A DNA stretch of 64,000 nt from Streptomyces sp. SCSIO 75703 (GTDB lineage: Bacteria > Actinomycetota > Actinomycetes > Streptomycetales > Streptomycetaceae): assembly GCF_036607905.1 (NCBI RefSeq), contig NZ_CP144555.1, forward strand, positions 2,666,001 to 2,730,000. The letters run 5' to 3'. The first letter of the stretch is position 1; every line of letters begins with the position of its first letter. Shown piece after piece: positions 1-64,000 of the stretch. The notes beneath the pieces were generated by a model, which saw only the letters and a list, made by a program, of their open reading frames with translations, did no database searches and was not told where the DNA came from. The position numbers were made by a program, and so were the translations under genes.

Positions 1-683
1 GCATCCCGACCAACGTCGAGGGCGAGGTGCTGGCCGACAACACCACCGTCGTGCCCGGCCTGTACGCCGCCGGCGAGGTCGCCTGTGTGTCGGTGCACGG
101 CGCCAACCGTCTGGGCACCAACTCGCTGCTGGACATCAACGTGTTCGGCCGCCGGGCCGGCATCGCCGCGGCCGAGTACGCCCACACGGCCGACTTCGTG
201 CCGCTGCCGGAGGACCCGGAGTCGATGGTCGTCGAGCAGATCGAGCGGCTGCGCGAGTCCACGGGCACCGAGCGCGTGGCCGCGCTGCGCCAGGAGCTCC
301 AGGAGACCATGGACGCCAACGTCATGGTGTTCCGCACCGAGCAGACGATCAAGACGGCCGTCGAGAAGATCGCCGAACTGCGCGTCCGGTACAAGAACGT
401 GGCCATCCAGGACAAGGGCCGGCGTTTCAACACCGACCTGCTGGAGGCCGTCGAGCTGGGCAACCTGCTGGACCTGGCCGAGGTCATGGCGGTCTCCGCC
501 CTGGCCCGCAAGGAGTCGCGCGGCGGTCACTACCGCGAGGACTACCCGAACCGCGACGACGTCAACTTCATGCGCCACACCATGGCGTACCGCGAGGTGG
601 GCGACGACGGCACCGAGTCCGTGCGTCTCGACTACAAGCCGGTCGTCCAGACCCGCTACCAGCCGATGGAGCGTAAGTACTGA
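1..683 (+). CDS. sdhA: Succinate dehydrogenase flavoprotein subunit, 3' part
   Basis: This is the C-terminal part of the FAD subunit of complex II, which oxidises succinate to fumarate at the membrane; the start lies before the window. The visible part carries the FAD-contacting segment GLYAAGEVACVSVHGANRLG near its beginning, the capping and C-terminal helices, and the typical SRGGHYREDYPNRDD segment. It ends TGA at 681-683, and its last base is the first base of the sdhB ATG, so the two subunits are translationally coupled. Only the missing N-terminus (Rossmann motif and covalent FAD histidine) cannot be checked. Confidence 0.97.
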   Translation, partial: IPTNVEGEVLADNTTVVPGLYAAGEVACVSVHGANRLGTNSLLDINVFGRRAGIAAAEYAHTADFVPLPEDPESMVVEQIERLRESTGTERVAALRQELQETMDANVMVFRTEQTIKTAVEKIAELRVRYKNVAIQDKGRRFNTDLLEAVELGNLLDLAEVMAVSALARKESRGGHYREDYPNRDDVNFMRHTMAYREVGDDGTESVRLDYKPVVQTRYQPMERKY

Positions 684-1456
684 TGGCTACCCCCGTTCTG
701 GACAAGGCGGGCCCGGACCCCGAGCCCGGCTTCGCCGACTCCCCCTACATCACCGTGACCTTCCGGCTCCGGCGTTTCAACCCGGAGGTCTCGGACCAGG
801 CGACCTGGGAAGACTTCCGGATCGAGATCGACCCGAAGGAGCGCGTCCTCGACGCCCTCCACAAGATCAAGTGGGATCTCGACGGCACGCTGACCTTCCG
901 GCGTTCCTGCGCGCACGGCATCTGCGGCTCCGACGCCATGCGGATCAACGGCAAGAACCGGCTGGCCTGCAAGACGCTGATCAAGGACATCAGCCCGGAG
1001 AAGCCCATCACGGTCGAGCCCATCAAGGGCATGACGGTCCTCAAGGACCTCGTCGTGGACATGGAGCCGTTCTTCCAGGCATACCGCGACGTGATGCCCT
1101 TCCTGGTCACGAACGAGACCAACGAGCCGACCCGTGAGCGGCTCCAGTCGGCCGAGGACCGCGAGCGCTTCGACGACACGACGAAGTGCATCCTGTGCGC
1201 GGCCTGCACCTCCTCGTGCCCGGTCTTCTGGAACGACGGGCAGTACTTCGGCCCGGCGGCCATCGTCAACGCCCACCGCTTCATCTTCGACTCGCGCGAC
1301 GACGCCGGCGAGCAGCGGCTGGAGATCCTCAACGACCGTGACGGCGTGTGGCGTTGCCGCACGACCTTCAACTGCACGGACGCCTGCCCGCGCGGCATCG
1401 AGGTCACCAAGGCGATCGCGGAGGTGAAGCGGGCGCTCATCACGCGCCGCTTCTGA
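683..1456 (+). CDS. sdhB: Succinate dehydrogenase iron-sulfur subunit
   Basis: The 257-residue electron-transfer subunit of complex II passes electrons from the flavoprotein to quinone. The [2Fe-2S] site is C76, C81, D84 and C96, with Asp in place of the third Cys; E. coli SdhB has the same substitution. The C-terminal half has two clusters of cysteines, C169/C172/C175/C179 (CILCAACTSSCP) and C225/C231/C235 (CRTTFNCTDACP), which ligate the 4Fe-4S and 3Fe-4S centres. The ATG overlaps the sdhA stop by one base. A perfect palindrome 20 bp downstream probably ends the operon. The membrane-anchor genes are presumably upstream of sdhA, outside the window. Confidence 0.97.
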   Translation: MATPVLDKAGPDPEPGFADSPYITVTFRLRRFNPEVSDQATWEDFRIEIDPKERVLDALHKIKWDLDGTLTFRRSCAHGICGSDAMRINGKNRLACKTLIKDISPEKPITVEPIKGMTVLKDLVVDMEPFFQAYRDVMPFLVTNETNEPTRERLQSAEDRERFDDTTKCILCAACTSSCPVFWNDGQYFGPAAIVNAHRFIFDSRDDAGEQRLEILNDRDGVWRCRTTFNCTDACPRGIEVTKAIAEVKRALITRRF

Positions 1457-1475
1457 CGCTCCGGCGTCCCGCAGC

Positions 1476-1517
1476 ACGGCCGAGGGCCCCGATCACGTGA
1501 TCGGGGCCCTCGGCCGT
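1476..1517 (+). terminator. 42-bp perfect palindrome after sdhB
   Basis: A perfectly self-complementary 42-bp sequence (left arm begins ACGGCCGAGGGCCCCGAT) is centred between 1496 and 1497 and starts 20 bp after the sdhB stop. It would fold into a long hairpin with almost no loop. There is no U-tract, as is usual for Streptomyces terminators. It most likely terminates the sdh operon or protects its 3' end. Confidence 0.75.
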
Positions 1518-1654
1518 TCGCGCGTCCGCGCCCGCCGGGCCGGCCGCGCCCCGCTCCGCCGTGCCGCGCGGGGGCCGCGCTCCGGCTCAACGGGTGGGGG
1601 CGGTGGCCGCGGTGGGTGGGACCCTCGGTGGCCGGGCGCCCGTAGCCTGCCGGC

Positions 1655-2032
1655 ATGTCGGATCAGGAACCGTACGAAGTGCTCGGTTTCGACAACGTGC
1701 TGCTGCCCGTCGGCGACCTCGGCGCGGCCGTCGGCTTCTCCAGGCGGGCGGGCTTCCCGGTGGCCTTCCGGCTCGACGAGGCCGGGATCGCGCTGTCGCG
1801 GGCCGGCGCCGGGACGCCGGGGCTGCTGCTGCGCGCCGAGGAGGGCTTCGGGCACCGTCCGCCGCCCTGGCCCACCGTCCGGGTGTGGCTGGAGGTGCCG
1901 GACGCCCGTGCGGCGGCCGGGGCGCTGCGCGCGGCGGGGGTGGCGCCGCTCGACGAGCCGTTCCCCGGGGCCACCGGCTGGACGGTGGAGTTCGCCCACT
2001 CCTGGGGCAACGTGGTCGGCCTCACCGACTAG
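1655..2032 (+). CDS. VOC (glyoxalase/bleomycin-resistance fold) protein
   Basis: A 125-residue, single-domain member of the vicinal oxygen chelate superfamily. It has the usual beta-alpha-beta-beta-beta halves: an opening FDNVLLPVGDLGAAVGFSRR segment, a middle VRVWLEVPDARAAAGALRAA helix and a closing GWTVEFAHSWGNVVGLTD strand pair. A metal-binding Glu is present near the end (VEFAHSWGN), but the other ligands are not clear, so the substrate is unknown. The ATG at 1655 is chosen because the protein then starts at the usual family position. It lies 57 bp before a TetR regulator in the same direction, which could control it. Confidence 0.8.
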   Translation: MSDQEPYEVLGFDNVLLPVGDLGAAVGFSRRAGFPVAFRLDEAGIALSRAGAGTPGLLLRAEEGFGHRPPPWPTVRVWLEVPDARAAAGALRAAGVAPLDEPFPGATGWTVEFAHSWGNVVGLTD

Positions 2033-2089
2033 GTGGGCCGTCCGGAGCTGGGGCGTGCCGTCCCCGGGTGACCGCCTAGGCTCGGTGGC

Positions 2090-2971
2090 GTGCCTGCGAC
2101 GAACGACCTTCCCGGCGGCGGACCGTCCCTCAGCAAGTCCGAGCAGACCCGCGCGCTGATCCTGGAGACGGCCATGCGGCTCTTCCGGGAGCGCGGCTAC
2201 GACCGGACGACGATGCGGGCCATCGCCCAGGAGGCCGGCGTCTCCGTCGGCAACGCGTACTACTACTTCGCCGGCAAGGAGCACCTGATCCAGGGCTTCT
2301 ACGACCGCATCGCCGCCGAGCACCGGGTGGCGATCCGGGACGTGCTGGAGCGGGAGACGGAGCTGGGCGCGCGGCTCGCGGGCGTGCTGACGGTCTGGCT
2401 GGACATCGCCACGCCGTACCACGAGTTCGCGGTGCAGTTCTTCAAGAACGCGGCCGACCCGGAGAGCCCGCTCAGCCCCTTCTCCCCCGAGTCCGAGCCC
2501 GCGCGGCTGGAGGCCATCGGCGTCCAGCGGTCGGTGCTGGCCGGGACGCGGACCAAGGTCCCGGCGGAACTGCGGGACGTGCTCCCGGAGCTGATGTGGC
2601 TCGCCCAGATGGGGCTGGTGCTGTACTGGGTCTTCGACCGGAGCGAGGGGCGCGAGCGCAGCTACCGGCTGGCCGAGCGCGGCGCCCGGCTCGCGGCCCG
2701 GGGGGTCTCGCTGGCCCGGTTCCGGGCGCTGCGTCCGCTGGTGCGGGAGGTGCACGAGCTGTTCACGGACTTCCTGCCCGGGCTGACCCGCGCGCTGCCG
2801 GACCCGGCCCGGCGGACCCCGGCCCCACCCGACGCGGAGGCCCCCGCCGCGGCGGACGCGAACGCCCCGGCTCCGCCGGACCCGCGGGCCCCGGCGGAGC
2901 CGACCGGACCGGCGGGCGCGGCGGGGCCGGCTGCCACCGCGGGGCCGACGACCGCGCCGGACGCCCCCTGA
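2090..2971 (+). CDS. TetR/AcrR family transcriptional regulator
   Basis: A 293-residue DNA-binding regulator. Residues about 18-65 form the TetR helix-turn-helix, with LILETAMRLFRERGYDRTTM and the recognition-helix end GNAYYYFAGKEHL. The middle is an all-helical ligand-binding domain of unknown specificity. The last 55 or so residues are Pro/Ala/Asp repeats with no family counterpart, a low-complexity tail common in high-G+C genomes. The start is GTG at 2090. It may be co-transcribed with the VOC gene upstream and converges on the metallophosphoesterase gene, from which it is separated by 18 bp. Confidence 0.88.
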   Translation: MPATNDLPGGGPSLSKSEQTRALILETAMRLFRERGYDRTTMRAIAQEAGVSVGNAYYYFAGKEHLIQGFYDRIAAEHRVAIRDVLERETELGARLAGVLTVWLDIATPYHEFAVQFFKNAADPESPLSPFSPESEPARLEAIGVQRSVLAGTRTKVPAELRDVLPELMWLAQMGLVLYWVFDRSEGRERSYRLAERGARLAARGVSLARFRALRPLVREVHELFTDFLPGLTRALPDPARRTPAPPDAEAPAAADANAPAPPDPRAPAEPTGPAGAAGPAATAGPTTAPDAP

Positions 2972-2989
2972 GCGGCCCGGCCGCGCGGC

Positions 2990-4351
2990 TCAGGTCCGGC
3001 GGGAGGCCAGCTCGATCACCGTGATGTCGGACGGGGCGCCCACGCGGGTGGGCGGTCCCCAGGCGCCGGCGCCGCGGCTGACGTAGAGCTGGGTGTCGCC
3101 GTAGCGCTCCAGGCCGGCGAGGGTCGGGTTCGCGGCCCCGGCGAGGAGGTTGCCGGGCCAGAGCTGGCCGCCGTGGGTGTGGCCGGAGAGCTGGAGGTCG
3201 ACGCCGTGGTCGACGGCCTCGTGGATCTGCACCGGCTGGTGGGCGAGGAGCACGCAGGCGCGGTCCCGGTCGCGGTCGCCGAGGGCGCGGGCGTAGTCGG
3301 GGCCCCGGCCCTCGTTCCCGCCGGCCAGGTCGTTGACGCCCGCGAGGTCGAAGTGGGGCAGTTCGGTGCGGGCGTTCTCCAGCGGGAGCAGGCCCAGGCG
3401 GCGCACCTCCTCGACCCACTGTTCGGCGCCGGAGAAGTACTCGTGGTTGCCGGTGACGAAGTACGCGCCGTGCCGGGCCCGGAGGCCGGCCAGCGGGGCC
3501 GCCGCCGGGCCGAGGTCCTTCACGCTGCCGTCGACGAGGTCGCCGACCACGGCGATGAGGTCGGGCTGCGTGGAGTTGATGGTGTCGACGACCGTCTGCG
3601 CGAAGTTACGGCCGAGGATCGGGCCGAGGTGGATGTCGCTGACCACGGCGATGCGGTAGCCGTGCGCGGCGCGCGGCAGCCTGGCCAGCGGCACGGTGAC
3701 CCGCTTGACCCGGGGCCCGCGCAGCACCCCGTAGGTGCCCTGGCCCACGGTGCCGACGGCGGCGGCGACCGCTGTGCCCGCGAGCACCCGGGAGACGAAG
3801 AGCCGCCGGGAGGGCTGGGTGAGGTTTCCGGCCACCTCACCGCCGGGCTCCTGGGCCCCGGCGGGGCCCTGCGGGGCGGCGGAGCCCGGTGCTGCCCCGG
3901 CGGGCGCCTGCGGGGCGGGGTCGCCGTCCGGAGCCGCGGGCGGCGCGGCGGCGGTGTCCGGGCCCGTCTGCGGCGTCGCGGTGGCCCCGCCGGCCGCCGC
4001 GGGGACCGGCGCCGGCCGCTTCGCCGCGGCCCGGCGCTCCAGGTGACGGCGGAGGAAGGGGCGTACCGCCTCCGTGGCGACGAGGGCGAGGACCAGGTAG
4101 AGGCAGAGCGCGAGCCACAGGTAGCCGGGCCAGGCCATGACCTGCTGGACCCGGAAGGGGACGCCGGTGCGGCTGGAGACCAGCGCGCCGACGGCGAGCG
4201 CCCAGCCGCCCACGATCAGCGCGCCCCCGGCCCGGCGCACCCGGCCCGGTCCCCGGGTGGTGTCGCGGAACAGGCGCCGCCACAGGTACCAGTTGGCCGT
4301 CACGAGCACGGTCAGGACCGCCAAGGCGACCAGCACGAAGACGAGCACCAT
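2990..4351 (-). CDS. Membrane-anchored metallophosphoesterase
   Basis: A 453-residue protein with three or four N-terminal membrane helices (residues about 1-110), a Pro/Ala-rich linker to about residue 195, and a calcineurin-like phosphoesterase domain. Metal-ligand motifs are in order: VVSDIHLG (DxH), GDLVDG (GDxxDG), GNHEY (GNHE), and the C-terminal LLAHQP and SGHTHGGQLWPG. It should hydrolyse phosphomono- or diesters, probably in the envelope; YkuE/YaeI-type lipid or UDP-sugar hydrolases are the nearest known relatives. The substrate cannot be read from sequence. Confidence 0.9.
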   Translation of the reverse strand: MVLVFVLVALAVLTVLVTANWYLWRRLFRDTTRGPGRVRRAGGALIVGGWALAVGALVSSRTGVPFRVQQVMAWPGYLWLALCLYLVLALVATEAVRPFLRRHLERRAAAKRPAPVPAAAGGATATPQTGPDTAAAPPAAPDGDPAPQAPAGAAPGSAAPQGPAGAQEPGGEVAGNLTQPSRRLFVSRVLAGTAVAAAVGTVGQGTYGVLRGPRVKRVTVPLARLPRAAHGYRIAVVSDIHLGPILGRNFAQTVVDTINSTQPDLIAVVGDLVDGSVKDLGPAAAPLAGLRARHGAYFVTGNHEYFSGAEQWVEEVRRLGLLPLENARTELPHFDLAGVNDLAGGNEGRGPDYARALGDRDRDRACVLLAHQPVQIHEAVDHGVDLQLSGHTHGGQLWPGNLLAGAANPTLAGLERYGDTQLYVSRGAGAWGPPTRVGAPSDITVIELASRRT

Positions 4352-4414
4352 GCCGTCGAGAACCCCTCCGTCAGGACAAGCAGGACATGCGGAACGCGCG
4401 CGGCGCGCGGCGCG

Positions 4415-4654
4415 CTATGACGTTCGGCGCAGTGCCCGGATCCCGCGCAACCCGATGGCCCCGACGACCGTCCCCAATACGAAGGAGACGACCGCGAGCA
4501 GCAGGTGCACCCAGAAGTACGCCGTGGGTTCGCCGTCGTCGAACGCGAGCCCGCTGCCGTCCTTGACCAGGTTTTTGACGAAAGTGATCCAGATGATCCA
4601 GCTCCACACCCCGAAGGCGAGCAGGAACCAGGAGACGGGGCGGCTGAGCTTCAT
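4415..4654 (-). CDS. Small two-helix membrane protein (SCO4848 type)
   Basis: A 79-residue protein with two membrane helices (about residues 6-27 and 48-72), separated by a short loop KDGSGLAFDDGEPTAYFW. It looks like the conserved actinobacterial family named after S. coelicolor SCO4848, of unknown function. The ATG at 4654 is chosen because it places the first helix directly after MKLSRPV. Its start faces the carboxypeptidase gene, 91 bp away, so the two are divergently transcribed. Confidence 0.8.
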   Translation of the reverse strand: MKLSRPVSWFLLAFGVWSWIIWITFVKNLVKDGSGLAFDDGEPTAYFWVHLLLAVVSFVLGTVVGAIGLRGIRALRRTS

Positions 4655-4745
4655 GCGTCCAGTATCGCCGCCCCGCGCCCGGTCCCGTGCCCGGGGTGGG
4701 GAGGCGCCCGGGACGGCCCCGCGGGCGGCGAGTACCTTCTCGGTC

Positions 4746-6047
4746 GTGCCCGCACCCCACAAGACCGCCGGACGCGCCCTGTCGGCCGCCTCCGTGCTCC
4801 TCGTCGCCCTCTGCCCGCTCGCCCTGGCCGTCCCGGCCGCGTACGCGGCCCCGAGCCCCACCGCGAGCCCCGCCACGAGTCCGTCGGCGAGTCCGTCGGT
4901 CACCCCGCCGGCGGCGATGTCCACCGTGGGCGGGGCCCGGCTGGGCGAGCCCGGGACCCAGGCCGACCTGGCGGGCGGGGCACCGGTGCTGCCGAAGGAC
5001 CTCTCCGCCCGGTCCTGGATCGTCGCGGACGCGGAGTCCGGCGAGGTGCTGGCGGCGCACAACGCGCACTGGCGGCTGGCCCCGGCGAGCACCCTGAAGA
5101 TGCTGTTCGCGGACACGCTGCTGCCCCGCTGGCCGAAGACGGAGAAGCACACGGTCACCCCCTCCGACCTGGCCGGGGTCGGCGCGGGCTCCAGCCTGGT
5201 CGGGATCAAGGAGGACGAGTCGTACACCGTCCACGACCTGTGGCTCGGGGTCTTCCTGCGCTCGGGGAACGACGCGGTGCACGTGCTGTCGGCGATGAAC
5301 GGCGGCGTCGGGAACACGGTGCGGGAGATGAACGCGCACGCCGGGGAGCTCCAGGCCCTCGACACCGTCGTGGTCACCCCGGACGGCTACGACGCGCCCG
5401 AGCAGGTGTCCTCCGCCTACGACCTGACGCTGATCGCCCGCTCGGGGCTGCAGAAGAAGGACTTCCGCGAGTACGCCTCCACGGTGCGCGCCGACTTCCC
5501 GGGCGAGACGAGGAAGGACGAGAAGGGCAAGGCCGAGCGGGGCTCCTTCGAGATCCAGAACACCAACCGGCTGCTCGCCGGCGACCGGGACGTGCGGGTC
5601 TACCCGGGCATCGCGGGTGTGAAGAACGGCAACACCACCAACGCGGGCGCGACCTTCACCGGCGTCGCCGAGCGGGACGGCCGAGTGCTCCTGGTCACGG
5701 TCATGCACCCGGAGAAGGACGAGCACAACGCGGTCTACAAGGAGAGCGCGCGGCTCCTGGACTGGGGTTTCGCGGCGCTGGACAAGGTGCGGCCGGTCGG
5801 TGAGCTGGTCCCGCCGCGCAGCGTCACGGCGAACGCGGGCCCGTCCGCGGGCGCGTCCTCCCCGGCGGGCGAGGGCGCGGTGGGCGCGCGGGCGGCCGCC
5901 GGGGCACCGGCGCCCGGCGGCGGGGGCGGCGCCGGCACCGCGGCGGCCGTGGCGGCCGGGTCCCTGGTGGTGCTGGCGGGCGGGGCCTTCCTGGTCAACC
6001 GGCGGTGGCCGCTGCCGGACCTGGTGCGTCGCCGGTCCCGTCCGTGA
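4746..6047 (+). CDS. D-alanyl-D-alanine carboxypeptidase (low-molecular-weight PBP)
   Basis: A 433-residue extracytoplasmic serine carboxypeptidase of the S11 family that trims the terminal D-Ala from peptidoglycan pentapeptides. An N-terminal signal peptide (VLLVALCPLALAVPAAYA) is followed by a Ser/Pro-rich stretch and the catalytic domain. The three penicillin-binding motifs are present: S115-T-L-K118, S173-G-N175, and K293-N-G in place of the usual KTG. A C-terminal membrane anchor near residues 400-420, followed by basic residues, replaces the amphipathic anchor of PBP5. The start is GTG at 4746; upstream in-frame codons would bury the signal peptide. Its 3' end overlaps the BrkB-like gene on the other strand by 53 bp. 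Confidence 0.92.
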   Translation: MPAPHKTAGRALSAASVLLVALCPLALAVPAAYAAPSPTASPATSPSASPSVTPPAAMSTVGGARLGEPGTQADLAGGAPVLPKDLSARSWIVADAESGEVLAAHNAHWRLAPASTLKMLFADTLLPRWPKTEKHTVTPSDLAGVGAGSSLVGIKEDESYTVHDLWLGVFLRSGNDAVHVLSAMNGGVGNTVREMNAHAGELQALDTVVVTPDGYDAPEQVSSAYDLTLIARSGLQKKDFREYASTVRADFPGETRKDEKGKAERGSFEIQNTNRLLAGDRDVRVYPGIAGVKNGNTTNAGATFTGVAERDGRVLLVTVMHPEKDEHNAVYKESARLLDWGFAALDKVRPVGELVPPRSVTANAGPSAGASSPAGEGAVGARAAAGAPAPGGGGGAGTAAAVAAGSLVVLAGGAFLVNRRWPLPDLVRRRSRP

Positions 6048-6903
6048 CCTGCCCGGCCCGGCGCGGGGTGGCGGTCCAGGCGGCGCAGAAGAGCACCAGC
6101 TTCGAGGTGAAGTTGATCCACAGCAGCAGGGCAACGGGGACGCCGAACGCGCCGTACATGCTCTTCGCGGCGACGCCCTGCATGTAGCCGCTGAGCAGCA
6201 GCTTGAGCAGTTCGAAGCCGACCGCGCCGATCAGCGCCGCCACGACCAGGCGGCGCCGCTCGGGGTGGACCCCGGGCAGCAGGGTCAGGGCGTAGAGCAG
6301 GACCAGGAAGTCGGCGAGGACCGCGGCGGCGAAGGCGGCCACGTAGAGCAGGACGCTGCCGAGGCCGCCCCGGGCGAGGCCCACCTCGTGGATGATCCAT
6401 CCGACCAGGGCGGAGGCGACGGTCGAGATGCCGATGGTGATCAGCAGGGCGCCGCCGAGGCCGATGAGGATGCCGGCGTCCTTGGCCCGCCGCACCACCG
6501 CGTTCTGTTCCTCGTCGGGCAGCTCCCACACGGCGCGCAGGCAGCCCCGGGTGGCGTCGACCCAGCCGATGCCGGTGAAGAGCAGCAGGGCGGCGGCGAT
6601 CAGCCCGACGGTGCCGGCGTTGTCGACCAGTCCGTGGATGTCGAGCTGGTCGGAGATGCCCGGCACCTGATCGGCGATCTTGTTCTGGAGCTGGTCCTGC
6701 TGCCGGGTGCTGAGCGTGGCCGCGGCGATGGCGGCGGCCAGGCTGAGCAGGGGGAAGAGCGCGACGAAGCTGGTGAAGGTCATCGCGGCGGCGAGCCGCG
6801 ACCACTTCACCCGGTCCAGTCGCTCGTAGGAGCGCCACCCGTGGGAGACCATCAGGCGGGCCGCCCACGGCCCCACCACGGGGAGCTTCTTCAGCCAGTC
6901 CAT
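5995..6903 (-). CDS. YihY/BrkB-type inner membrane protein
   Basis: A 302-residue polytopic membrane protein of the YihY/virulence-factor BrkB family, with about six helices. The N-terminal amphipathic region (MDWLKKLPVVGPW) and the conserved AMTFTSFVALFPLL segment are typical. The function in the family is unresolved; the old RNase BN assignment is wrong. The ATG at 6903 is preferred over the one at 6936 because it begins at the conserved MDWLKK and follows a G-rich Shine-Dalgarno. It overlaps the GtrA-like gene upstream by 13 bp and the carboxypeptidase 3' end by 53 bp. Confidence 0.85.
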   Translation of the reverse strand: MDWLKKLPVVGPWAARLMVSHGWRSYERLDRVKWSRLAAAMTFTSFVALFPLLSLAAAIAAATLSTRQQDQLQNKIADQVPGISDQLDIHGLVDNAGTVGLIAAALLLFTGIGWVDATRGCLRAVWELPDEEQNAVVRRAKDAGILIGLGGALLITIGISTVASALVGWIIHEVGLARGGLGSVLLYVAAFAAAVLADFLVLLYALTLLPGVHPERRRLVVAALIGAVGFELLKLLLSGYMQGVAAKSMYGAFGVPVALLLWINFTSKLVLFCAAWTATPRRAGQVTDGTGDAPGPAAATAG

Positions 6904-7373
6904 GATCCCCGCCTGCCCCCGTTCCCCCCGGTCCATGGCTCCGCTCCCCCGTCCGCGCGGAACACCAGCGTGCGGGTGCCCCAGAAGCGCAGGACGGTGG
7001 CCAGGGCCATGCCGACGCCGGCGCCGGAGACGGTGTCGGCGCGCTGGGAGGTGAGGCCGAGGCCGTAGTGGCTGACGGCGAGGCAGAGGAGCTGGACGGC
7101 GGCGCCGGCCAGGTTGACGGCGCAGAAGGCGGCGTAGGTCCGCAGGCCGCGGGGGCGGGTGTGGCGGTAGGTGCCCAGGGCGTTGCCCGCGTAGGCCACG
7201 GTGCAGCCGGCGGCGAAGGAGAGCGTCTTGGCGGTGAGCGGGCCGAGGCCGGCCGGTCCGCGCAGCAGGGTGAAGAGGCCGAGGTCGACCGCGTAGGCGA
7301 GGAGTCCGGCGGAGGCGAAGCCGAGGAGTTCGCGGCGGCGCGCGGTCGCCGGGGTGCCGAGCCTGGCGGTCAC
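6891..7373 (-). CDS. GtrA-like flippase-type membrane protein
   Basis: A 160-residue protein with four membrane helices, beginning with RRELLGFASAGLLAYAVDLGLF and containing the family's AYAGNALGTYRHTR segment. GtrA-like proteins are thought to move lipid-linked sugars across the membrane. In mycobacteria a relative (Rv3789) is linked to decaprenyl-phosphoryl-arabinose. The GTG at 7373 overlaps the stop of the phosphoribosyltransferase gene as GTGA, so the two are translationally coupled. This coupling, and DprE1/DprE2 nearby, support a role in decaprenyl-phospho-pentose export. Confidence 0.85.
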   Translation of the reverse strand: MTARLGTPATARRRELLGFASAGLLAYAVDLGLFTLLRGPAGLGPLTAKTLSFAAGCTVAYAGNALGTYRHTRPRGLRTYAAFCAVNLAGAAVQLLCLAVSHYGLGLTSQRADTVSGAGVGMALATVLRFWGTRTLVFRADGGAEPWTGGNGGRRGSWTG

Positions 7374-8317
7374 CAATTGGCCACCGCCAGGCCGTACATG
7401 GTCACCCAGACGGCGCCGATCAGGGCGAGGGCCCGGTCGTGCAGGACGACCTCCTCGGGTTCGCCCGCGGTGCCGCGGTCGGCGAAGACGGCGTAGCGCA
7501 GCACGGCGAGGATGAAGGCGACCATGGAGAGCTGGCGCCAGGGCAGCAGGCCGGTGTGCGGGACGCCGCCGGCCTCCATCGCCCACATGCAGTAGCCGAG
7601 GACGGCGACGCCGGCCGCGAGCTGCCAGACGAAGCGGAGGTAGCCGGTGGTGTACTCGGTGAGCAGGGCGCGGGTGGCGCCCTGCGCCCCGGCCATCTGG
7701 ACGGCCTCGGAGTAGCGCTTGGCGGCGACCATGAAGAGGGCGCCGAAGCCGGTGGTGATGAGGAACCAGCGCGAGAGCGGGATGCCCAGCGCCGGCCCGC
7801 CGATCATGGCGCGCATCAGGAAGCCGGTGGTGACGACGACGAGGTCGACCACGAGGACGTGCTTGAGGCTGACGCAGTACGCGAGTTGCAGGGCGAGGTA
7901 GGCGATCAGCAGGAGGGGGACGGGGCGGGGGCAGAGCCAGGCCGCGGCGGCGGGCGCGAGGAGGCCGAGGGCGGCGCCGGCGGCGTAGGCGACGGGGACG
8001 GGGACCTGGCCGGCGGCGACGGGCCGGTGCCGTTTGACGGGGTGGGCGCGGTCGGCCTCGGCGTCGCGGGCGTCGTTGATCAGATAGACGGCGGCCGAGC
8101 AGGCGGTGAAGAGGGCGAAGACCAGCGCGGTCTGGGTGAGCACGGGCAGGGAGAAGAGCTGTCCGGCGGCGGCCGGGGCCGCGACGACGAGGACGTTCTT
8201 CACCCACTGGCGGGGCCGGGCGGTGCGCAGCAGCCCGCGGGCGAGGCCGGCGGGCGGCGCCGGTGCGGGCGGGCCGGGCCGCTCGGGGGCGCGTTGCAGG
8301 ACGGCGGTGTCAGCCAT
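7370..8317 (-). CDS. Decaprenyl-phosphate phosphoribosyltransferase (UbiA superfamily)
   Basis: A 315-residue, roughly nine-helix prenyltransferase that resembles mycobacterial Rv3806c (UbiA). That enzyme transfers 5-phosphoribose from PRPP to decaprenyl phosphate, the first committed step to decaprenyl-phosphoryl-arabinose. Conserved features include the RPRQWVKNVLV opening, the first Asp-rich motif INDARDAEADR (NDxxDxxxD), and the second loop with SRWFLITTGFGALFMVAAKR. The ATG at 8317 has a GAGAGGA Shine-Dalgarno. It overlaps the PAP2 gene by 8 bp and the GtrA-like gene by 4 bp, so the three form one operon. Confidence 0.9.
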   Translation of the reverse strand: MADTAVLQRAPERPGPPAPAPPAGLARGLLRTARPRQWVKNVLVVAAPAAAGQLFSLPVLTQTALVFALFTACSAAVYLINDARDAEADRAHPVKRHRPVAAGQVPVPVAYAAGAALGLLAPAAAAWLCPRPVPLLLIAYLALQLAYCVSLKHVLVVDLVVVTTGFLMRAMIGGPALGIPLSRWFLITTGFGALFMVAAKRYSEAVQMAGAQGATRALLTEYTTGYLRFVWQLAAGVAVLGYCMWAMEAGGVPHTGLLPWRQLSMVAFILAVLRYAVFADRGTAGEPEEVVLHDRALALIGAVWVTMYGLAVANW

Positions 8318-8825
8318 CGGTGGTTCCTCTCATCCAGCGGGCGCCGAGCCCGGCCGTGAGCGCGCCGAGGGCGGCGCCCGCCGCCACGTCCGAGGGGTAG
8401 TGGACGCCGGCGACCAGCCGGGAGACGCACACGGCGGCGGCGAGCGGCCAGGCGGCGCGGGCGCCGAGCGCGCCGAAGGCGACGGCCGCCGCGGCGGCGG
8501 AGGTCGCGTGGGAACTGGGGAAGGAGTGCCGGCCGGCGGTGCGCACCAGGGGGTCCACGTGCGCGGGGCGCGGGCGGCGCACCACCCTCTTCACGCCCAT
8601 GCTGGCGAGGTGGGCGCCGGCGGTGAGCGCGGTGCCGCGCAGCCACGCCCGGCGGCGCGGCGCGTCCACGGCGGCTCCGGCGAGTCCGGCCGCGAGCCAG
8701 AGGGCGCCGTGCTCGCCGGCCCAGGACAGGGCGCGCGCGGCACCGGCGATCCGCGGGTCGGCGGCGCGGGCCCTGAGGGCCGTGACGATCCGGTGGTCCA
8801 AGTCGTCGACGTCGTCCATGGCCAC
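8310..8825 (-). CDS. PAP2-family phosphatase
   Basis: A 171-residue membrane phosphatase with all three PAP2 motifs: KRVVRRPRP, FPSSHATSA (PSxH, with Ser for the usual Gly) and SRLVAGVHYPSDVAAG. In mycobacteria the neighbouring Rv3807c is proposed to remove the 5-phosphate from decaprenyl-phosphoryl-5-phosphoribose, and the same position here suggests the same job. The start is GTG at 8825 or ATG at 8819; neither has a strong Shine-Dalgarno. It is the first gene of the leftward operon and is divergent from the DprE1 gene. Confidence 0.88.
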   Translation of the reverse strand: MAMDDVDDLDHRIVTALRARAADPRIAGAARALSWAGEHGALWLAAGLAGAAVDAPRRRAWLRGTALTAGAHLASMGVKRVVRRPRPAHVDPLVRTAGRHSFPSSHATSAAAAAVAFGALGARAAWPLAAAVCVSRLVAGVHYPSDVAAGAALGALTAGLGARWMRGTTDG

Positions 8826-8953
8826 TCACTGTTCACGGCGAGGGCGCGGGAAGTCCCGGCCCGGTCGAGCGACATACCATTAATCACCCGTTTCGGGGAT
8901 GGCCGGAATGTTTCATAACTAACCGCTCATCTTCGGGCGATACGGTCACCGCC
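8826..8953 (+). promoter_or_regulatory. Divergent promoter region, PAP2 / dprE1
   Basis: The 128-bp space between two divergent genes is unusually A/T-rich for this genome (ACCATTAATCACC, TGTTTCATAACTAACC). It must hold promoters for both arms of the decaprenyl-phospho-pentose locus. I cannot assign convincing -35/-10 pairs. Confidence 0.5.
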
Positions 8954-10303
8954 ATGTCTGCCGACACCGTTTCCGTCACCGGCTGGGGCCGTACGGCACC
9001 CACGGCCGCCCGCCTGGTCCGCCCGCGGACGTACGAGGAGGCCGCCGCCGCCGTCCGGGCGTGCGGGGCGCGCGGCGGCATCCCGCGGGGGCTGGGACGG
9101 GCCTACGGTGACGCGGCGCAGAACGCGGGCGGGGCCGTGCTGGACATGACGGGCCTGGACCGCGTCCACGCGGTGGACGCCGCCGGCGGGACGGTGCTGT
9201 GCGACGCGGGGGTCTCCCTGCACCGGCTGATGGAGGTCCTGCTGCCGCTCGGCTGGTTCGTGCCGGTGACCCCCGGCACCCGGTACGTGACGGTCGGCGG
9301 GGCGATCGGCGCGGACATCCACGGCAAGAACCACCACGTCTCCGGCTCCTTCGCCCGGCACGTGCTCGCGCTGGAGCTGCTCACGGCGGACGGCGAGGTG
9401 CGCACCGTGCTCCCCGGCACGCCGCTGTTCGACGCGACGGCGGGCGGCATGGGACTGACCGGGGTGATCCTCACCGCGACGGTGCGGCTCCAGCCGGTGG
9501 AGACCTCGCTGATGTCGGTGGACACCGAGCGCGCCCGCGACCTGGACGACCTGCTGGCGCGGCTGACCGCCACCGACCACCGCTACCGCTACTCGGTGGC
9601 CTGGATCGACCTGCTGGCGCGCGGCGCGGCGACCGGCCGGGCGGTGCTCACCCGGGGTGACCACGCGCCGCTGGACGCGCTCCCCGCGCGGCGGCGCGCC
9701 CGCCCGCTGGACTTCCGCACCGCGCGCCTGCCGGCCGCCCCCGCGCGGTTCCCGGAGGGCCTGCTGACCCGCACCACGGTGGGCCTCTTCAACACCGTCT
9801 GGTACCACAAGGCGCCTCGCGCGCAGACCGGGCGGCTGCGGCCGATCCCCGCCTTCTTCCACCCGCTGGACGGCGTGCCGCACTGGAACCGGGTCTACGG
9901 CCGCGGCGGCTTCGTGCAGTACCAGTTCGTGGTCGGGCACGGGCGGGAGGAGGCGCTGCGCCGCATCGTGCGCCGGATCGCGGAGCACCGTTGCCCGTCC
10001 TTCCTCGCCGTCCTCAAGCGGTTCGGGGAGGGCGACGCGGGCTGGCTGTCCTTCCCGGTGCCGGGCTGGACCCTCGCCCTGGACATCCCGGCGAACCTGC
10101 CGGGCCTCGGCCCGCTCCTCGACGGGCTGGACGAGGAGGTGGCGGCGGCCGGCGGCCGGGTCTACCTGGCCAAGGACTCCCGGCTGCGGCCCGAGTTGCT
10201 GGCCGCCATGTACCCGCGTCTGGACGAGTTCCGCGCGCTGCGCGCGGAGCTGGACCCGCGCGGGGTGTTCGTGTCCGACCTGTCCCGGCGCCTCGCCCTC
10301 TAG
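8954..10303 (+). CDS. dprE1: Decaprenylphosphoryl-beta-D-ribose 2'-oxidase (DprE1 type)
   Basis: A 449-residue FAD enzyme of the VAO/PCMH fold that oxidises the 2' hydroxyl of decaprenyl-phosphoryl-ribose. The FAD domain has GGIPRGLGRAYGD and the signature GADIHGKNHHVSGSF (residues 119-133). The substrate domain carries YGRGGFVQYQF and the catalytic-Lys segment YLAKDSR (K407, matching mycobacterial K418). The residue equivalent to mycobacterial Cys387, the covalent target of benzothiazinones, is Ala375 here (PGWTLALDIP). The ATG at 8954 is the first good start. A reductase partner follows 17 bp downstream. Confidence 0.92.
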   Translation: MSADTVSVTGWGRTAPTAARLVRPRTYEEAAAAVRACGARGGIPRGLGRAYGDAAQNAGGAVLDMTGLDRVHAVDAAGGTVLCDAGVSLHRLMEVLLPLGWFVPVTPGTRYVTVGGAIGADIHGKNHHVSGSFARHVLALELLTADGEVRTVLPGTPLFDATAGGMGLTGVILTATVRLQPVETSLMSVDTERARDLDDLLARLTATDHRYRYSVAWIDLLARGAATGRAVLTRGDHAPLDALPARRRARPLDFRTARLPAAPARFPEGLLTRTTVGLFNTVWYHKAPRAQTGRLRPIPAFFHPLDGVPHWNRVYGRGGFVQYQFVVGHGREEALRRIVRRIAEHRCPSFLAVLKRFGEGDAGWLSFPVPGWTLALDIPANLPGLGPLLDGLDEEVAAAGGRVYLAKDSRLRPELLAAMYPRLDEFRALRAELDPRGVFVSDLSRRLAL

Positions 10304-10320
10304 GAACCCCAGGAGCTGTC

Positions 10321-11076
10321 GTGAAGGACGCCTTCGGCCTCCCCCAGTCCCTTCTCGTCCTCGGCGGTACGTCCGAGATCGCGCTCGCCACCGCGCGCCG
10401 CCTGATCGCCCGCCGCACCCGCACCGTCTGGCTGGCCGGGCGCCCCTCCCCCGCCCTGGACGGGGCCGCGGAGGAACTGCGCGCGCTCGGCGCCGAGGTG
10501 CGCACCGTCGCCTTCGACGCCCTCGACCCCGCCTCCCACGAGGCGGTGCTCGGCAAGGTGTTCGCGGAGGGCGACATCGATCTGGTGCTGCTCGCCTTCG
10601 GCATCCTCGGCGACCAGGCGCACGACGAACGCGAGCCGCTGAACGCGGTGCGGGTGGCGCAGACCAACTACACCGGCGCGGTCTCCTCGGGGCTGGTGGC
10701 GGCCCGCGCCCTCCAGGACCAGGGGCACGGTTCGCTGGTGGTGCTCTCCTCGGTGGCCGGGGAGCGGGCCCGCCGGGCCAACTTCATCTACGGCTCCAGC
10801 AAGGCCGGGCTGGACGCCTTCGCCCAGGGCCTGGGCGACGCGCTGCTGGGCACCGGTGTGCACGTGATGGTGGTGCGGCCCGGTTTCGTCCGCTCGCGGA
10901 TGACGGCCGGGAGGCAGGAGGCGCCGCTGGCGACGACGCCGGGCGCGGTGGCCGCCGCCATCGAACTGGGCCTGCGCCGCCGTTCGGAGACGGTGTGGGT
11001 GCCGGGGACGCTGCGCGTGGTGATGTCGGCGGTGCGGCACCTGCCGCGTGGGGTCTTCCGCCGCCTGCCCCTGTGA
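10321..11076 (+). CDS. dprE2: Decaprenylphospho-2-keto-pentose reductase (DprE2 type, SDR family)
   Basis: A 251-residue short-chain dehydrogenase that in mycobacteria reduces the 2-keto intermediate made by DprE1, giving decaprenyl-phosphoryl-arabinose. It has the NAD(P) glycine motif LVLGGTSEIALATA, the catalytic Ser in VVLSSVAG and the YGSSK catalytic pair. The GTG at 10321 follows AGGAG at 10311-10315 and gives the standard DprE2 N-terminus. It is placed directly after dprE1, so the two form one operon. It converges on the 2H phosphoesterase gene. Confidence 0.92.
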   Translation: MKDAFGLPQSLLVLGGTSEIALATARRLIARRTRTVWLAGRPSPALDGAAEELRALGAEVRTVAFDALDPASHEAVLGKVFAEGDIDLVLLAFGILGDQAHDEREPLNAVRVAQTNYTGAVSSGLVAARALQDQGHGSLVVLSSVAGERARRANFIYGSSKAGLDAFAQGLGDALLGTGVHVMVVRPGFVRSRMTAGRQEAPLATTPGAVAAAIELGLRRRSETVWVPGTLRVVMSAVRHLPRGVFRRLPL

Positions 11077-11138
11077 CCGGGCCGCGGCCGGACGGGCGGG
11101 GCGCCTCGCCGCCCGGCCGGTGGCGGCGCCCGGGGCGG

Positions 11139-11726
11139 TCAGTGCGCCTGGCGGGTCGGCAGGGTGCCGTGTTCCACGCGCCCGGCCTGGGGCGGGACGA
11201 CGGCGCTGCCGAAGGGGAACTCGCGGAGCTTGCGCCAGACGGCGTCGGGGCCCTGTTCGTAGAGCGCGAAGCCGGTGCAGGGCCACTGGGCCTCGTAGTC
11301 GGACAGTTCCTCGAAGGCGCGGTCCATGGCCGCCTCGTCGATGCCGTGGGCCACCGTGACGTGCGGGTGGTACGGGAACTGCAGCTCGCGCGGGACGGGG
11401 CCGGCGGAGGAGCGGACCCGCTTCTGGAGCCAGGCGCAGGCGGCGCCGCCCTCCACCACCTGCACGAAGACCACCGGGGAGAGCGGGCGGAAGGTCCCGG
11501 TGCCGGACAGCCGCATCGGGAAGGGGCGGCCGGCCGCGGCGACCTCGGCGAGGTGCGCCTCGACGGCGGGCAGCACCACCGCGTCGACCTCCGTCGGCGG
11601 CAGCAGGGTGACGTGGGTGGGGATGCCGTGAGCAGCGGCGTCGCCGAAGCCCGCGCGCAGCTCCTGGAGCTGGCTGCCGTGAGGCTCCGGGACCGCGATC
11701 GACACGCCGATCGTTACGGTCCCCAC
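11139..11726 (-). CDS. 2'-5' RNA ligase / 2H phosphoesterase family protein
   Basis: A 195-residue protein with the two HxT/S motifs that define 2H phosphoesterases, THVTLL near residue 40 and HPHVTVAH near residue 130. Members act on cyclic phosphodiesters or 2'-5' linkages in RNA and nucleotides; the true substrate is not known. The GTG at 11726 has a CAGGAGA Shine-Dalgarno five bases upstream and gives the normal family N-terminus (GTVTIGVSIAVPEP). It is followed on the same strand by trpS after a 185-bp gap upstream, so it may have its own promoter. Confidence 0.88.
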   Translation of the reverse strand: MGTVTIGVSIAVPEPHGSQLQELRAGFGDAAAHGIPTHVTLLPPTEVDAVVLPAVEAHLAEVAAAGRPFPMRLSGTGTFRPLSPVVFVQVVEGGAACAWLQKRVRSSAGPVPRELQFPYHPHVTVAHGIDEAAMDRAFEELSDYEAQWPCTGFALYEQGPDAVWRKLREFPFGSAVVPPQAGRVEHGTLPTRQAH

Positions 11727-11911
11727 ATCGTCTCCTGTCGTTCTGTCGGTGCCGCCCGTCCCGGGACGCGCGGCGGTGGCCGCCGCGCGGCCACCCCGGT
11801 TATCGACTGTACGTCCACGGCCCGGCCCCGGGCAGGCGCAACGGGAGTGATGTGCAGCGCTACGGCGCGGCGGCGGGGCGTACGGGCCCGGTGCCCTGGG
11901 GCTTTGCCGGA

Positions 11912-13045
<1,134 letters not shown>

Positions 13046-14494
13046 TCAGCCGAGGTCGATCTCGGGGTAGAGCGGGAAGCCCGCCACGAGGTCGGAGGCG
13101 CGCCGCGAGATCTCGTCCGCGACCTTGGCGTCCAGCACGTGCTGGGCCTTGGACGGGGCGCCCTTGGCGGTGGTGCCGGGCTCGGTGGCGGTCAGGACGC
13201 GGTCGATGAGGCCGGCCACCTCGTCCATCTCGGCGGTGCCGAGGCCCCGGGTGGTCAGCGCGGGGGTGCCGACGCGGATGCCGGAGGTGTACCAGGCGCC
13301 GTTGGGGTCGGCGGGGATGGAGTTGCGGTTGGTGACGATGCCGGCGTCGAGGAGGGCGGCCTCGGCCTGGCGGCCGGTGAGGCCGTGGGAGGTGGCGACG
13401 TCGATGAGGTTGAGGTGGTTGTCGCTGCCGCCGGTGACGAGGGTGGCGCCGCGCCGCATCAGGCCCTCGGCGAGGGCGCGGGAGTTGTCGACGACGCGCC
13501 GGGCGTAGTCGCGGAAGGCGGGCTGCCGGGCCTCGGCGAGGGCGACGGCCTTGGCGGCCATGACGTGCGGGAGGGGGCCGCCGAGGACCATCGGGCAGCC
13601 GCGGTCGACCTGGTCCTTGAGGGAGTCGTCGCAGAGCACCATGCCGCCGCGCGGGCCGCGCAGCGACTTGTGGGTGGTGGTGGTGACGATCGGGGCGTGC
13701 GGGACGGGGTCGAAGTCGCCGGTGAGGACCTTGCCGGCGACGAGGCCCGCGAAGTGCGCCATGTCGACCATGAGCGTGGCGCCGACCTCGTCGGCGATCT
13801 CGCGCATGATCCGGAAGTTGACCAGGCGCGGGTAGGCGGAGTACCCGGCGACGAGGATCAGCGGCTTGAACTCGCGGGCGGCGGTGCGCAGCGCCGCGTA
13901 GTCGATCAGGCCGGTGGCGGGGTCGGTGCCGTAGGAGCGCTGGTCGAACATCTTGCCGGAGATGTTCGGGCGGAAGCCGTGGGTGAGGTGGCCGCCGGCG
14001 TCCAGGGACATGCCGAGCATGCGCTGGTTGCCGAAGGCGGCGCGCAGTTCGGCCCAGTCGGCGTCGGTGAGGTCGTTGATCTGGCGGGCGCCGGCCTTCT
14101 CCAGGAAGGGGGCCTCGACCCGGTCGGCGAGGACGGCCCAGAAGGCGACCAGGTTGGCGTCGATGCCGGAGTGCGGCTGGACGTAGGCGTGCCGGGCGCC
14201 GAAGAGTTCGCGGGCGTGCTCGGCGGCGAGGGACTCGACGGTGTCGACGTTGCGGCAGCCGGCGTAGAAGCGGCGGCCGACGGTGCCCTCGGCGTACTTG
14301 TCGCTGAGCCAGTTGCCCATGGCGAGCAGGGTGGCCGGGGAGGCGTAGTTCTCGGATGCGATCAGCTTGAGCATCTCGCGCTGGTCGGCGACCTCCTGGC
14401 CGATGGCGTCGGCGACGCGCGGTTCGACCGAGCGGATGACGTCGAGGGCGGCGCGGTAGGCGGTGGAAGCGGTGGACAGGGGCTCCGCTGACAT
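13046..14494 (-). CDS. glyA: Serine hydroxymethyltransferase
   Basis: A 482-residue PLP enzyme that interconverts serine and glycine and makes 5,10-methylene-tetrahydrofolate. The PLP lysine is K276 in [14 protein letters not shown]. Other landmarks are [22 protein letters not shown] and VDMAHFAGL. At 482 residues it is longer than the usual 420, because of an insertion around residues 127-157 ([20 protein letters not shown]), as in the longer actinobacterial GlyA. The ATG at 14494 has a GGAGG Shine-Dalgarno seven bases upstream. A ZTP riboswitch occupies its leader, so expression should rise when 10-formyl-tetrahydrofolate is short. Confidence 0.96.
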
Positions 14495-14530
14495 GGGGAC
14501 CTCCGGACGGTGGGTCGGCATTGTCGGTAC

Positions 14531-14622
14531 GGCCCAGGCGCACGGCACTCGTGCCGGGCCCGCGGGTCCCGGGGGCCGCTTCCCGATGGTCGGTCCCATC
14601 CCAGCACGCCAGTCACGGCCCA
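14531..14622 (-). ncRNA. ZTP (pfl) riboswitch upstream of glyA
   Basis: Read on the minus strand, the glyA leader contains the conserved 5' pfl block GUGACUGGCG, the following UGGGAUGGGACC stem-loop region, CGGGAAGCGGCCC, a GGCACGAGUGCC hairpin and the 3' pseudoknot block GCGCCUGGGCC, in the right order and spacing. The pfl RNA binds ZTP/ZMP, purine intermediates that build up when formyl-tetrahydrofolate is lacking. It usually controls glyA, folD, purH or fhs genes. The 3' end lies about 36 bases before the glyA ATG, so control could be at translation or termination. Confidence 0.87.
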
Positions 14623-14726
14623 CGGCCACCCTACCGGGGCCCCGGTTCGCCCGGCCCTTGGCGTCCACCATGCGGGCCGGGCCACGGGGGTTCCGGGCGG
14701 GGACACGGGGGGCCGGGCGGGCCGGG

Positions 14727-15686
14727 TCAGGGGAGCCAGGGCCGCCAGGTGCCGGGGTGGGCGTCGACCCAGGCGCGCGCGGCGTCCTCGGGGCGCATCC
14801 TCCGTTCGGCGATCATGAGGGAGACCTCGTTCTGGTCCTCGGTGGTCCACCGGAACCGCTTGAGGAACTCGGCGGCGTCGCCGCCGCCGCGGGCGAAGTC
14901 GGCGTTGAGGTACTTCTGCAGGGCGGTGACCGGGTAGCCGCAGGCGACCTTCGCGGGGTCGGCGTCGCAGCCCTCCTCGTACGGCGGGAGTTCCACCTCG
15001 GTCATGGGGACCTTCTCGAAGAGCCACTGGGGTGTGTACCAGTAGGTGAGGAAGGGTTTCTTCTCCTTGGCGAACTGCTCGATCTGGGTGATCTGGGCGG
15101 CCTCGGAGCCGGCGAAGACGACCTCGTAGTCGAGGTCCAGGTTCTTCACGAGGGCCTTGTCGTTGGTGACGTAGGACGGGGAGCCGTCCATGAGCTGGCC
15201 CTTGCCGCCGCTCTCGGCGGTGCGCAGCGCCCCGGCGTACTTGTCGAGGTTCTTCCAGTGGGTGACGTCGGGGTGTTCCTCGGCGAAGTACGTGGGGACG
15301 TACCAGCCGATGTGTCCGGTGACGCCGAGGTCGCCGCCGCGGGTGATGGTCTTCTTCTCGTCGACGTACCGGCGTTCCTGTTCGGGGTGGCCCCAGTCCT
15401 CCAGGATGACGTCGACCCGGCCCTGGCTGAGCGCGTCCCAGGCGGGGACCTCGTCGGCCTGGACGGTGTCGACGCGGTAGCCGAGTTCGTGCTCCAGCAG
15501 GTGCCGGGCGACGGCCACGTTGGCCTGGGCGCCGACCCAGGACTGCACGGAGAGGGTTACGGTGCGGGTGCCGCCGGCGTGGGCGAACGGGGACGCCTGG
15601 CGGGTCATGTCGGCGGCGCCGCAGCCGGTGAGCAGCAGCAGCGCGAGGCCGGCGGCCGGCGCGGTGGTGACGCGGGGGCGGCGCAT
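14727..15686 (-). CDS. Glycine betaine/choline ABC transporter substrate-binding lipoprotein
   Basis: A 319-residue OpuAC-type binding protein. The signal peptide ends in a lipobox LLTGC with lipidated C22. The mature protein has aromatic residues expected to cage a quaternary ammonium: [29 protein letters not shown] and [11 protein letters not shown]. It starts with ATG one base after the permease stop. It is the last gene of a leftward operon with a betaine-aldehyde-type dehydrogenase and a choline-oxidase-type gene, so choline or glycine betaine is the likely ligand. Confidence 0.93.
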
Positions 15687-15687
15687 G

Positions 15688-17646
15688 TCAGGCTCCGTTC
15701 CTCGGGCGGCGGGCGGTCGGCTGGGTGACCCGGTCGAGCATCAGGCCGAGGCAGACGATGGCCGCGCCGGCCACCAGCCCGGTCGCCAGGTCGCCCTGGG
15801 CGAGGCCGAAGACGACCTGGTAGCCGAGGGCGCCGCCGCCGACGAGGCCGCCGATGATGACGACGGCGAGCACCAGGACGACGCCCTGGTTGACGGCGAG
15901 CAGCAGGGCGGGGCGGGCCAGCGGGAGCTGGACCTGGCGCAGTTGCTGGCCGGTGGTGGCGCCGAGCGAGCGGGCCGCCTCCAGCGCGGCCGGGTCGACG
16001 CGGCGCAGCCCCTGGGCGGTGATGCGGACGACGGCGGGCAGGGCGTAGACGACCGCGGCGGCGACGGCGGGGGCGCGGCCGACGCCGAAGAGGGCGACGA
16101 CCGGGATGAGGTAGACGAACTGCGGCAGCGTCTGGAAGACGTCCAGGACGGGCCGCAGCAGCCGTGCGAAGCGGTCGCCGCGGGCGGCGGCGATCCCGGT
16201 GGCGACGCCGAGGACGAGGGTGACGGCGACGGCGGCGAGCACCTGGGAGAGCGTGTCCAGGGACGGTTTCCACACGCCGAGCACCCCGATGGCGGCGAGG
16301 GCGAGGACGGCGGTGAGCGCGGTGCGCCAGGTGCCGATCAGCCAGGCCGGGGCGGCGACGAGCAGCAGCACGGCCCACCAGGGCAGCCAGAGCAGTCCGT
16401 CGCGGACCGGGTCGAGGACCCAGGTGGTGAAGCGGGCCGCCCAGTCGGCGGTGCCGCCGACGAGGGGGACGCCGGAGTACAGGTGGGCGGTCATCCAGTC
16501 GACGGCGCGGTTGACGGGCTCGGCGAGCGGGACCTCCCAGGCGGCGGGCCACTGGGCGTGGCCGGCGAGGCGGGCGGCGAGCGCCGCGGCGACGACGCCG
16601 GCGGCGGCCGTGGCGAGGCGCCACCGGGCCGGGGGCCGGGGGGCGGCGCCGAGGCGGTCCCCGGCGGCGCCGGTGACGCGGTCCAGGACGACGGCGAGCA
16701 GCACGATCGGGATGCCAGCGGCGAGGGCCGCGCCGACGTCGACCGAGGCGAGGGCCTGGTAGACGCGGTCGCCGAGGCCGCCGGCGCCGATCACGGAGGC
16801 GATGACTGCCATGGAGAGCGCCATCATGATGGTCTGGTTGAGGCCGAGGAGCAGTTCGCGGCGGGCCAGCGGCAGCCGGGCGGTGAAGAGCCGCTGCCGG
16901 GCGGTGGTGCCGAGGGACTCGACGGCCTCCAGGACCTCCGGGTCGGCGCCGCGCAGGCCGAGGGCGGTGAGCCGGGCCATGGGCGGGGCGGCGTAGACGA
17001 CGGTGGCGAGGACGGCGGCGGGCACGCCGATGCCGAAGACCAGGACGACGGGGAGCAGGTAGGCGAAGGCGGGCAGCACCTGCATGGTGTCGAGGACGGG
17101 GCGCAGCACCCGCTCCGCGCGGTCGGAGAGGCCGGCGGCCAGGCCGAGCAGGGCGCCGACGGCGGCGGAGGCGAGGACGGCGACCGCCATCAGGGCGAGG
17201 GTCTGCATGGTCGGCAGCCACATGCCGAGCAGTCCGCAGGCGAGGAAGGCCGCCGCCGTGCCGAGGGCGAGCCGGACGCCGCCCGCGCGCCAGGCGACGA
17301 GGGCGCCGGCCGCGGTGACGCCGGCCCAGCCGGCGGCGAGCAGCGCGAGGTAGACGGCGCGCACGGAGAGCACGACGGCGTTGCTGACGTGGCCGAGGAC
17401 GTGGAGGAACAGGGGGTGGCTGTCGCGGTTGTCGATGATCCAGTCGCTGGCGCCGCCGAGCGGTCCGGAGACGTCGACGGTGAGCGCGCCGGGCCAGGCG
17501 CCGCCGCCCCAGCGGGCCTGGGCGAGGGGGACGAGGACGGCCGCGAGGGCGGCGAGGGCCAGCAGTTTGGCCGCGGGCCGGCCGCGCAGGGCGCGTACGG
17601 CGCGCAGGGGGGCGGGGCCGGGGGCGGCGGCGGTGAGGGTCGTCAT
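15688..17646 (-). CDS. Glycine betaine/choline ABC permease, duplicated-domain
   Basis: A 652-residue membrane protein with two complete copies of the OpuAB/ProW permease domain in one chain. Each half has the core RPVLDxxQxLPxFxYLxPV and an EAA loop ([15 protein letters not shown] in the first, [15 protein letters not shown] in the second). A single-domain ProW is about 280-330 residues and works as a dimer, so this chain provides both halves of the pore. The ATG at 17646 overlaps the ATPase stop by 4 bp, and the binding-protein gene follows. Confidence 0.92.
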
Positions 17647-18758
17647 CCGACGGTCTCCTCGCGCCGGTCCGCCTCCGCGGGGAGGTCCGCCCCCGTGCCG
17701 GGCCGGTCCCGCGCGGCGGCGGCCGGGCCGCCGTCGCCGGGGCGTGCGGTGCCGGCGACGACGGCGAGCAGGGCGGTGGCGTCGACGACGCCGAGGCAGC
17801 GGGGGCCGTCCATGACGCGGGCCGGGGTGCCGGCGCGGGCGACGGCCTCGATGGCCTCGGAGACGGTGGCCTCGGGCCGCAGGGCGGGCCCGCGGGCGGC
17901 CTCGGCGGCGTCGGCGGGGGCGCGCAGGGCGGTGCGGACGGTGAGGACCTGTTCGCGGGGGACGTCGCGGACGAAGGCGCGGACGTAGTCGTCGGCGGGC
18001 GAGCCGACGATCTCCTCGGGGGTGCCGAGCTGGACGACGCGGCCGTCGCGCATGAGGGCGATGCGGTCGCCCAGTTTGAGGGCTTCCTGGAGGTCGTGGG
18101 TGATGAAGACCATCGTGCGGCCCTCCTCGCGGTGGAGCCGGACGACCTCCTCCTGCATATCGCGCCGGATCAGCGGGTCGAGCGCGCTGAACGGCTCGTC
18201 GAACAGCAGCACCTCGGGGTCGGCGGCGAGGGCGCGGGCGAGGCCGACGCGCTGGCGCTGGCCGCCGGAGAGCTGTCCGGGGCGGCGGTGCTCCAGGCCG
18301 GCGAGGCCGACCTTGGCGACGAGGGCGGCGGCGCGTTCGCGGCGCTCGGCGCGGCCGACGCCCTGGATCTCCAGGCCGTGGGCGGCGTTGTCGAGGACGG
18401 TGCGGTGCGGGAGCAGGCCGAAGTGCTGGAAGACCATGGCGGCGCGGTGCCGGCGCAGGGCGCGCAGCCGGGCGCGGTCCATGGCGCGCACGTCCTCGCC
18501 GTCGATGGCGATGGCGCCCGCGGTCGGCTCGATCAGCCGGGTCAGGCAGCGCACCAGGGTGGACTTGCCGGAGCCGGAGAGGCCCATCACGACGAAGACC
18601 TCGCCCTTGCGCACCTCGAAGGAGACGTCGCGGACGGCCGCGGTGCAGCCGGTGCGGGCGCGGAGTTCGGCGGCGGGCAGGGCGGCGAGGGCGGGGTCCT
18701 CGGGGACGCGGTGGGCCTTGGGCCCGAAGACCTTCCAGAGCCCGTCGACCGTGAACAC
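17643..18758 (-). CDS. Glycine betaine/choline ABC transporter ATP-binding protein
   Basis: A 371-residue ProV/OpuAA-type ATPase. Walker A is GLSGSGKST, the signature is [14 protein letters not shown] and Walker B is [14 protein letters not shown]; the C-terminal region carries a CBS-like pair ([32 protein letters not shown]) that in relatives senses ionic strength. The start given, GTG at 18758, is the only one open in this frame and has no Shine-Dalgarno. A better start may be the ATG at 18937, which overlaps the stop of the gene upstream as ATGA but is one base out of frame across a run of eight G (18764-18771). See the extension entry. Confidence 0.88.
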
Positions 18759-18937
18759 CGCCCGGGGGGGGCGGGGTCGTCGGCGCCGGGGGCGGGGGCG
18801 GGGACGGGAGCGGCAGGCACGGAGGCGGGGGCGGCGGGGGCGGCGTCCGTCATCGGGCCCGGGGCAGCCGCCGTGCCGGAGCCGTCGGCCGGGTCACCGT
18901 CGGTACCCGCGCCACCGGTGGTGTCGCTCGTCGTCAC
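18759..18937 (-). other. Possible frameshifted N-terminal extension of the ABC ATPase
   Basis: From an ATG at 18937, overlapping the GMC oxidoreductase stop as ATGA, an open frame encodes [20 protein letters not shown] and a Pro/Ala-rich stretch. It then runs into the ATPase gene in the wrong frame. Adding one base in the G8 run at 18764-18771 would join the two frames. Either the run is miscounted, a real frameshift has occurred, or the ATPase starts at 18758 and this is chance. Confidence 0.5.
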
Positions 18938-20475
18938 CGGGCGTCACCCGCGATCAGCTCGACGGCGCGCTCGCCGACCATGAGCACGCCGATCATGGGG
19001 TTGACGGCGGGCATGGTCGGGAAGACGGAGGCGTCGGCGATCCGCAGGCGCTCCAGTCCGCGCACGCGCAGTTCGGGGTCGACCACGGCCTCCGGGTCGG
19101 CGGCGGCGCCCATCCGGCAGGTGCCGGCCGGGTGGTAGACGGTGTGGGCGGCCTTGCGGGCGTACGCGCTCAGTTCCTCGTCGCCGGTGATCTCCGGGCC
19201 GGGGCAGACCTCGCGCTTGAGCCAGCCCGCCAGCGGCTCGGTCCGGGCGATGTCGCGGGCGATGCGGATGCCGTCGACGAGGGTGCGGCCGTCGTGGTCG
19301 TCCTCGTCGGTGAAGTAGCGGAAGTCCAGGGCGGGCTTGACCGCGGGGTCGGCGCTGGTCAGGTAGAGCCGGCCGCGGCTCTTCGGCTTGGGGACGTTCG
19401 GGGTCATCGACACGCCGAACTCCGGCCGCCGGTAGCCCAGTCGCTCCGGGTTGTCGGTGAACGGGACCTGGTAGAAGTGGAACATCAGGTCGGGGCCGGG
19501 CTGCGCGGGGTCGCGGCGTACGAAGAGGCCGGCGTCGGAGTCCATGGCGGAGTTGTCCGGGAGGGGGCCGTGGGTCTCCCACACGATCACGGACTCGGGG
19601 TGGTCGAGCAGGTTCTCGCCGACGCCGGGCAGGTCGTGGACCACGGGTATGCCGAGCTTCTCCAGGTCGGCGCGGGGGCCGATGCCGGAGTGCAGCAGCA
19701 GGCGGGGCGTGTCAACGGCGCCGGCGCAGAGCACGACCTCGTTGCGGGCGCGGACGTAGACCTCCTCGCCGTCCTTAGTGCGGACGTGGACGCCGTCGGC
19801 GCGGGTGCCGTCCAGTTCCAGCCGGTGGGCCCAGGTCTCCAGCCAGATCTCCAGGTTGGCCCGCCCGTCCATCACCGGGTGCAGGTACGCCACCGACGCG
19901 GAGGAGCGCTTGTTGTCCTCGGGGTGGTAGGCGAGGTCGAAGAAGCCGACGCCCTCCCGGAACGGCTTGCGGTTGAAGCCCTCCACGCGCGGGACGCCCG
20001 CGGCGGCCTGGGCGGCGTCGACGAAGTCGCGGGCGATGGCGTTGCGGTCCTTCTCGTCGACCGGGACGATGTTGTTCTTCAGCCGGGCGTAGTACGCCTC
20101 CATCTGGACGGCGCCCCATCCCTTGGCGCCGGCTGCCTCCCACTCGTCCCAGTCGGAGGGCAGCGGCTTGAAGGCGATGAGGGTGTTGTGGGAGGAGCAG
20201 CCGCCCAGCACCCGGGCGCGGCTGTGCCGGATGTGCGAGTTGCCGCGCGGCTGTTCGGTGGTGGGGTAGTCGTAGTCGAGGTCGCCGCCGAGCAGACCCG
20301 TCCAGCGGCGCAGGGTCAGGACGTCGTCGCGGCCGACGTCGGTGGGGCCGCCCTCGATGACGGCGACGGTGACGTCGGGGTTCTCGGTGAGACGGGCGGC
20401 GATGACGGAGCCCGCGGTGCCGCCGCCGACCACGACGTAGTCGTAGACGCGGGTGTTCTCGGTGTGGGGGGACAT
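18934..20475 (-). CDS. betA: GMC oxidoreductase, choline dehydrogenase-like
   Basis: A 513-residue FAD alcohol oxidase/dehydrogenase of the glucose-methanol-choline family. The N-terminal dinucleotide fold is YVVVGGGTAGSVIA. Family signatures include ARVLGGCSSHN and GAVDTPRLLLHSGIGP. The active site has HPAGTCRMG and NPMIGVLMVGERA. Beside betaine-type aldehyde dehydrogenase and betaine/choline transport genes it most likely oxidises choline to betaine aldehyde; related alcohol substrates remain possible. The ATG at 20475 has GGAGCAG upstream, and the gene is 61 bp from the dehydrogenase gene before it. Confidence 0.88.
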   Translation of the reverse strand: MSPHTENTRVYDYVVVGGGTAGSVIAARLTENPDVTVAVIEGGPTDVGRDDVLTLRRWTGLLGGDLDYDYPTTEQPRGNSHIRHSRARVLGGCSSHNTLIAFKPLPSDWDEWEAAGAKGWGAVQMEAYYARLKNNIVPVDEKDRNAIARDFVDAAQAAAGVPRVEGFNRKPFREGVGFFDLAYHPEDNKRSSASVAYLHPVMDGRANLEIWLETWAHRLELDGTRADGVHVRTKDGEEVYVRARNEVVLCAGAVDTPRLLLHSGIGPRADLEKLGIPVVHDLPGVGENLLDHPESVIVWETHGPLPDNSAMDSDAGLFVRRDPAQPGPDLMFHFYQVPFTDNPERLGYRRPEFGVSMTPNVPKPKSRGRLYLTSADPAVKPALDFRYFTDEDDHDGRTLVDGIRIARDIARTEPLAGWLKREVCPGPEITGDEELSAYARKAAHTVYHPAGTCRMGAAADPEAVVDPELRVRGLERLRIADASVFPTMPAVNPMIGVLMVGERAVELIAGDAR

Positions 20476-20536
20476 GGGGTGCTGCTCCTGGGACTCGCGG
20501 GCGGGCGGAGGGGGCGGGGGGTGAGGGTGCGGCGGG

Positions 20537-22066
20537 TCAGCCGGCGAACCAGCGCACCGGGCGGGGCGCGAGGTTCTGGTAGACGTGCTTGGTCTCGCGG
20601 TACTCGGCCAGTCCGGCGGGGCCGAGTTCGCGGCCGGTGCCGCTGCGGCCGTAGCCGCCCCACTCCGCCTGCGGCAGGTAGGGGTGGAAGTCGTTGATCC
20701 AGACGGTGCCGTGGCGCAGCCGGCCGGCGACCCGGCGGGCGCGGCCCGCGTCGGTGGTCCACACGGCGCCGGCGAGGCCGTACTCGGTGTCGTTGGCGAG
20801 GGCGACGGCCTCGTCCTCGGTGCGGAAGGTCTCGACGGTCAGGACCGGGCCGAAGACCTCCTCGCGGACGACGCGCATGCCGCGGTGGCAGTGGTCGAGG
20901 ACGGTGGGCTCGTAGAACCAGCCGGTCGCCGGGCGGTCCGGGGACGCCTCGGGGCGCTTGCCGCCGCAGCGCAGGGCGGCACCCTCGGCGAGGGCGGAGG
21001 CGACGTACTCCTCGGTCCGCTCGCGCTGCCGCTCGGAGACGAGGGGCCCGCACTCCACGCCGTCGGCGGTGCCGCGGCCGAGGCGGATCAGCCGGGCGCG
21101 GCGGGCGAGTTCGGTGACGAAGCGCTCGCGCACCGGCTCCTCGACGATGAGGCGGGAGCCGGCCGAGCAGACCTGGCCGCTGTGGATGAAGGCGGCGTTG
21201 AGGGCCTGGTCGACGGCGGTGTCGAAGCCCTCCTCGGTGGCGCAGGCGTCGGCGAAGACCACGTTGGGGTTCTTGCCGCCGAGTTCGAGGGCGACCTTCT
21301 TGACGGTGTCGGCGGCGGCGTGGGCCACCTTGGTGCCGCTGGCGAGGCCGCCGGTGAAGGAGACGAGGTCGACGTCGGGGTGGGCGGCGAGGCGGGCGCC
21401 GACGGTGTCGCCGGGCCCGGTGACGAGGTTGGCGGTCCCGGCGGGGAGCCCGGCCTCGACGAGCAGGCCGATCAGGGCGATGGTGGTCAGCGGGGTGATC
21501 TCGCTGGGCTTGAGCACGAAGGTGTTGCCGGCGGCGAGCGCCGGGGCGATCTTCCAACTGGCCTGGAGCAGCGGGTAGTTCCAGGGCGTGATGAGGGCGC
21601 AGACGCCGACCGGCTCGTGGACGACGACGCTGTGCACGTCGGGCGATCCGGCGTCGACGACGCGGCCGGGCGCCTCGGCGGCGACGAGGTCGGCGAAGTA
21701 GCGGAAGGCGTCGGCGACGCAGTCGACGTCGACCCGGCCCTCCTGCGCGGTCTTGCCGGCGTCCCGGCTCTCCAGCAGGCCCAGTTCCTCCCGGTCGCGG
21801 ACGAGGAGGCCGGCCACGCGGCGCAGCAGGGCGGCGCGTTCGGCGACCGGGGTGCGCGGCCAGTCGCCGGTGTCGAAGGCGCGGCGGGCGGCGGCGACGG
21901 CGAGGTCGGCGTCGTGCGCGTCGCCCTCGGCGACGACGGCGAACGGCCGTGCGTCGGCGGGGTCCAGGATCTCGCGGGTGGCGCCGGAGGCGGCGGGCCG
22001 CCACTCGCCTCCCACGTGGAGGGTGCGGTCCGCCCGCTCGGCCCGGGTGTCCGTGGTGTTCGCCAT
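20537..22066 (-). CDS. betB: Aldehyde dehydrogenase, betaine-aldehyde type
   Basis: A 509-residue NAD-dependent aldehyde dehydrogenase. The catalytic Cys is in SGQVCSAGSRL, the general base Glu in LELGGKNPN, the Asn in ITPWNYPL and the cofactor loop in VSFTGGLASGT. It is the first gene of the leftward operon with the GMC oxidoreductase and the betaine transporter, which supports oxidation of betaine aldehyde to glycine betaine. The ATG at 22066 gives the expected N-terminus; an upstream in-frame start at 22201 adds 45 unrelated residues. Confidence 0.88.
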   Translation of the reverse strand: MANTTDTRAERADRTLHVGGEWRPAASGATREILDPADARPFAVVAEGDAHDADLAVAAARRAFDTGDWPRTPVAERAALLRRVAGLLVRDREELGLLESRDAGKTAQEGRVDVDCVADAFRYFADLVAAEAPGRVVDAGSPDVHSVVVHEPVGVCALITPWNYPLLQASWKIAPALAAGNTFVLKPSEITPLTTIALIGLLVEAGLPAGTANLVTGPGDTVGARLAAHPDVDLVSFTGGLASGTKVAHAAADTVKKVALELGGKNPNVVFADACATEEGFDTAVDQALNAAFIHSGQVCSAGSRLIVEEPVRERFVTELARRARLIRLGRGTADGVECGPLVSERQRERTEEYVASALAEGAALRCGGKRPEASPDRPATGWFYEPTVLDHCHRGMRVVREEVFGPVLTVETFRTEDEAVALANDTEYGLAGAVWTTDAGRARRVAGRLRHGTVWINDFHPYLPQAEWGGYGRSGTGRELGPAGLAEYRETKHVYQNLAPRPVRWFAG

Positions 22067-22107
22067 GTGGGGGTGTCGCCTTCCGTTCCTGTTCCGCGCC
22101 CCGGTGT

Positions 22108-22117
22108 CACACGTGTG
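22108..22117. promoter_or_regulatory. CACACGTGTG palindrome upstream of betB
   Basis: A perfect 10-bp palindrome lies 42 bp upstream of the aldehyde dehydrogenase start, the position of an operator or promoter element for the betaine operon. No regulator gene is adjacent, so the protein that might bind is unknown. Confidence 0.3.
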
Positions 22118-22251
22118 CCGGCGCCGGGGACCGGGAGCGCCTGCCCCGGCCCGCCGTTCGCATGCCTCGGGGAGGGCCGAAGTGCCCCGTGTCACGGGCA
22201 ATATGGGCGCAACGGGGGGCGAAGCAGGCCCCGCGAGGGGGGCGTACGGCG

Positions 22252-22290
22252 ACGGGCCCCGCTCCGGCGGTGAACCGGAGCGGGGCCCGT
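22252..22290 (-). terminator. Terminator after mdh
   Basis: A 16-bp perfect stem (22252-22267 and 22275-22290, arm ACGGGCCCCGCTCCGG) with a 7-base loop lies 50 bp beyond the mdh stop on the minus strand. It separates mdh from the betaine operon. Confidence 0.75.
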
Positions 22291-22339
22291 GGGCGTGCCG
22301 TGCGGGACGGCGGAAGGCCGCGCGCGGGGGCGCGGTGGA

Positions 22340-23952
<1,613 letters not shown>

Positions 23953-25116
23953 CTACTGCGTGCAGCCCTTCTCGCCCGTGGCGAGGGTGGCGCAGGCGAT
24001 GGCGTCCTCCGGTGCCCGGACGGCCACCATCGGCGTGTACGCGACCGTGTCGCCGGGCACGTTGACCGCGCCGGTCTGCGAGTCCTCGCCACCGGCGCTG
24101 ACCCGTACCTCGTCGCCCTGGGCGGCCTGCGTCACGCGCCCCCACGCGGTCTCGCAGACCTCGCTGTAGCGGACCTCGACGACGGCGGTGCCGACGGTCG
24201 TGGTCGTCGCCGTCGTCACGAGGTCGCCGCCGCAGCCCATGGCCTCCGCGTCCTGTCCCGTGCACGCGGAGCCGCTGCACTTGACGCCGGGCGGCAGTTC
24301 CTTCTCGGTGACGCTGGGCGACGGGGAGGGCTGCGCCACCGCGTCCTCGCCGTCACCGCCGTTCAGCAGGAAGAACGCGCCGACCGTCACCACGAGCGCG
24401 CCCACCGCGCCCGCGACGAACGTGGCCGTCCGCTTCCCGCCCCCGGAACTGCGGCGTCCCCCGCCGCCCGGACCGGCCGTGCCCGGCATGCCGTGGCCCG
24501 CCGGGCCCGCGCCGCCCGGCCCCGCCGCCGCGCCCGCGCCCGCGCCCCGGGGCCCGCGCGCGGCGCGGTGACCGGAGGGCGCGGGTCCCCGGTAGCCGGC
24601 CATGTTCCACGAGTTGCCGTCGGCCGCCCCGCTCCCCACCGCGCCGAACGCGGTGTCCGCGCTGTCGGCGGCCGTCGGCTGCGCCGGCACCGTCGGCGCG
24701 CCGCCCCGGGCCGCCGGGCCGCCCGCGTGCCGTCCGGCCCGGTGCACGCGCCGCCCGCCGGGACCGGCCGGCGCGTCCGACTCGCCGAGCGCGGCGCGCG
24801 CCTGGGAGATCCGGATGGCCTCCATGGTCATGTCGTGGCGCATCTCCGAACGGCTCCAGGCGCGTTCGGCCAGTTCCCACATGGTGGTCAGGTGGACGGG
24901 GTTGGTCCCCGTCACCTCGGCCAGGGCCACGATCGCGCCCTTGGGCGCGAGCAGCCGGCCGTTGAGATAACGCTCCCAGGACGTCTTGCTGTAGCCCGTG
25001 GCGTCGGCCACCGACGCGATGCTCAGGTCGCTGCGGTCCACGAGCCTGCGCAACTGGCTGGCGAACTCTTTGATCTGCGGATCGAGTTCGTCCGGCAGCG
25101 CCTTCCAGCGAGGCAT
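23953..25116 (-). CDS. Membrane-anchored XRE-type protein with extracellular DUF2690
   Basis: A 387-residue protein. Residues about 10-75 form an XRE-like helix-turn-helix (SIASVADATGYSKTSWERYL, NGRLLAPKGAIVALA). A Gly/Ala/Pro-rich linker follows, then one membrane helix at about 228-251 and a C-terminal DUF2690 domain with paired cysteines (CSGSACTGQDAEAMGCGG, CETAW, ACATLATGEKGC). This topology places the DNA-binding part inside and the cysteine-rich part outside, as in one-component membrane regulators. The signal and target are unknown. ATG at 25116. Confidence 0.82.
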   Translation of the reverse strand: MPRWKALPDELDPQIKEFASQLRRLVDRSDLSIASVADATGYSKTSWERYLNGRLLAPKGAIVALAEVTGTNPVHLTTMWELAERAWSRSEMRHDMTMEAIRISQARAALGESDAPAGPGGRRVHRAGRHAGGPAARGGAPTVPAQPTAADSADTAFGAVGSGAADGNSWNMAGYRGPAPSGHRAARGPRGAGAGAAAGPGGAGPAGHGMPGTAGPGGGGRRSSGGGKRTATFVAGAVGALVVTVGAFFLLNGGDGEDAVAQPSPSPSVTEKELPPGVKCSGSACTGQDAEAMGCGGDLVTTATTTTVGTAVVEVRYSEVCETAWGRVTQAAQGDEVRVSAGGEDSQTGAVNVPGDTVAYTPMVAVRAPEDAIACATLATGEKGCTQ

Positions 25117-25590
25117 TGCTTCCCCCTCTTCCCCCCGGTGTCGTGCGAGTGGTCTCCCCGTCCGGTCCCCGCCGAGCCCCCCCCGTGCGGCGTCCGCGCC
25201 GGGGCCCCGCTCCGGCTACCCACAGGGATGCGCCCGCGCGGGACCCCAGTTCCCGGGGTGGAGGCGCACAGGAGCACGGAAGGCCGCGGGCATGCACCGT
25301 CGCACGCCCGCCGGACCGGGGTCCAGTGTCCCACCGGAGCCGGTGACTCCGGACCGGAACCCCCACCCCGCGGTGCGCGGACCACGTAGCGGAACGGTCA
25401 CTTCCGTGCCACAGCGGTCTGACAGCCGTTGAACAGGGCGTTCGCCGTGCACGAGGGTGGTTCACGGCGGCGGCCCGCCCTCTCACGGGGGTGAGGACGG
25501 GCGCCGCCACCCGCCGGGGCCGCTCACGCCGTGAGCGGCCCCACCCGGCCGGACCGCCCCCGGGCCGGCGCCCGACGGCCTCCGTCTCCC
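25117..25590 (-). other. Intergenic region upstream of the XRE/DUF2690 gene
   Basis: About 470 bp without a supported gene. It should contain the promoter of the XRE/DUF2690 gene. The part from 25380 to 25450 is somewhat less G+C-rich. A terminator at 25516-25542 belongs to the folD-DUF3017 transcript. Confidence 0.55.
25516..25542 (-). terminator. Terminator after folD-DUF3017
   Basis: A 13-bp perfect stem (GGGGCCGCTCACG at 25516-25528 and complement at 25530-25542) with a single-base spacer lies about 120 bp past the DUF3017 stop. Confidence 0.65.
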
Positions 25591-25680
25591 GGCCGACCGT
25601 CTACTGACTGTCCGCCTCCCGGCCGACCGTCTACTGACTGACCGCCTCCTGGCCGGCCGTCTACTGGCTGACCGTGAAGT
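25591..25680. repeat. 30-bp tandem repeat duplicating the 3' end of the DUF3017 gene
   Basis: Three successive 30-bp units at 25591-25620, 25621-25650 and 25651-25680 share the core GTCTACTGACTG with few changes; the third unit diverges over its last bases, where it enters the gene. Read on the minus strand each unit repeats the last codons and the TAG stop of the DUF3017 gene. It looks like a local replication-slippage duplication of the gene end. Confidence 0.8.
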
Positions 25681-26137
25681 GCAGCGTGTCCGACAGGAAC
25701 GGGATCTCCAGCCACGGATCGGGCTGCGCCATCAGCGCCAGCAGCGAGATCGCGCCGCCGAGCACGCCGTAGGTGGCGATGTCGGTGAAGCGCGAGCGCA
25801 CCGCGAGCATCCCGACGTCCGGCAGCGTCCACCGCAGCGCGGCCCCCGCCAGCAGCGCGATGCCGACGAACAGCGTGCCGAGGCGGAAGACGTCCAGCGC
25901 GGTGAGGAACAGGCCGAGTCCGACGACGATCAGCACCGAGAGGATCGGCCACTGCCGGGCCGGCGCCGGGGCGCCCCCGGGCGCGGCACGTCCGCCGCCC
26001 TCGGGGCGGGCCGTGTCCCGGGTGAAGAGGGGGAAGCGCCGGGTGCCGCGCCGCGGGCGGCCGTCGGTGCCGGGTGCGGCGACCGGGTCCTTGACCGTGA
26101 CGTCCTCGGGGCGTTCGGCGTTCTCGTCAGCCGGCAC
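25661..26137 (-). CDS. DUF3017 membrane protein
   Basis: A 158-residue protein with a charged, Pro/Ala-rich N-terminal 60 residues and about three membrane helices ([53 protein letters not shown]). It matches the actinobacterial DUF3017 family, of unknown function, which is usually found directly after folD. The GTG at 26137 overlaps the folD stop by 11 bp, which argues for co-translation. Its last codons are repeated in tandem downstream. Confidence 0.85.
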
Positions 26138-26981
26138 TGCGCTCCGCCGCCTCGACCACGTTGACGAGAAGCTGGGCGCGGGTCATCGGGCCGACGCCGC
26201 CCGGGTTCGGGGAGATCCAGGCGGCGACCTCGGCCACGTCCGGGTGGACGTCGCCGAGGATCTTGCCCTCGGCGTTGCGCGAGACGCCGACGTCGAGCAC
26301 GGCCGCGCCCGGCTTGACGTCCTCGGCGCGGATCAGGTGCGGGGAGCCGGCCGCGGCGACCACGATGTCGGCCCGCTTGAGGTGGGCGGAGAGGTCGCGG
26401 GTGCCGGTGTGGCACTGGGTGACGGTGGCGTTCTCGCTGCGCCGGGTCAGCAGCAGCGGCATCGGCCGGCCGATGGTGACGCCGCGGCCGACGACGACGA
26501 CCTCGGCGCCCTTGATCTCCACGCCGTGGCGGCGCAGCAGGGTGATGATGCCGTGAGGGGTGCAGGGCAGCGGCGCCGGCTCGTTGAGCACCAGGCGGCC
26601 CAGGTTCATCGGGTGCAGGCCGTCCGCGTCCTTGTCCGGGTCCATCAGCTCCAGGACGCGGTTCTCGTCGATGCCCTTGGGCAGCGGGAGCTGGACGATG
26701 TAGCCGGTGCACTCCGGGTCCTCGTTCAGCTCGCGGACCACGGCCTCGATCTCCTCCTGCGTCGCCGTGGCCGGCAGTTCCCGCTGGATGGAGGCGATGC
26801 CCACCTGGGCGCAGTCGCGGTGCTTGCCCGCGACGTACTTCTGGCTGCCGGGATCGTCGCCGACGAGGATCGTGCCGAGGCCGGGCGTGACGCCCCTCTC
26901 CTTCAGCGCCGCCACGCGGGCGGTCAGTTCGGACTTGATCGCGGCTGCCGTGGCCTTGCCATCGAGAATCTGGGCGGTCAT
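26127..26981 (-). CDS. folD: Methylene-tetrahydrofolate dehydrogenase/cyclohydrolase
   Basis: A 284-residue bifunctional enzyme that converts 5,10-methylene- to 10-formyl-tetrahydrofolate, supplying PurN and PurH. Signatures are the active-site Lys segment [27 protein letters not shown] (QLPLP), and the NADP site [17 protein letters not shown]; the family norm GRSxxVGxP is slightly altered here. The ATG at 26981 is chosen because [13 protein letters not shown] is the family start. No ZTP riboswitch was found in its leader, unlike glyA. Confidence 0.96.
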
Positions 26982-27268
26982 GCGCTCCATTCTCGCGGAT
27001 GACGGCCTCCCGGTTCCAATCCGGCCACCGTGCGGACGGCTCCTCGCCACCGAGCCGGGCAGACGGGAAGTGTCACACCTTGATCAAGGATGTTGCACTT
27101 GCACAACACCTTCGGATCACCGCTGGACAAGCAATGCACTGGTCAAGAACGATGGAGCGGCAGTGCCGCGGGGCCGTGCCGGGGGGACGAACCGCTTCGT
27201 AGAGATCTCCTCCGAGTCGTGCCACGCGTCGTCCCCGCACGCGATGAACACAACGGAGGAGACCCGCC
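26982..27268. promoter_or_regulatory. Divergent promoter region, folD / small membrane protein
   Basis: The region is A/T-richer than its surroundings around 27070-27165. It includes TTGATCAA and the inverted repeat GTTGCACTTGCACAAC, an operator-like shape. It should hold promoters for folD (leftward) and for the membrane protein gene (rightward). Confidence 0.45.
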
Positions 27269-27877
27269 ATGAGTTTCGGCGACCCGAACAACCCCTACGG
27301 CCCCCCGCAGGGCCAGGGCCAGCAGCCCGGCTACGGGCAGCCGCAGCAGCCCCAGGGCCAGCCCGGTTACGGCTACCCGGCCGCCCCGCCGGTCTCGTCC
27401 TACCCCGGCGGAGGCTTCCCCGGCGGCGCCCCCGCGGTCATGCCGGGCACGGTCAAGGCCGCGCGCGTCATGCTCTTCGTGCTCGGCGGCTTCCAGGTCC
27501 TCGGCGGCCTGTTGATGATGCTCGCCAGCGCCTGGTTCAGCGAGATGCTCGACGAGGCCGTCGCCAGCGACGACAGCATCAGCGCGGAGGACGCGGACGC
27601 GTTCGCCAGCATCGGCACCGGCCTGATGATCGTCCTCGGCATCATCGTGCTGGCCTTCGCCTTCTGGGCGATCTTCACCGGCGCGAAGTTCTCGACCGGC
27701 CGCGGTGGCGTGCGGGTCTCGGCGATCGTCTACGCCTCGGTGGTGCTGCTGTTCAGCCTCATCAGCCTGCTCAGCGCCAACGTCTTCGCCCTCATCAGCG
27801 TGGTGCTCGGCATCCTGATCATCGTCTTCTGCGCCAACAAGAACGGCGGCTACTGGTTCAACCGCCCGAAGTACTGA
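27269..27877 (+). CDS. Pro/Gln/Gly-rich four-helix membrane protein
   Basis: A 202-residue protein. The first 65 residues are a disordered tail rich in Gln, Pro, Gly and Tyr (GQGQQPGYGQPQQPQGQPG), followed by four membrane helices: one near VMLFVLGGFQVLGGLLMML, one near GLMIVLGIIVLAFAFWAIF and two in the C-terminal third. An acidic loop (DDSISAEDADAFAS) sits between helices one and two. Similar proteins are common in Streptomyces without an assigned function. The ATG has a strong GGAGGAG Shine-Dalgarno. The first copy of the 84-bp repeated terminator begins 14 bp after the stop. Confidence 0.8.
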   Translation: MSFGDPNNPYGPPQGQGQQPGYGQPQQPQGQPGYGYPAAPPVSSYPGGGFPGGAPAVMPGTVKAARVMLFVLGGFQVLGGLLMMLASAWFSEMLDEAVASDDSISAEDADAFASIGTGLMIVLGIIVLAFAFWAIFTGAKFSTGRGGVRVSAIVYASVVLLFSLISLLSANVFALISVVLGILIIVFCANKNGGYWFNRPKY

Positions 27878-27891
27878 TCCGGCACCGGACG

Positions 27892-27975
27892 CCGGGCCGC
27901 CCCGCGAGGGGTGGCGGCTTCACACCACAGGGCCGTGTCTCACCCGAACGAGGGGAGACACGGCCCTGGTGCGTG
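27892..27975 (+). repeat. 84-bp direct repeat, copy 1 (contains a terminator hairpin)
   Basis: It is identical base for base to 32331-32414. It contains a 14-bp perfect stem (CAGGGCCGTGTCTC at 27928-27941 and complement at 27955-27968) with a 13-base loop, the natural terminator of the membrane-protein gene just upstream. The two copies lie 4,439 bp apart and bound the accessory island. Confidence 0.95.
27928..27968 (+). terminator. Terminator hairpin in repeat copy 1
   Basis: Stem of 14 bp with a 13-base loop (ACCCGAACGAGGG), 50 bp after the stop of the membrane-protein gene. It would also face the end of the NUDIX gene on the other strand and could work in both directions. Confidence 0.7.
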
Positions 27976-28008
27976 AACAAGCGCCGCTGCGGACAGGCAG
28001 TGGGCGAT

Positions 28009-28554
28009 TCAGCGCAGTGCGCTCATCAACCTGCGGCCCAGCTTCAGCGACGTGAGGTTGTCCACTCCCAGCCACTCCACGTCCGTGACCTCCTCGGTTT
28101 GGAGCGCGCCGATATCGGCGGTCTCGGTGCGGAAGAGGAAGCGGAAGTCGACGTGCTGGTGGTCGGGCTCTCCCTTGGCCTCGTTCGCCGGGATGGGATG
28201 TACGTCGATGTCGATGGGGTCGGGGCTCGCCGGAGCTACCGATGCCGGGGAGATCCCGGTCTCCTCGCACAACTCGCGGAGGGCGGCCGCCTGGAGGGTG
28301 TCGTCCTGCGGTTCCAGATGGCCGCCGGGGAGAAGCCACTTGTCGAGCGCCAGGTGGTGGATGTGGAGGACCCGGTTGTCATGATTGACGAGGACCGCGC
28401 CGGCGGTGACATGGGCGCGGAACTCCTTGCGGGAGGCGAGGTCCACGTCCGTCTCCAGAAGGGCGAGCACCGGGGCCAAGCCGGGCCTGTCCTCGGGGTG
28501 GACGTCGAGGTAGCCGTTCAGGCTCGTGCGGATGTGGTCTGTGCTGATGGGCAT
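28009..28554 (-). CDS. NUDIX hydrolase
   Basis: A 181-residue NUDIX protein that should cleave a nucleoside diphosphate linked to another group. The NUDIX box is GGHLEPQDDTLQAAALRELC followed by EETGI; it has one residue more than the canonical spacing, a variant seen in one NUDIX branch. The N-terminal 45 residues form a helical region (SLNGYLDVHPEDRPGLAPVL) before the fold. Its start is 4 bp from the stop of the SAH-hydrolase-like gene, so the two form an operon. The substrate is unknown. It is not the source of the truncated NUDIX fragment at 32012, whose sequence differs. Confidence 0.87.
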   Translation of the reverse strand: MPISTDHIRTSLNGYLDVHPEDRPGLAPVLALLETDVDLASRKEFRAHVTAGAVLVNHDNRVLHIHHLALDKWLLPGGHLEPQDDTLQAAALRELCEETGISPASVAPASPDPIDIDVHPIPANEAKGEPDHQHVDFRFLFRTETADIGALQTEEVTDVEWLGVDNLTSLKLGRRLMSALR

Positions 28555-28558
28555 GTCG

Positions 28559-29680
28559 TCACCTGTTGAAGTAGGAGAGCCAAGTCGCCGCGATCACGGC
28601 ACGGTCGGATGCGGGGATCTCGTGGAATCCAGGAGCGAGGTGCTGGTCGGTGAGCATCCTGACTGCGGCGAGGATCTCCGCCTGAACGAGGAAGATGAAT
28701 GGTCCAACGCTGGCGCCGTGCAGGAAGTTGACCGCGTTCCCGCCGTTCGCCAGATAGAAGTAATGGCCGGTGGTCTGGTAGCGGGTGACGTGGTCGCCGA
28801 CGGCTGTCCGGGTATAGACCTCCGGCAGGGAATCGAGTTCCAGTTCGTCCTCGCTGCTCGTCACGGTGGCCACGTACGCCCCGTTGCGCAGGTGCCCGAA
28901 GTCCTCCCCACGCAGCGAGACCGCGCCGGTCGCGCACAGGACGAGGCCCGCTCCTGTCAGGGCGGCCTCGCGGTCCCGCGCCACGGCGAAGCCCTGAGAG
29001 AGTGCCTGCGTGCGTCGTACGGGATCGATGTCGAAGACGGTGACGTGCACGCCCTTCGCCTGGAGCAGCCGCGCGATAGAACTGCCCAGCTTGCCGAACC
29101 CGATGACCAGTGAGGGTCGGCCATGGAGGATGTCACCCCGGCCGCGCATCACCGCTTCCGTGGAGAAGACGACCGACTGACCGACAAGGTAGTCCTCGGG
29201 GTCCTTCAGTGGTGAGCGGGCGACAGAGACGACCGGGCAGGGGAGTTTCTCCAGTGCGGCGTACCGTCGGTGTCCGTTCTCGGTGTCCTCGACAACACCG
29301 GCGATCTCTCCGGAGAACCGCTCGTGGAGATGCGCGAGAACGGGTGCGAAGTAGCCGCCGACATCCAGCAGCACCGTGCGCTCACCTCCGGCACGGGATT
29401 CGATGTAGTCGAGCGCGGTGTCGGGGTCGTTGAAGAGTCCGCGTGAGAGGGCGTCGACGCTGACGGACCGCTCGACGTCACGCCGCGCTGCCGCGTTGAT
29501 CGACTTGGGTTTGGGCAGCACGGCGCGCACCTCGCTGAGGGAAGCCACCGCGCGGACGAAGCTGGGACGTTCGGCCAGGAGGTGAGTGATCAGGAAAGAG
29601 GCGGGGCGTTCCTGGGGCAGGAAACGGGCGGCGATCTTCGTGAAGTAGGCGTCCAGCCTGGCGCGTTCGAAGGACTCCAT
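28559..29680 (-). CDS. S-adenosylhomocysteine hydrolase-like NAD-binding protein
   Basis: A 373-residue protein related to adenosylhomocysteinase. The NAD domain is clear: VIGFGKLGSSIARLLQAKGV with the acidic VFDIDP, then CATGAVSLRGEDFGHLRNGA and a C-terminal YLANGGNAVNFLHG that mirrors the enzyme's closing segment. It is about 60 residues shorter than true SAH hydrolase, and the substrate-domain Cys/His/Asp pattern is not recognisable. It may act on another adenosyl or nucleoside thioether. The gene is first in an operon with the NUDIX gene and is divergent from the XRE regulator. Confidence 0.78.
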   Translation of the reverse strand: MESFERARLDAYFTKIAARFLPQERPASFLITHLLAERPSFVRAVASLSEVRAVLPKPKSINAAARRDVERSVSVDALSRGLFNDPDTALDYIESRAGGERTVLLDVGGYFAPVLAHLHERFSGEIAGVVEDTENGHRRYAALEKLPCPVVSVARSPLKDPEDYLVGQSVVFSTEAVMRGRGDILHGRPSLVIGFGKLGSSIARLLQAKGVHVTVFDIDPVRRTQALSQGFAVARDREAALTGAGLVLCATGAVSLRGEDFGHLRNGAYVATVTSSEDELELDSLPEVYTRTAVGDHVTRYQTTGHYFYLANGGNAVNFLHGASVGPFIFLVQAEILAAVRMLTDQHLAPGFHEIPASDRAVIAATWLSYFNR

Positions 29681-29912
29681 GGCAGTTCACCTTTCTTGTT
29701 CTCAGGCGATGACGAGGATCAGGCACGCTGCGGAGTCGGCACTGCCTTGAACCGGGACCAGACGACTTTTCCGTCTCGTGAGCGGTAGCTGGTCCGTCGA
29801 GCTTGTCGCGAGCAACGGGCCGCCCCAATGGCCGCTTGTCGCACTTCCGTGGCACTTTCGCTCCCTGCCCCCGGTCGGCGTGCTTGCATGAGGGCAGGGA
29901 AAGGAGGGACCC
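29681..29912. promoter_or_regulatory. Divergent promoter region inside the island
   Basis: A 232-bp region between the SAH-hydrolase-like gene and the XRE regulator, A/T-richer than the core genome. It must hold both promoters. The regulator's Shine-Dalgarno AAAGGAGGG lies at its right end. No clear operator repeat was identified. Confidence 0.45.
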
Positions 29913-31022
29913 GTGGCGACCGTGCACCATTGGACCGGCCTGGAAGCCAGAGCACTACGGCTTGCCCTCCGCATGAGTGTCCGGACCTTCGCGGCTCATC
30001 TCGGCGTAGGCGCCCGGACGATCTCGAAGTGGGAGAAGCTCCTGTCTTCCACCGAGCCGAGGCAGGACACCCAGGCCATCCTCGACACCGCACTGGCCCG
30101 CGCGGAAGCTGCCGTCCACCTTCGATTCGAGACCAACCTCTCCGAGGCCGGAAGAGCTGGTACCGACTCCGTCCGGCGGGTCACTGCCAGCGGCCCCCGT
30201 GCATGGGAATACGAGACGTGGGCTGACGACCTCGACCGATCCGTCGTCGCCCTGTCCCGGCAGAACTTCATCTTCGCGGAGGATCTTCTACGCCGCTGGC
30301 TGGCTCGCTTCCCGCCGACAGAACTGGACGACAAGGGCCTTTACCTCTACGCCCGCGCGACCGCCTTGCTGGGTGACGTGCAAAGGGATCAGGGTGCGGT
30401 ATTGGGCCCCCTGTCCGCGCGCCGTTCCTACCACGACGCCCGGACCATCTTCACCCAGCTCGACGTCCCCCGACGCGTGGCTCAGCTAGACCTCTCTCTG
30501 GCCGTGGTGACGGAGATGTCCGACCAACTGGACTCGGCTGCCCACCAGTACGAGTGCCTCGCCGCTGACGACCGGCTCTCCCGGCGGGATCGCGCCCGAG
30601 CCCGGCTATGGGTAGGGACGGCGCTGAGCAAGGAGGGCAGCCACGACTACGCCGCACGCGTCATGCTGGCGGCCGTGCGCGAGTTCGAGGACCTCTCCGA
30701 GCCGGAGGACTGGTCCGTGGCCCATCAGAAGCTCGCTCTCGCCCACCGTGGTGCGGGTGACCTGACCGCCGCGCTGTACTACATCGACATCGCTCGCGCG
30801 ACCGGCACCGCGGACTCACCCATGCAACGCGTCCGCCTGGACACCGCTCATGGCCACATCCTGCTGTCCGACCCGGGCACCCTGGATGATGGCCTTGACG
30901 TTCTCGACAAGGCAGCGAAGGTGGCCGCCGAGTACGGACTCAGCCACCAGCGGCGCAGCATCGAGAGCATCAGGTACAGGCATGCCACAAGCGGTGGGGC
31001 GAAGAGCCCCGGGCACCACTGA
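29913..31022 (+). CDS. XRE regulator with TPR-like helical domain
   Basis: A 369-residue protein. Residues about 8-45 form a helix-turn-helix (ALRLALRMSVRTFAAHLGVG and ARTISKWEK). From about residue 95 onward the protein is a series of paired helices of the TPR type (for example FAEDLLRRWLARFPPTELDD, LALAHRGAGDLTAALYYIDI), as in peptide- or ligand-sensing Streptomyces regulators. The start is GTG at 29913 behind AAAGGAGGG. It most likely controls the island genes on both sides. The signal is unknown. Confidence 0.83.
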   Translation: MATVHHWTGLEARALRLALRMSVRTFAAHLGVGARTISKWEKLLSSTEPRQDTQAILDTALARAEAAVHLRFETNLSEAGRAGTDSVRRVTASGPRAWEYETWADDLDRSVVALSRQNFIFAEDLLRRWLARFPPTELDDKGLYLYARATALLGDVQRDQGAVLGPLSARRSYHDARTIFTQLDVPRRVAQLDLSLAVVTEMSDQLDSAAHQYECLAADDRLSRRDRARARLWVGTALSKEGSHDYAARVMLAAVREFEDLSEPEDWSVAHQKLALAHRGAGDLTAALYYIDIARATGTADSPMQRVRLDTAHGHILLSDPGTLDDGLDVLDKAAKVAAEYGLSHQRRSIESIRYRHATSGGAKSPGHH

Positions 31023-31038
31023 TCAGGGAGAGACGCCA

Positions 31039-31716
31039 GTGACGGGACAGACGGACAGCCGGCAGGCCGTGACCGACGAGCAGTGGGCGAACGCCCGGCT
31101 GATCTGGGACTACCACCAGATGCGCCACGCACTTCGTCCAGCGGACGTGGCGATCGGCCTCGGCAGTCACGACCTCGGCGTGGCCACCACGAGCGCCGGA
31201 CTGTACCGGGCCGGGCTCTTCCCCGTCCTTGTCTTCACGGGCGGCAACAGCCCCACCACCGCGGCACGCTTCCCGCGTGGCGAGGCCGTTCACTACCGGG
31301 AGCACGCCCTCACCCTCGGCGTGCCCGATGAGGCGATCCTGCTGGAGCCCCGCGCCGGCAACACCGGGCACAACATCACGTACTCCCGTCAGGTTCTCGC
31401 CGACGCCGGGATCTCCCCGGCCTCGGTGCTGCTGGTCTCCAAGCCGTACATGGAGCGTCGTTCCTACGCCACCGCCCGCAAGCTCTGGCCCGAGGTCGAC
31501 GTGCGCTGTGCCTCGGAGCCCTTGGAACTCGACGACTACGTCAAGAGCATCAGTGACGAGCAGCTCGTCCTGGACATGCTCGTCGGTGATCTCCAGCGGG
31601 TGATCGAGTACCCCAAGCTCGGATTCGCCATCGAGCAGGAAGTCCCGGAGGACGTGCGTGCCGCCTACGAAAACCTCCTCGCCTCAGGCTTCACCAGCCG
31701 CCTTATCACACCCTGA
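31039..31716 (+). CDS. YdcF-like (DUF218) protein
   Basis: A 225-residue Rossmann-like protein of the YdcF/DUF218 family. It has the family's early ADVAIGLGSHDLGVA, FTGGNSPTTAARFP (the usual TGG), EPRAGNTGHNITYSRQVL (the ExxaxnTxeNa region) and LLVSKPYMERRSYATARKLW. E. coli YdcF has been reported to bind S-adenosylmethionine. The GTG at 31039 has AGGGAGAG upstream, 16 bp after the regulator stop, so they are co-transcribed. Beside an SAH-hydrolase-like gene, a role around adenosyl compounds is an attractive guess, not shown. Confidence 0.82.
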   Translation: MTGQTDSRQAVTDEQWANARLIWDYHQMRHALRPADVAIGLGSHDLGVATTSAGLYRAGLFPVLVFTGGNSPTTAARFPRGEAVHYREHALTLGVPDEAILLEPRAGNTGHNITYSRQVLADAGISPASVLLVSKPYMERRSYATARKLWPEVDVRCASEPLELDDYVKSISDEQLVLDMLVGDLQRVIEYPKLGFAIEQEVPEDVRAAYENLLASGFTSRLITP

Positions 31717-31723
31717 CCGGTCA

Positions 31724-32011
31724 ACGACAGGCAGGCTCTGCACCGTCCACCAGCCCAACCTCTTCCCCCGGCTCTCCACGCTGGCCAAGCTGTACGCGGC
31801 AGACTGCTGGGTCGTGCTCGACAACGTGCAGTTCACCCGGCGGGACTTCCAGCACCGGACCCGTCTCGCGACACTGGGGGAACCAGGACAGCGGCAGTGG
31901 CTCACTCTCGCGACACACCTGCCGCGCGGACGGCAGAGTCGTATCAGTGAAACACTGATCGTGGACCCGGGGCTCAGCCGCAAGAGAGTGGACCTGTTGC
32001 TGCGGCAGTAA
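31724..32011 (+). pseudogene. WbqC-like gene, truncated
   Basis: The frame encodes RLCTVHQPNLFPRLSTLAKL, VVLDNVQFTRRDFQHRTRLA and ISETLIVDPGLSRKRVDLLL, the N-terminal half of a WbqC family protein. Full-length members are about 230 residues, but this one breaks at residue 95 or so in the LLLRQ helix, where a TAA appears. No ATG or GTG lies at the expected start; the codon there is ACG at 31724, so the start may also be lost. A GTG at 31658, inside the YdcF-like gene, could extend it by 22 residues. It is probably inactive. Confidence 0.75.
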
Positions 32012-32276
32012 GGTCGAGGCCGGGGAGACGGTCCTGGACGCCCTCCACCGGGAGACCGCCGAGGAGACCGGCCTCACCGTCGACCAGGTCACCGCCTACC
32101 TCGGCCACTTCGACTACCGGAACAGCGGGGGCGGCACCACCCGCCAGTTCACCTTCGCCGTCACCGTGGAGAAGACCGGCCCCGTCGTCCTCACCGAACA
32201 CGACACCCACCAGTGGGCCCTGCCCGGCGAACTGCCCGAGGTGAGCGACGCCGTCCGTGCCCTCCTGACCCGCTGA
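32012..32276 (+). pseudogene. 5'-truncated NUDIX hydrolase fragment
   Basis: Directly at the WbqC break a new frame begins without a start codon: VEAGETVLDALHRETAEETG, the NUDIX box, followed by an intact C-terminal half ending ALLTR at 32276. The first half, including the beginning of the fold, is missing. It differs from the complete NUDIX gene at 28009 and has core-like G+C, so it is the remains of a resident gene cut by the island junction. Confidence 0.8.
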
Positions 32277-32330
32277 CACCCACCGACACCGGCGGTCTCG
32301 GCGACCGAGCAGGACAAGCCCCCTCCGGGA

Positions 32331-32414
32331 CCGGGCCGCCCCGCGAGGGGTGGCGGCTTCACACCACAGGGCCGTGTCTCACCCGAACGAGGGGAGACAC
32401 GGCCCTGGTGCGTG
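32331..32414 (+). repeat. 84-bp direct repeat, copy 2 (contains a terminator hairpin)
   Basis: Identical to 27892-27975, including the 14-bp stem at 32367-32380 and 32394-32407. It lies 54 bp after the stop of the NUDIX fragment and 46 bp before the FHA gene. It marks the right end of the island. Confidence 0.95.
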
Positions 32415-32460
32415 GTCCTACTCTGGCTGGTGACGCCGTCAGGCCAGGGGGAGACGCGCC

Positions 32461-33234
32461 TTGTACAGCATCATCGTGGTACCTCCGCCGACCACGGAGG
32501 ACCGATCCGACCACGTCCGCCGCCAGTTCCGGCTCGCGCCCGGTGAACGGCTCGCCTTCGGGCGGGCGGTGCCCGGGGGCGGGCTGCCGATCCGGCACGA
32601 GGGGGTGTCCCGCCGGGCCGGGGAGATCACGGCCCACGGCACCTTCTGGACCCTGAGCAACCTGTCCGCCCACCAGACCTACGTGGTGGAGAACCCGGAG
32701 GGCGCGGGCGAGCACGTCAAGGTGGCACCGGGGCGGCTGGACGCGCCGGTGCCGTTCGAGTTCTCGCGGATCGTGCTGCCCGCCGGGGGCGACCTGCTCC
32801 CGGTCGAGGTGTGGGCGCCGCGCCACGACTACCTGCGCGGCGAGGACGGCGCCGACGGCGAGCCGACCGCCCCCGCGTTCTCCCTGGACCGCACCAAACG
32901 GTACTTCGCCGTGCTGGCCGCCCTGTGCGAACCGCGGCTGCGCGGGGCGCCGCACGCCCCGCTGCCCACCGTGGCCGAGGTCGTCGACCGGCTCGGCCCG
33001 GCCTGGCCCGCCGCCTCCCGCACCTCGGTCCAGTGGAACATCGACTACCTCGCGGTCAAGCTCCGTCTCAAGCCCGGCCCCGACTGCGCCGAGGCGGGCC
33101 CCCGCCTCAACGGCAAGAAGGAGTCGCTGGTCTCCCTCGCCCTCCGCTTCGACCTCGTCCGCGAGGACGACCTCGTGGTGCTGGCCGCCCCGCCCCACGC
33201 CGGGGCGGCGGCGCCCCGCCGGGCGGACCGGTGA
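32461..33234 (+). CDS. FHA-domain protein with C-terminal winged-helix-like region
   Basis: A 257-residue protein. Residues about 20-85 have the FHA landmarks: an FGR (LAFGRAVPGG), HEGVSRRAGEI (SR with following G) and a late LSNLSAHQTYVVEN containing the conserved Asn. FHA domains bind phosphothreonine. The C-terminal part (TKRYFAVLAALCEPRLRG, VQWNIDYLAVKLRLK) looks like a helical winged-helix-type domain. The start is TTG at 32461 behind GGGGGAG. Its stop overlaps the kinase GTG as GTGA, so the FHA protein is probably a partner or substrate of that kinase. Confidence 0.8.
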   Translation: MYSIIVVPPPTTEDRSDHVRRQFRLAPGERLAFGRAVPGGGLPIRHEGVSRRAGEITAHGTFWTLSNLSAHQTYVVENPEGAGEHVKVAPGRLDAPVPFEFSRIVLPAGGDLLPVEVWAPRHDYLRGEDGADGEPTAPAFSLDRTKRYFAVLAALCEPRLRGAPHAPLPTVAEVVDRLGPAWPAASRTSVQWNIDYLAVKLRLKPGPDCAEAGPRLNGKKESLVSLALRFDLVREDDLVVLAAPPHAGAAAPRRADR

Positions 33235-34772
33235 CCGAGCCGTACGCGGTGCCGGTGCCCCGGGGGTACCGGGTGGGGGTCTGGGAGGTGCGGCGCCCCC
33301 TCGCCACCGGCGCCTTCGGCAGCGTCTACGAGGCCCGGCGCACCGGCCCTGACCCGCGCGGCCTGCCCGGCACGGCCGCCCTGAAGTTCCTGCCCACCGG
33401 CACCGGCACCCCGCGCCGCCTCACCCACCTGCGCGAACTCGTCGAGCGCGAGGTGCGGTTGCACCGCCGGCTGCGCCGCCCCCGTCTGATCCGCATGTAC
33501 GAGACGCTCACCGTCGACGACCCGGACCGCCCCGGCCTCGACGGCGCGACCGTCCTCGTCCTGGAGAAGGCGGAGGGCTCCCTCGCCGCCCTGCTCGCCG
33601 CGGGCCCGCCGCCCGCCACCGGGCCCGCGCTGCTCGCCCAGGTCTGCGAGGGGCTGGCCCAGTTGCACCGCGCCGGCTGGGTCCACGGGGATCTGAAACC
33701 GGCCAATGTGCTGCTGATGCGGGACGGTTCGGCGCGGCTGGCCGATTTCAACATGGCCGCCGAACTGGAGGGCACCCACGCCTACTCCCCCGCCTTCTCC
33801 ACCCCGGACTACACCCCGCCCGAACTGCTCTGGTCCGAGATCGGCGAACGCGGGCGCCGCACCCGCCCCTCCGCCGACGTGTGGGCCTTCGGCGTCCTCG
33901 CCCACCTCACCCTCACCGGCACCTTCCCGCTGCCCGGCGCCACCCCGTCGGCCCGCCGCGACGCCGGCGCCGCCTACGCCCGCGGCACCGACGAACTCCG
34001 CCTCTCCCCCGCCCTCCCCGGGGAATGGGGAGAGATCGTCCGCGCCTGCCTGGCCCGCACCCACGCGGACCGGATCGGTACGGAGGAGTTGCTGCGCCGG
34101 GTCACCGCGGCGGCCGGCGCCGAGCCTTCGCCCCATGCCCTCCTGTGGCGGCTCCGCGCCCGGTTACGTCCCCGGCGCGCCCGCCTCCTGATCGGCGGCG
34201 CCCTCACCACCGCCGTCGCGGCGGCCGTCGGCTACGGTCTCCTCCCCGCCGGGTCTCCCCCGCCGGGCGCCGCCGGTCCGGCCGGGTACGGTGCCGCCGA
34301 ACTCCGCACCGACCAGGGCATCCCGCCCTCGTACCGGCCGCTCATCGTCGACGCCGCGCACGACTGCTCCCACCCCGACGTCACGCCCCCGCTGGTCGCC
34401 GCCCTGCTCAAGGCCGAGAGCGACTTCGATCCCTCGCTCTTCGACCCGGGGAAGGACGAGTACGGCATCGCCCGCTGGACCCCGAGCGTGCTGCGGTACT
34501 GGATCCGGCCCGACGGCCAGCCCGCCGCGACCGTCCCGAAGCCGCCCTTCTCCGCCGCCGCGTCCATCCCGGCGGTCGGCCGCTACCTCTGCTTCATCGC
34601 GCCGAACCTGGAGGTCGCGCTCCCCGGCGACCGGCGGGTCCTGATCGCGGCGGCGTACCGGACCTCGTACCGGAAGGTGAACGACGCGGGCGGAGTCCCC
34701 CCGAAGTACCGCGACTACTGCGCCCGCGTCGCGCACTACCTCAAGAAGTACACGCCTCCGGGCCGGACGTGA
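33231..34772 (+). CDS. Ser/Thr protein kinase fused to a lysozyme-like transglycosylase domain
   Basis: A 513-residue membrane protein. Residues 20-290 form a Hanks-type kinase: glycine loop LATGAFGSVYEA, Lys52 in AALKFLP, catalytic loop HGDLKPANVL (HGD for HRD, D154) and ADFN (DFN for DFG, D172 kept). A basic stretch leads to one membrane helix at about 318-338. The outer part, about 365-500, resembles an SLT/lysozyme-like domain with the candidate catalytic Glu396 in LLKAESDFDPSLF and EYGIARWTPSVLRYW. Leu312 is a TTA codon (34164-34166), so translation should need the bldA tRNA. GTG at 33231 overlaps the FHA gene. Confidence 0.85.
   Translation: MTEPYAVPVPRGYRVGVWEVRRPLATGAFGSVYEARRTGPDPRGLPGTAALKFLPTGTGTPRRLTHLRELVEREVRLHRRLRRPRLIRMYETLTVDDPDRPGLDGATVLVLEKAEGSLAALLAAGPPPATGPALLAQVCEGLAQLHRAGWVHGDLKPANVLLMRDGSARLADFNMAAELEGTHAYSPAFSTPDYTPPELLWSEIGERGRRTRPSADVWAFGVLAHLTLTGTFPLPGATPSARRDAGAAYARGTDELRLSPALPGEWGEIVRACLARTHADRIGTEELLRRVTAAAGAEPSPHALLWRLRARLRPRRARLLIGGALTTAVAAAVGYGLLPAGSPPPGAAGPAGYGAAELRTDQGIPPSYRPLIVDAAHDCSHPDVTPPLVAALLKAESDFDPSLFDPGKDEYGIARWTPSVLRYWIRPDGQPAATVPKPPFSAAASIPAVGRYLCFIAPNLEVALPGDRRVLIAAAYRTSYRKVNDAGGVPPKYRDYCARVAHYLKKYTPPGRT
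34164..34166 (+). promoter_or_regulatory. TTA leucine codon (bldA target) in the kinase gene
   Basis: The codon is in frame (codon 312 of 33231-34772) and encodes Leu in the basic stretch before the membrane helix. In Streptomyces TTA is read only by the developmentally controlled tRNA encoded by bldA. I noticed no other in-frame TTA codon in the genes of this window. Confidence 0.85.
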
Positions 34773-34871
34773 CCCTGGGACTTCCGAGGTACCGGTGAGG
34801 GACCGCGGGCCGCACTGTGGAGCCATGCCGCTCCGGCGGCACGACCCACTCTTCGTCACATGGGGGAACCA

Positions 34872-35339
34872 GTGAACGTGAAGAAGCCTGCCGCACTGTT
34901 CGTCGTGGCCGTCGCCCTGCTCGCGGGCACCTCGGTCACCGCGTCCGCCGCGGACCCGGCCGGGACGCGGGTGACCGGCCTCCAGGAGGCCGCCGAGCAG
35001 GTCGTCGGCAACGACCGGAAGCCGCTGGAGGTGACGGCCGACGCCGTCCGCTACGACGGCCTCACCGTCACCACGGCGCCCGAGGGCAACTCCGTCAAGG
35101 CACTGGCCTGCGACTACGGGCACCTGTGCATGCTCGTGAACGGCCAGAAGTTCGACTTCTACAAGTGCCAGACGTGGAAGCTGACCAACTGGACGGGCAA
35201 CGGCCCGTTCACCAACAACCAGACGCCGGGCACGGTGGCGAAGTTCTACAACCAGGACGGCAGCGTGCGGTGGACGTCGACGGCGTACCAGGCCGGTACG
35301 GCGACGTGGGACCCGATCTGGTCCCTCCGCCCCTGCTGA
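34872..35339 (+). CDS. Secreted small protein, peptidase-inhibitor I36-like
   Basis: A 155-residue secreted protein. A signal peptide (ALFVVAVALLAGTSVTASA) is followed by a propeptide-like stretch and a C-terminal domain with cysteines in CDYGHLCMLVNG, YKCQTWKL and the final RPC. The pattern GxLCxxxxxxF with aromatic and Asn residues resembles peptidase inhibitor family I36 (SMI-like) proteins of Streptomyces. The GTG at 34872 behind GGGGGAACC is preferred to the ATG at 34860, because the signal peptide then starts MNVKKPA. It may protect the cell wall or control secreted proteases. Confidence 0.72.
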   Translation: MNVKKPAALFVVAVALLAGTSVTASAADPAGTRVTGLQEAAEQVVGNDRKPLEVTADAVRYDGLTVTTAPEGNSVKALACDYGHLCMLVNGQKFDFYKCQTWKLTNWTGNGPFTNNQTPGTVAKFYNQDGSVRWTSTAYQAGTATWDPIWSLRPC

Positions 35340-35354
35340 TCCGGCACGGTTGAC

Positions 35355-35384
35355 GGTGGCCTCCGGCTGACGCCGGGGGCCACC
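35355..35384 (+). terminator. Terminator after the I36-like gene
   Basis: A 13-bp stem with one G-T pair (GGTGGCCTCCGGC at 35355-35367 and GCCGGGGGCCACC at 35372-35384) and a TGAC loop, 16 bp after the stop. It lies between two converging genes. Confidence 0.7.
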
Positions 35385-35393
35385 GCCCTGCGT

Positions 35394-35600
35394 TCAGACC
35401 GACTTGAGCCCGGAGAGGAACGGCGCCCAGGCGCGGGCGCCTATGAGGAGAACGGGGCCTTCGGGGTTCTTGGAGTCGCGGACAGGGATCAATGAGCGCG
35501 GGCCAGTGGCGACTTCGACGCATTCACCGCCGTTACCGCTGCTGTAGCTGCTCGTGCGCCACTGAACGGAGTTCAGGTCGATGCTGCTGTTGGGATGCAT
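35394..35600 (-). CDS. DUF397 protein (WhiJ-associated small protein)
   Basis: A 68-residue protein with the DUF397 signature: VQWRTSSYSSGNGGECVEVA, IPVRDSKNPEGPVL and a final WAPFLSGLKSV. Genes of this kind lie beside XRE/DUF5753 regulators in the WhiJ-type sets of Streptomyces, where the small protein appears to bind and modulate the regulator. The ATG at 35600 overlaps the 3' end of the regulator gene by 68 bp in another frame. Confidence 0.9.
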   Translation of the reverse strand: MHPNSSIDLNSVQWRTSSYSSGNGGECVEVATGPRSLIPVRDSKNPEGPVLLIGARAWAPFLSGLKSV

Positions 35601-36435
35601 GCCGGCTGTCCTCTGCTGCTGCCTCAATCATGGCCAAGGAGGCCGCCAGTGGCAGTGCGGCGGCCCTCAGCAGATCGTACGACTCGCGGTAGTCCATCAC
35701 GAGGGCGGGAAAGTCGATGACTTGCCCGCTGTGCAGCCCCTCCGTGTACACCAGAGGTGGCGCATCGTGGAAGGTCATGATCCGCGTCAGCCCCATCATG
35801 AACGGATGCACGGTGGTTTCCGGAACGACCTGCACAATCGTGCCGGTCGTCCTCACGACCTCGACGATGTGGTCCAGCAGTTCGGCCATTCCCGCGGGCG
35901 CCAGCACGGGACGCCGGATGATCGACTCGTCGAGGATCGCCCAGAGCCGCGGCGGCGCCTCCTCGTCGAAGAGCGACGCTCGCGCCATTCGAGCGTCCAC
36001 GACCTGCTTCACCTCGATGTCGGAGGCACGTGGCATGGCCGACCTGGCGATCGCCTCGGCGTAGGCCCGTGTCTGAAGCAATCCGGGCACCAGTAGGGGA
36101 GCCCAGTCCTCAATGGTCCGCGCCGACTTCTCCAGGTCGGCGACATCGGCAAAGTGCGGGGCGATGCCCACCCGCCGTGCCTTCGCCACGTCGTCGCAGC
36201 GGCGTTGGAAGAAGCCGTCCGTGCCCAGGCGTTCGTCGACGTGGCGGGCGAGGTCAACCGGCATGCGCCGCTCACCCCGTTCGATCTGACTGAGGAACGA
36301 GATGCCCCGGAAGCTGCCCTCCGCGAGCTGTTCCAGCGTCAGGCCCGCCGACTCCCGCTTGAAGCGCAACTCCGCGCCGTAGAAGCAGGGAACGCTGATC
36401 GACGCGTCCGGGTCCTTGCGAGCCGGCACCCTCAT
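35533..36435 (-). CDS. XRE-family regulator with DUF5753 (WhiJ type)
   Basis: A protein of 300 residues from the ATG at 36435; GTG at 36456 and TTG at 36465 are alternative starts. The helix-turn-helix spans about residues 15-70 (GAELRFKRESAGLTLEQLAE, FLSQIERGERRMPV). The DUF5753 domain fills the rest, with typical ARTIEDWAPLLVPGLLQT and AILDESIIRRPV. It is a WhiJ/AbaA-type developmental or antibiotic regulator that normally pairs with DUF397. An inverted repeat TGTGTGA-N8-TCACACA lies 66 bp upstream and may be its operator. Confidence 0.88.
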   Translation of the reverse strand: MRVPARKDPDASISVPCFYGAELRFKRESAGLTLEQLAEGSFRGISFLSQIERGERRMPVDLARHVDERLGTDGFFQRRCDDVAKARRVGIAPHFADVADLEKSARTIEDWAPLLVPGLLQTRAYAEAIARSAMPRASDIEVKQVVDARMARASLFDEEAPPRLWAILDESIIRRPVLAPAGMAELLDHIVEVVRTTGTIVQVVPETTVHPFMMGLTRIMTFHDAPPLVYTEGLHSGQVIDFPALVMDYRESYDLLRAAALPLAASLAMIEAAAEDSRHASQQQHRPELRSVAHEQLQQR

Positions 36436-36501
36436 CACCCCGTTTTGCCCAGTCACCGTGCGCAACCCAAATCCCTTTCACGGTACGCCGCGCCACGTCA
36501 C

Positions 36502-36523
36502 TGTGTGAGAACTTCGTCACACA
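36502..36523. promoter_or_regulatory. TGTGTGA-N8-TCACACA inverted repeat
   Basis: Perfect 7-bp arms at 36502-36508 and 36517-36523, in the divergent gap between the XRE/DUF5753 gene and the small-protein/ATPase pair. It is well placed to be an operator for both, perhaps for autoregulation by the XRE protein. Confidence 0.5.
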
Positions 36524-36547
36524 ACGCACACGAAAGGGCGGACGACC

Positions 36548-36757
36548 GTGCACCACCCCCACGTCCAGGAGGCCGAGGCCCGCCTGGAGGACCTGCGCGA
36601 CGCGCTGGCCGCACACGGCATCACGCTTCCCTCCCTCGGGCTCGAACTCCCCTCGGTCGCGGCGACGTACGCCACGCCGCTGATCGCTCTGGGTAACTGC
36701 AACCTGGAGACGGCGCAGGCGCTGGCGGCGGCGCTCCGGAAGGGGGCGGCGGGGTGA
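36548..36757 (+). CDS. Small conserved-type protein before the anti-sigma-like ATPase
   Basis: A 69-residue protein, mostly helical (EAEARLEDLRDALAAHGITL, LETAQALAAALRKGA), with no recognised domain. The start is GTG at 36548. Its stop overlaps the ATPase start by 4 bp, so the pair is translationally coupled. Small proteins in this position are common in WhiJ-type sets; a function cannot be assigned. Confidence 0.7.
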   Translation: MHHPHVQEAEARLEDLRDALAAHGITLPSLGLELPSVAATYATPLIALGNCNLETAQALAAALRKGAAG

Positions 36758-37128
36758 GGTCGCCGCTCTGCCTGGACCTGCCGGCGCTGCCCAAGGCCGT
36801 GGCGGACGTACGGCGGGCGGTGCGGGAGCACCTCGGCGGGCCCTGCGGGGACGTACAGCTCTGCGTCGGCGAACTGCTCGCCAACGTGATCAGACACGTC
36901 GGCGAGGGCACCCCGGTCTCCGTGCGGGTCGGGAGCCTGGGATGCGGGCGGGTCCGGATCGAGGTGACCGACCGGGAACCGCACGCCTGGCTGGTGGTCC
37001 GCCACGCCGGGGCGGACGAGGAGTCGGGCCGGGGCCTGCTGCTGCTCGACTCGGTGGCGCTGCGCTGGGGGGTGGTGCCCCGGGAGGGCGGCAAGACCGT
37101 CTGGTGCGAGGTGGCCCTCGGCCGGTGA
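36754..37128 (+). CDS. HATPase-fold protein, RsbW/anti-sigma type
   Basis: A 124-residue single-domain ATP-binding protein of the GHKL fold, without a histidine-kinase dimerisation part. The N-box is VGELLANVIRHV, the G1-like box is EVTDREPHAW and the late ESGRGLLLLDSVALRWGV and KTVWCEV are standard. Such proteins bind sigma or anti-sigma partners. It is the third member of the WhiJ-type set and starts inside the stop of the small gene before it. Confidence 0.87.
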   Translation: MRSPLCLDLPALPKAVADVRRAVREHLGGPCGDVQLCVGELLANVIRHVGEGTPVSVRVGSLGCGRVRIEVTDREPHAWLVVRHAGADEESGRGLLLLDSVALRWGVVPREGGKTVWCEVALGR

Positions 37129-37143
37129 ACCGGGCCGAGGGCC
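37113..37143 (+). terminator. Hairpin at the end of the ATPase gene
   Basis: An 11-bp GGCCCTCGGCC stem with an inner GGT/ACC extension overlaps the stop codon. A second hairpin (AGCCGGGCGGCC / GGCCGCCGGCT, 37152-37179) follows and probably serves the converging purH gene. Confidence 0.65.
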
Positions 37144-37178
37144 ATCAGGGGAGCCGGGCGGCCGGGGTGGCCGCCGGC

Positions 37179-38737
<1,559 letters not shown>

Positions 38738-38741
<4 letters not shown>

Positions 38742-39367
38742 TGGATAACTACCTTTCGTCCCTCGATGCGATAGCCGTTGCGGGCGAGCCGCCCCACGAC
38801 ATCGACGAGCAGTCTTCGCTCGACTTCCTTGATGCGCTCGTGCAGAGCGCTCTCGTCGTCCTCGTCCCGCACCTCGACCACGCCCTGCGCGATGATCGGC
38901 CCGGTGTCGACGCCGTCGTCGACGAAGTGGACGGTGCACCCGGTGACCCGGGCGCCGTACGCCAGCGCGTCCCGCACCCCGTGCGCCCCGGGGAAACTGG
39001 GCAGGAGCGCGGGGTGGGTGTTGACGAACCGGCCGCCGAACAGCGCGAGGAACTCCTTCCCCACGATCCGCATGAACCCGGCCGAGACCACGAGGTCCGG
39101 CTCGTGGGCGGCGACGGCCTCGGCGAGGGCCGCGTCCCACTCCTGGCGGGTGGCGTAGTCACGGACCCGGCGCACGAAGGTGGGCACTCCGGCGCGCTCG
39201 GCGCGCGCGAGCCCCTCGATGCCGTCGCGGTCCGCGCCGACGGCGACGACCTCGGCCCCGTACGCCTCCGCGCCGGCGGCGGCGATCTCGTCGAGGAGCG
39301 CCTGCAGATTGCTGCCGGTTCCGGAGACCAGCACGACGAGGCGCTTGGCCACGGGCTTGGCGGCCAC
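38738..39367 (-). CDS. purN: Phosphoribosylglycinamide formyltransferase
   Basis: A 209-residue folate-dependent GAR transformylase of purine synthesis. Landmarks are [13 protein letters not shown] for substrate phosphate binding, [27 protein letters not shown] with the catalytic Asn and His, and the late [14 protein letters not shown] with the Asp. It is the first gene of the purN-purH operon, and its stop overlaps the purH start by 4 bp. A promoter-like -10/-35 pair lies 83-110 bp upstream. No ZTP riboswitch consensus was found in the leader. Confidence 0.96.
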
Positions 39368-39718
39368 GGTGGGGCCCTTTCTCGGGGAGGCGGTCTGTGC
39401 AGTCGGTTTGTACAGTCGTACGAATGCTTCGCGCCCCGGGATACGGGGAAGTCTACGAAGCGGCCGACCGTCGGCAACGATACCGGCACACCGGACGGCC
39501 CCCTCGGGACGGGGGCCTAGCCGGAAGGTAGCGTCTGCGGGGAGCCGGACCGGGAACGCGACCCGCGGGCCGCGCGTTCACGGGGTGTGCTGCCCGGTGG
39601 GCGCGGGACCGGGGCGCACGGCGCGCGCCGTCTTGCGGCAGCGCGCCCGCGCGTACCCGCCCGGGTCCGCCGCTCGCCACCACCGTCCGTGTCACGACAA
39701 GGGGAAGACGCTCACTTG
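39368..39718. promoter_or_regulatory. purN / membrane-protein intergenic region
   Basis: A 351-bp gap that holds the purN promoter and leader on the left, and on the right the leader of the next gene with an AAGGGGAAG Shine-Dalgarno. The section 39530-39690 is very G+C-rich with no supported gene. Confidence 0.5.
39450..39477 (-). promoter_or_regulatory. purN: Candidate purN promoter
   Basis: On the minus strand TTGCCG (39472-39477) and TAGACT (39450-39455) are separated by 16 bp, a good fit to the principal (HrdB-type) Streptomyces promoter. The -10 lies about 83 bp before the purN ATG. Confidence 0.5.
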
Positions 39719-40501
39719 ATGCCCGACCGCAGCCTGCGACTGCTCACGCTCCCCCAGCAGTCGGCGCAGCCAGGGGAGCGCAGCACCCTCGTGCTGCGGG
39801 AACGTCCCTCCTCGCCCCCCGACGCGTCCTCCGGCGGGCCGGGCGGCTCCGGCCAGGACGACAACCCGTTCGCCGCACCGCCCGAGGGCAGCCCGGACCG
39901 CCCCTGGCAGCCCCGCCGCCCCTCAAACGACGACTCCGGCGACTCGGGTGACTCCGGGGAGCCGGGCGGCGGGCGGGGACGTTCCCCGTGGGGCCGTCAG
40001 TGGAGCGACCGCCAGCCCGGCCGCTCCTCCGGCGGCTTCGGCGAACGGCCCGGCGCCTCCGGCCCCGAGGGCCAGGGCGGCGGCCGGGGCCCCCGCTGGG
40101 ACCCGAACGACCCGGCCCAGCGCCGCGCCCGGTACGCGCTGCTGAGCGGCATGTGGGCGCTGTTCTTCGCCCTGTTCACCTGGCAGTACGTGGCGCTGCT
40201 GCTCGGCGCCCTCTCCCTGTACTGGGGCATCAGCTCGCTGCGGGCCAAGCCGCGCGCGTCCGACCCGGACAAGCCGGCCCGCGCCGAGGAGCCGCCGGGG
40301 CGCCCGCAGCGGACCGCCGCGATCAGCGGCCTGGTGACGGCCTCGCTGGCCATCGTCCTGGTCGCCGGGTCCTTCGCCGCCCAGATGGTCTACCGCGACT
40401 ACTACACGTGCCGCAGCGACGCGCTGACCAACGTGGCGAAGGAGTCGTGCGGCAAGCTCCTGCCGAAGGAACTGCGCGGGGTGCTGGACACGGAGGACTG
40501 A
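39719..40501 (+). CDS. Membrane protein with disordered N-terminus (DUF4190-like)
   Basis: A 260-residue protein. The first 135 residues are disordered, rich in Gly, Ser, Pro and Asp ([18 protein letters not shown]). Two or three membrane helices follow ([55 protein letters not shown]), and a short C-terminal tail with two Cys ([20 protein letters not shown]). The layout fits DUF4190-type proteins. The ATG at 39719 follows AAGGGGAAG; a TTG three bases earlier is possible. Confidence 0.78.
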
Positions 40502-40569
40502 CGCCGCGTCCGGACGCCCGCGGAGCGCGTCCGGCCGGTTCCGGGGCCGTCGCCCCGCCGCCGGGCCCC

Positions 40570-42498
40570 TCAGGGGGTCCGGGGCGGGTGCGGCGGCCTC
40601 GGCGGTTCCACGGGGGGCGGCGGGGCGGGGGCGGCCTGCGGGGGCCCCGGGGTGTGCGGCGGCACCGGGGTGCGGGGCGGCTCGGGGGGAGGGGCCGGGT
40701 TCGGGGCGGGGGCGGCGGGCGGGCCGAGGGGGAGCAGGTCGTACAGGCCGTCGGCGCCCGTGCCGTCGTCGTCATCGTCGTAGAGGCCGTACGGGAGCAG
40801 GTCGTCGCCGTCGCGGGGGCGCGGCGCGGCCCCGGCGAGGGCGGGTGCCGGGGTCTCGGCCGGTGCCTTCGCGGTGCGGCGGGGCCACGGGCGGAGCGCG
40901 GCGAGCGCGGGCAGCGGCAGCGCGGGCATCCGGAAACGGCGAGGGCCGGGGGCGGTTTCGGCGGGGACCGTCTCGGGGGCGGGGGCCGTCCCGGGGGCGG
41001 TGGGCGCGCCGGGGGGCGTCCCGGAGCGCCGCGCGGGCTCGGCTTCCGGGGGCGCGGCGGGGGCCAGGCCCCGGCACCGCCAGCCGCGTACGCCGAGCGC
41101 CACCGGCGTCGCCACCACCGCGATCCACACCAGCGTCGCCGCCCCGGTCTGCCACCACACCGGGCCGAACCGGGCGAGCGCGTCCGTACCCAGCGGGCCG
41201 CCCGCGAACACCGTCAGCACGGCGACGCACCCGGCGCAGAGCAGCGCGGCCAGCCCGGCCGCCCCGGCGGTCCGCCGCCAGGTCCAGGGCCCCGGTGCCC
41301 CGGCGCCCGCACCGGCACCGGCCGCCCCGCGGTGCGCGTCCGCCGTGGCCGCCCGTGCCGTGCACCAGCCCACGGCCACCCCGGCGACCAGCGGCACCGT
41401 CCCGGCCGCCCAGTGCAGCGGCGTCCCCGGCCCGGCCTCCGGCACCGCCGCCAGCAGCGGGAACGGCGGCAGCACCGGCGCGGGCGCCGAGGACAACGGG
41501 CCCACGAGGTTTCCGGTGCCGAGCGAGAAACCGGGGCCGAGGGCGTAGGCCGCCGCCCAGACCGCCGCGTTCGGCACCAGCGTCAGGCAGAGCACCAGCA
41601 CCGTGAACCGGCCCGTCCAACTCCCGGTCAGCACGAGCACGTCGTCCCGGGCGGCCCCGGCGTGCCAGACCAGGGACACCATCAGCAGCAGCACCCCGCC
41701 CCCGGCCAGTACCGCCGCTCCGGCGCACGCGGCGCGCACCACGGTGCCGGGGCGCGCGTCGGGCCCCACGAGCAGGTCGCGCACGCCCGCCGGGAACACG
41801 CCCAGCACCCGGCCCGCCGGTCCCCCGGGACGCCCGTGCGCCGTCCACACCCCGGCCCCGGCCGCGCCCATGACGACCAGGGGCAGGCAGGAGAGCGCCC
41901 ACGGCCAGGAGGGCGGCAGGGCCCCGCCGGCCGCGTACAGCACGACGGGAGCCGCGACGCCGAGGTAGCCGAGGACGACGCCGGTCCAGGCGGTGCGCGC
42001 GGGCACGGGCGGCGGCGCGGCCTCCGGCCGGGCGGGCCCGGGAGCGGCGCCGGGTACGCCAGGGCCGGGGCCGGGGCCGGGGCCGGGGCCGGGGGCGGGG
42101 GCGGGTTTTCGGGCCGGGCCCGTGGCGCCGTCGGGATCGTGCCCGGCGTCCGTGGCGTCCCGCGCCGCCCGGTGCACCAGCCACACCGGCAGCACCAGCA
42201 GGAGCAGCGGGGTGACGCCGAGCGGCGCGGGCAGGCCGGAGAGCGTGTCGGTGCGGACCAGTTCGGCGCCGTGCGCGAGCACCCACAGCGACGCGGCGAC
42301 GTGCAGGGCGCCGCCGGGGCCGCTGTCCGGGTACGGCGAACTGATCCACAGCACCGTGACGAGGGCGGCGAAGAAGGCCAGGCCCAGCCCGGCCGCGAAG
42401 ACGCCCCCCAGCAGACCGGCGGACAGACCCGGCGGCCGGTCGCGCCACCGGGCGCGCAGCCGGGAGAACGGGGCTCGGCGAGCGGTCGTCAGGATCAC
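40570..42498 (-). CDS. PerM-like/DUF6350 polytopic membrane protein
   Basis: A 642-residue protein with about ten or more membrane helices in the first two thirds, and a Pro/Ala/acidic disordered tail ([20 protein letters not shown] and repeated Pro). It looks like the actinobacterial DUF6350 family, called PerM in mycobacteria, where it supports cell division under stress. The GTG at 42498 behind a G-rich sequence is preferred to the codon at 42621, which adds 41 hydrophilic residues. It is divergent from the HTH/sigma-like gene. Confidence 0.8.
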
Positions 42499-42602
42499 CC
42501 CGCCATGCTCCCAACGACACGCGCTTTCCCGGCGTAACAGGCGAAGCCCCGCTGTGTCGCTCAATATGTGCTTATGTGCTTTTTCGTACGAAGGGGTGCC
42601 CT
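42499..42602. promoter_or_regulatory. Divergent promoter region, DUF6350 / HTH-sigma fusion
   Basis: A 104-bp gap. It has an A/T-rich stretch with a direct repeat TATGTGCTTATGTGCT (42566-42581), followed by TTTTTCGTACGAA, an operator-like short palindrome just before the rightward gene. Confidence 0.45.
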
Positions 42603-44111
42603 GTGACCCGGCCCCCCACACCCCCGGTACCGCCCCCGACGGCCCGTCGACGCCTGCGCGAGACCGCCGCGTTGACGCAGGCTCAGCTCGCGGCGCGGGT
42701 GGGCGTCACCCGTGACACGGTCCGCGCCTGGGAGAGCGGGCGCACCACCCCGCGCGGCCGGCGGGCGGAGGCGTACGCCCGGCTCCTCCGCACCCTCGCG
42801 GAGGAGCCGGAGCGGGAGGAGAGGCGGCCGACGCGGGAGCGGCGGGAGGAGGGACGGAAGCAGCGGAAGCAGCCGGACCCCGACGGCACGAAGGCCGCGC
42901 GGAGCACGGAGCACCCCGAGAACAGCGATCACACCGAACACACCGGGCACACCGAGCACACCGGGAACGCCGGGAACGCCGGGAAGGGGGCGGGCGCGGA
43001 GAAGGGGGAGGCTGGTGCCGAGGCCGCGCCGGTGCCCGGCGGCGGAACCGGGGCCGCGTCGGAGGGTGCGGCCACGGGGCCGGAACCCGCCGCGGCGCGG
43101 ACGGGCGCGCCGGTCTCCGTCCCGGTCGTCCTCGCCGTCGGCGCCGTGGCGGCGGGCGGGGGGCGCGGCAGCGCGTCGGGCGGGGCGAGCGGGCGGGCGG
43201 CCGGGGCGGGCGGTGCGGCCGGGGCCGGCTCCCGTCCGGCCGGGGCGGGTCTCGTACCGGTCGCCGTACCTCGTCCCGCGCCGGAGGCCGCACCGGAGGC
43301 CGAGGAGACGCCCGGTATGACGCCCGCTCAGGCGTTCGACCTGTTGTACGGTTTCGCCGCCCCCGCCCTCGTCCGCCAGACCTACCTGCTCACCGGCCGC
43401 CGCGAGCTGGCCCGGGAGTCGGTCGAGCGGGCCTTCCAACTCGCCTGGGAGCGCTGGCCCGAGGTCGCCCGCGACCGTGACCCGGCCGGCTGGGTCCGGG
43501 CGGCGGCGTACGAGTACGCCCTCTCCCCCTGGAACCTGTGGCGCCGCCGCCACCGCAGCCCGGAACCCCCGCCCCCGGACACCGCCGACCGCGCCCTGCT
43601 GGACACCCTGTTGCGGCTGCCGCCCTCGTACCGCCGCACGCTCCTCCTCCACGACGGCGTCGGCGTCGGGCTGCCCGAGACGGCGGCGGAGACCGAGGCC
43701 AGCACGCCCGCCACCGCCCACCGGCTGCTGAACGCCCGCGAGGCCGTCGCCGACCGGCTCCCCGACCTCGCGGAACCCGGCACGCTCCACCGCCGGCTGG
43801 CCGAACTGGCCTCCACCGCCCGGCTGCGGGCCGCCGAACCCCCGGCCGTGCGCCGCGGCAGCGAACGCCGGGCCCGCTTCATGGCGCGGGCGGCCATCGC
43901 CTTCACCGCCGCCCTCATCGGCACCACCGCCCTGGCGCTGCGCACCGCCCCGACGCACTACGAACCGCCCGTCTCTCCCGGCGAGACGGTGCGCGGGGTG
44001 CCGCCGAAGGTGGCGCCGGGCCCCCTGTCGGACGAGGAACTGGCGCTGCGCCAGAAACTGCGCGACGAGGCCGCGGCCGGTCCGGAACGCCTCGTCCCCC
44101 GTCCCGGCTGA
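42603..44111 (+). CDS. XRE-type HTH fused to an ECF-sigma-like domain, membrane segment
   Basis: A 502-residue protein. Residues about 15-65 form an XRE helix-turn-helix ([30 protein letters not shown]). A charged and Gly/Ala-rich linker with [18 protein letters not shown] repeats runs to about residue 235. Then a region resembles sigma-70 domain 2 ([38 protein letters not shown]) and domain 4 ([31 protein letters not shown]). A membrane helix (about 428-445) and a short outer tail end it. The GTG at 42603 has AAGGGG upstream. It could be a membrane-held regulator. Confidence 0.72.
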
Positions 44112-44293
44112 CGGCCGGCGGACAGGCCCCGGGCCTGGCGGCTTCCCCCTGGGCGGCTCCCGCCGCCGGGTGACTCGCCTGCCGGTGGCTCGCCCGCGGG
44201 GCCGGCTCCCGCCGGCCGCTCGTTTCCCCGGCGGTCCGCCCGCGTGCCGGGTCACTCGTGTGCCCGGTCCCGCTTCCCGAGGGGCCGGACATG

Positions 44294-44332
44294 CCGGTGG
44301 GCCCGCCCCCACGAGGGGAGCGGGCCCACCGG
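44294..44332 (-). terminator. Terminator after sucCD
   Basis: A perfect 13-bp stem CCGGTGGGCCCGC (44294-44306 and 44320-44332) with an inner CCCC/GGGG pair, 18 bp past the sucD stop. It sits between converging genes. Confidence 0.75.
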
Positions 44333-44349
44333 ACGTGGTGCGTGCGGAC

Positions 44350-45234
44350 TCAGCCGGCGAGGACCTCGCGGGCGAGCTTCGCGGTCTCGGTCGGGGTCTT
44401 GCCGACCTTGACTCCGGCGGCCTCCAGGGCCTCCTTCTTCGCCTGGGCGGTACCGGACGAACCGGAGACGATCGCGCCGGCGTGGCCCATCGTCTTGCCC
44501 TCGGGCGCGGTGAAACCGGCGACGTAACCGACGACCGGCTTGGTCACGTTGGCCTTGATGAAGTCGGCCGCGCGCTCCTCGGCGTCACCACCGATCTCAC
44601 CGATCATCACGATCAGGTCGGTGTCCGGGTCGGCCTCGAACGCGGCGAGCGCGTCGATGTGCGTGGTACCGATGATCGGGTCGCCACCGATACCGACCGC
44701 CGTCGAGAAGCCGATGTCGCGCAGCTCGTACATCATCTGGTACGTCAGCGTGCCCGACTTCGACACCAGACCGATACGGCCCGGCTTGGTGATGTCACCC
44801 GGGATGATGCCCACGTTCGACTGACCCGGCGTGATGATGCCCGGGCAGTTCGGACCGATGATGCGGGTCTTGTTGCCCTTCTTGCCCGCATACGCCCAGA
44901 ACGCCGCCGAGTCGTGCACGGCGATACCCTCGGTGATCACGACCGCGAGCGGAATCTCCGCGTCGATCGCCTCGACGACCGCGTCCTTCGTGAACTTCTC
45001 CGGCACGAAGATGACCGAGACGTTCGCACCCGTCTTCTCGACCGCCTCCTTCACCGTGCCGAAAACCGGCACCTCGGTGCCCTCGAAATCGACGGTCTGA
45101 CCCGCCTTGCGGGGGTTCACGCCGCCCACGACGCTGGTGCCGTCCCCGAGCATGAGCCTGGTGTGCTTCATACCGGTGGCGCCCGTCATGCCCTGGACGA
45201 TGACCTTGCTGTCCTTGTTGAGCCAGATAGCCAT
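44350..45234 (-). CDS. sucD: Succinyl-CoA synthetase alpha subunit
   Basis: A 294-residue subunit that carries the CoA site and the phospho-histidine. The CoA-binding fold has [18 protein letters not shown], the middle [19 protein letters not shown] is a family signature, and the active His is in [14 protein letters not shown]. With the beta subunit it converts succinyl-CoA to succinate, making ATP or GTP. The ATG at 45234 gives [11 protein letters not shown], the usual start, 28 bp after sucC. Confidence 0.97.
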
Positions 45235-45262
45235 GGTGTGTTGGTGTCCTCGTCCTGAGTGC

Positions 45263-46444
45263 TTACTTGGCGGCGTGGGCCAGCTCGGCGGCCTTGTCGG
45301 CCGCCCCGTCCATCGTGTCGACACGCTGGACCAGCGGGTGGTCCGCATCCGTGAGGATCTTCCGGCCCAGCTCCGCGTTGTTGCCGTCCAGACGGACCAC
45401 CAGCGGCTTCTCGACCTTCTCGCCCCGGTCCTCCAGCAGCTTCAGCGCCTGCACGATGCCGTTGGCGACCTCGTCACACGCCGTGATACCACCGAAGACG
45501 TTCACGAACACCGAGCGCACATCCGGGTCACCCAGGATGATCTCCAGACCGTCCGCCATCACCTGCGCGGACGCACCGCCACCGATGTCCAGGAAGTTCG
45601 CCGGCTTCACACTCCCGTGCTTCTCACCGGCGTACGCGACCACGTCCAGGGTCGACATGACCAGACCCGCGCCATTGCCGATGATCCCGACCTCACCGTC
45701 GAGCTTGACGTAGTTGAGGTTCTTCTCCTTGGCCGCCGCCTCCAGCGGATCCGCCGCCGCCTTGTCGTGCAGCGCCTCGAAGTCCGGGTGACGGAACTCC
45801 GCGTTGTCGTCCAGCGACACCTTCCCGTCCAGGGCGATGACCTCCCCGGAAGCGACCTTGGCCAGCGGGTTGACCTCGACCAGGAGAGCATCCTCCTTGA
45901 TGAAGGTGTCCCACAGCCTGACCAGGACGTCGGCGACCTTGTCCGCGACCTCGGCCGGGAACTTCGCGGCCTCGACGATCTCACGGGCCTTCGCCGGCGT
46001 CACACCGTCGATCGCGTCGACCGGCGTCTTGGCGACGGCCTCCGGACGGGTGGCGGCCACCTCCTCGATGTCCATCCCGCCCTCGACGGAGGCGATGGAC
46101 AGGAAAGTCCGGTTGGCACGGTCGAGGAGGAAGGAGACGTAGTACTCCTCGACGATCTCCGGAGCGGTCTCGGCGATCATCACCTTGTGGACCGTGTGGC
46201 CCTTGATGTCCATGCCGAGGATGTCCGTCGCCCGCGCGACGGCCTCGTCCGGGGTGGCCGCCAGCTTGACGCCACCGGCCTTCCCGCGGCCACCGACCTT
46301 CACCTGAGCCTTGACGACGGACTTGCCGCCCAGACGCTCGGTGATCTCGCGCGCCGCCTCAGGCGTGTCGATGACTTCACCGGCCAGCACCGGTACATCG
46401 TGCTTGGCGAAGAGGTCCCTCGCCTGGTACTCGAACAGGTCCAC
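45263..46444 (-). CDS. sucC: Succinyl-CoA synthetase beta subunit
   Basis: A 393-residue subunit with an ATP-grasp domain ([20 protein letters not shown] start, [18 protein letters not shown] nucleotide site) and a C-terminal CoA-ligase domain ([32 protein letters not shown]). It is the first gene of the sucCD operon. The start is GTG at 46444. A CRP-like inverted repeat lies about 190 bp upstream. The two genes show strong codon bias, fitting high expression. Confidence 0.97.
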
Positions 46445-46777
46445 GCGCTTCCGTCCCTATCAGTGATCTCGCGGTTCCTTGGATGCGTGGGCGTGCCGCG
46501 ACGGGCAACCGTGACGTCCGCAATGTGTCACTAGGGGAGCGCACACGGTGGCCGAGCGCGCGGCATGTCCATCTCGCAGGCTATCGCCGGTTGCGTGGGG
46601 TCTCTAAATCGCGGGTCACACCTGAGCGGTGATACCTGTCACATGATGCCGCCCGATCTGGCACGCCGTGCCGGGGCGCGGCCGGTGCGACGGCCGGTGC
46701 GGGCCCGGCGCGAAGGGTGCGCAGGTGAGGCGGTACGCACGGCCCCCCACCGGGGTTACCTACGGGTAGGCCGGGCG
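46445..46777 (-). promoter_or_regulatory. sucC upstream region with CRP-like site
   Basis: The 333 bp between sucC and the vWA gene hold the sucCD promoter. Near 46590-46650 the sequence is A/T-richer, with repeated GTCACA-type half-sites. No gene was found in it. Confidence 0.5.
46628..46643. promoter_or_regulatory. CRP/GlxR-like site GGTGA-N6-TCACA
   Basis: The sequence at 46628-46643 matches the TGTGA-N6-TCACA consensus of CRP-family regulators with one mismatch. It is about 184 bp upstream of the sucC start. In Streptomyces, Crp is a known global regulator, and a TCA gene is a reasonable target. Confidence 0.45.
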
Positions 46778-48025
46778 TCACCCGCCCCGCGGGTCGGGCA
46801 CCGGCAGCGGGCGCTTCTCCAGGGCCGCCGCCATCACCTCCGGGAACCGGTCCGGCGTGCACGCGAAGACCGGTACGCCGAGCGCGGAGAGCGCCGCCGC
46901 GTGCTCCCGGTCGTAGGCGGGCGTCCCCTCGTCGGAGAGGGCCGGCAGGACCACGACACCGACGCCGGACGCCTTCATCGCCGCCACCCGCCGCAGCATC
47001 TCGTCGCGTATCCCTCCCTCGTACAGGTCGCTGACCAGGACGACGACCGTCTCGGCGGGCCGCGTGATCCGCGACTGGCAGTAGGCGAGGGCCCGGTTGA
47101 TGTCGGTGCCGCCGCCCAGCCGGGTGCCGAAGAGCACGTCGACCGGGTCGTCCAGGTGCTCGGTGAGGTCCACGACCTCCGTGTCGAAGACGACGAGCCG
47201 GGTCTCGAGCGCCCGCAGCGACGCCAGGACCGCGCCGAACACCGACGCGTACACCACGGACGCCGCCATCGACCCGGACTGGTCGACGCAGAGCACGACC
47301 TCCTTGCGCAGCGACCGCGCCGCCCGCGCGTACCCGACCAGGCGCTCGGGGACGACGGTGCGGTGCTCGGGCAGGTAGTGCCGCAGGTTGGCGGCGACGG
47401 TGCGGTTCCAGTCGATGGCGTGGTGGCGGGGCCGGCCGGTGCGGGCGCCGCGGTCGAGCGCGCCGGTGAGCGCGGCGCGGGTACGGGGGGCGAGGCGCCG
47501 CTCCAGCTCCTCGACGACCTTGCGCACCACCGCCCGCGCGGTGCGCCGGGTGGTCTCGGGCATCGCCTTGTTCAGCGAGAGCAGGGTGCCGACCAGGTGC
47601 ACGTCGGCCTCGACGGCCTCCAGCATCTCCGGTTCCCGCAGCAGCGCGGCGAGGTCGAGCCGGTCGATGGCGTCCCGCTGCATCACCTGGACGACGGGGG
47701 CGGGGAAGTACCCGCGGATGTCGCCGAGCCACCGCGCCACCGACGGGGCCGACGCCCCGAGCCCCGCCGCTCGGCCCCGGCCCGCCCTGGTGCCGTCCCC
47801 GTCCTTCGCGTCCGCCCCGTAGAGCGCGGTGAGCGCGCCGTCCATCGCGGCGTCCCGTCCCCCGAGCACCAGCCCGGTGCCGTCGCCGGCCCCTCCCCCG
47901 AGCACCAGCCGCCACCGCCGCATCCGCTCGGTGGCGGAGGGGGTGGCGGCGGGCGCGGTGGGGGTGGAGGGGGTGGCGGCGGGCGCGGTGGGGTGCGCGG
48001 CCGTGGCCGGGGTCGGCTCGGTCAT
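46778..48025 (-). CDS. vWA-domain protein (MoxR-associated)
   Basis: A 415-residue protein. After a Thr/Pro/Ala repeat N-terminus (TAPAATPS twice) comes a helical region and a C-terminal von Willebrand A domain with a complete MIDAS: VDQSGSM (DxSxS), the later LGGGTDINRAL (T) and VLVSDLYEGG (D). vWA proteins of this kind work with MoxR AAA+ ATPases to remodel partner proteins. The ATG at 48025 overlaps the DUF5682 stop as ATGA, which makes it the last gene of the MoxR operon. Confidence 0.88.
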   Translation of the reverse strand: MTEPTPATAAHPTAPAATPSTPTAPAATPSATERMRRWRLVLGGGAGDGTGLVLGGRDAAMDGALTALYGADAKDGDGTRAGRGRAAGLGASAPSVARWLGDIRGYFPAPVVQVMQRDAIDRLDLAALLREPEMLEAVEADVHLVGTLLSLNKAMPETTRRTARAVVRKVVEELERRLAPRTRAALTGALDRGARTGRPRHHAIDWNRTVAANLRHYLPEHRTVVPERLVGYARAARSLRKEVVLCVDQSGSMAASVVYASVFGAVLASLRALETRLVVFDTEVVDLTEHLDDPVDVLFGTRLGGGTDINRALAYCQSRITRPAETVVVLVSDLYEGGIRDEMLRRVAAMKASGVGVVVLPALSDEGTPAYDREHAAALSALGVPVFACTPDRFPEVMAAALEKRPLPVPDPRGG

Positions 48026-50670
48026 GTGGTCGCCTCCACGAGTACGTCGTCGTCGGCCGGGGGGTCCGGGGCGGGTGCGGGCTCGCCGCCGGTGGTCGCC
48101 GTGTCCAGGCCCAGCAGCAGGCGGACCACGGGGAGCACGGCGTCCGCCCGGCGCGGGTCGGGGTCGGGGGCGAAGCCGGGTGCGGGGGCACCGGGCGCGC
48201 TGCCGCGCCCGGGTCCGCGGCCGGCCAGCTCCCCGAGTGTGCGGCGCACGCCCGGCTCGTACGCCGAGAAGGTGCGCCGCAGCAACGGCAGCACGTCCGT
48301 GAACGCCTGCTCCGGCACGCCGGTCAGCCACGCGTCGACCAGCCCGAGCAGCCGCTCGTCGTGGACGAGGAGCAGTCCGCCGTCCGCTCCCCCGCCGACG
48401 AAGCCCTCGACCCAGGCCGCCGCCTCCGCCGGGGGCGTCCCCGGGGAGAGGGCGAGGCCCATGAGCCGCGCCGCCTCGTCCGGCGCCAGTTCCCCGCCGT
48501 CCAGCAACAGCCGCACCGCCCGTCCCCGGATCCCCCCGCCCACCGCCTCCCGCGCGGCCAGCCCCTGCAGTACCGCCCACCAACGCCCCCGCAGGCCGAG
48601 AGGACCGTCGGGGATCGCGGGGGCGGCAGGGACGGCAGGCATGCCAGGAGTGCCAGAGGTGACCGGGGTGACGGGGGTGACGGGGGCAGGGTGGCCGGTC
48701 GGGGGGCCCGTCGGGGGGCCGGTGGGGTGGCCCATGGGGTCGCCGTCCGGCGTGATGGCGCCGACCGGTGCGGGTGTGCCCTCGGCGGGGGGTGGGTCGG
48801 TGAGGAGGGAGACCGCCGCGTGGACCGCGTCGATGTGGTCGCGCATGCGGGCGGTCGCCTCGGCGTTCAGGCCCGCGCAGGCCGGCGGGAGGCCGACGAA
48901 GACCCGCTCGGCGAGCCCCGCGGCCACCTCCGTGAGCGCGGCGGTGCCGGTGCCGCGCACGTCGCCGTAGCGCAGGGAACGGACCAGCGCGGGCAGGGCC
49001 CACGCGAGGTGGCCGACGTCGGTGTCGAGCGCCGCGCGGTCGGCGAGCACCCGCATCACCTCCGCCAGCGCGTCGTCCAGCCCGGCGAGCAGGCACACCT
49101 CCGCCAGCGCGGTGACCTCCGCCAGCGTGGTCGCGGCGCCGGCGTCCGCCTCGGCCCGGGCCGTCGCGGCGGCCCGCACGGTGGTGCCCCAGATGCCCGC
49201 CTCCGCGATGCGCACCGACAGCTCGGGCTCCCACCGCAGCCGCCAGCCCTCGCGGAAGGTGCCCGTGGCGCCCCGGGCCTCGGCCGGTTCGCCCCAGCCG
49301 ACCCCGAGCAGCCGCAGCCGGTGCAGCAGCCGGCTCCGCCCGGCGTCGGTCTCCTTGCGCAGGTCGAGGTCCAGCTCCCGGTCCCGCGCCTCCGGGGCCA
49401 GCCGCAACCGGCGCTGCGACCGGGCCAGGTCCCGCTGCAGGGGCACCGCGGGCGCGCCCTCCGGGACCCGCCCCAGCACGTCGCCCACCACGAGCCGGTC
49501 CCGTATGAGGGCGAGCGGCACGTCGGAGCCCTCGCACATCACGGCCCGGACGGCGTCCGTCGTCTCGCCCAGTCCGGGCAGCGGCCGGCCGCGCAGCGCG
49601 GCCAGGGCCCCGGCGAGCCGCACGGCCTCGATGACGTGCCCCGGCGAGACCGGCCGGTCCTCCGCGCGCAGCAGTCCGGCGACCCGGGTCAGCCAGCGTT
49701 CCACCGGGCGGTCCGGGGCGCTGAACAGGTGTCCGTACCAGCCCGGCGCGTCGATGCCCGCCCCGTAACCGCCGGCCCGGGACAGCCGGCGGTGGGTCCA
49801 CGGGACCCAGGTCACCTCGACCTTGGTGCGGGGCAGCCCCCTGAGCAGGGCCCGGTCGGCGGCGACGGTGACCCTTCGGCGCAGCGCGGGGACGTGCCAG
49901 GCGCCGCACACGACGGCCACCGCGTCGCCGGACTCGCGCCGCGCGGCCCGTATGCGGAGCCGCATGTACGCCTCACGCACGAGGTCCCCGTCCCCCGGCC
50001 CGGGGCCCCCGGCCGCCCGGTCACCGCCCTGCCTTCCCTCTCTTCCCTCTCTTCCCTTTCTTCCGTCTCCCTCGTCTCCCTCGTCTCCCTCGTCTCCGTC
50101 GTCTCCCCGCGTCTCTCCCCCGTCCCCCCTCGTCGTCCCGGCTCTCCGCTCCGTGTCCGTCTCCGTCTCGCGCACGGCCGTCATCGCCTCCTCCAGCGCC
50201 GTGAAGGAGGCCAGGGCGTCCCCTCCCTCCACCTCACCGCGGTGTTCGACCGTGTCCTCCCACCAGCCCTCGGCGTCCTCGTACCCGGCGGCCCGGGCGA
50301 GCGCGGCGAGCGGATCGGTCCGGGCGGGCGGGGAGTCCGGGCCGGTCCGGGCCAGCGTGTGCGCGGCCGGGAGGTCGATGAACCGGGCGGGCACGCCGTG
50401 CTCCAGCGCCCAGCGCAGCGCGACCCACTCCGGAGAGAACGCGGCCAGCGGCCAGAAAGCCGAGCGCCCCGGCGCGTCCACGGCGTGCGCGAGGAGGGCG
50501 ACGGGCGGGCGCATCTCCGGGTCGGCGGCGAACGGGACGACCGCGTCGGCCTCGGGCGGCCCCTCGATCAGCACCACCCCCGGCCGGGCGGCCTCCAGCG
50601 CCGCCCGGACCGCCCGCGCCGACCCCGGCCCGTGGTGCCGTACCCCCAGGAGCACGAGCCCCTCCTCCAC
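48022..50670 (-). CDS. DUF5682 protein
   Basis: An 882-residue protein of the large DUF5682 family, seen in MoxR-vWA clusters. The start has LVLLGVRHHGPGSARAVRAA and VVLIEGPPEADAVV, which recall the TraB/EreA-like fold of histidine-containing hydrolase relatives. Near residue 205-230 is a charged linker of Asp/Glu/Gly/Arg repeats (DEGDEGDEGD, GREGREGR). The rest is helical repeats. The biochemical role is unknown. GTG at 50670 gives the family start; an upstream GTG at 50754 adds 28 residues. It overlaps the vWA gene by 4 bp. Confidence 0.82.
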   Translation of the reverse strand: MEEGLVLLGVRHHGPGSARAVRAALEAARPGVVLIEGPPEADAVVPFAADPEMRPPVALLAHAVDAPGRSAFWPLAAFSPEWVALRWALEHGVPARFIDLPAAHTLARTGPDSPPARTDPLAALARAAGYEDAEGWWEDTVEHRGEVEGGDALASFTALEEAMTAVRETETDTERRAGTTRGDGGETRGDDGDEGDEGDEGDGRKGREGREGRQGGDRAAGGPGPGDGDLVREAYMRLRIRAARRESGDAVAVVCGAWHVPALRRRVTVAADRALLRGLPRTKVEVTWVPWTHRRLSRAGGYGAGIDAPGWYGHLFSAPDRPVERWLTRVAGLLRAEDRPVSPGHVIEAVRLAGALAALRGRPLPGLGETTDAVRAVMCEGSDVPLALIRDRLVVGDVLGRVPEGAPAVPLQRDLARSQRRLRLAPEARDRELDLDLRKETDAGRSRLLHRLRLLGVGWGEPAEARGATGTFREGWRLRWEPELSVRIAEAGIWGTTVRAAATARAEADAGAATTLAEVTALAEVCLLAGLDDALAEVMRVLADRAALDTDVGHLAWALPALVRSLRYGDVRGTGTAALTEVAAGLAERVFVGLPPACAGLNAEATARMRDHIDAVHAAVSLLTDPPPAEGTPAPVGAITPDGDPMGHPTGPPTGPPTGHPAPVTPVTPVTSGTPGMPAVPAAPAIPDGPLGLRGRWWAVLQGLAAREAVGGGIRGRAVRLLLDGGELAPDEAARLMGLALSPGTPPAEAAAWVEGFVGGGADGGLLLVHDERLLGLVDAWLTGVPEQAFTDVLPLLRRTFSAYEPGVRRTLGELAGRGPGRGSAPGAPAPGFAPDPDPRRADAVLPVVRLLLGLDTATTGGEPAPAPDPPADDDVLVEATT
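50041..50107. repeat. Simple-sequence repeats inside the DUF5682 gene
   Basis: On the plus strand the region runs CTCTTCCCT several times, then CTCGTCTCC several times with small changes. It encodes the acidic/basic linker of the DUF5682 protein. The unit length is a multiple of three, so copy-number changes would keep the frame. Confidence 0.75.
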
Positions 50671-50808
50671 TCCGTCACCCCCTCCGAGCCGTGCCGTGGC
50701 CCCGGACCGCCGCCCGGTGCCGGGCCCATGACGAGTCGTCGCCCCCGGCACCACCCTGGTGTCCGCCTGCGGCGCGCGCCGCCGTCCGCCCCCGCGTCCC
50801 CGCCCCCG

Positions 50809-51948
50809 TCATCCCGTCACCTCGCGGCAGGCGCGGTAGAAGTCCTGCCAGTCGTCGCGCTCGCGGACCACCGTCTCCAGGTACTCCCGGAAGACGACAC
50901 CGTCGGCGGCCGGGTCGCGGACGACGGCGCCGAGCAGGCCCGCGGCGATGTCCCCGGCCCGCAGCACCCCGTCGCCGAAGTGGGCGGCCAGCGCGAGGCC
51001 GCCGGTCACGACGGAGATCGCCTCGGCCGTGGAGAGCGTGCCGCTGGGCGACTTCAGCCGCGTCCGGCCGTCGGAGGTCGCCCCGTCGCGCAGTTCGCGG
51101 AAGACGGTGACGACCCGGCGGATCTCCGCGAGCCCGTCGGTCGCGGCCGGCAGGTCGAGCGCGCGCCCGATCTGGTCGACCCGGCGGGCGACGATGGCGA
51201 CCTCCGCCTCGGCGCTCTCCGGCAACGGCAGCACCACCGTGTTGAAGCGGCGGCGCAGGGCGCTGGAGAGGTCGTTGACCCCGCGGTCGCGGTCGTTGGC
51301 CGTGGCGATGAGGGTGAACCCCCGGACCGCCTGCACCTCCTCGCCCAGCTCCGGTATGGGCAGCGTCTTCTCCGACAGGACGGTGATCAGGGCGTCCTGC
51401 ACGTCCGCCGGGATGCGGGTCAGCTCCTCCACCCGGGCGATCCGCCCCTCCGCCATGGCCCGCAGGACCGGGCTCGGCACGAGCGCGTCCCGGCTCGGGC
51501 CGTGGGCGAGCAGCCGGGCGTAGTCCCAGCCGTAGCGGATGGCCTCCTCCGGGGTGCCGGCGGTGCCCTGCACGAGCAGGGTCGAGTCCCCGCTGACCGC
51601 GGCGGCCAGGTGCTCGGAGACCCAGGTCTTCGCCGTGCCGGGCACGCCGAGCAGGAGCAGGGCGCGGTCGGTGGCGAGCGTGGTGACGGCGACCTCGACG
51701 ATGCGGCGCGGGCCCACGTACTTCGGGCTGATCACCGTGCCGTCGGACAGGGTGCCGCCGAGCAGGTACGTCGCCACCGCCCAGGGCGACAGCTTCCAGC
51801 GCGGCGGGCGCGGACGGTCGTCCCGCGCCGCCAGTGCGGCGAGTTCGCCGGCGAAGGCGTCCTCGGCGTGTGGCCGCAGCACCTCGGCGCCGGGTGCGGC
51901 GCCCTCGTGGATCGTGTCGGCGGGCATCGGTTTCACGGACACGGACAT
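50809..51948 (-). CDS. MoxR-type AAA+ ATPase
   Basis: A 379-residue AAA+ protein. Walker A is GVPGTAKTWVSEHL, with Ala for the usual Gly and Thr at the phosphate-binding end; the Walker B region is RIARVEELTRIPADVQ; sensor 1 is LIATANDRDRG and the arginine-finger region LSSALRRRFNTVVLPLP. MoxR proteins act as chaperones with vWA partners. The ATG at 51948 is preferred to the GTG at 51990. It is the first gene of the leftward operon with DUF5682 and vWA, and divergent from the SWIM gene. Confidence 0.9.
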   Translation of the reverse strand: MSVSVKPMPADTIHEGAAPGAEVLRPHAEDAFAGELAALAARDDRPRPPRWKLSPWAVATYLLGGTLSDGTVISPKYVGPRRIVEVAVTTLATDRALLLLGVPGTAKTWVSEHLAAAVSGDSTLLVQGTAGTPEEAIRYGWDYARLLAHGPSRDALVPSPVLRAMAEGRIARVEELTRIPADVQDALITVLSEKTLPIPELGEEVQAVRGFTLIATANDRDRGVNDLSSALRRRFNTVVLPLPESAEAEVAIVARRVDQIGRALDLPAATDGLAEIRRVVTVFRELRDGATSDGRTRLKSPSGTLSTAEAISVVTGGLALAAHFGDGVLRAGDIAAGLLGAVVRDPAADGVVFREYLETVVRERDDWQDFYRACREVTG

Positions 51949-52081
51949 GGCCAGTCCCCCTCCAGCTCGGCCGGTTCGGTCGTGTGGCACCTACCGTGCA
52001 CCACCCCACTGACAATCGCTCTGACCTGCGCGAACGCCCGCTCGGGGTGGATTGTCGGTGGGTGGCCGTACCTTCGGGGAC
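51949..52081. promoter_or_regulatory. Divergent promoter region, MoxR / SWIM
   Basis: A 133-bp region. It includes TTGTCGGTGGG and CACCCCACTGACAATCG, and must drive both arms of the cassette. No certain promoter boxes were assigned. Confidence 0.4.
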
Positions 52082-53437
52082 ATGACTGTGCTGGGGGTGC
52101 GCTGGACGGCCGGCCAGGTGCTGGCACTGGCACCCGACACGGCGTCACGCGCGGCGGGGAGCAGGCTCGGTGTGGCCGGTCCGTGGTCGGGGACGGGGTG
52201 GAGCGACGAGGGGGTGGTGTGGGGGCGGTGCGAGGGACCGGACGGCACGGCGTACCGCACGGCGGTGGATCTGACGGGGGCCGCCGGACCGGCGTACCTG
52301 TGCGCGTGCCCGAGTCCGGAGCCGCCGTGCGGGCACGCCCTCGGCCTGCTGCTCCTCTGGGCCGGGGCCGGCGGCGCGGTGCCGAGAGGGGAGGCGCCGC
52401 GGTGGGCGGAGCGGTGGCGGGCGGAGCGGCGGGGGATCGCGCGGGGGGAGCGGGCGGGGGGAGCCGCCGGTTCCGGGCCCCGGGTGGCCGCTCCGGCGGC
52501 GGCGCGGCGGCGGGCGGAGCGCCGGGCCGCACGGATCGACGGCGGCGCGGCGGAGCTGGAGCGGCGGCTGGCGGACCTGCTGCGGGGCGGCCTCGCGGGC
52601 GCCCGCCGGTCCGGGTACGGGCTGTGGGAGGAGACGGCGGCCCGCATGGTCGACGCCCAGGCCCCCGGGCTGGCCGCGCGGGTGCGGGAGCTGGGCGCGA
52701 TACCGGGTTCGGGCCCGGACTGGCCCGGGCGGCTGCTGGAGGAGTGCGCGCTGCTGCACCTGCTCGGCCGGGGCTGGCTCGGCCGCGAGCGGCTGCCCGG
52801 GGAGCTGTCGGCGGTGGTCCGCACCCGCGTCGGGCTGACCGCGTCGCCGGACGGACCGCCGCTCAGGGACCGCTGGCTGGTCCTCGCCCGGTACGACACG
52901 GCCGACGCCCGTCTGACAACCCGCCGCACCTGGCTGTACGGCACCGCGTCACGGCGCACCGCGCTGCTCCTCTCCTACGGCGCCGCCGGACGCGCCCCGG
53001 AGCCCGAGCTGCCGGTGGGGCTGGCACTGGACGCGGAGGTGTCGGCGTACTCCGGTGCGGGCGGGCCGCGCGTCGCGCTGGGCGAGCGGTTCGCGCCGCC
53101 CGTCCCGGACCCGACGCGTCCGCCGGGGGTGACGGTCACCCGGGCCGCCGCCCGGTACGGGGAGGCGCTGCGGGCCGATCCGTGGCGGGAGTCGGTCCCG
53201 GTGACACTGGCGGCGGTCGTTCCACAGCCCGACGGTGAAACGTGGCAGGTGGCGGACGCGGTCGAGGACACGGCGCTGCCGCTGACCGCGCGGGCCCGCG
53301 ACCGGCCGGGGCTGTGGCGGCTGGCGGCCTTGTCGGGCGGGCGGCCGGTCCGGGTCTTCGGGGAGTGCGGGCACCGGGGCTTCACCCCGCTCGCCGTCTG
53401 GCCGGACGGGCCGGGCCCGGTGGTGCCCCTGTGCTGA
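52082..53437 (+). CDS. SWIM zinc-finger protein
   Basis: A 451-residue protein. The SWIM zinc site is near residue 78 (YLCACPSPEPPCGHALGLLL, CxCx(n)CxH). An Arg/Ala-rich helical stretch follows, then mixed alpha/beta regions with no known domain. SWIM fingers bind DNA or proteins, and this family goes with MoxR/vWA cassettes. The ATG at 52082 is chosen over the one at 52052, since MTVLGVRWTAGQVLAL is the natural N-terminus. A DUF5691 gene follows 116 bp downstream. Confidence 0.87.
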   Translation: MTVLGVRWTAGQVLALAPDTASRAAGSRLGVAGPWSGTGWSDEGVVWGRCEGPDGTAYRTAVDLTGAAGPAYLCACPSPEPPCGHALGLLLLWAGAGGAVPRGEAPRWAERWRAERRGIARGERAGGAAGSGPRVAAPAAARRRAERRAARIDGGAAELERRLADLLRGGLAGARRSGYGLWEETAARMVDAQAPGLAARVRELGAIPGSGPDWPGRLLEECALLHLLGRGWLGRERLPGELSAVVRTRVGLTASPDGPPLRDRWLVLARYDTADARLTTRRTWLYGTASRRTALLLSYGAAGRAPEPELPVGLALDAEVSAYSGAGGPRVALGERFAPPVPDPTRPPGVTVTRAAARYGEALRADPWRESVPVTLAAVVPQPDGETWQVADAVEDTALPLTARARDRPGLWRLAALSGGRPVRVFGECGHRGFTPLAVWPDGPGPVVPLC

Positions 53438-53553
53438 CGCGCCCCGCCCGCGTCCCCTTCCCGGCCGTACTCCCCCCTCCCTGCCGCACCCCCACCCCGT
53501 CCGTACTCTCCCCCATCCCTGCCATTGCACAGCCGGACTGTGAAAGGAGCGGC

Positions 53554-55239
53554 ATGAGCGCGACCACCACCGCCGGGGAGGCGGGCGGGCCGGACGGCTG
53601 GCCCGCCGGGGAGGCGGGCGGGCCGGACGGCTGGGACGACCTCGTCGCCGCGGCCCTGCTCGGCACCGACCGGCGTACGCCACCGGGTCACGCGGCCGGC
53701 CGGGCGGCGGGCCGCGACGCGCCGGCCGCGCTGCTCGACGCGGCGGCCGTGGCGACCGTCCGCCGTCGGGCCGGGCTGGCCCCGGCCCGTGCCGCCCGCC
53801 GTCCGGCACCGGCGCCGGAGGACCCCCGCCCGCCGCTGCCGGAGGCCGCCGCCCGCCGGCTGACGACACTGCTCGCCGACCGGCCCGGCCTGGCCGCCGG
53901 CGGGCGCCGGGGCGCCGCGCCCGACCTGATGGAACTGCTGCCGCAGTGGCTGGCCACGGCCAACGCCCACGGGTACGCCGCGCCGGCCGCCGTGCTGCCC
54001 GCCCTGCTGGACGCGGCCCGTGCCCGTACCGACCTGCGGGCGGCGGTGCTGGCCTTCGCCGGGCCACGCGCCCTGTGGCTGGCCCGGCTGAACCCGGACT
54101 GGCGGTTCGCCCTGCGCGCGGCGCCGGGCGCGGGCGGCGGCCCCGCGCGCGGCGGCCCCGAGGCGGTGGCACGGCTGTGGCGGGAGGGGCTGTTCGCGGA
54201 GCGCGTGGCGCTGCTGGGTTCGCTGCGCGCCGCCGACCCGGACGCCGCCCGGGACCTGCTCGCCTCGACCTGGGCGACGGAGCGCGCCGAGGACCGCCTG
54301 ATGTTCCTCGACTCGCTGCGCACGGGGCTGGGCACGGCCGACGAGCCCTTCCTCGAAGCGGCGCTGTCCGACCGGGGACGTGCGGTGCGAGCGGCGGCGG
54401 CGGAGCTGCTGTCGACGCTGCCCGGGTCGGCGCTGGCCGCGCGGATGGGGCGGCGGGCCCTGGCCTGCGTCTCGCTGGACCTCGTCCGGGACCCGGCGAC
54501 GATCACCGTGGAGGCGCCGCACGTCTGCGACGCCGGGATGGCACGCGACGGCGTCGTCGCCCGCGCGCCCGCCGGGCGTGGCGCACGGTCCTGGTGGCTG
54601 GGCCAGGTGGTGGAGGCGGCGCCGCTCGCGCTCTGGTCCGCGCGGCTCGGGGGCCGCACCCCGGCGGAGATCGTCGCCCTGCCGGTGACGGACGACTGGC
54701 GCGACGACCTGCACGCCGCCTGGTGCCGGGCGGCGGTGCGTCAGCGGGACGCCGCGTGGGCGGCGGCGCTGCTGGGTGCGCCCACCGCGCCGGGGGCGGG
54801 CGGCCCGGGGGCGGTGTCGCTGGCCGAGCGGTCGCGGCTGCTCGGCACGATGGGGGCGCCGGAGCGCGCCGCGTGGGTCGCCGGGTTCATCGCGGCGCAC
54901 GGGCTGTCGGAGGCGTTCCAGTTGCTCGCCGTGTCCGCGGTGCCGTGGGCCCCGGTGCTGGGCCGGTCGGTGGTCGACGCGCTGGACATCGCGCGGGACG
55001 CCGGGAGCTATCCGTGGAGTTTCAGCGGCGTGATGGGCCTGGCCGAACGGTGCCTCGACCCCGAGGAGGCGGTCCGGCTCGACGCCCTGCTGGCCCTGCC
55101 CGACGAACGGGAGGACGCCTCGCCGGGGGCGGCGGGGTACTGGGCGGAGGCGTTCCGGCGCCTGGTCACGACCCTGCGCCTACGGGCCGCGATGACCACG
55201 GAACTGGACGACACCGCCCCGCCGCCACCTGCGGCCTGA
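53554..55239 (+). CDS. DUF5691 protein (HEAT-like helical repeats)
   Basis: A 561-residue protein of the DUF5691 family that accompanies the SWIM gene in Streptomyces. After a duplicated N-terminal segment (GEAGGPDGW twice, a 27-bp direct repeat) it reads LVAAALLGTDRRTPPG, the family start, and then helical repeat pairs such as DRLMFLDSLRTGLGTADEPF and RAVRAAAAELLSTLPGSALA. The function is unknown, and it is probably a scaffold. The ATG at 53554 has AAAGGAG upstream. Confidence 0.85.
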   Translation: MSATTTAGEAGGPDGWPAGEAGGPDGWDDLVAAALLGTDRRTPPGHAAGRAAGRDAPAALLDAAAVATVRRRAGLAPARAARRPAPAPEDPRPPLPEAAARRLTTLLADRPGLAAGGRRGAAPDLMELLPQWLATANAHGYAAPAAVLPALLDAARARTDLRAAVLAFAGPRALWLARLNPDWRFALRAAPGAGGGPARGGPEAVARLWREGLFAERVALLGSLRAADPDAARDLLASTWATERAEDRLMFLDSLRTGLGTADEPFLEAALSDRGRAVRAAAAELLSTLPGSALAARMGRRALACVSLDLVRDPATITVEAPHVCDAGMARDGVVARAPAGRGARSWWLGQVVEAAPLALWSARLGGRTPAEIVALPVTDDWRDDLHAAWCRAAVRQRDAAWAAALLGAPTAPGAGGPGAVSLAERSRLLGTMGAPERAAWVAGFIAAHGLSEAFQLLAVSAVPWAPVLGRSVVDALDIARDAGSYPWSFSGVMGLAERCLDPEEAVRLDALLALPDEREDASPGAAGYWAEAFRRLVTTLRLRAAMTTELDDTAPPPPAA

Positions 55240-55817
55240 CGCCGGACGCGGGGGCGGAGGAGCGGCGGGGAGTTGCCGCGGCGGGCGGTACGCAGGGGGA
55301 CGAACGCCGACGGCGGTACGGCGAAGCACGGTACGGAAAAGGACGGTACGGCGGAGGGGATACGGCGGCCGGACGCGGGCCCCGCACCGCCCGGCTGAGA
55401 CGCCGGCCCGCACCGGGACCGGGACCGGGACTGCGAGACCGGGACTGCGGGCCCCGCACCGGCACCGCACGGCGGGCGCGGGTCGAGCCTGCCGCCACGG
55501 CAAGCGCGACGGCCCCGAACGACACGGCAGGCGCAGGTCGAGCCGGTCACCACGGCAGGCGCGAACGGCCCGGACGACACGGCAGGCGCGGGCAGCCCCA
55601 GTCGGCACGGTGAGCGCGGGCGCACGGCCGGCCGTGCGACGGCGGCGGGTCCGGGCCGCGCCCGGTCCGGGCCGGCCGACCCGCGCCGGCCCACGCCCGG
55701 TTCGCCTCGCCGGGCCACCTCGCCCGGCGGGCGCCCCGCAGGCCGGGCCTCACCCCGCCGGTGCCCACGGCGGCCCCGCCGCAGCCAGCCGGCCCCGCCG
55801 CGAGCGGCCCGGTGGGG
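55240..55817. other. Non-coding region with degenerate G+C repeats
   Basis: A 578-bp gap between converging genes. It contains scattered ACGGTACGG repeats (about 55310-55350), (GGGACC)n near 55413-55440, and CACGGCAGGCGC repeated with changes about every 27-50 bp from 55500 to 55600. The open frames through it have no real protein character. It may be a decayed gene or a slippage-prone spacer. Confidence 0.6.
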
Positions 55818-56237
55818 TCAGGCCCGCTGGGCCGGTTCGCGGACCGCCGCGCGGACCCAGTCCACGATGGAGGCCGTCGTCGCGCCCGGGGTGAAGATCT
55901 CCGCGACGCCCTTCTCCTTCAGCGGGGCGATGTCCGCCTCCGGGATGATCCCGCCGCCGAAGACGAGGATGTCGGCCGCGTCGCGCTCCCGCAGCAGGTC
56001 GATCACGGCGGCGAAGAGCGTGTTGTGAGCGCCGGAGAGGATGGAGAGCCCGATCGCGTCGGCGTCCTCCTGGATCGCGGTGTCCACGATCTGCTCGGGC
56101 GTCTGGTGGAGCCCGGTGTAGATGACCTCCATACCGGCGTCGCGCAGCGCCCGCGCGATCACCTTGGCCCCGCGGTCGTGACCGTCGAGCCCCGGCTTGG
56201 CCACCACCACGCGGATCGGACCGGCTGCCACACCCAT
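55818..56237 (-). CDS. icmB: Cobalamin-binding small subunit of an acyl-CoA mutase (IcmB-like)
   Basis: A 139-residue single B12-binding domain with the DxHxxG motif ([12 protein letters not shown]), [17 protein letters not shown] and VFGGGIIP, all standard for adenosylcobalamin mutases. Free-standing small subunits of this size are IcmB (isobutyryl-CoA mutase) or methylmalonyl-CoA mutase relatives. The partner large subunit is not in the window. The ATG at 56237 lies behind GGAGG; a second ATG is at 56249. Confidence 0.9.
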
Positions 56238-56739
56238 CACTGCCTCCATGAAGCGATTACATCCATCCGTACCGACAAGTACCGCACATCTCGCCCGCGC
56301 CCGTGCACGGGAGCACCGCCCCGGGGCGGCACGCCGCCCGCAACGCGCGGACCCCCGCACCACGCGGTACCACCCGCCCGGGGGAAGTGAACGAACGTTA
56401 TCCCCAGGATCCCGCAAGCGGCCGTTTCGCGGTCCCCACAGAGGGGGAAATCACACGGTGGGACAAGGTGACCACGCCCCGCTCACACCGGGCACGACGG
56501 GACCCGCCCGCACCCCCACGGCTCCCCACCGGCGGCGACCCGCCCACCCCTCGGAGCACACTTCGTACACCGCACCTCACCGCACCTCACCGCACCTCAC
56601 TTCCAGCTCACCCCATACGGCTCACCTCGCCCGGCTCACCCACACAGCTCACCCCCTCATCGGTCACTGGTGTCACCGCTCTCCACACGGGCACACGGGA
56701 AACCGAGGCGTCTTCGCGCACGCCGACAGGAGGTCGTCC
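56238..56739. promoter_or_regulatory. Divergent region, icmB-like / lipase
   Basis: A 502-bp gap. The left end should hold the icmB promoter. At 56572-56600 there is a short tandem repeat CACCGCACCT. The right end has the lipase Shine-Dalgarno AGGAGG (56728-56733). No gene was seen in it. Confidence 0.5.
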
Positions 56740-57672
56740 ATGAAGGTCACGACGGCGGCACAGCCCCTCCTGCCGCTCTACCGGCGTCTCCCCGAGCCCT
56801 TTCCGGCCCTGCTCACGGACCTCACGGCCCTGCCGGGACGACTGACGGGCATCTCCCTGACCCTCCTGAAGGCCACCGCCCTGGAGGTCGCGGTGCTCGC
56901 CGGGCACGTCCTCCTGTACCCCTCCGGCATCGTCCAGGAGCGCCGGCCCGCCCCGCCGGTCCCGACGGCGAACCCGCCGGACGCCCTCCTCGCCCCGCCC
57001 GCGCCCCGGCTGCCGGTCTCACCGGGCCCGCCGGTCGTGCTGCTGCACGGCTTCTTCGACAACCGCTCCGTCTTCCTGCTGCTGCGCCGCGCCCTGGCCC
57101 AGCAGGGCCGGCACCGGGTCGAGTCGGTGAACTTCTCCCCGCTGACCTGCGACGTCCGGGTCGCCGCCGCGCTGCTCGACCGGCACGTCGAGGAGATCTG
57201 CCGGCGGACCGGCAGCGAACGGGTCGACATCGTCGGCCACAGCCTCGGCGGGCTGATCGCCCGCTACTACGCACAGCGCCTCGGCGGTGACCGGCGCGTG
57301 CGGGTCCTCGTCACCCTCGGCACCCCGCACGCGGGGACCCGGGTCGTCCCGCTGGCCGACGCGCACCCGATCGTGCGGCAGATGCGCCCCGGCTCGGACC
57401 TCCTGGAGGAACTGGCCCAGCCGGCGCCCGGCTGCCGGACCCGGTTCGTCAGCTTCTGGAGCGACCTGGACCACGTGATCGACCCGATGGAGGCGGCCTG
57501 CCTCGACCATCCGGACCTGGCGGCGCATAACGTGCGGGTCAGCGGCATCGGCCATCTCGCCCTGCCGGTCCACCCGGCGGTCGCCACCCGGATACGCCAG
57601 GTCCTCGACACGCCCGGACCGCTCACGGGCCCGGCGTCCGGCGGCACCGCGGACGGCCTGACCGTCGCCTGA
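56740..57672 (+). CDS. Alpha/beta-hydrolase lipase
   Basis: A 310-residue hydrolase. The oxyanion segment is VVLLHGFFDNRSVF, the nucleophile elbow is VGHSLGGLIARYY (catalytic Ser) and the late GIGHLALPVH holds the likely His. A hydrophobic N-terminal stretch (ALEVAVLAGHVLLYPSGIV) may be a membrane anchor, since no clear cleavage site is seen. It resembles the EstA/LipA-type triacylglycerol lipase group. The ATG at 56740 has AGGAGG seven bases before it. Confidence 0.87.
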   Translation: MKVTTAAQPLLPLYRRLPEPFPALLTDLTALPGRLTGISLTLLKATALEVAVLAGHVLLYPSGIVQERRPAPPVPTANPPDALLAPPAPRLPVSPGPPVVLLHGFFDNRSVFLLLRRALAQQGRHRVESVNFSPLTCDVRVAAALLDRHVEEICRRTGSERVDIVGHSLGGLIARYYAQRLGGDRRVRVLVTLGTPHAGTRVVPLADAHPIVRQMRPGSDLLEELAQPAPGCRTRFVSFWSDLDHVIDPMEAACLDHPDLAAHNVRVSGIGHLALPVHPAVATRIRQVLDTPGPLTGPASGGTADGLTVA

Positions 57673-58110
57673 GCACCGGTCGCGCGGCCCGTCCGCCGCC
57701 TGCCCGCCCCGGCGCCGGCCGCCCACCGCCCGCCCCGCGCCCCGCGCCCCGCGGAAACCACCCCGCGGACACCCGCCCGGCAGACCGCCTCGCGCCCCGC
57801 GCCGGAAACACCCGTAGCCCCGGAGCCCCGCACCGGAAACCACCCGAGGTCCCGGCCCCGGGCCGGAAACCGCCCCCCGGGGCCGCGCCGGAGTCCGCGC
57901 GGATTCCGCTTCGGAGCCGAACACCACCCGGCGAAAGTCGAACGCGCATCGAACACAATGCCAAAGTCGCGCCCGCCGTCCCCCAAATCACGGCCGATTG
58001 CCCGTTTCCTTCAGGCGTGAAACCTGCAGAAGATTGTCCCGCCGCCATACCGCCGGGTACAGTCGCCGCACTGCTCTGGCAGCCCTGTTGTCGAGGCGAA
58101 AGAGAAGTTG
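57673..58110. other. Intergenic region upstream of the M23 peptidase gene
   Basis: A 438-bp gap. The first half is Pro/Arg-codon-like G+C-rich DNA with no supported gene; it contains repeats of CGGAAACCACCC. From 57900 on it is less G+C-rich and should contain the peptidase promoter. I looked for a ydaO (c-di-AMP) riboswitch and saw none. Confidence 0.5.
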
Positions 58111-59778
58111 GTGAACGACCGTCACCCGTCGGGGACCATGACCACCCCGGCCCCGGCTTCCGACGCCGATCCGGCGCAGTACGCGTCCTACGGCACCGGG
58201 GAAGCCCAGTACGGCGACCTCACCACGTACGGCGACTACGACGCCACCGGTTATGCGACCGGGGCCCCCACGGGGACGTACGCCGCGGACCCCCTCTTCG
58301 GCAGCATGCCCGACGCGGGGACCGGCGGTTACGCGACCTCGGGGAACTACGACGCCACCCCCTGGACGTCCGGCGCCCCGCAGTCCTACGACCCGTACGC
58401 CGCCCAGCAACAGGCGGTCTACGACAGCGGTTCCTACGACGCGACCGCCTGGACCGCCGGTTACCGGCAGCCCGCCCACCAGGAGGGCGCCGACGCGAGC
58501 GGCCAGTGGGACACGGGCGCCTGGCAGCAGCCCGACCCGTCGGGCGAACCGGCCGACCGGACCCAGCAGTGGGACTGGAACGCCCAGACCTTCGACACGG
58601 GCACCTTCGAGACGCGGCACCCGGCGACGCAGACCTTCGACGGACAACACCTCGACACCCAGTCCCTCGACACCCAGTCCTTCGAGGCGCAGTCCTTCGG
58701 CGACCGCCAGACCGGCGGGCAGCCCTTCGGCGCGCAGGACTTCGGCGCGCAGGACTTCGAGGCACCGGGCTTCGGGACGGGCGCGTTCGCGGCCGGAGCG
58801 TACGACTCCGGTGCCTACGACGCCACGCAGTGGAACACGGGCGGCCCGGCGGAACCCGCCGACGGCCCCGCGCCCGCCGCCGCGCCCCACGCCGAGGACG
58901 ACGTCCACCCGCACGACGCGGACCGCCCGCACGAGGACGACCTGGCCGCCACCGGCGAACTCCCCGCCGTGGACCCCCTCCTGGACGGCCAGGAGGACAT
59001 CACCCCGAGCGTCCCCGCCGCCCGCGGCGGCGCCCCGCGCTCCCGCCGCCGCCAGCCCGCCCGGCGTTCGGCGCTGCTGACCATCGCCGTGCCCTCGGCC
59101 TGCGTGATGAGCGTGGCCGGTATCGCCGCGGCCTCCGTCGGCGGGCTCTCCGGCGAGGACAAGGACACCTCGGCACAGGCGGCCGACACCAAGGCGGCCC
59201 CCGTGGCCCCGTCCACCGCCAACAACAAGCTCAACACCCAGCTCGCCAACGTCGCCGCGGGCGCCACGGACTTCGCCGACCGGGCCAGCCGCACCCAGGA
59301 ACGCATCGACCTCAAGGCCGAGCAGGCCGCCGAGAAGAAGCGGGCGGCGGAGGAGGCGGCGCGCAAGGAACGGCTGCGCCCCAAGTTCGCGCTCCCGGTG
59401 GCGCAGCACGGCCTCAGCGCCTTCTACGGCCAGGCGGGCGTCAACTGGATGTCCCGGCACACCGGCATCGACTTCCCCGTCACCTACGGCACGACGGTGA
59501 TGGCGGCGACCGACGGCACGGTCCGCACCCAGTACAACAGCGCGTACGGGAACATGGCGATCGTCACCGCGAAGGACGGTACGGAGACGTGGTACTGCCA
59601 CCTCTCCAGCTATCAGGTCCCCTCGGGCACCGTCGTCAAGGCCGGTGAGCCGATCGCCTTCTCCGGCAGCTCCGGCAACTCGACCGGCCCCCACCTGCAC
59701 TTCGAGGTGCGGCCCGGCGGCGGCTCGGCGATCGACCCGCTGACCTGGCTGCGCAGCCACGGCCTCAACCCCTCCTGA
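58111..59778 (+). CDS. M23 peptidase with long disordered aromatic-repeat N-terminus
   Basis: A 555-residue protein. The first 290 residues or so are low-complexity and lie inside the cell: first Tyr/Gly/Asp-rich, then degenerate five-residue units such as HLDTQ-SLDTQ-SFEAQ and PFGAQ-DFGAQ-DFEAP. One membrane helix (LLTIAVPSACVMSVAGIAAA) and a charged coiled coil (AEKKRAAEEAARKERL) lead to a LytM/M23 metallopeptidase with HTGIDFP (HxxxD) and HLHFEV (HxH). It should cut peptidoglycan cross-links. Start GTG at 58111; TTG at 58108 is possible. Confidence 0.88.
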   Translation: MNDRHPSGTMTTPAPASDADPAQYASYGTGEAQYGDLTTYGDYDATGYATGAPTGTYAADPLFGSMPDAGTGGYATSGNYDATPWTSGAPQSYDPYAAQQQAVYDSGSYDATAWTAGYRQPAHQEGADASGQWDTGAWQQPDPSGEPADRTQQWDWNAQTFDTGTFETRHPATQTFDGQHLDTQSLDTQSFEAQSFGDRQTGGQPFGAQDFGAQDFEAPGFGTGAFAAGAYDSGAYDATQWNTGGPAEPADGPAPAAAPHAEDDVHPHDADRPHEDDLAATGELPAVDPLLDGQEDITPSVPAARGGAPRSRRRQPARRSALLTIAVPSACVMSVAGIAAASVGGLSGEDKDTSAQAADTKAAPVAPSTANNKLNTQLANVAAGATDFADRASRTQERIDLKAEQAAEKKRAAEEAARKERLRPKFALPVAQHGLSAFYGQAGVNWMSRHTGIDFPVTYGTTVMAATDGTVRTQYNSAYGNMAIVTAKDGTETWYCHLSSYQVPSGTVVKAGEPIAFSGSSGNSTGPHLHFEVRPGGGSAIDPLTWLRSHGLNPS

Positions 59779-59848
59779 GCCGGGCCCCTTCACCACGCGG
59801 CGTCGGCATGCCCCAGGTGGGCGGTAACGCGTGGGCCGGCCCGCCGGT

Positions 59849-59876
59849 CCGGGTCCCGTTCCACCGCGGGACCCGG
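59849..59876. terminator. Bidirectional terminator, M23 / pcrA
   Basis: A 10-bp perfect stem (CCGGGTCCCG at 59849-59858 and complement at 59867-59876) with an 8-base loop between two converging genes. Confidence 0.65.
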
Positions 59877-59914
59877 CCACTCCCCTCCGCCCCGTGCTCA
59901 GCCGGCGCGCGGCC

Positions 59915-62395
59915 TCACAGCTTCTCCACCGGCGCGTACCGCAGCAGCAGCCGCTTCGGCTTGGTGTCGCCGAAGTCGACCGTCGCCTCCGCGTTCGCCC
60001 CGGTGCCCTTGACCCCGACCACCGTGCCCAGCCCGAACTGGTCGTGGGTGACGCGGTCGCCGACCGCGAGCGAGACCGTCGGCTTCTCGGCCGTGCGCCG
60101 GGTGGCGAACCCGGACGCGCCCGACGCCGAGGACCGGGAGCGCGAGGAGGACAGCGAGGCGGCCACCGCCGAGACCGGACCCGCGGCCTGCCCGGCGCCA
60201 CCGGTCCGCTTCCACTCCAGGTGCGGGGCCGGGATCTCCTCCAGGAACCGCGAGGGCGGGTTGTACGAGGGCTGGCCCCAGGCGCTGCGCAGCGTCGACC
60301 GGGTGAGGTACAGCCGCTCGCGGGCGCGGGTGATGCCCACGTAGGCCAGGCGGCGCTCCTCCTCCAGTTCCTTGGTCTGGCCGAGGGCGCGCATGTGCGG
60401 GAAGACGCCGTCCTCCATGCCGGTGAGGAAGACGACCGGGAACTCCAGGCCCTTGGCCGTGTGCAGGGTCATGAGGGTGACGACGCCGTCGCCCTCCTCC
60501 TCGTCCGGGATCTGGTCGGAGTCGGCGACCAGGGCGACCTGTTCGAGGAAGTCGGCCAGGGTGCCGCCGTCCTCGCTCTCGGCCCGCTCCTGCTCGAACT
60601 CCAGGGCGACGGCGGCGAGTTCCTGGAGGTTCTCGATGCGGGTCTCGTCCTGCGGGTCGCTGGACGCCTGTAGCTCGGCCAGGTACCCGGTGCGTTCGAG
60701 TATGGCCTCCAGCACCGTCGCCGGTCCGGCACCGGACTCGACGATGGTGCGCAGGTCCTCCATGAGGGTGTTGAACCGCTTGACGGCGTTGGCCGAGCGG
60801 GCGGCCATGCCGTACGCCTCGTCGACCCGGCGCAGCGCCTGCGGGAAGCTGATCCGCTCCCGCTGGGCGAGCGCGTCGATCATGGCTTCGGCGCGGTCGC
60901 CGATGCCGCGCTTGGGGACGTTGAGGATGCGGCGCAGCGGCACCGAGTCCTCGGGGTTGGCGAGCACCCGCAGGTAGGCCAGGACGTCGCGGACCTCCTT
61001 GCGCTCGTAGAAGCGGACACCGCCGACGACCTTGTAGGGCAGGCCGACGCGGATGAAGACCTCTTCGAAGACGCGGGACTGGGCGTTGGTGCGGTAGAAG
61101 ACGGCGACGTCGCCTGCCTTCGCCTCGCCCGCGTCGGTGAGCCGGTCGATCTCGTCGGCGACGAACTGGGCCTCGTCGTGCTCGGTGTCGGCGACGTACC
61201 CGGTGATCTGCGAGCCGGCGCCCTGGTTGGTCCACAGGTTCTTCGGGCGGCGGGACTCGTTGCGTTCGATGACCGCGTTGGCGGCGCTGAGGATGGTCTG
61301 CGTGGAGCGGTAGTTCTGCTCCAGCAGGATGGTCGTCGCGTCCGGGTAGTCCTCCTCGAACTGGAGGATGTTGCGGATGTTGGCGCCGCGGAAGGCGTAG
61401 ATCGACTGGTCGGCGTCGCCCACCACGCACAGCTCGGCCGGCGGGACCTCGGCCTCCGGCGGCACGTCGACCGGGTGCTCCGACGCGCTGCCGACCAGCT
61501 CGCGGACGAGGGCGTACTGGGCGTGGTTGGTGTCCTGGTACTCGTCGACGAGGACGTGCCGGAAGCGGCGGCGGTAGTGCTCGGAGACGTCCGGGAAGGC
61601 GCGCAGCAGGTGGACCGTCGTCATGATCAGGTCGTCGAAGTCGAGGGCGTTGGCCTCGCGCAGCCGCGACTGGTACAGCGCGTACGCCTGGGCGAGCGTC
61701 TTCTCGAAACCGTCGGCCGCCTGGGCGGCGAAGTCCTCCTCGTCGATCAGCTCGTTCTTGAGGTTGCTGACCTTGGCGCTGAAGGACTTGGGCGGGAAGC
61801 GCTTGGGGTCCAGGTCGAGGTCGCGGCAGACCAGGGCCATCAGGCGCTTGGAGTCGGCCGCGTCGTAGATCGAGAAGGACGAGGTGAAGCCGAGCCGCTT
61901 GGACTCCCGGCGCAGGATGCGCACGCAGGCGCTGTGGAAGGTCATCACCCACATCGCGTGGGCGCGCGGGCCGACGAGTTGCTCCACGCGCTCCTTCATC
62001 TCGCCCGCGGCCTTGTTGGTGAAGGTGATCGCGAGGATCTGGCCGGGGTGGACGCCGCGCGCGGAGAGCAGGTGGGCGACGCGGTGGGTGAGCACCCGGG
62101 TCTTGCCGGAGCCGGCTCCGGCCACGATGAGCAGGGGGGAGCCGGAGTGGACGACGGCGGCGCGCTGGTTCTCGTTGAGCCCGTCGAGGAGCGCGGCGGG
62201 GTCCAGGGCGGGGCGCGGCGCCCCGTCCCGGTAGTGCGTGTCGCGGTCCGGCGGCGCGTCGAACTGCCCGCCGAACAGATCGTGCGGCACCGGCTCCGGC
62301 GCGTGCTCGTCCTCGGGCGGCGGCGGTGGCTCCTCCTCGTGACCGCGGGAGGTCTGGAGGCTCGCCAGGAAGTGTTCGTCAAAGAGGCTGCTCAT
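59915..62395 (-). CDS. pcrA: UvrD/PcrA-type ATP-dependent DNA helicase
   Basis: An 826-residue superfamily 1A helicase for DNA repair and for clearing RecA or transcription complexes. An acidic/Pro N-terminal extension of about 65 residues precedes the helicase core. Motifs: Q motif LNENQRAAV, Walker A VAGAGSGKTR (91-100), Walker B VLVDEYQDTN, motif III-like VGDADQSIYAFRGA, motif VI YVGITRARERLYL. The C-terminus has a Tudor-like piece (VGDRVTHDQFGLGTVVGV) that binds RNA polymerase in relatives. The ATG at 62395 is the natural start. Confidence 0.95.
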   Translation of the reverse strand: MSSLFDEHFLASLQTSRGHEEEPPPPPEDEHAPEPVPHDLFGGQFDAPPDRDTHYRDGAPRPALDPAALLDGLNENQRAAVVHSGSPLLIVAGAGSGKTRVLTHRVAHLLSARGVHPGQILAITFTNKAAGEMKERVEQLVGPRAHAMWVMTFHSACVRILRRESKRLGFTSSFSIYDAADSKRLMALVCRDLDLDPKRFPPKSFSAKVSNLKNELIDEEDFAAQAADGFEKTLAQAYALYQSRLREANALDFDDLIMTTVHLLRAFPDVSEHYRRRFRHVLVDEYQDTNHAQYALVRELVGSASEHPVDVPPEAEVPPAELCVVGDADQSIYAFRGANIRNILQFEEDYPDATTILLEQNYRSTQTILSAANAVIERNESRRPKNLWTNQGAGSQITGYVADTEHDEAQFVADEIDRLTDAGEAKAGDVAVFYRTNAQSRVFEEVFIRVGLPYKVVGGVRFYERKEVRDVLAYLRVLANPEDSVPLRRILNVPKRGIGDRAEAMIDALAQRERISFPQALRRVDEAYGMAARSANAVKRFNTLMEDLRTIVESGAGPATVLEAILERTGYLAELQASSDPQDETRIENLQELAAVALEFEQERAESEDGGTLADFLEQVALVADSDQIPDEEEGDGVVTLMTLHTAKGLEFPVVFLTGMEDGVFPHMRALGQTKELEEERRLAYVGITRARERLYLTRSTLRSAWGQPSYNPPSRFLEEIPAPHLEWKRTGGAGQAAGPVSAVAASLSSSRSRSSASGASGFATRRTAEKPTVSLAVGDRVTHDQFGLGTVVGVKGTGANAEATVDFGDTKPKRLLLRYAPVEKL

Positions 62396-62858
62396 CGCTC
62401 TACGAGTCTAGGGCGCCCCACCGACAAGCGGTCCCCGCCCCGGGAATCGTCCCGGGCCCGGCGACGCGCACGCCCCGCGACCAGCCCGAACACGAGGAGT
62501 GACGGGCACGGGAAGGTCACGAAAACGTATCGGGCATATCACCCGCCAACCTTCACACGGGCCACACGCGTTGGCTACGGTGCGGGCAGGCCGCACGACC
62601 CCCTCCGGCGAACGTCGCCGGTCCGCGCGGCCTCCGCCGAGTCCGGCGTGCCCCCGCGGCGCCCGGCGCCGGGGACCCGGCCGGGACCGGACCGGCCGCC
62701 CGCACCCGGGCAGCGCACCGGCCACCGGCCGCCCGCACCCGGGCACCGGGCCGTGGCCGGCCCTCCCGCACCGACCGCGGCCCCTCCCCCGGAGCCCGGC
62801 CGCCCCGGGAGCGCCCCCCCGCCCCCGGGCAGGCGGACACGGGAAGGAGTCGTCTCCC
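62396..62858. promoter_or_regulatory. Divergent region, pcrA / NlpC-P60
   Basis: A 463-bp gap with promoters for both. An A/T-richer stretch is at 62500-62575 (ACGAAAACGTATCGGGCATATC). At 62690-62760 a 21-bp sequence beginning CCGGCCGCCCGCACCCGGGCA occurs twice. No gene was found. Confidence 0.5.
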
Positions 62859-64000
62859 TTGGCGTCGCACCGCACGTCGCGTGCCCCCGGCCCCCGCGCG
62901 GCGGGTCTGCGGACCCCCGCCCTCGCCACCGCCGCCCTCACCTCGGTCGCCCTGCTCTCCCAGACGGCCGGCGCCTCCCCCTCGCCGGACGGCAGGCCGA
63001 GCCTGGAGGAGGTCGAGCGGAAGGTCGGCGACCTGTACCGCCAGGCCGGTTCGGCGACCGAGAAGTACAACGCGGCCCAGGAGAAGACGGCCAAGCAGCG
63101 CAAGCGGGTCGACGCCCTCCTGGACGACGTGGCGCGAAGCACCCAGCGGCTCAACGACGCCCGTGAGGAGCTGGGCGCCTACGCCTCCGCCCAGTACCGC
63201 ACCGGTGCCGCGGCCCCGGACATCGCCACCTTCCTGCTGGCCGACTCCCCCGAGCAGTACCTCGACCGCGCCCAGGTGATGGAACGGCTCACCAGCCGCC
63301 AGAAGGGCGCGGTCGACGACTTCGTCACCCGGCAGGCGGAGACGATGGAGAAGCGCCGGGAGGCCGCGGAGCACCTGGAGGCGCTCACCGCATCCCAGCG
63401 GGACCTGAGGACCGCCAAGGCCACCGTGCAGAAGAAGCTGGCCACCGCCCGCGAACTGCTCTCCACGCTCACCGCCGAGGAGAAGGCCCGGCTCGCCGAG
63501 ATCGAGCGGCAAAAGCAGGAGCGGGCGGCCCGCGAGGCCGCCGAACTGGCCCGGCGGCAGGCCGCCGAACGGGCACGGCAGACCCCCGGGCCCGCCCCCG
63601 CGCCCACCCCGGCGGCCCCGGCGCCGGACACCGGCACCGGGCAGGCCCCCGCCCCGGACACCTCGTACGACGCCAAGGCCGCCAAGGCGCTCGCCTACGC
63701 CCGCGCGCAGATGGGCAAGCCCTACGTCTGGGGCGCCACCGGCCCCGGTTCCTACGACTGCTCCGGGCTGACGCAGGCCGCCTGGAAGGCCGCCGGCGTC
63801 TCGCTGCCGCGCACCACCTACGACCAGGTCGGCGCCGGCACCACGGTCCCCCTCTCCGAGGCCCGCCCCGGCGACCTGGTCTTCTTCTACGAGGACCTCG
63901 GCCACGTCGGCCTCTACATCGGCAACGGCATGATGATCCACGCCCCGAAGCCGGGCACGTACGTCCGCGAGGAGTCGGTCTTCTACGACGGCGAGTCGTC
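62859..64000 (+). CDS. Secreted NlpC/P60 peptidoglycan hydrolase, 3' end outside window
   Basis: The first 380 residues of a secreted endopeptidase. The signal peptide (LATAALTSVALLSQTAGA) is followed by a long coiled coil (residues about 45-240, for example RLAEIERQKQERAAREAAEL), a Pro/Ala linker and the NlpC/P60 domain with the catalytic YDCSGLTQAAW Cys and GHVGLYIGNG His. It resembles RipA-like cell-wall hydrolases of actinobacteria. The start is TTG at 62859 behind GGAAGGAG (62842-62849). The gene runs off the right end. Confidence 0.92.
   Translation, partial: MASHRTSRAPGPRAAGLRTPALATAALTSVALLSQTAGASPSPDGRPSLEEVERKVGDLYRQAGSATEKYNAAQEKTAKQRKRVDALLDDVARSTQRLNDAREELGAYASAQYRTGAAAPDIATFLLADSPEQYLDRAQVMERLTSRQKGAVDDFVTRQAETMEKRREAAEHLEALTASQRDLRTAKATVQKKLATARELLSTLTAEEKARLAEIERQKQERAAREAAELARRQAAERARQTPGPAPAPTPAAPAPDTGTGQAPAPDTSYDAKAAKALAYARAQMGKPYVWGATGPGSYDCSGLTQAAWKAAGVSLPRTTYDQVGAGTTVPLSEARPGDLVFFYEDLGHVGLYIGNGMMIHAPKPGTYVREESVFYDGES

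What the first reader, a model, noticed from the sequence alone, without database searches (positions are those of the whole stretch)
14531..14622. ZTP riboswitch controls glyA, while folD and purNH leaders lack it
The pfl consensus (GUGACUGGCG ... GCGCCUGGGC) is in the glyA leader only. Three other one-carbon/purine loci in the same window (folD, purN, purH) do not show it. Control of formyl-folate supply by ZMP/ZTP may thus be concentrated at serine hydroxymethyltransferase.
Basis: partly seen in the sequence, partly recalled or inferred. Interest (0 to 1): 0.5.

Follow-up and report, generated by a model that had tools for sequence, protein, structure and literature searches.

The report
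ZTP riboswitch before Streptomyces glyA
A known kind of RNA sensor for a purine-pathway alarm signal sits in front of one serine hydroxymethyltransferase gene in a Streptomyces-like genome, and in related genomes the same sensor sits on extra, patchily present copies of folate genes rather than on the standard copies.

Summary
Rfam's ZMP-ZTP model matches window 14626-14525 (minus strand) at 39.7 bits, cut-off 39. A model from 32 relatives, without the window's copy, scores it 57.4 bits; the next place in the window scores 19.7. Upstream of folD and purN nothing exceeds 6.5 bits. It is the only hit found in the genome.

It precedes one of three serine hydroxymethyltransferase genes. It is an ordinary ZTP/pfl member, and a single element before glyA is already published for Cupriavidus (PMC10882993).

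Relatives change the interpretation. Of 150 genus genomes, all 71 with this glyA have a ZTP hit and none of the 24 without a hit has it. Of 110 hits classified, 41 precede this glyA, 17 a second glyA type, 51 an accessory folD, 1 an AICAR transformylase; none precedes housekeeping folD or purNH. ZTP control thus follows patchy paralogues rather than SHMT as such.

ZMP binding and switching were not tested. Shine-Dalgarno sequestration is supported for folD2 leaders but not for glyA.

The parts
14525..14626 (-). ZMP/ZTP (pfl) riboswitch aptamer, RF01750
   Evidence: Rfam 39.7 bits; leave-one-out genus model 57.4 bits; covariation in relatives
14570..14624 (-). P1/P2 domain with GACUGGCG (J1/2, pseudoknot strand GGCG) and GGGAAGCG
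   Evidence: cmscan alignment; coordinates checked; invariant columns
14549..14569 (-). P1-P3 linker; length varies widely among relatives
   Evidence: leader listing; core spacing 59-151 nt in 55 distinct glyA-A leaders
14530..14548 (-). P3 with loop holding the pseudoknot partner CGCC
   Evidence: alignment; pseudoknot pairs complementary in 33 of 33 aligned sequences but invariant
14499..14504 (-). Shine-Dalgarno GGAGGU of glyA
   Evidence: sequence; CGUCCGGAGG recurs in many glyA-A leaders
13046..14494 (-). glyA, serine hydroxymethyltransferase, 482 aa
   Evidence: NF010094 E=4.7e-257; PF00464
26127..26978 (-). housekeeping folD, no ZTP element in its leader (comparison gene)
   Evidence: NF010789; scan with filters off, at most 5.8 bits
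38738..39367 (-). purN, first gene of purNH, no ZTP element in its leader (comparison gene)
   Evidence: TIGR00639; scan with filters off, at most 6.5 bits upstream
37179..38741 (-). purH, overlapping the end of purN (comparison gene; start inferred)
   Evidence: TIGR00355; sequence

Best explanation
A ZTP-class riboswitch in the leader of a serine hydroxymethyltransferase mRNA. When 10-formyl-tetrahydrofolate runs short, ZMP/ZTP builds up, binds the aptamer, stabilises the J1/2-P3 pseudoknot and raises glyA expression, so that more one-carbon units are loaded from serine. Shown here: the aptamer sequence and fold, its covariation in relatives, its linkage to this gene, and its absence from the folD and purNH leaders. 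Inferred from the known class: ligand and ON direction. Inferred from the lack of an intrinsic terminator: control at translation initiation (about two in three; see the rival). In related folD2 leaders a likely switch is visible: the aptamer strand CCUGGGC is complementary to GCYCAGG at the Shine-Dalgarno site. For this glyA leader the switch is not resolved. In the genus the element marks patchy paralogues (two glyA types, folD2, rarely an AICAR transformylase), while the near-universal folD and purNH go without.
For: Rfam hit over threshold. Leave-one-out model 57.4 bits versus 19.7 for the next place. In 33 aligned sequences 98.8% of cells pair, 8 pairs change on both sides, 0 of 500 shuffles reach the covariation score. 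All 71 of 150 genomes with this glyA (E<=1e-150) have a ZTP hit (E<=0.1) somewhere in the genome; 0 of the 24 without a hit have the gene (Fisher p=3e-8, not corrected for relatedness). Leaders were read for 57 of the 71: all but one hold the core, one of these with a single-base change. 110 of 110 classified hits precede glyA-A, glyA-B, folD2 or an AICAR transformylase. Housekeeping folD and purN occur in 149 of 150 genomes each; the 30 best loci of each show no ZTP element. No intrinsic terminator near the leader. folD2: 31 of 41 distinct Shine-Dalgarno regions pair with the aptamer strand better than shuffles. [quoted passage not shown]
Against: The Rfam score only just clears its cut-off. 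By eye the linker can form a competing GC-rich hairpin with the 5' strand of P3. In folding models, Shine-Dalgarno access in the window leader barely changes between free and bound states (0.41 to 0.45); across 55 glyA-A leaders it rises by more than 0.1 in 25 and falls by more than 0.1 in 11. Pairing of the Shine-Dalgarno region with the aptamer strand is no better than shuffles in 28 distinct glyA-A regions (mean z -0.11, 0 of 28 with p<0.05). One relative's glyA-A leader lacks the 5' part of the core, and one genome has folD2 without the element. The pseudoknot never varies, so covariation cannot test it. No expression or binding data.
Confidence: 0.9

Rival explanations
1. A variant of the best explanation: a real ZTP riboswitch whose output is transcriptional (Rho-dependent or by pausing) rather than at the Shine-Dalgarno site.
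For: Pairing with the Shine-Dalgarno region is not above shuffles for glyA-A leaders; accessibility modelling is inconclusive.
Against: No intrinsic terminator; folD2 leaders of the genus show Shine-Dalgarno pairing with the aptamer strand above shuffles; only 20 nt lie between the aptamer match and the Shine-Dalgarno site.
Confidence: 0.3
2. A decayed aptamer that keeps the sequence core by descent but no longer switches.
For: Score near the Rfam cut-off, non-standard pairs in P1 and outer P3, long GC-rich linker.
Against: All 29 columns that are invariant in 32 relatives stay invariant when the window copy is added; leave-one-out score 57.4 bits; long linkers recur in other glyA-A leaders.
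Confidence: 0.07
3. Chance match of a GC-rich leader to a GC-rich model.
For: 78% GC and an Rfam E-value of only 0.005.
Against: Leave-one-out score nearly three times that of any other place in a GC-rich 64-kb window; co-occurrence with the gene across 150 genomes; two-sided covariation.
Confidence: 0.01

Closest known systems
ZMP/ZTP riboswitch (pfl motif, RF01750; gene list in PMC2864571)
   Same: Core, P1/P2/P3, pseudoknot complementarity, position in a glyA leader
   Different: Long variable linker; no intrinsic terminator; in this genus on patchy paralogues
pfl-glyA of Cupriavidus metallidurans (PMC10882993, passages)
   Same: Single ZTP element in the genome, before glyA
   Different: There tested with a reporter and trimethoprim; other phylum; here the genome has three SHMT genes
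Thermosinus carboxydivorans ZMP riboswitch (PMC7337938, passages)
   Same: P3 strand shared between the ligand-bound fold and the expression platform, as proposed here for folD2
   Different: Transcriptional terminator there; none found here
Glycine riboswitches of Streptomyces gcv genes (PMC8079986, PMC8780764, passages)
   Same: RNA control of one-carbon genes in the same genus
   Different: Other ligand and genes; the words ZMP, ZTP, pfl and RF01750 do not occur in the main text of either inventory

Membership tests
ZMP/ZTP riboswitch RF01750 | Covariance-model score at or above the gathering cut-off | tested here: met
   39.7 versus 39 bits
ZMP/ZTP riboswitch RF01750 | Conserved core GACUGGCG and CGCCUGGG with the bases between | tested here: met
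   29 columns invariant in 32 relatives remain so with the window copy
ZMP/ZTP riboswitch RF01750 | P1 and P2 helices with covariation | tested here: met
   6 of 10 pairs in P1 and 2 of 4 in P2 change on both sides among relatives
ZMP/ZTP riboswitch RF01750 | J1/2-P3 pseudoknot GGCG/CGCC | tested here: inconclusive
   complementary in 33 of 33 but never varies
ZMP/ZTP riboswitch RF01750 | Upstream of a purine or one-carbon gene | tested here: met
   30 nt between the aptamer match and the glyA start codon
ZMP/ZTP riboswitch RF01750 | Binds ZMP/ZTP | not testable with these tools
   needs in-line probing or calorimetry
ZMP/ZTP riboswitch RF01750 | Ligand-dependent expression change through an expression platform | tested here: inconclusive
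   no terminator; Shine-Dalgarno pairing not above shuffles for glyA-A, above for folD2

The most novel reading that the evidence does not exclude
In Streptomyces the ZTP alarm does not act through riboswitches on the housekeeping formyl-folate and purine genes at all. It acts on a dispensable relief module of paralogues (glyA-A or glyA-B, folD2, rarely a stand-alone AICAR transformylase), each usually gained or lost together with its riboswitch, so that the standard folD-purNH flux stays insulated from the alarm.
Probability: 0.45. Interest if true: 0.5.

Novelty: new member of a known kind. Interest (0 to 1): 0.3.

Why it matters
The riboswitch itself is ordinary, but the comparison gives a testable rule: an RNA alarm sensor placed on spare gene copies rather than standard ones. 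It suggests one reason for keeping several copies of primary-metabolism genes. It also shows that inserts and long linkers make the Rfam model score some members weakly or miss them, so inventories of this class may undercount.

Tried and rejected
A ZTP element before folD or purNH in the window: rejected (core pairs). A ZTP element at the other two SHMT genes or the second FolD-like gene of the genome: none above chance in the stretches held. Pairing of the glyA Shine-Dalgarno region with the P2 loop, noticed by eye: not kept, because leaders with GGAGGCCGUC lack the complement while P2 is unchanged. Sequestration of the glyA Shine-Dalgarno site by the P3 strand: not above shuffles. Accessibility modelling: inconclusive; glyA-B access fell slightly, 0.29 to 0.27 in 9 leaders. 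One literature search returned noise because folD matched 'fold'.

Limits. The genome scans scored 150 of 2510 and 150 of 21972 first-look candidates, so a weak second element could be missed; the 150-genome scan used stricter filters. The four unlisted genomes without a hit were identified by elimination. 26 genomes have a ZTP hit but neither glyA-A nor folD2 at my thresholds; not all of their hits were classified. The 110 classified hits are the 30 strongest plus 80 others chosen by hand down its list; the other listed hits and those not printed were not classified by me, apart from one before an AICAR transformylase. R1 includes the window copy; R2 does not. Rows dropped: two glyA-A loci without the exact core were listed apart (one single-base variant, one lacking the 5' part); skipped leaders in which my patterns found no core or no Shine-Dalgarno site, and duplicates. 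One locus holds a run of N and served for its leader only.

Full report
What is there. The minus strand at 14626-14525 matches the Rfam ZMP-ZTP aptamer over its whole length, 39.7 bits with a cut-off of 39. Thirty nucleotides separate the match from the start codon (14494-14492) of a 482-aa serine hydroxymethyltransferase gene, glyA. No other Rfam family reaches its cut-off in the window. The genome is 6.89 Mb in one contig; one ZTP hit was found with the Rfam model and one with my genus model, each after scoring 150 first-look candidates.

Is it more than chance. I aligned 33 aptamers from the genus, the window's included, and built a model. Without the window copy (32 sequences) the window scores 57.4 bits and the next place 19.7. 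In the 33 sequences 98.8% of cells pair; P1 has six and P2 two pairs with changes on both sides; 0 of 500 shuffles reach the covariation score. The pseudoknot is complementary in all 33 but never varies, so it is consistent but untested.

folD and purNH. folD is at 26127-26978, purN at 38738-39367, and purH overlaps the end of purN. With filters off the best score is 5.8 bits around the folD leader and 6.5 bits upstream of purN. In the genus, folD (E<=1e-90) and purN (E<=1e-50) occur in 149 of 150 genomes each. I scanned the 30 best loci of each; the best score was 16.6 bits, downstream of the gene, so no ZTP element is seen.

What the relatives show. Of 150 genus genomes 126 have a ZTP hit at E<=0.1, 112 over the cut-off. 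I classified the gene behind 110 hits: 41 this glyA (type A), 17 a second glyA type (type B, about 42% identical in the two read in full), 51 an accessory folD (folD2), 1 an AICAR transformylase. None precedes the housekeeping folD or purNH. Type-A glyA is found in 71 of 150 genomes (E<=1e-150) and folD2 in 58 (E<=1e-100). All 71 glyA-A genomes have a ZTP hit; none of the 24 without a hit has glyA-A. Of 58 folD2 genomes 57 have a hit; the exception has folD2 without the element. I read the glyA-A leaders of 57 of the 71 genomes: 56 keep the core, one of them with a single-base change, and one lacks the 5' part. An AICAR transformylase like that of L049 is in 3 of 150 genomes (E<=1e-40); two of the three have the element, and the third, only 52% identical, does not. 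The Fisher tests ignore relatedness.

Weak and missed members. Of the 20 listed genomes without an Rfam hit, 2 have glyA-B, and both carry the core with inserts; my model finds one of them clearly. Core spacing runs from 59 to 151 nt in 55 distinct glyA-A leaders and from 53 to 85 nt in 55 folD2 leaders. Four glyA-A and four glyA-B leaders carry extra sequence between the pseudoknot strand and P2; in L127 it folds into a near-perfect hairpin of about 30 pairs. Two of the four glyA-A cases still clear the Rfam cut-off, so inserts weaken the score without always losing the hit.

Beyond the genus. Among the 80 best named relatives of this GlyA kept by the search, 51 have the element directly upstream by my model: Streptomyces, Kitasatospora, Actinacidiphila, Micromonospora, Catellatospora, Actinoplanes, Blastococcus, Klenkia and others. 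The 29 without are Nocardioides, Marmoricola, propionibacteria, mycobacteria and some MAGs; Rfam at its cut-off, run on 20 of those 29, found no ZTP element.

How it probably works. The class member of Thermosinus is an ON switch whose P3 strand is shared with a terminator (PMC7337938, passages). Here no intrinsic terminator is seen, so I favour translation. In folD2 leaders the strand CCUGGGC is complementary to GCYCAGG at the Shine-Dalgarno site; 31 of 41 distinct regions pair better than flank-shuffled controls at p<0.05, mean z -2.0. The same test gives mean z -0.1 and 0 of 28 for glyA-A, mean z -0.9 and 1 of 14 for glyA-B, and p=0.15 for the single AICAR transformylase leader. Accessibility modelling gives 0.31 to 0.38 for 55 glyA-A leaders (up by more than 0.1 in 25, down in 11), 0.29 to 0.27 for 9 glyA-B leaders, and 0.36 to 0.52 for 54 folD2 leaders (up in 29, down in 4). 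So the translational mechanism is reasonable for folD2 and open for the window's glyA.

Place in the literature. [quoted passage not shown] A review summarises ZTP as the alarm for formyl-folate shortage (PMC7266159, passages). A genome with one pfl element, before glyA, and induction of the fusion by trimethoprim but not by a sulfonamide is PMC10882993 (passages). Searches for ZTP riboswitch with Streptomyces (5 papers), with glyA (4 papers) and with Actinobacteria (0 papers) listed no paper that, by title and start of abstract, describes this paralogue pattern. I did not read the five papers; the library lacks most subscription papers, among them Kim et al. 2015 (seen only as a reference). 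Two Streptomyces inventories report glycine riboswitches at gcv genes and do not contain the words ZMP, ZTP, pfl or RF01750 in their main text (PMC8079986, PMC8780764, passages and term counts); whether those strains carry the element was not tested.

Verdict.

Noticed in passing
L033 (own genome, about 482.6-486.5 kb): A cluster of an MTHFR-domain protein, a second FolD-like protein and a formyltetrahydrofolate deformylase (PurU), without a ZTP element: a possible one-carbon disposal route.
   Followed up: partly
L111, L112, L126, L127 (glyA-A) and L267-L270 (glyA-B): Insertions between the pseudoknot strand and P2 of the ZTP aptamer, in L127 a near-perfect hairpin of about 30 pairs.
   Followed up: partly
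L049, L272, L275, L276: Stand-alone AICAR transformylase (best match PRK07106, below its curated cut-off for the part held) behind a ZTP element in two genomes; the substrate of such an enzyme is ZMP itself.
   Followed up: partly
L274: An accessory folD2 with no ZTP element in its leader; its genome is the only one of 58 folD2 genomes without a ZTP hit.
   Followed up: partly
L150: A glyA-A leader that keeps the 3' part of the aptamer but lacks GUGACUGGCG; decay or assembly error.
   Followed up: no
L035/L037 and L036/L038 (own genome): Two further SHMT genes, one behind frames that look by eye like gcvT and gcvH, neither with a ZTP element. No glycine riboswitch was found in these stretches, which may not reach the gcvT leader.
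   Followed up: partly
L244, L248, L254, L257, L258, L260: ASdes sRNA family matches about 380-480 nt downstream of glyA in Mycobacteriaceae loci.
   Followed up: no
L207: Record titled Nocardia otitidiscaviarum NBRC 14405 encodes a GlyA 89% identical to the window's with a ZTP element, as in Streptomyces; possible mislabelled record or transfer.
   Followed up: no
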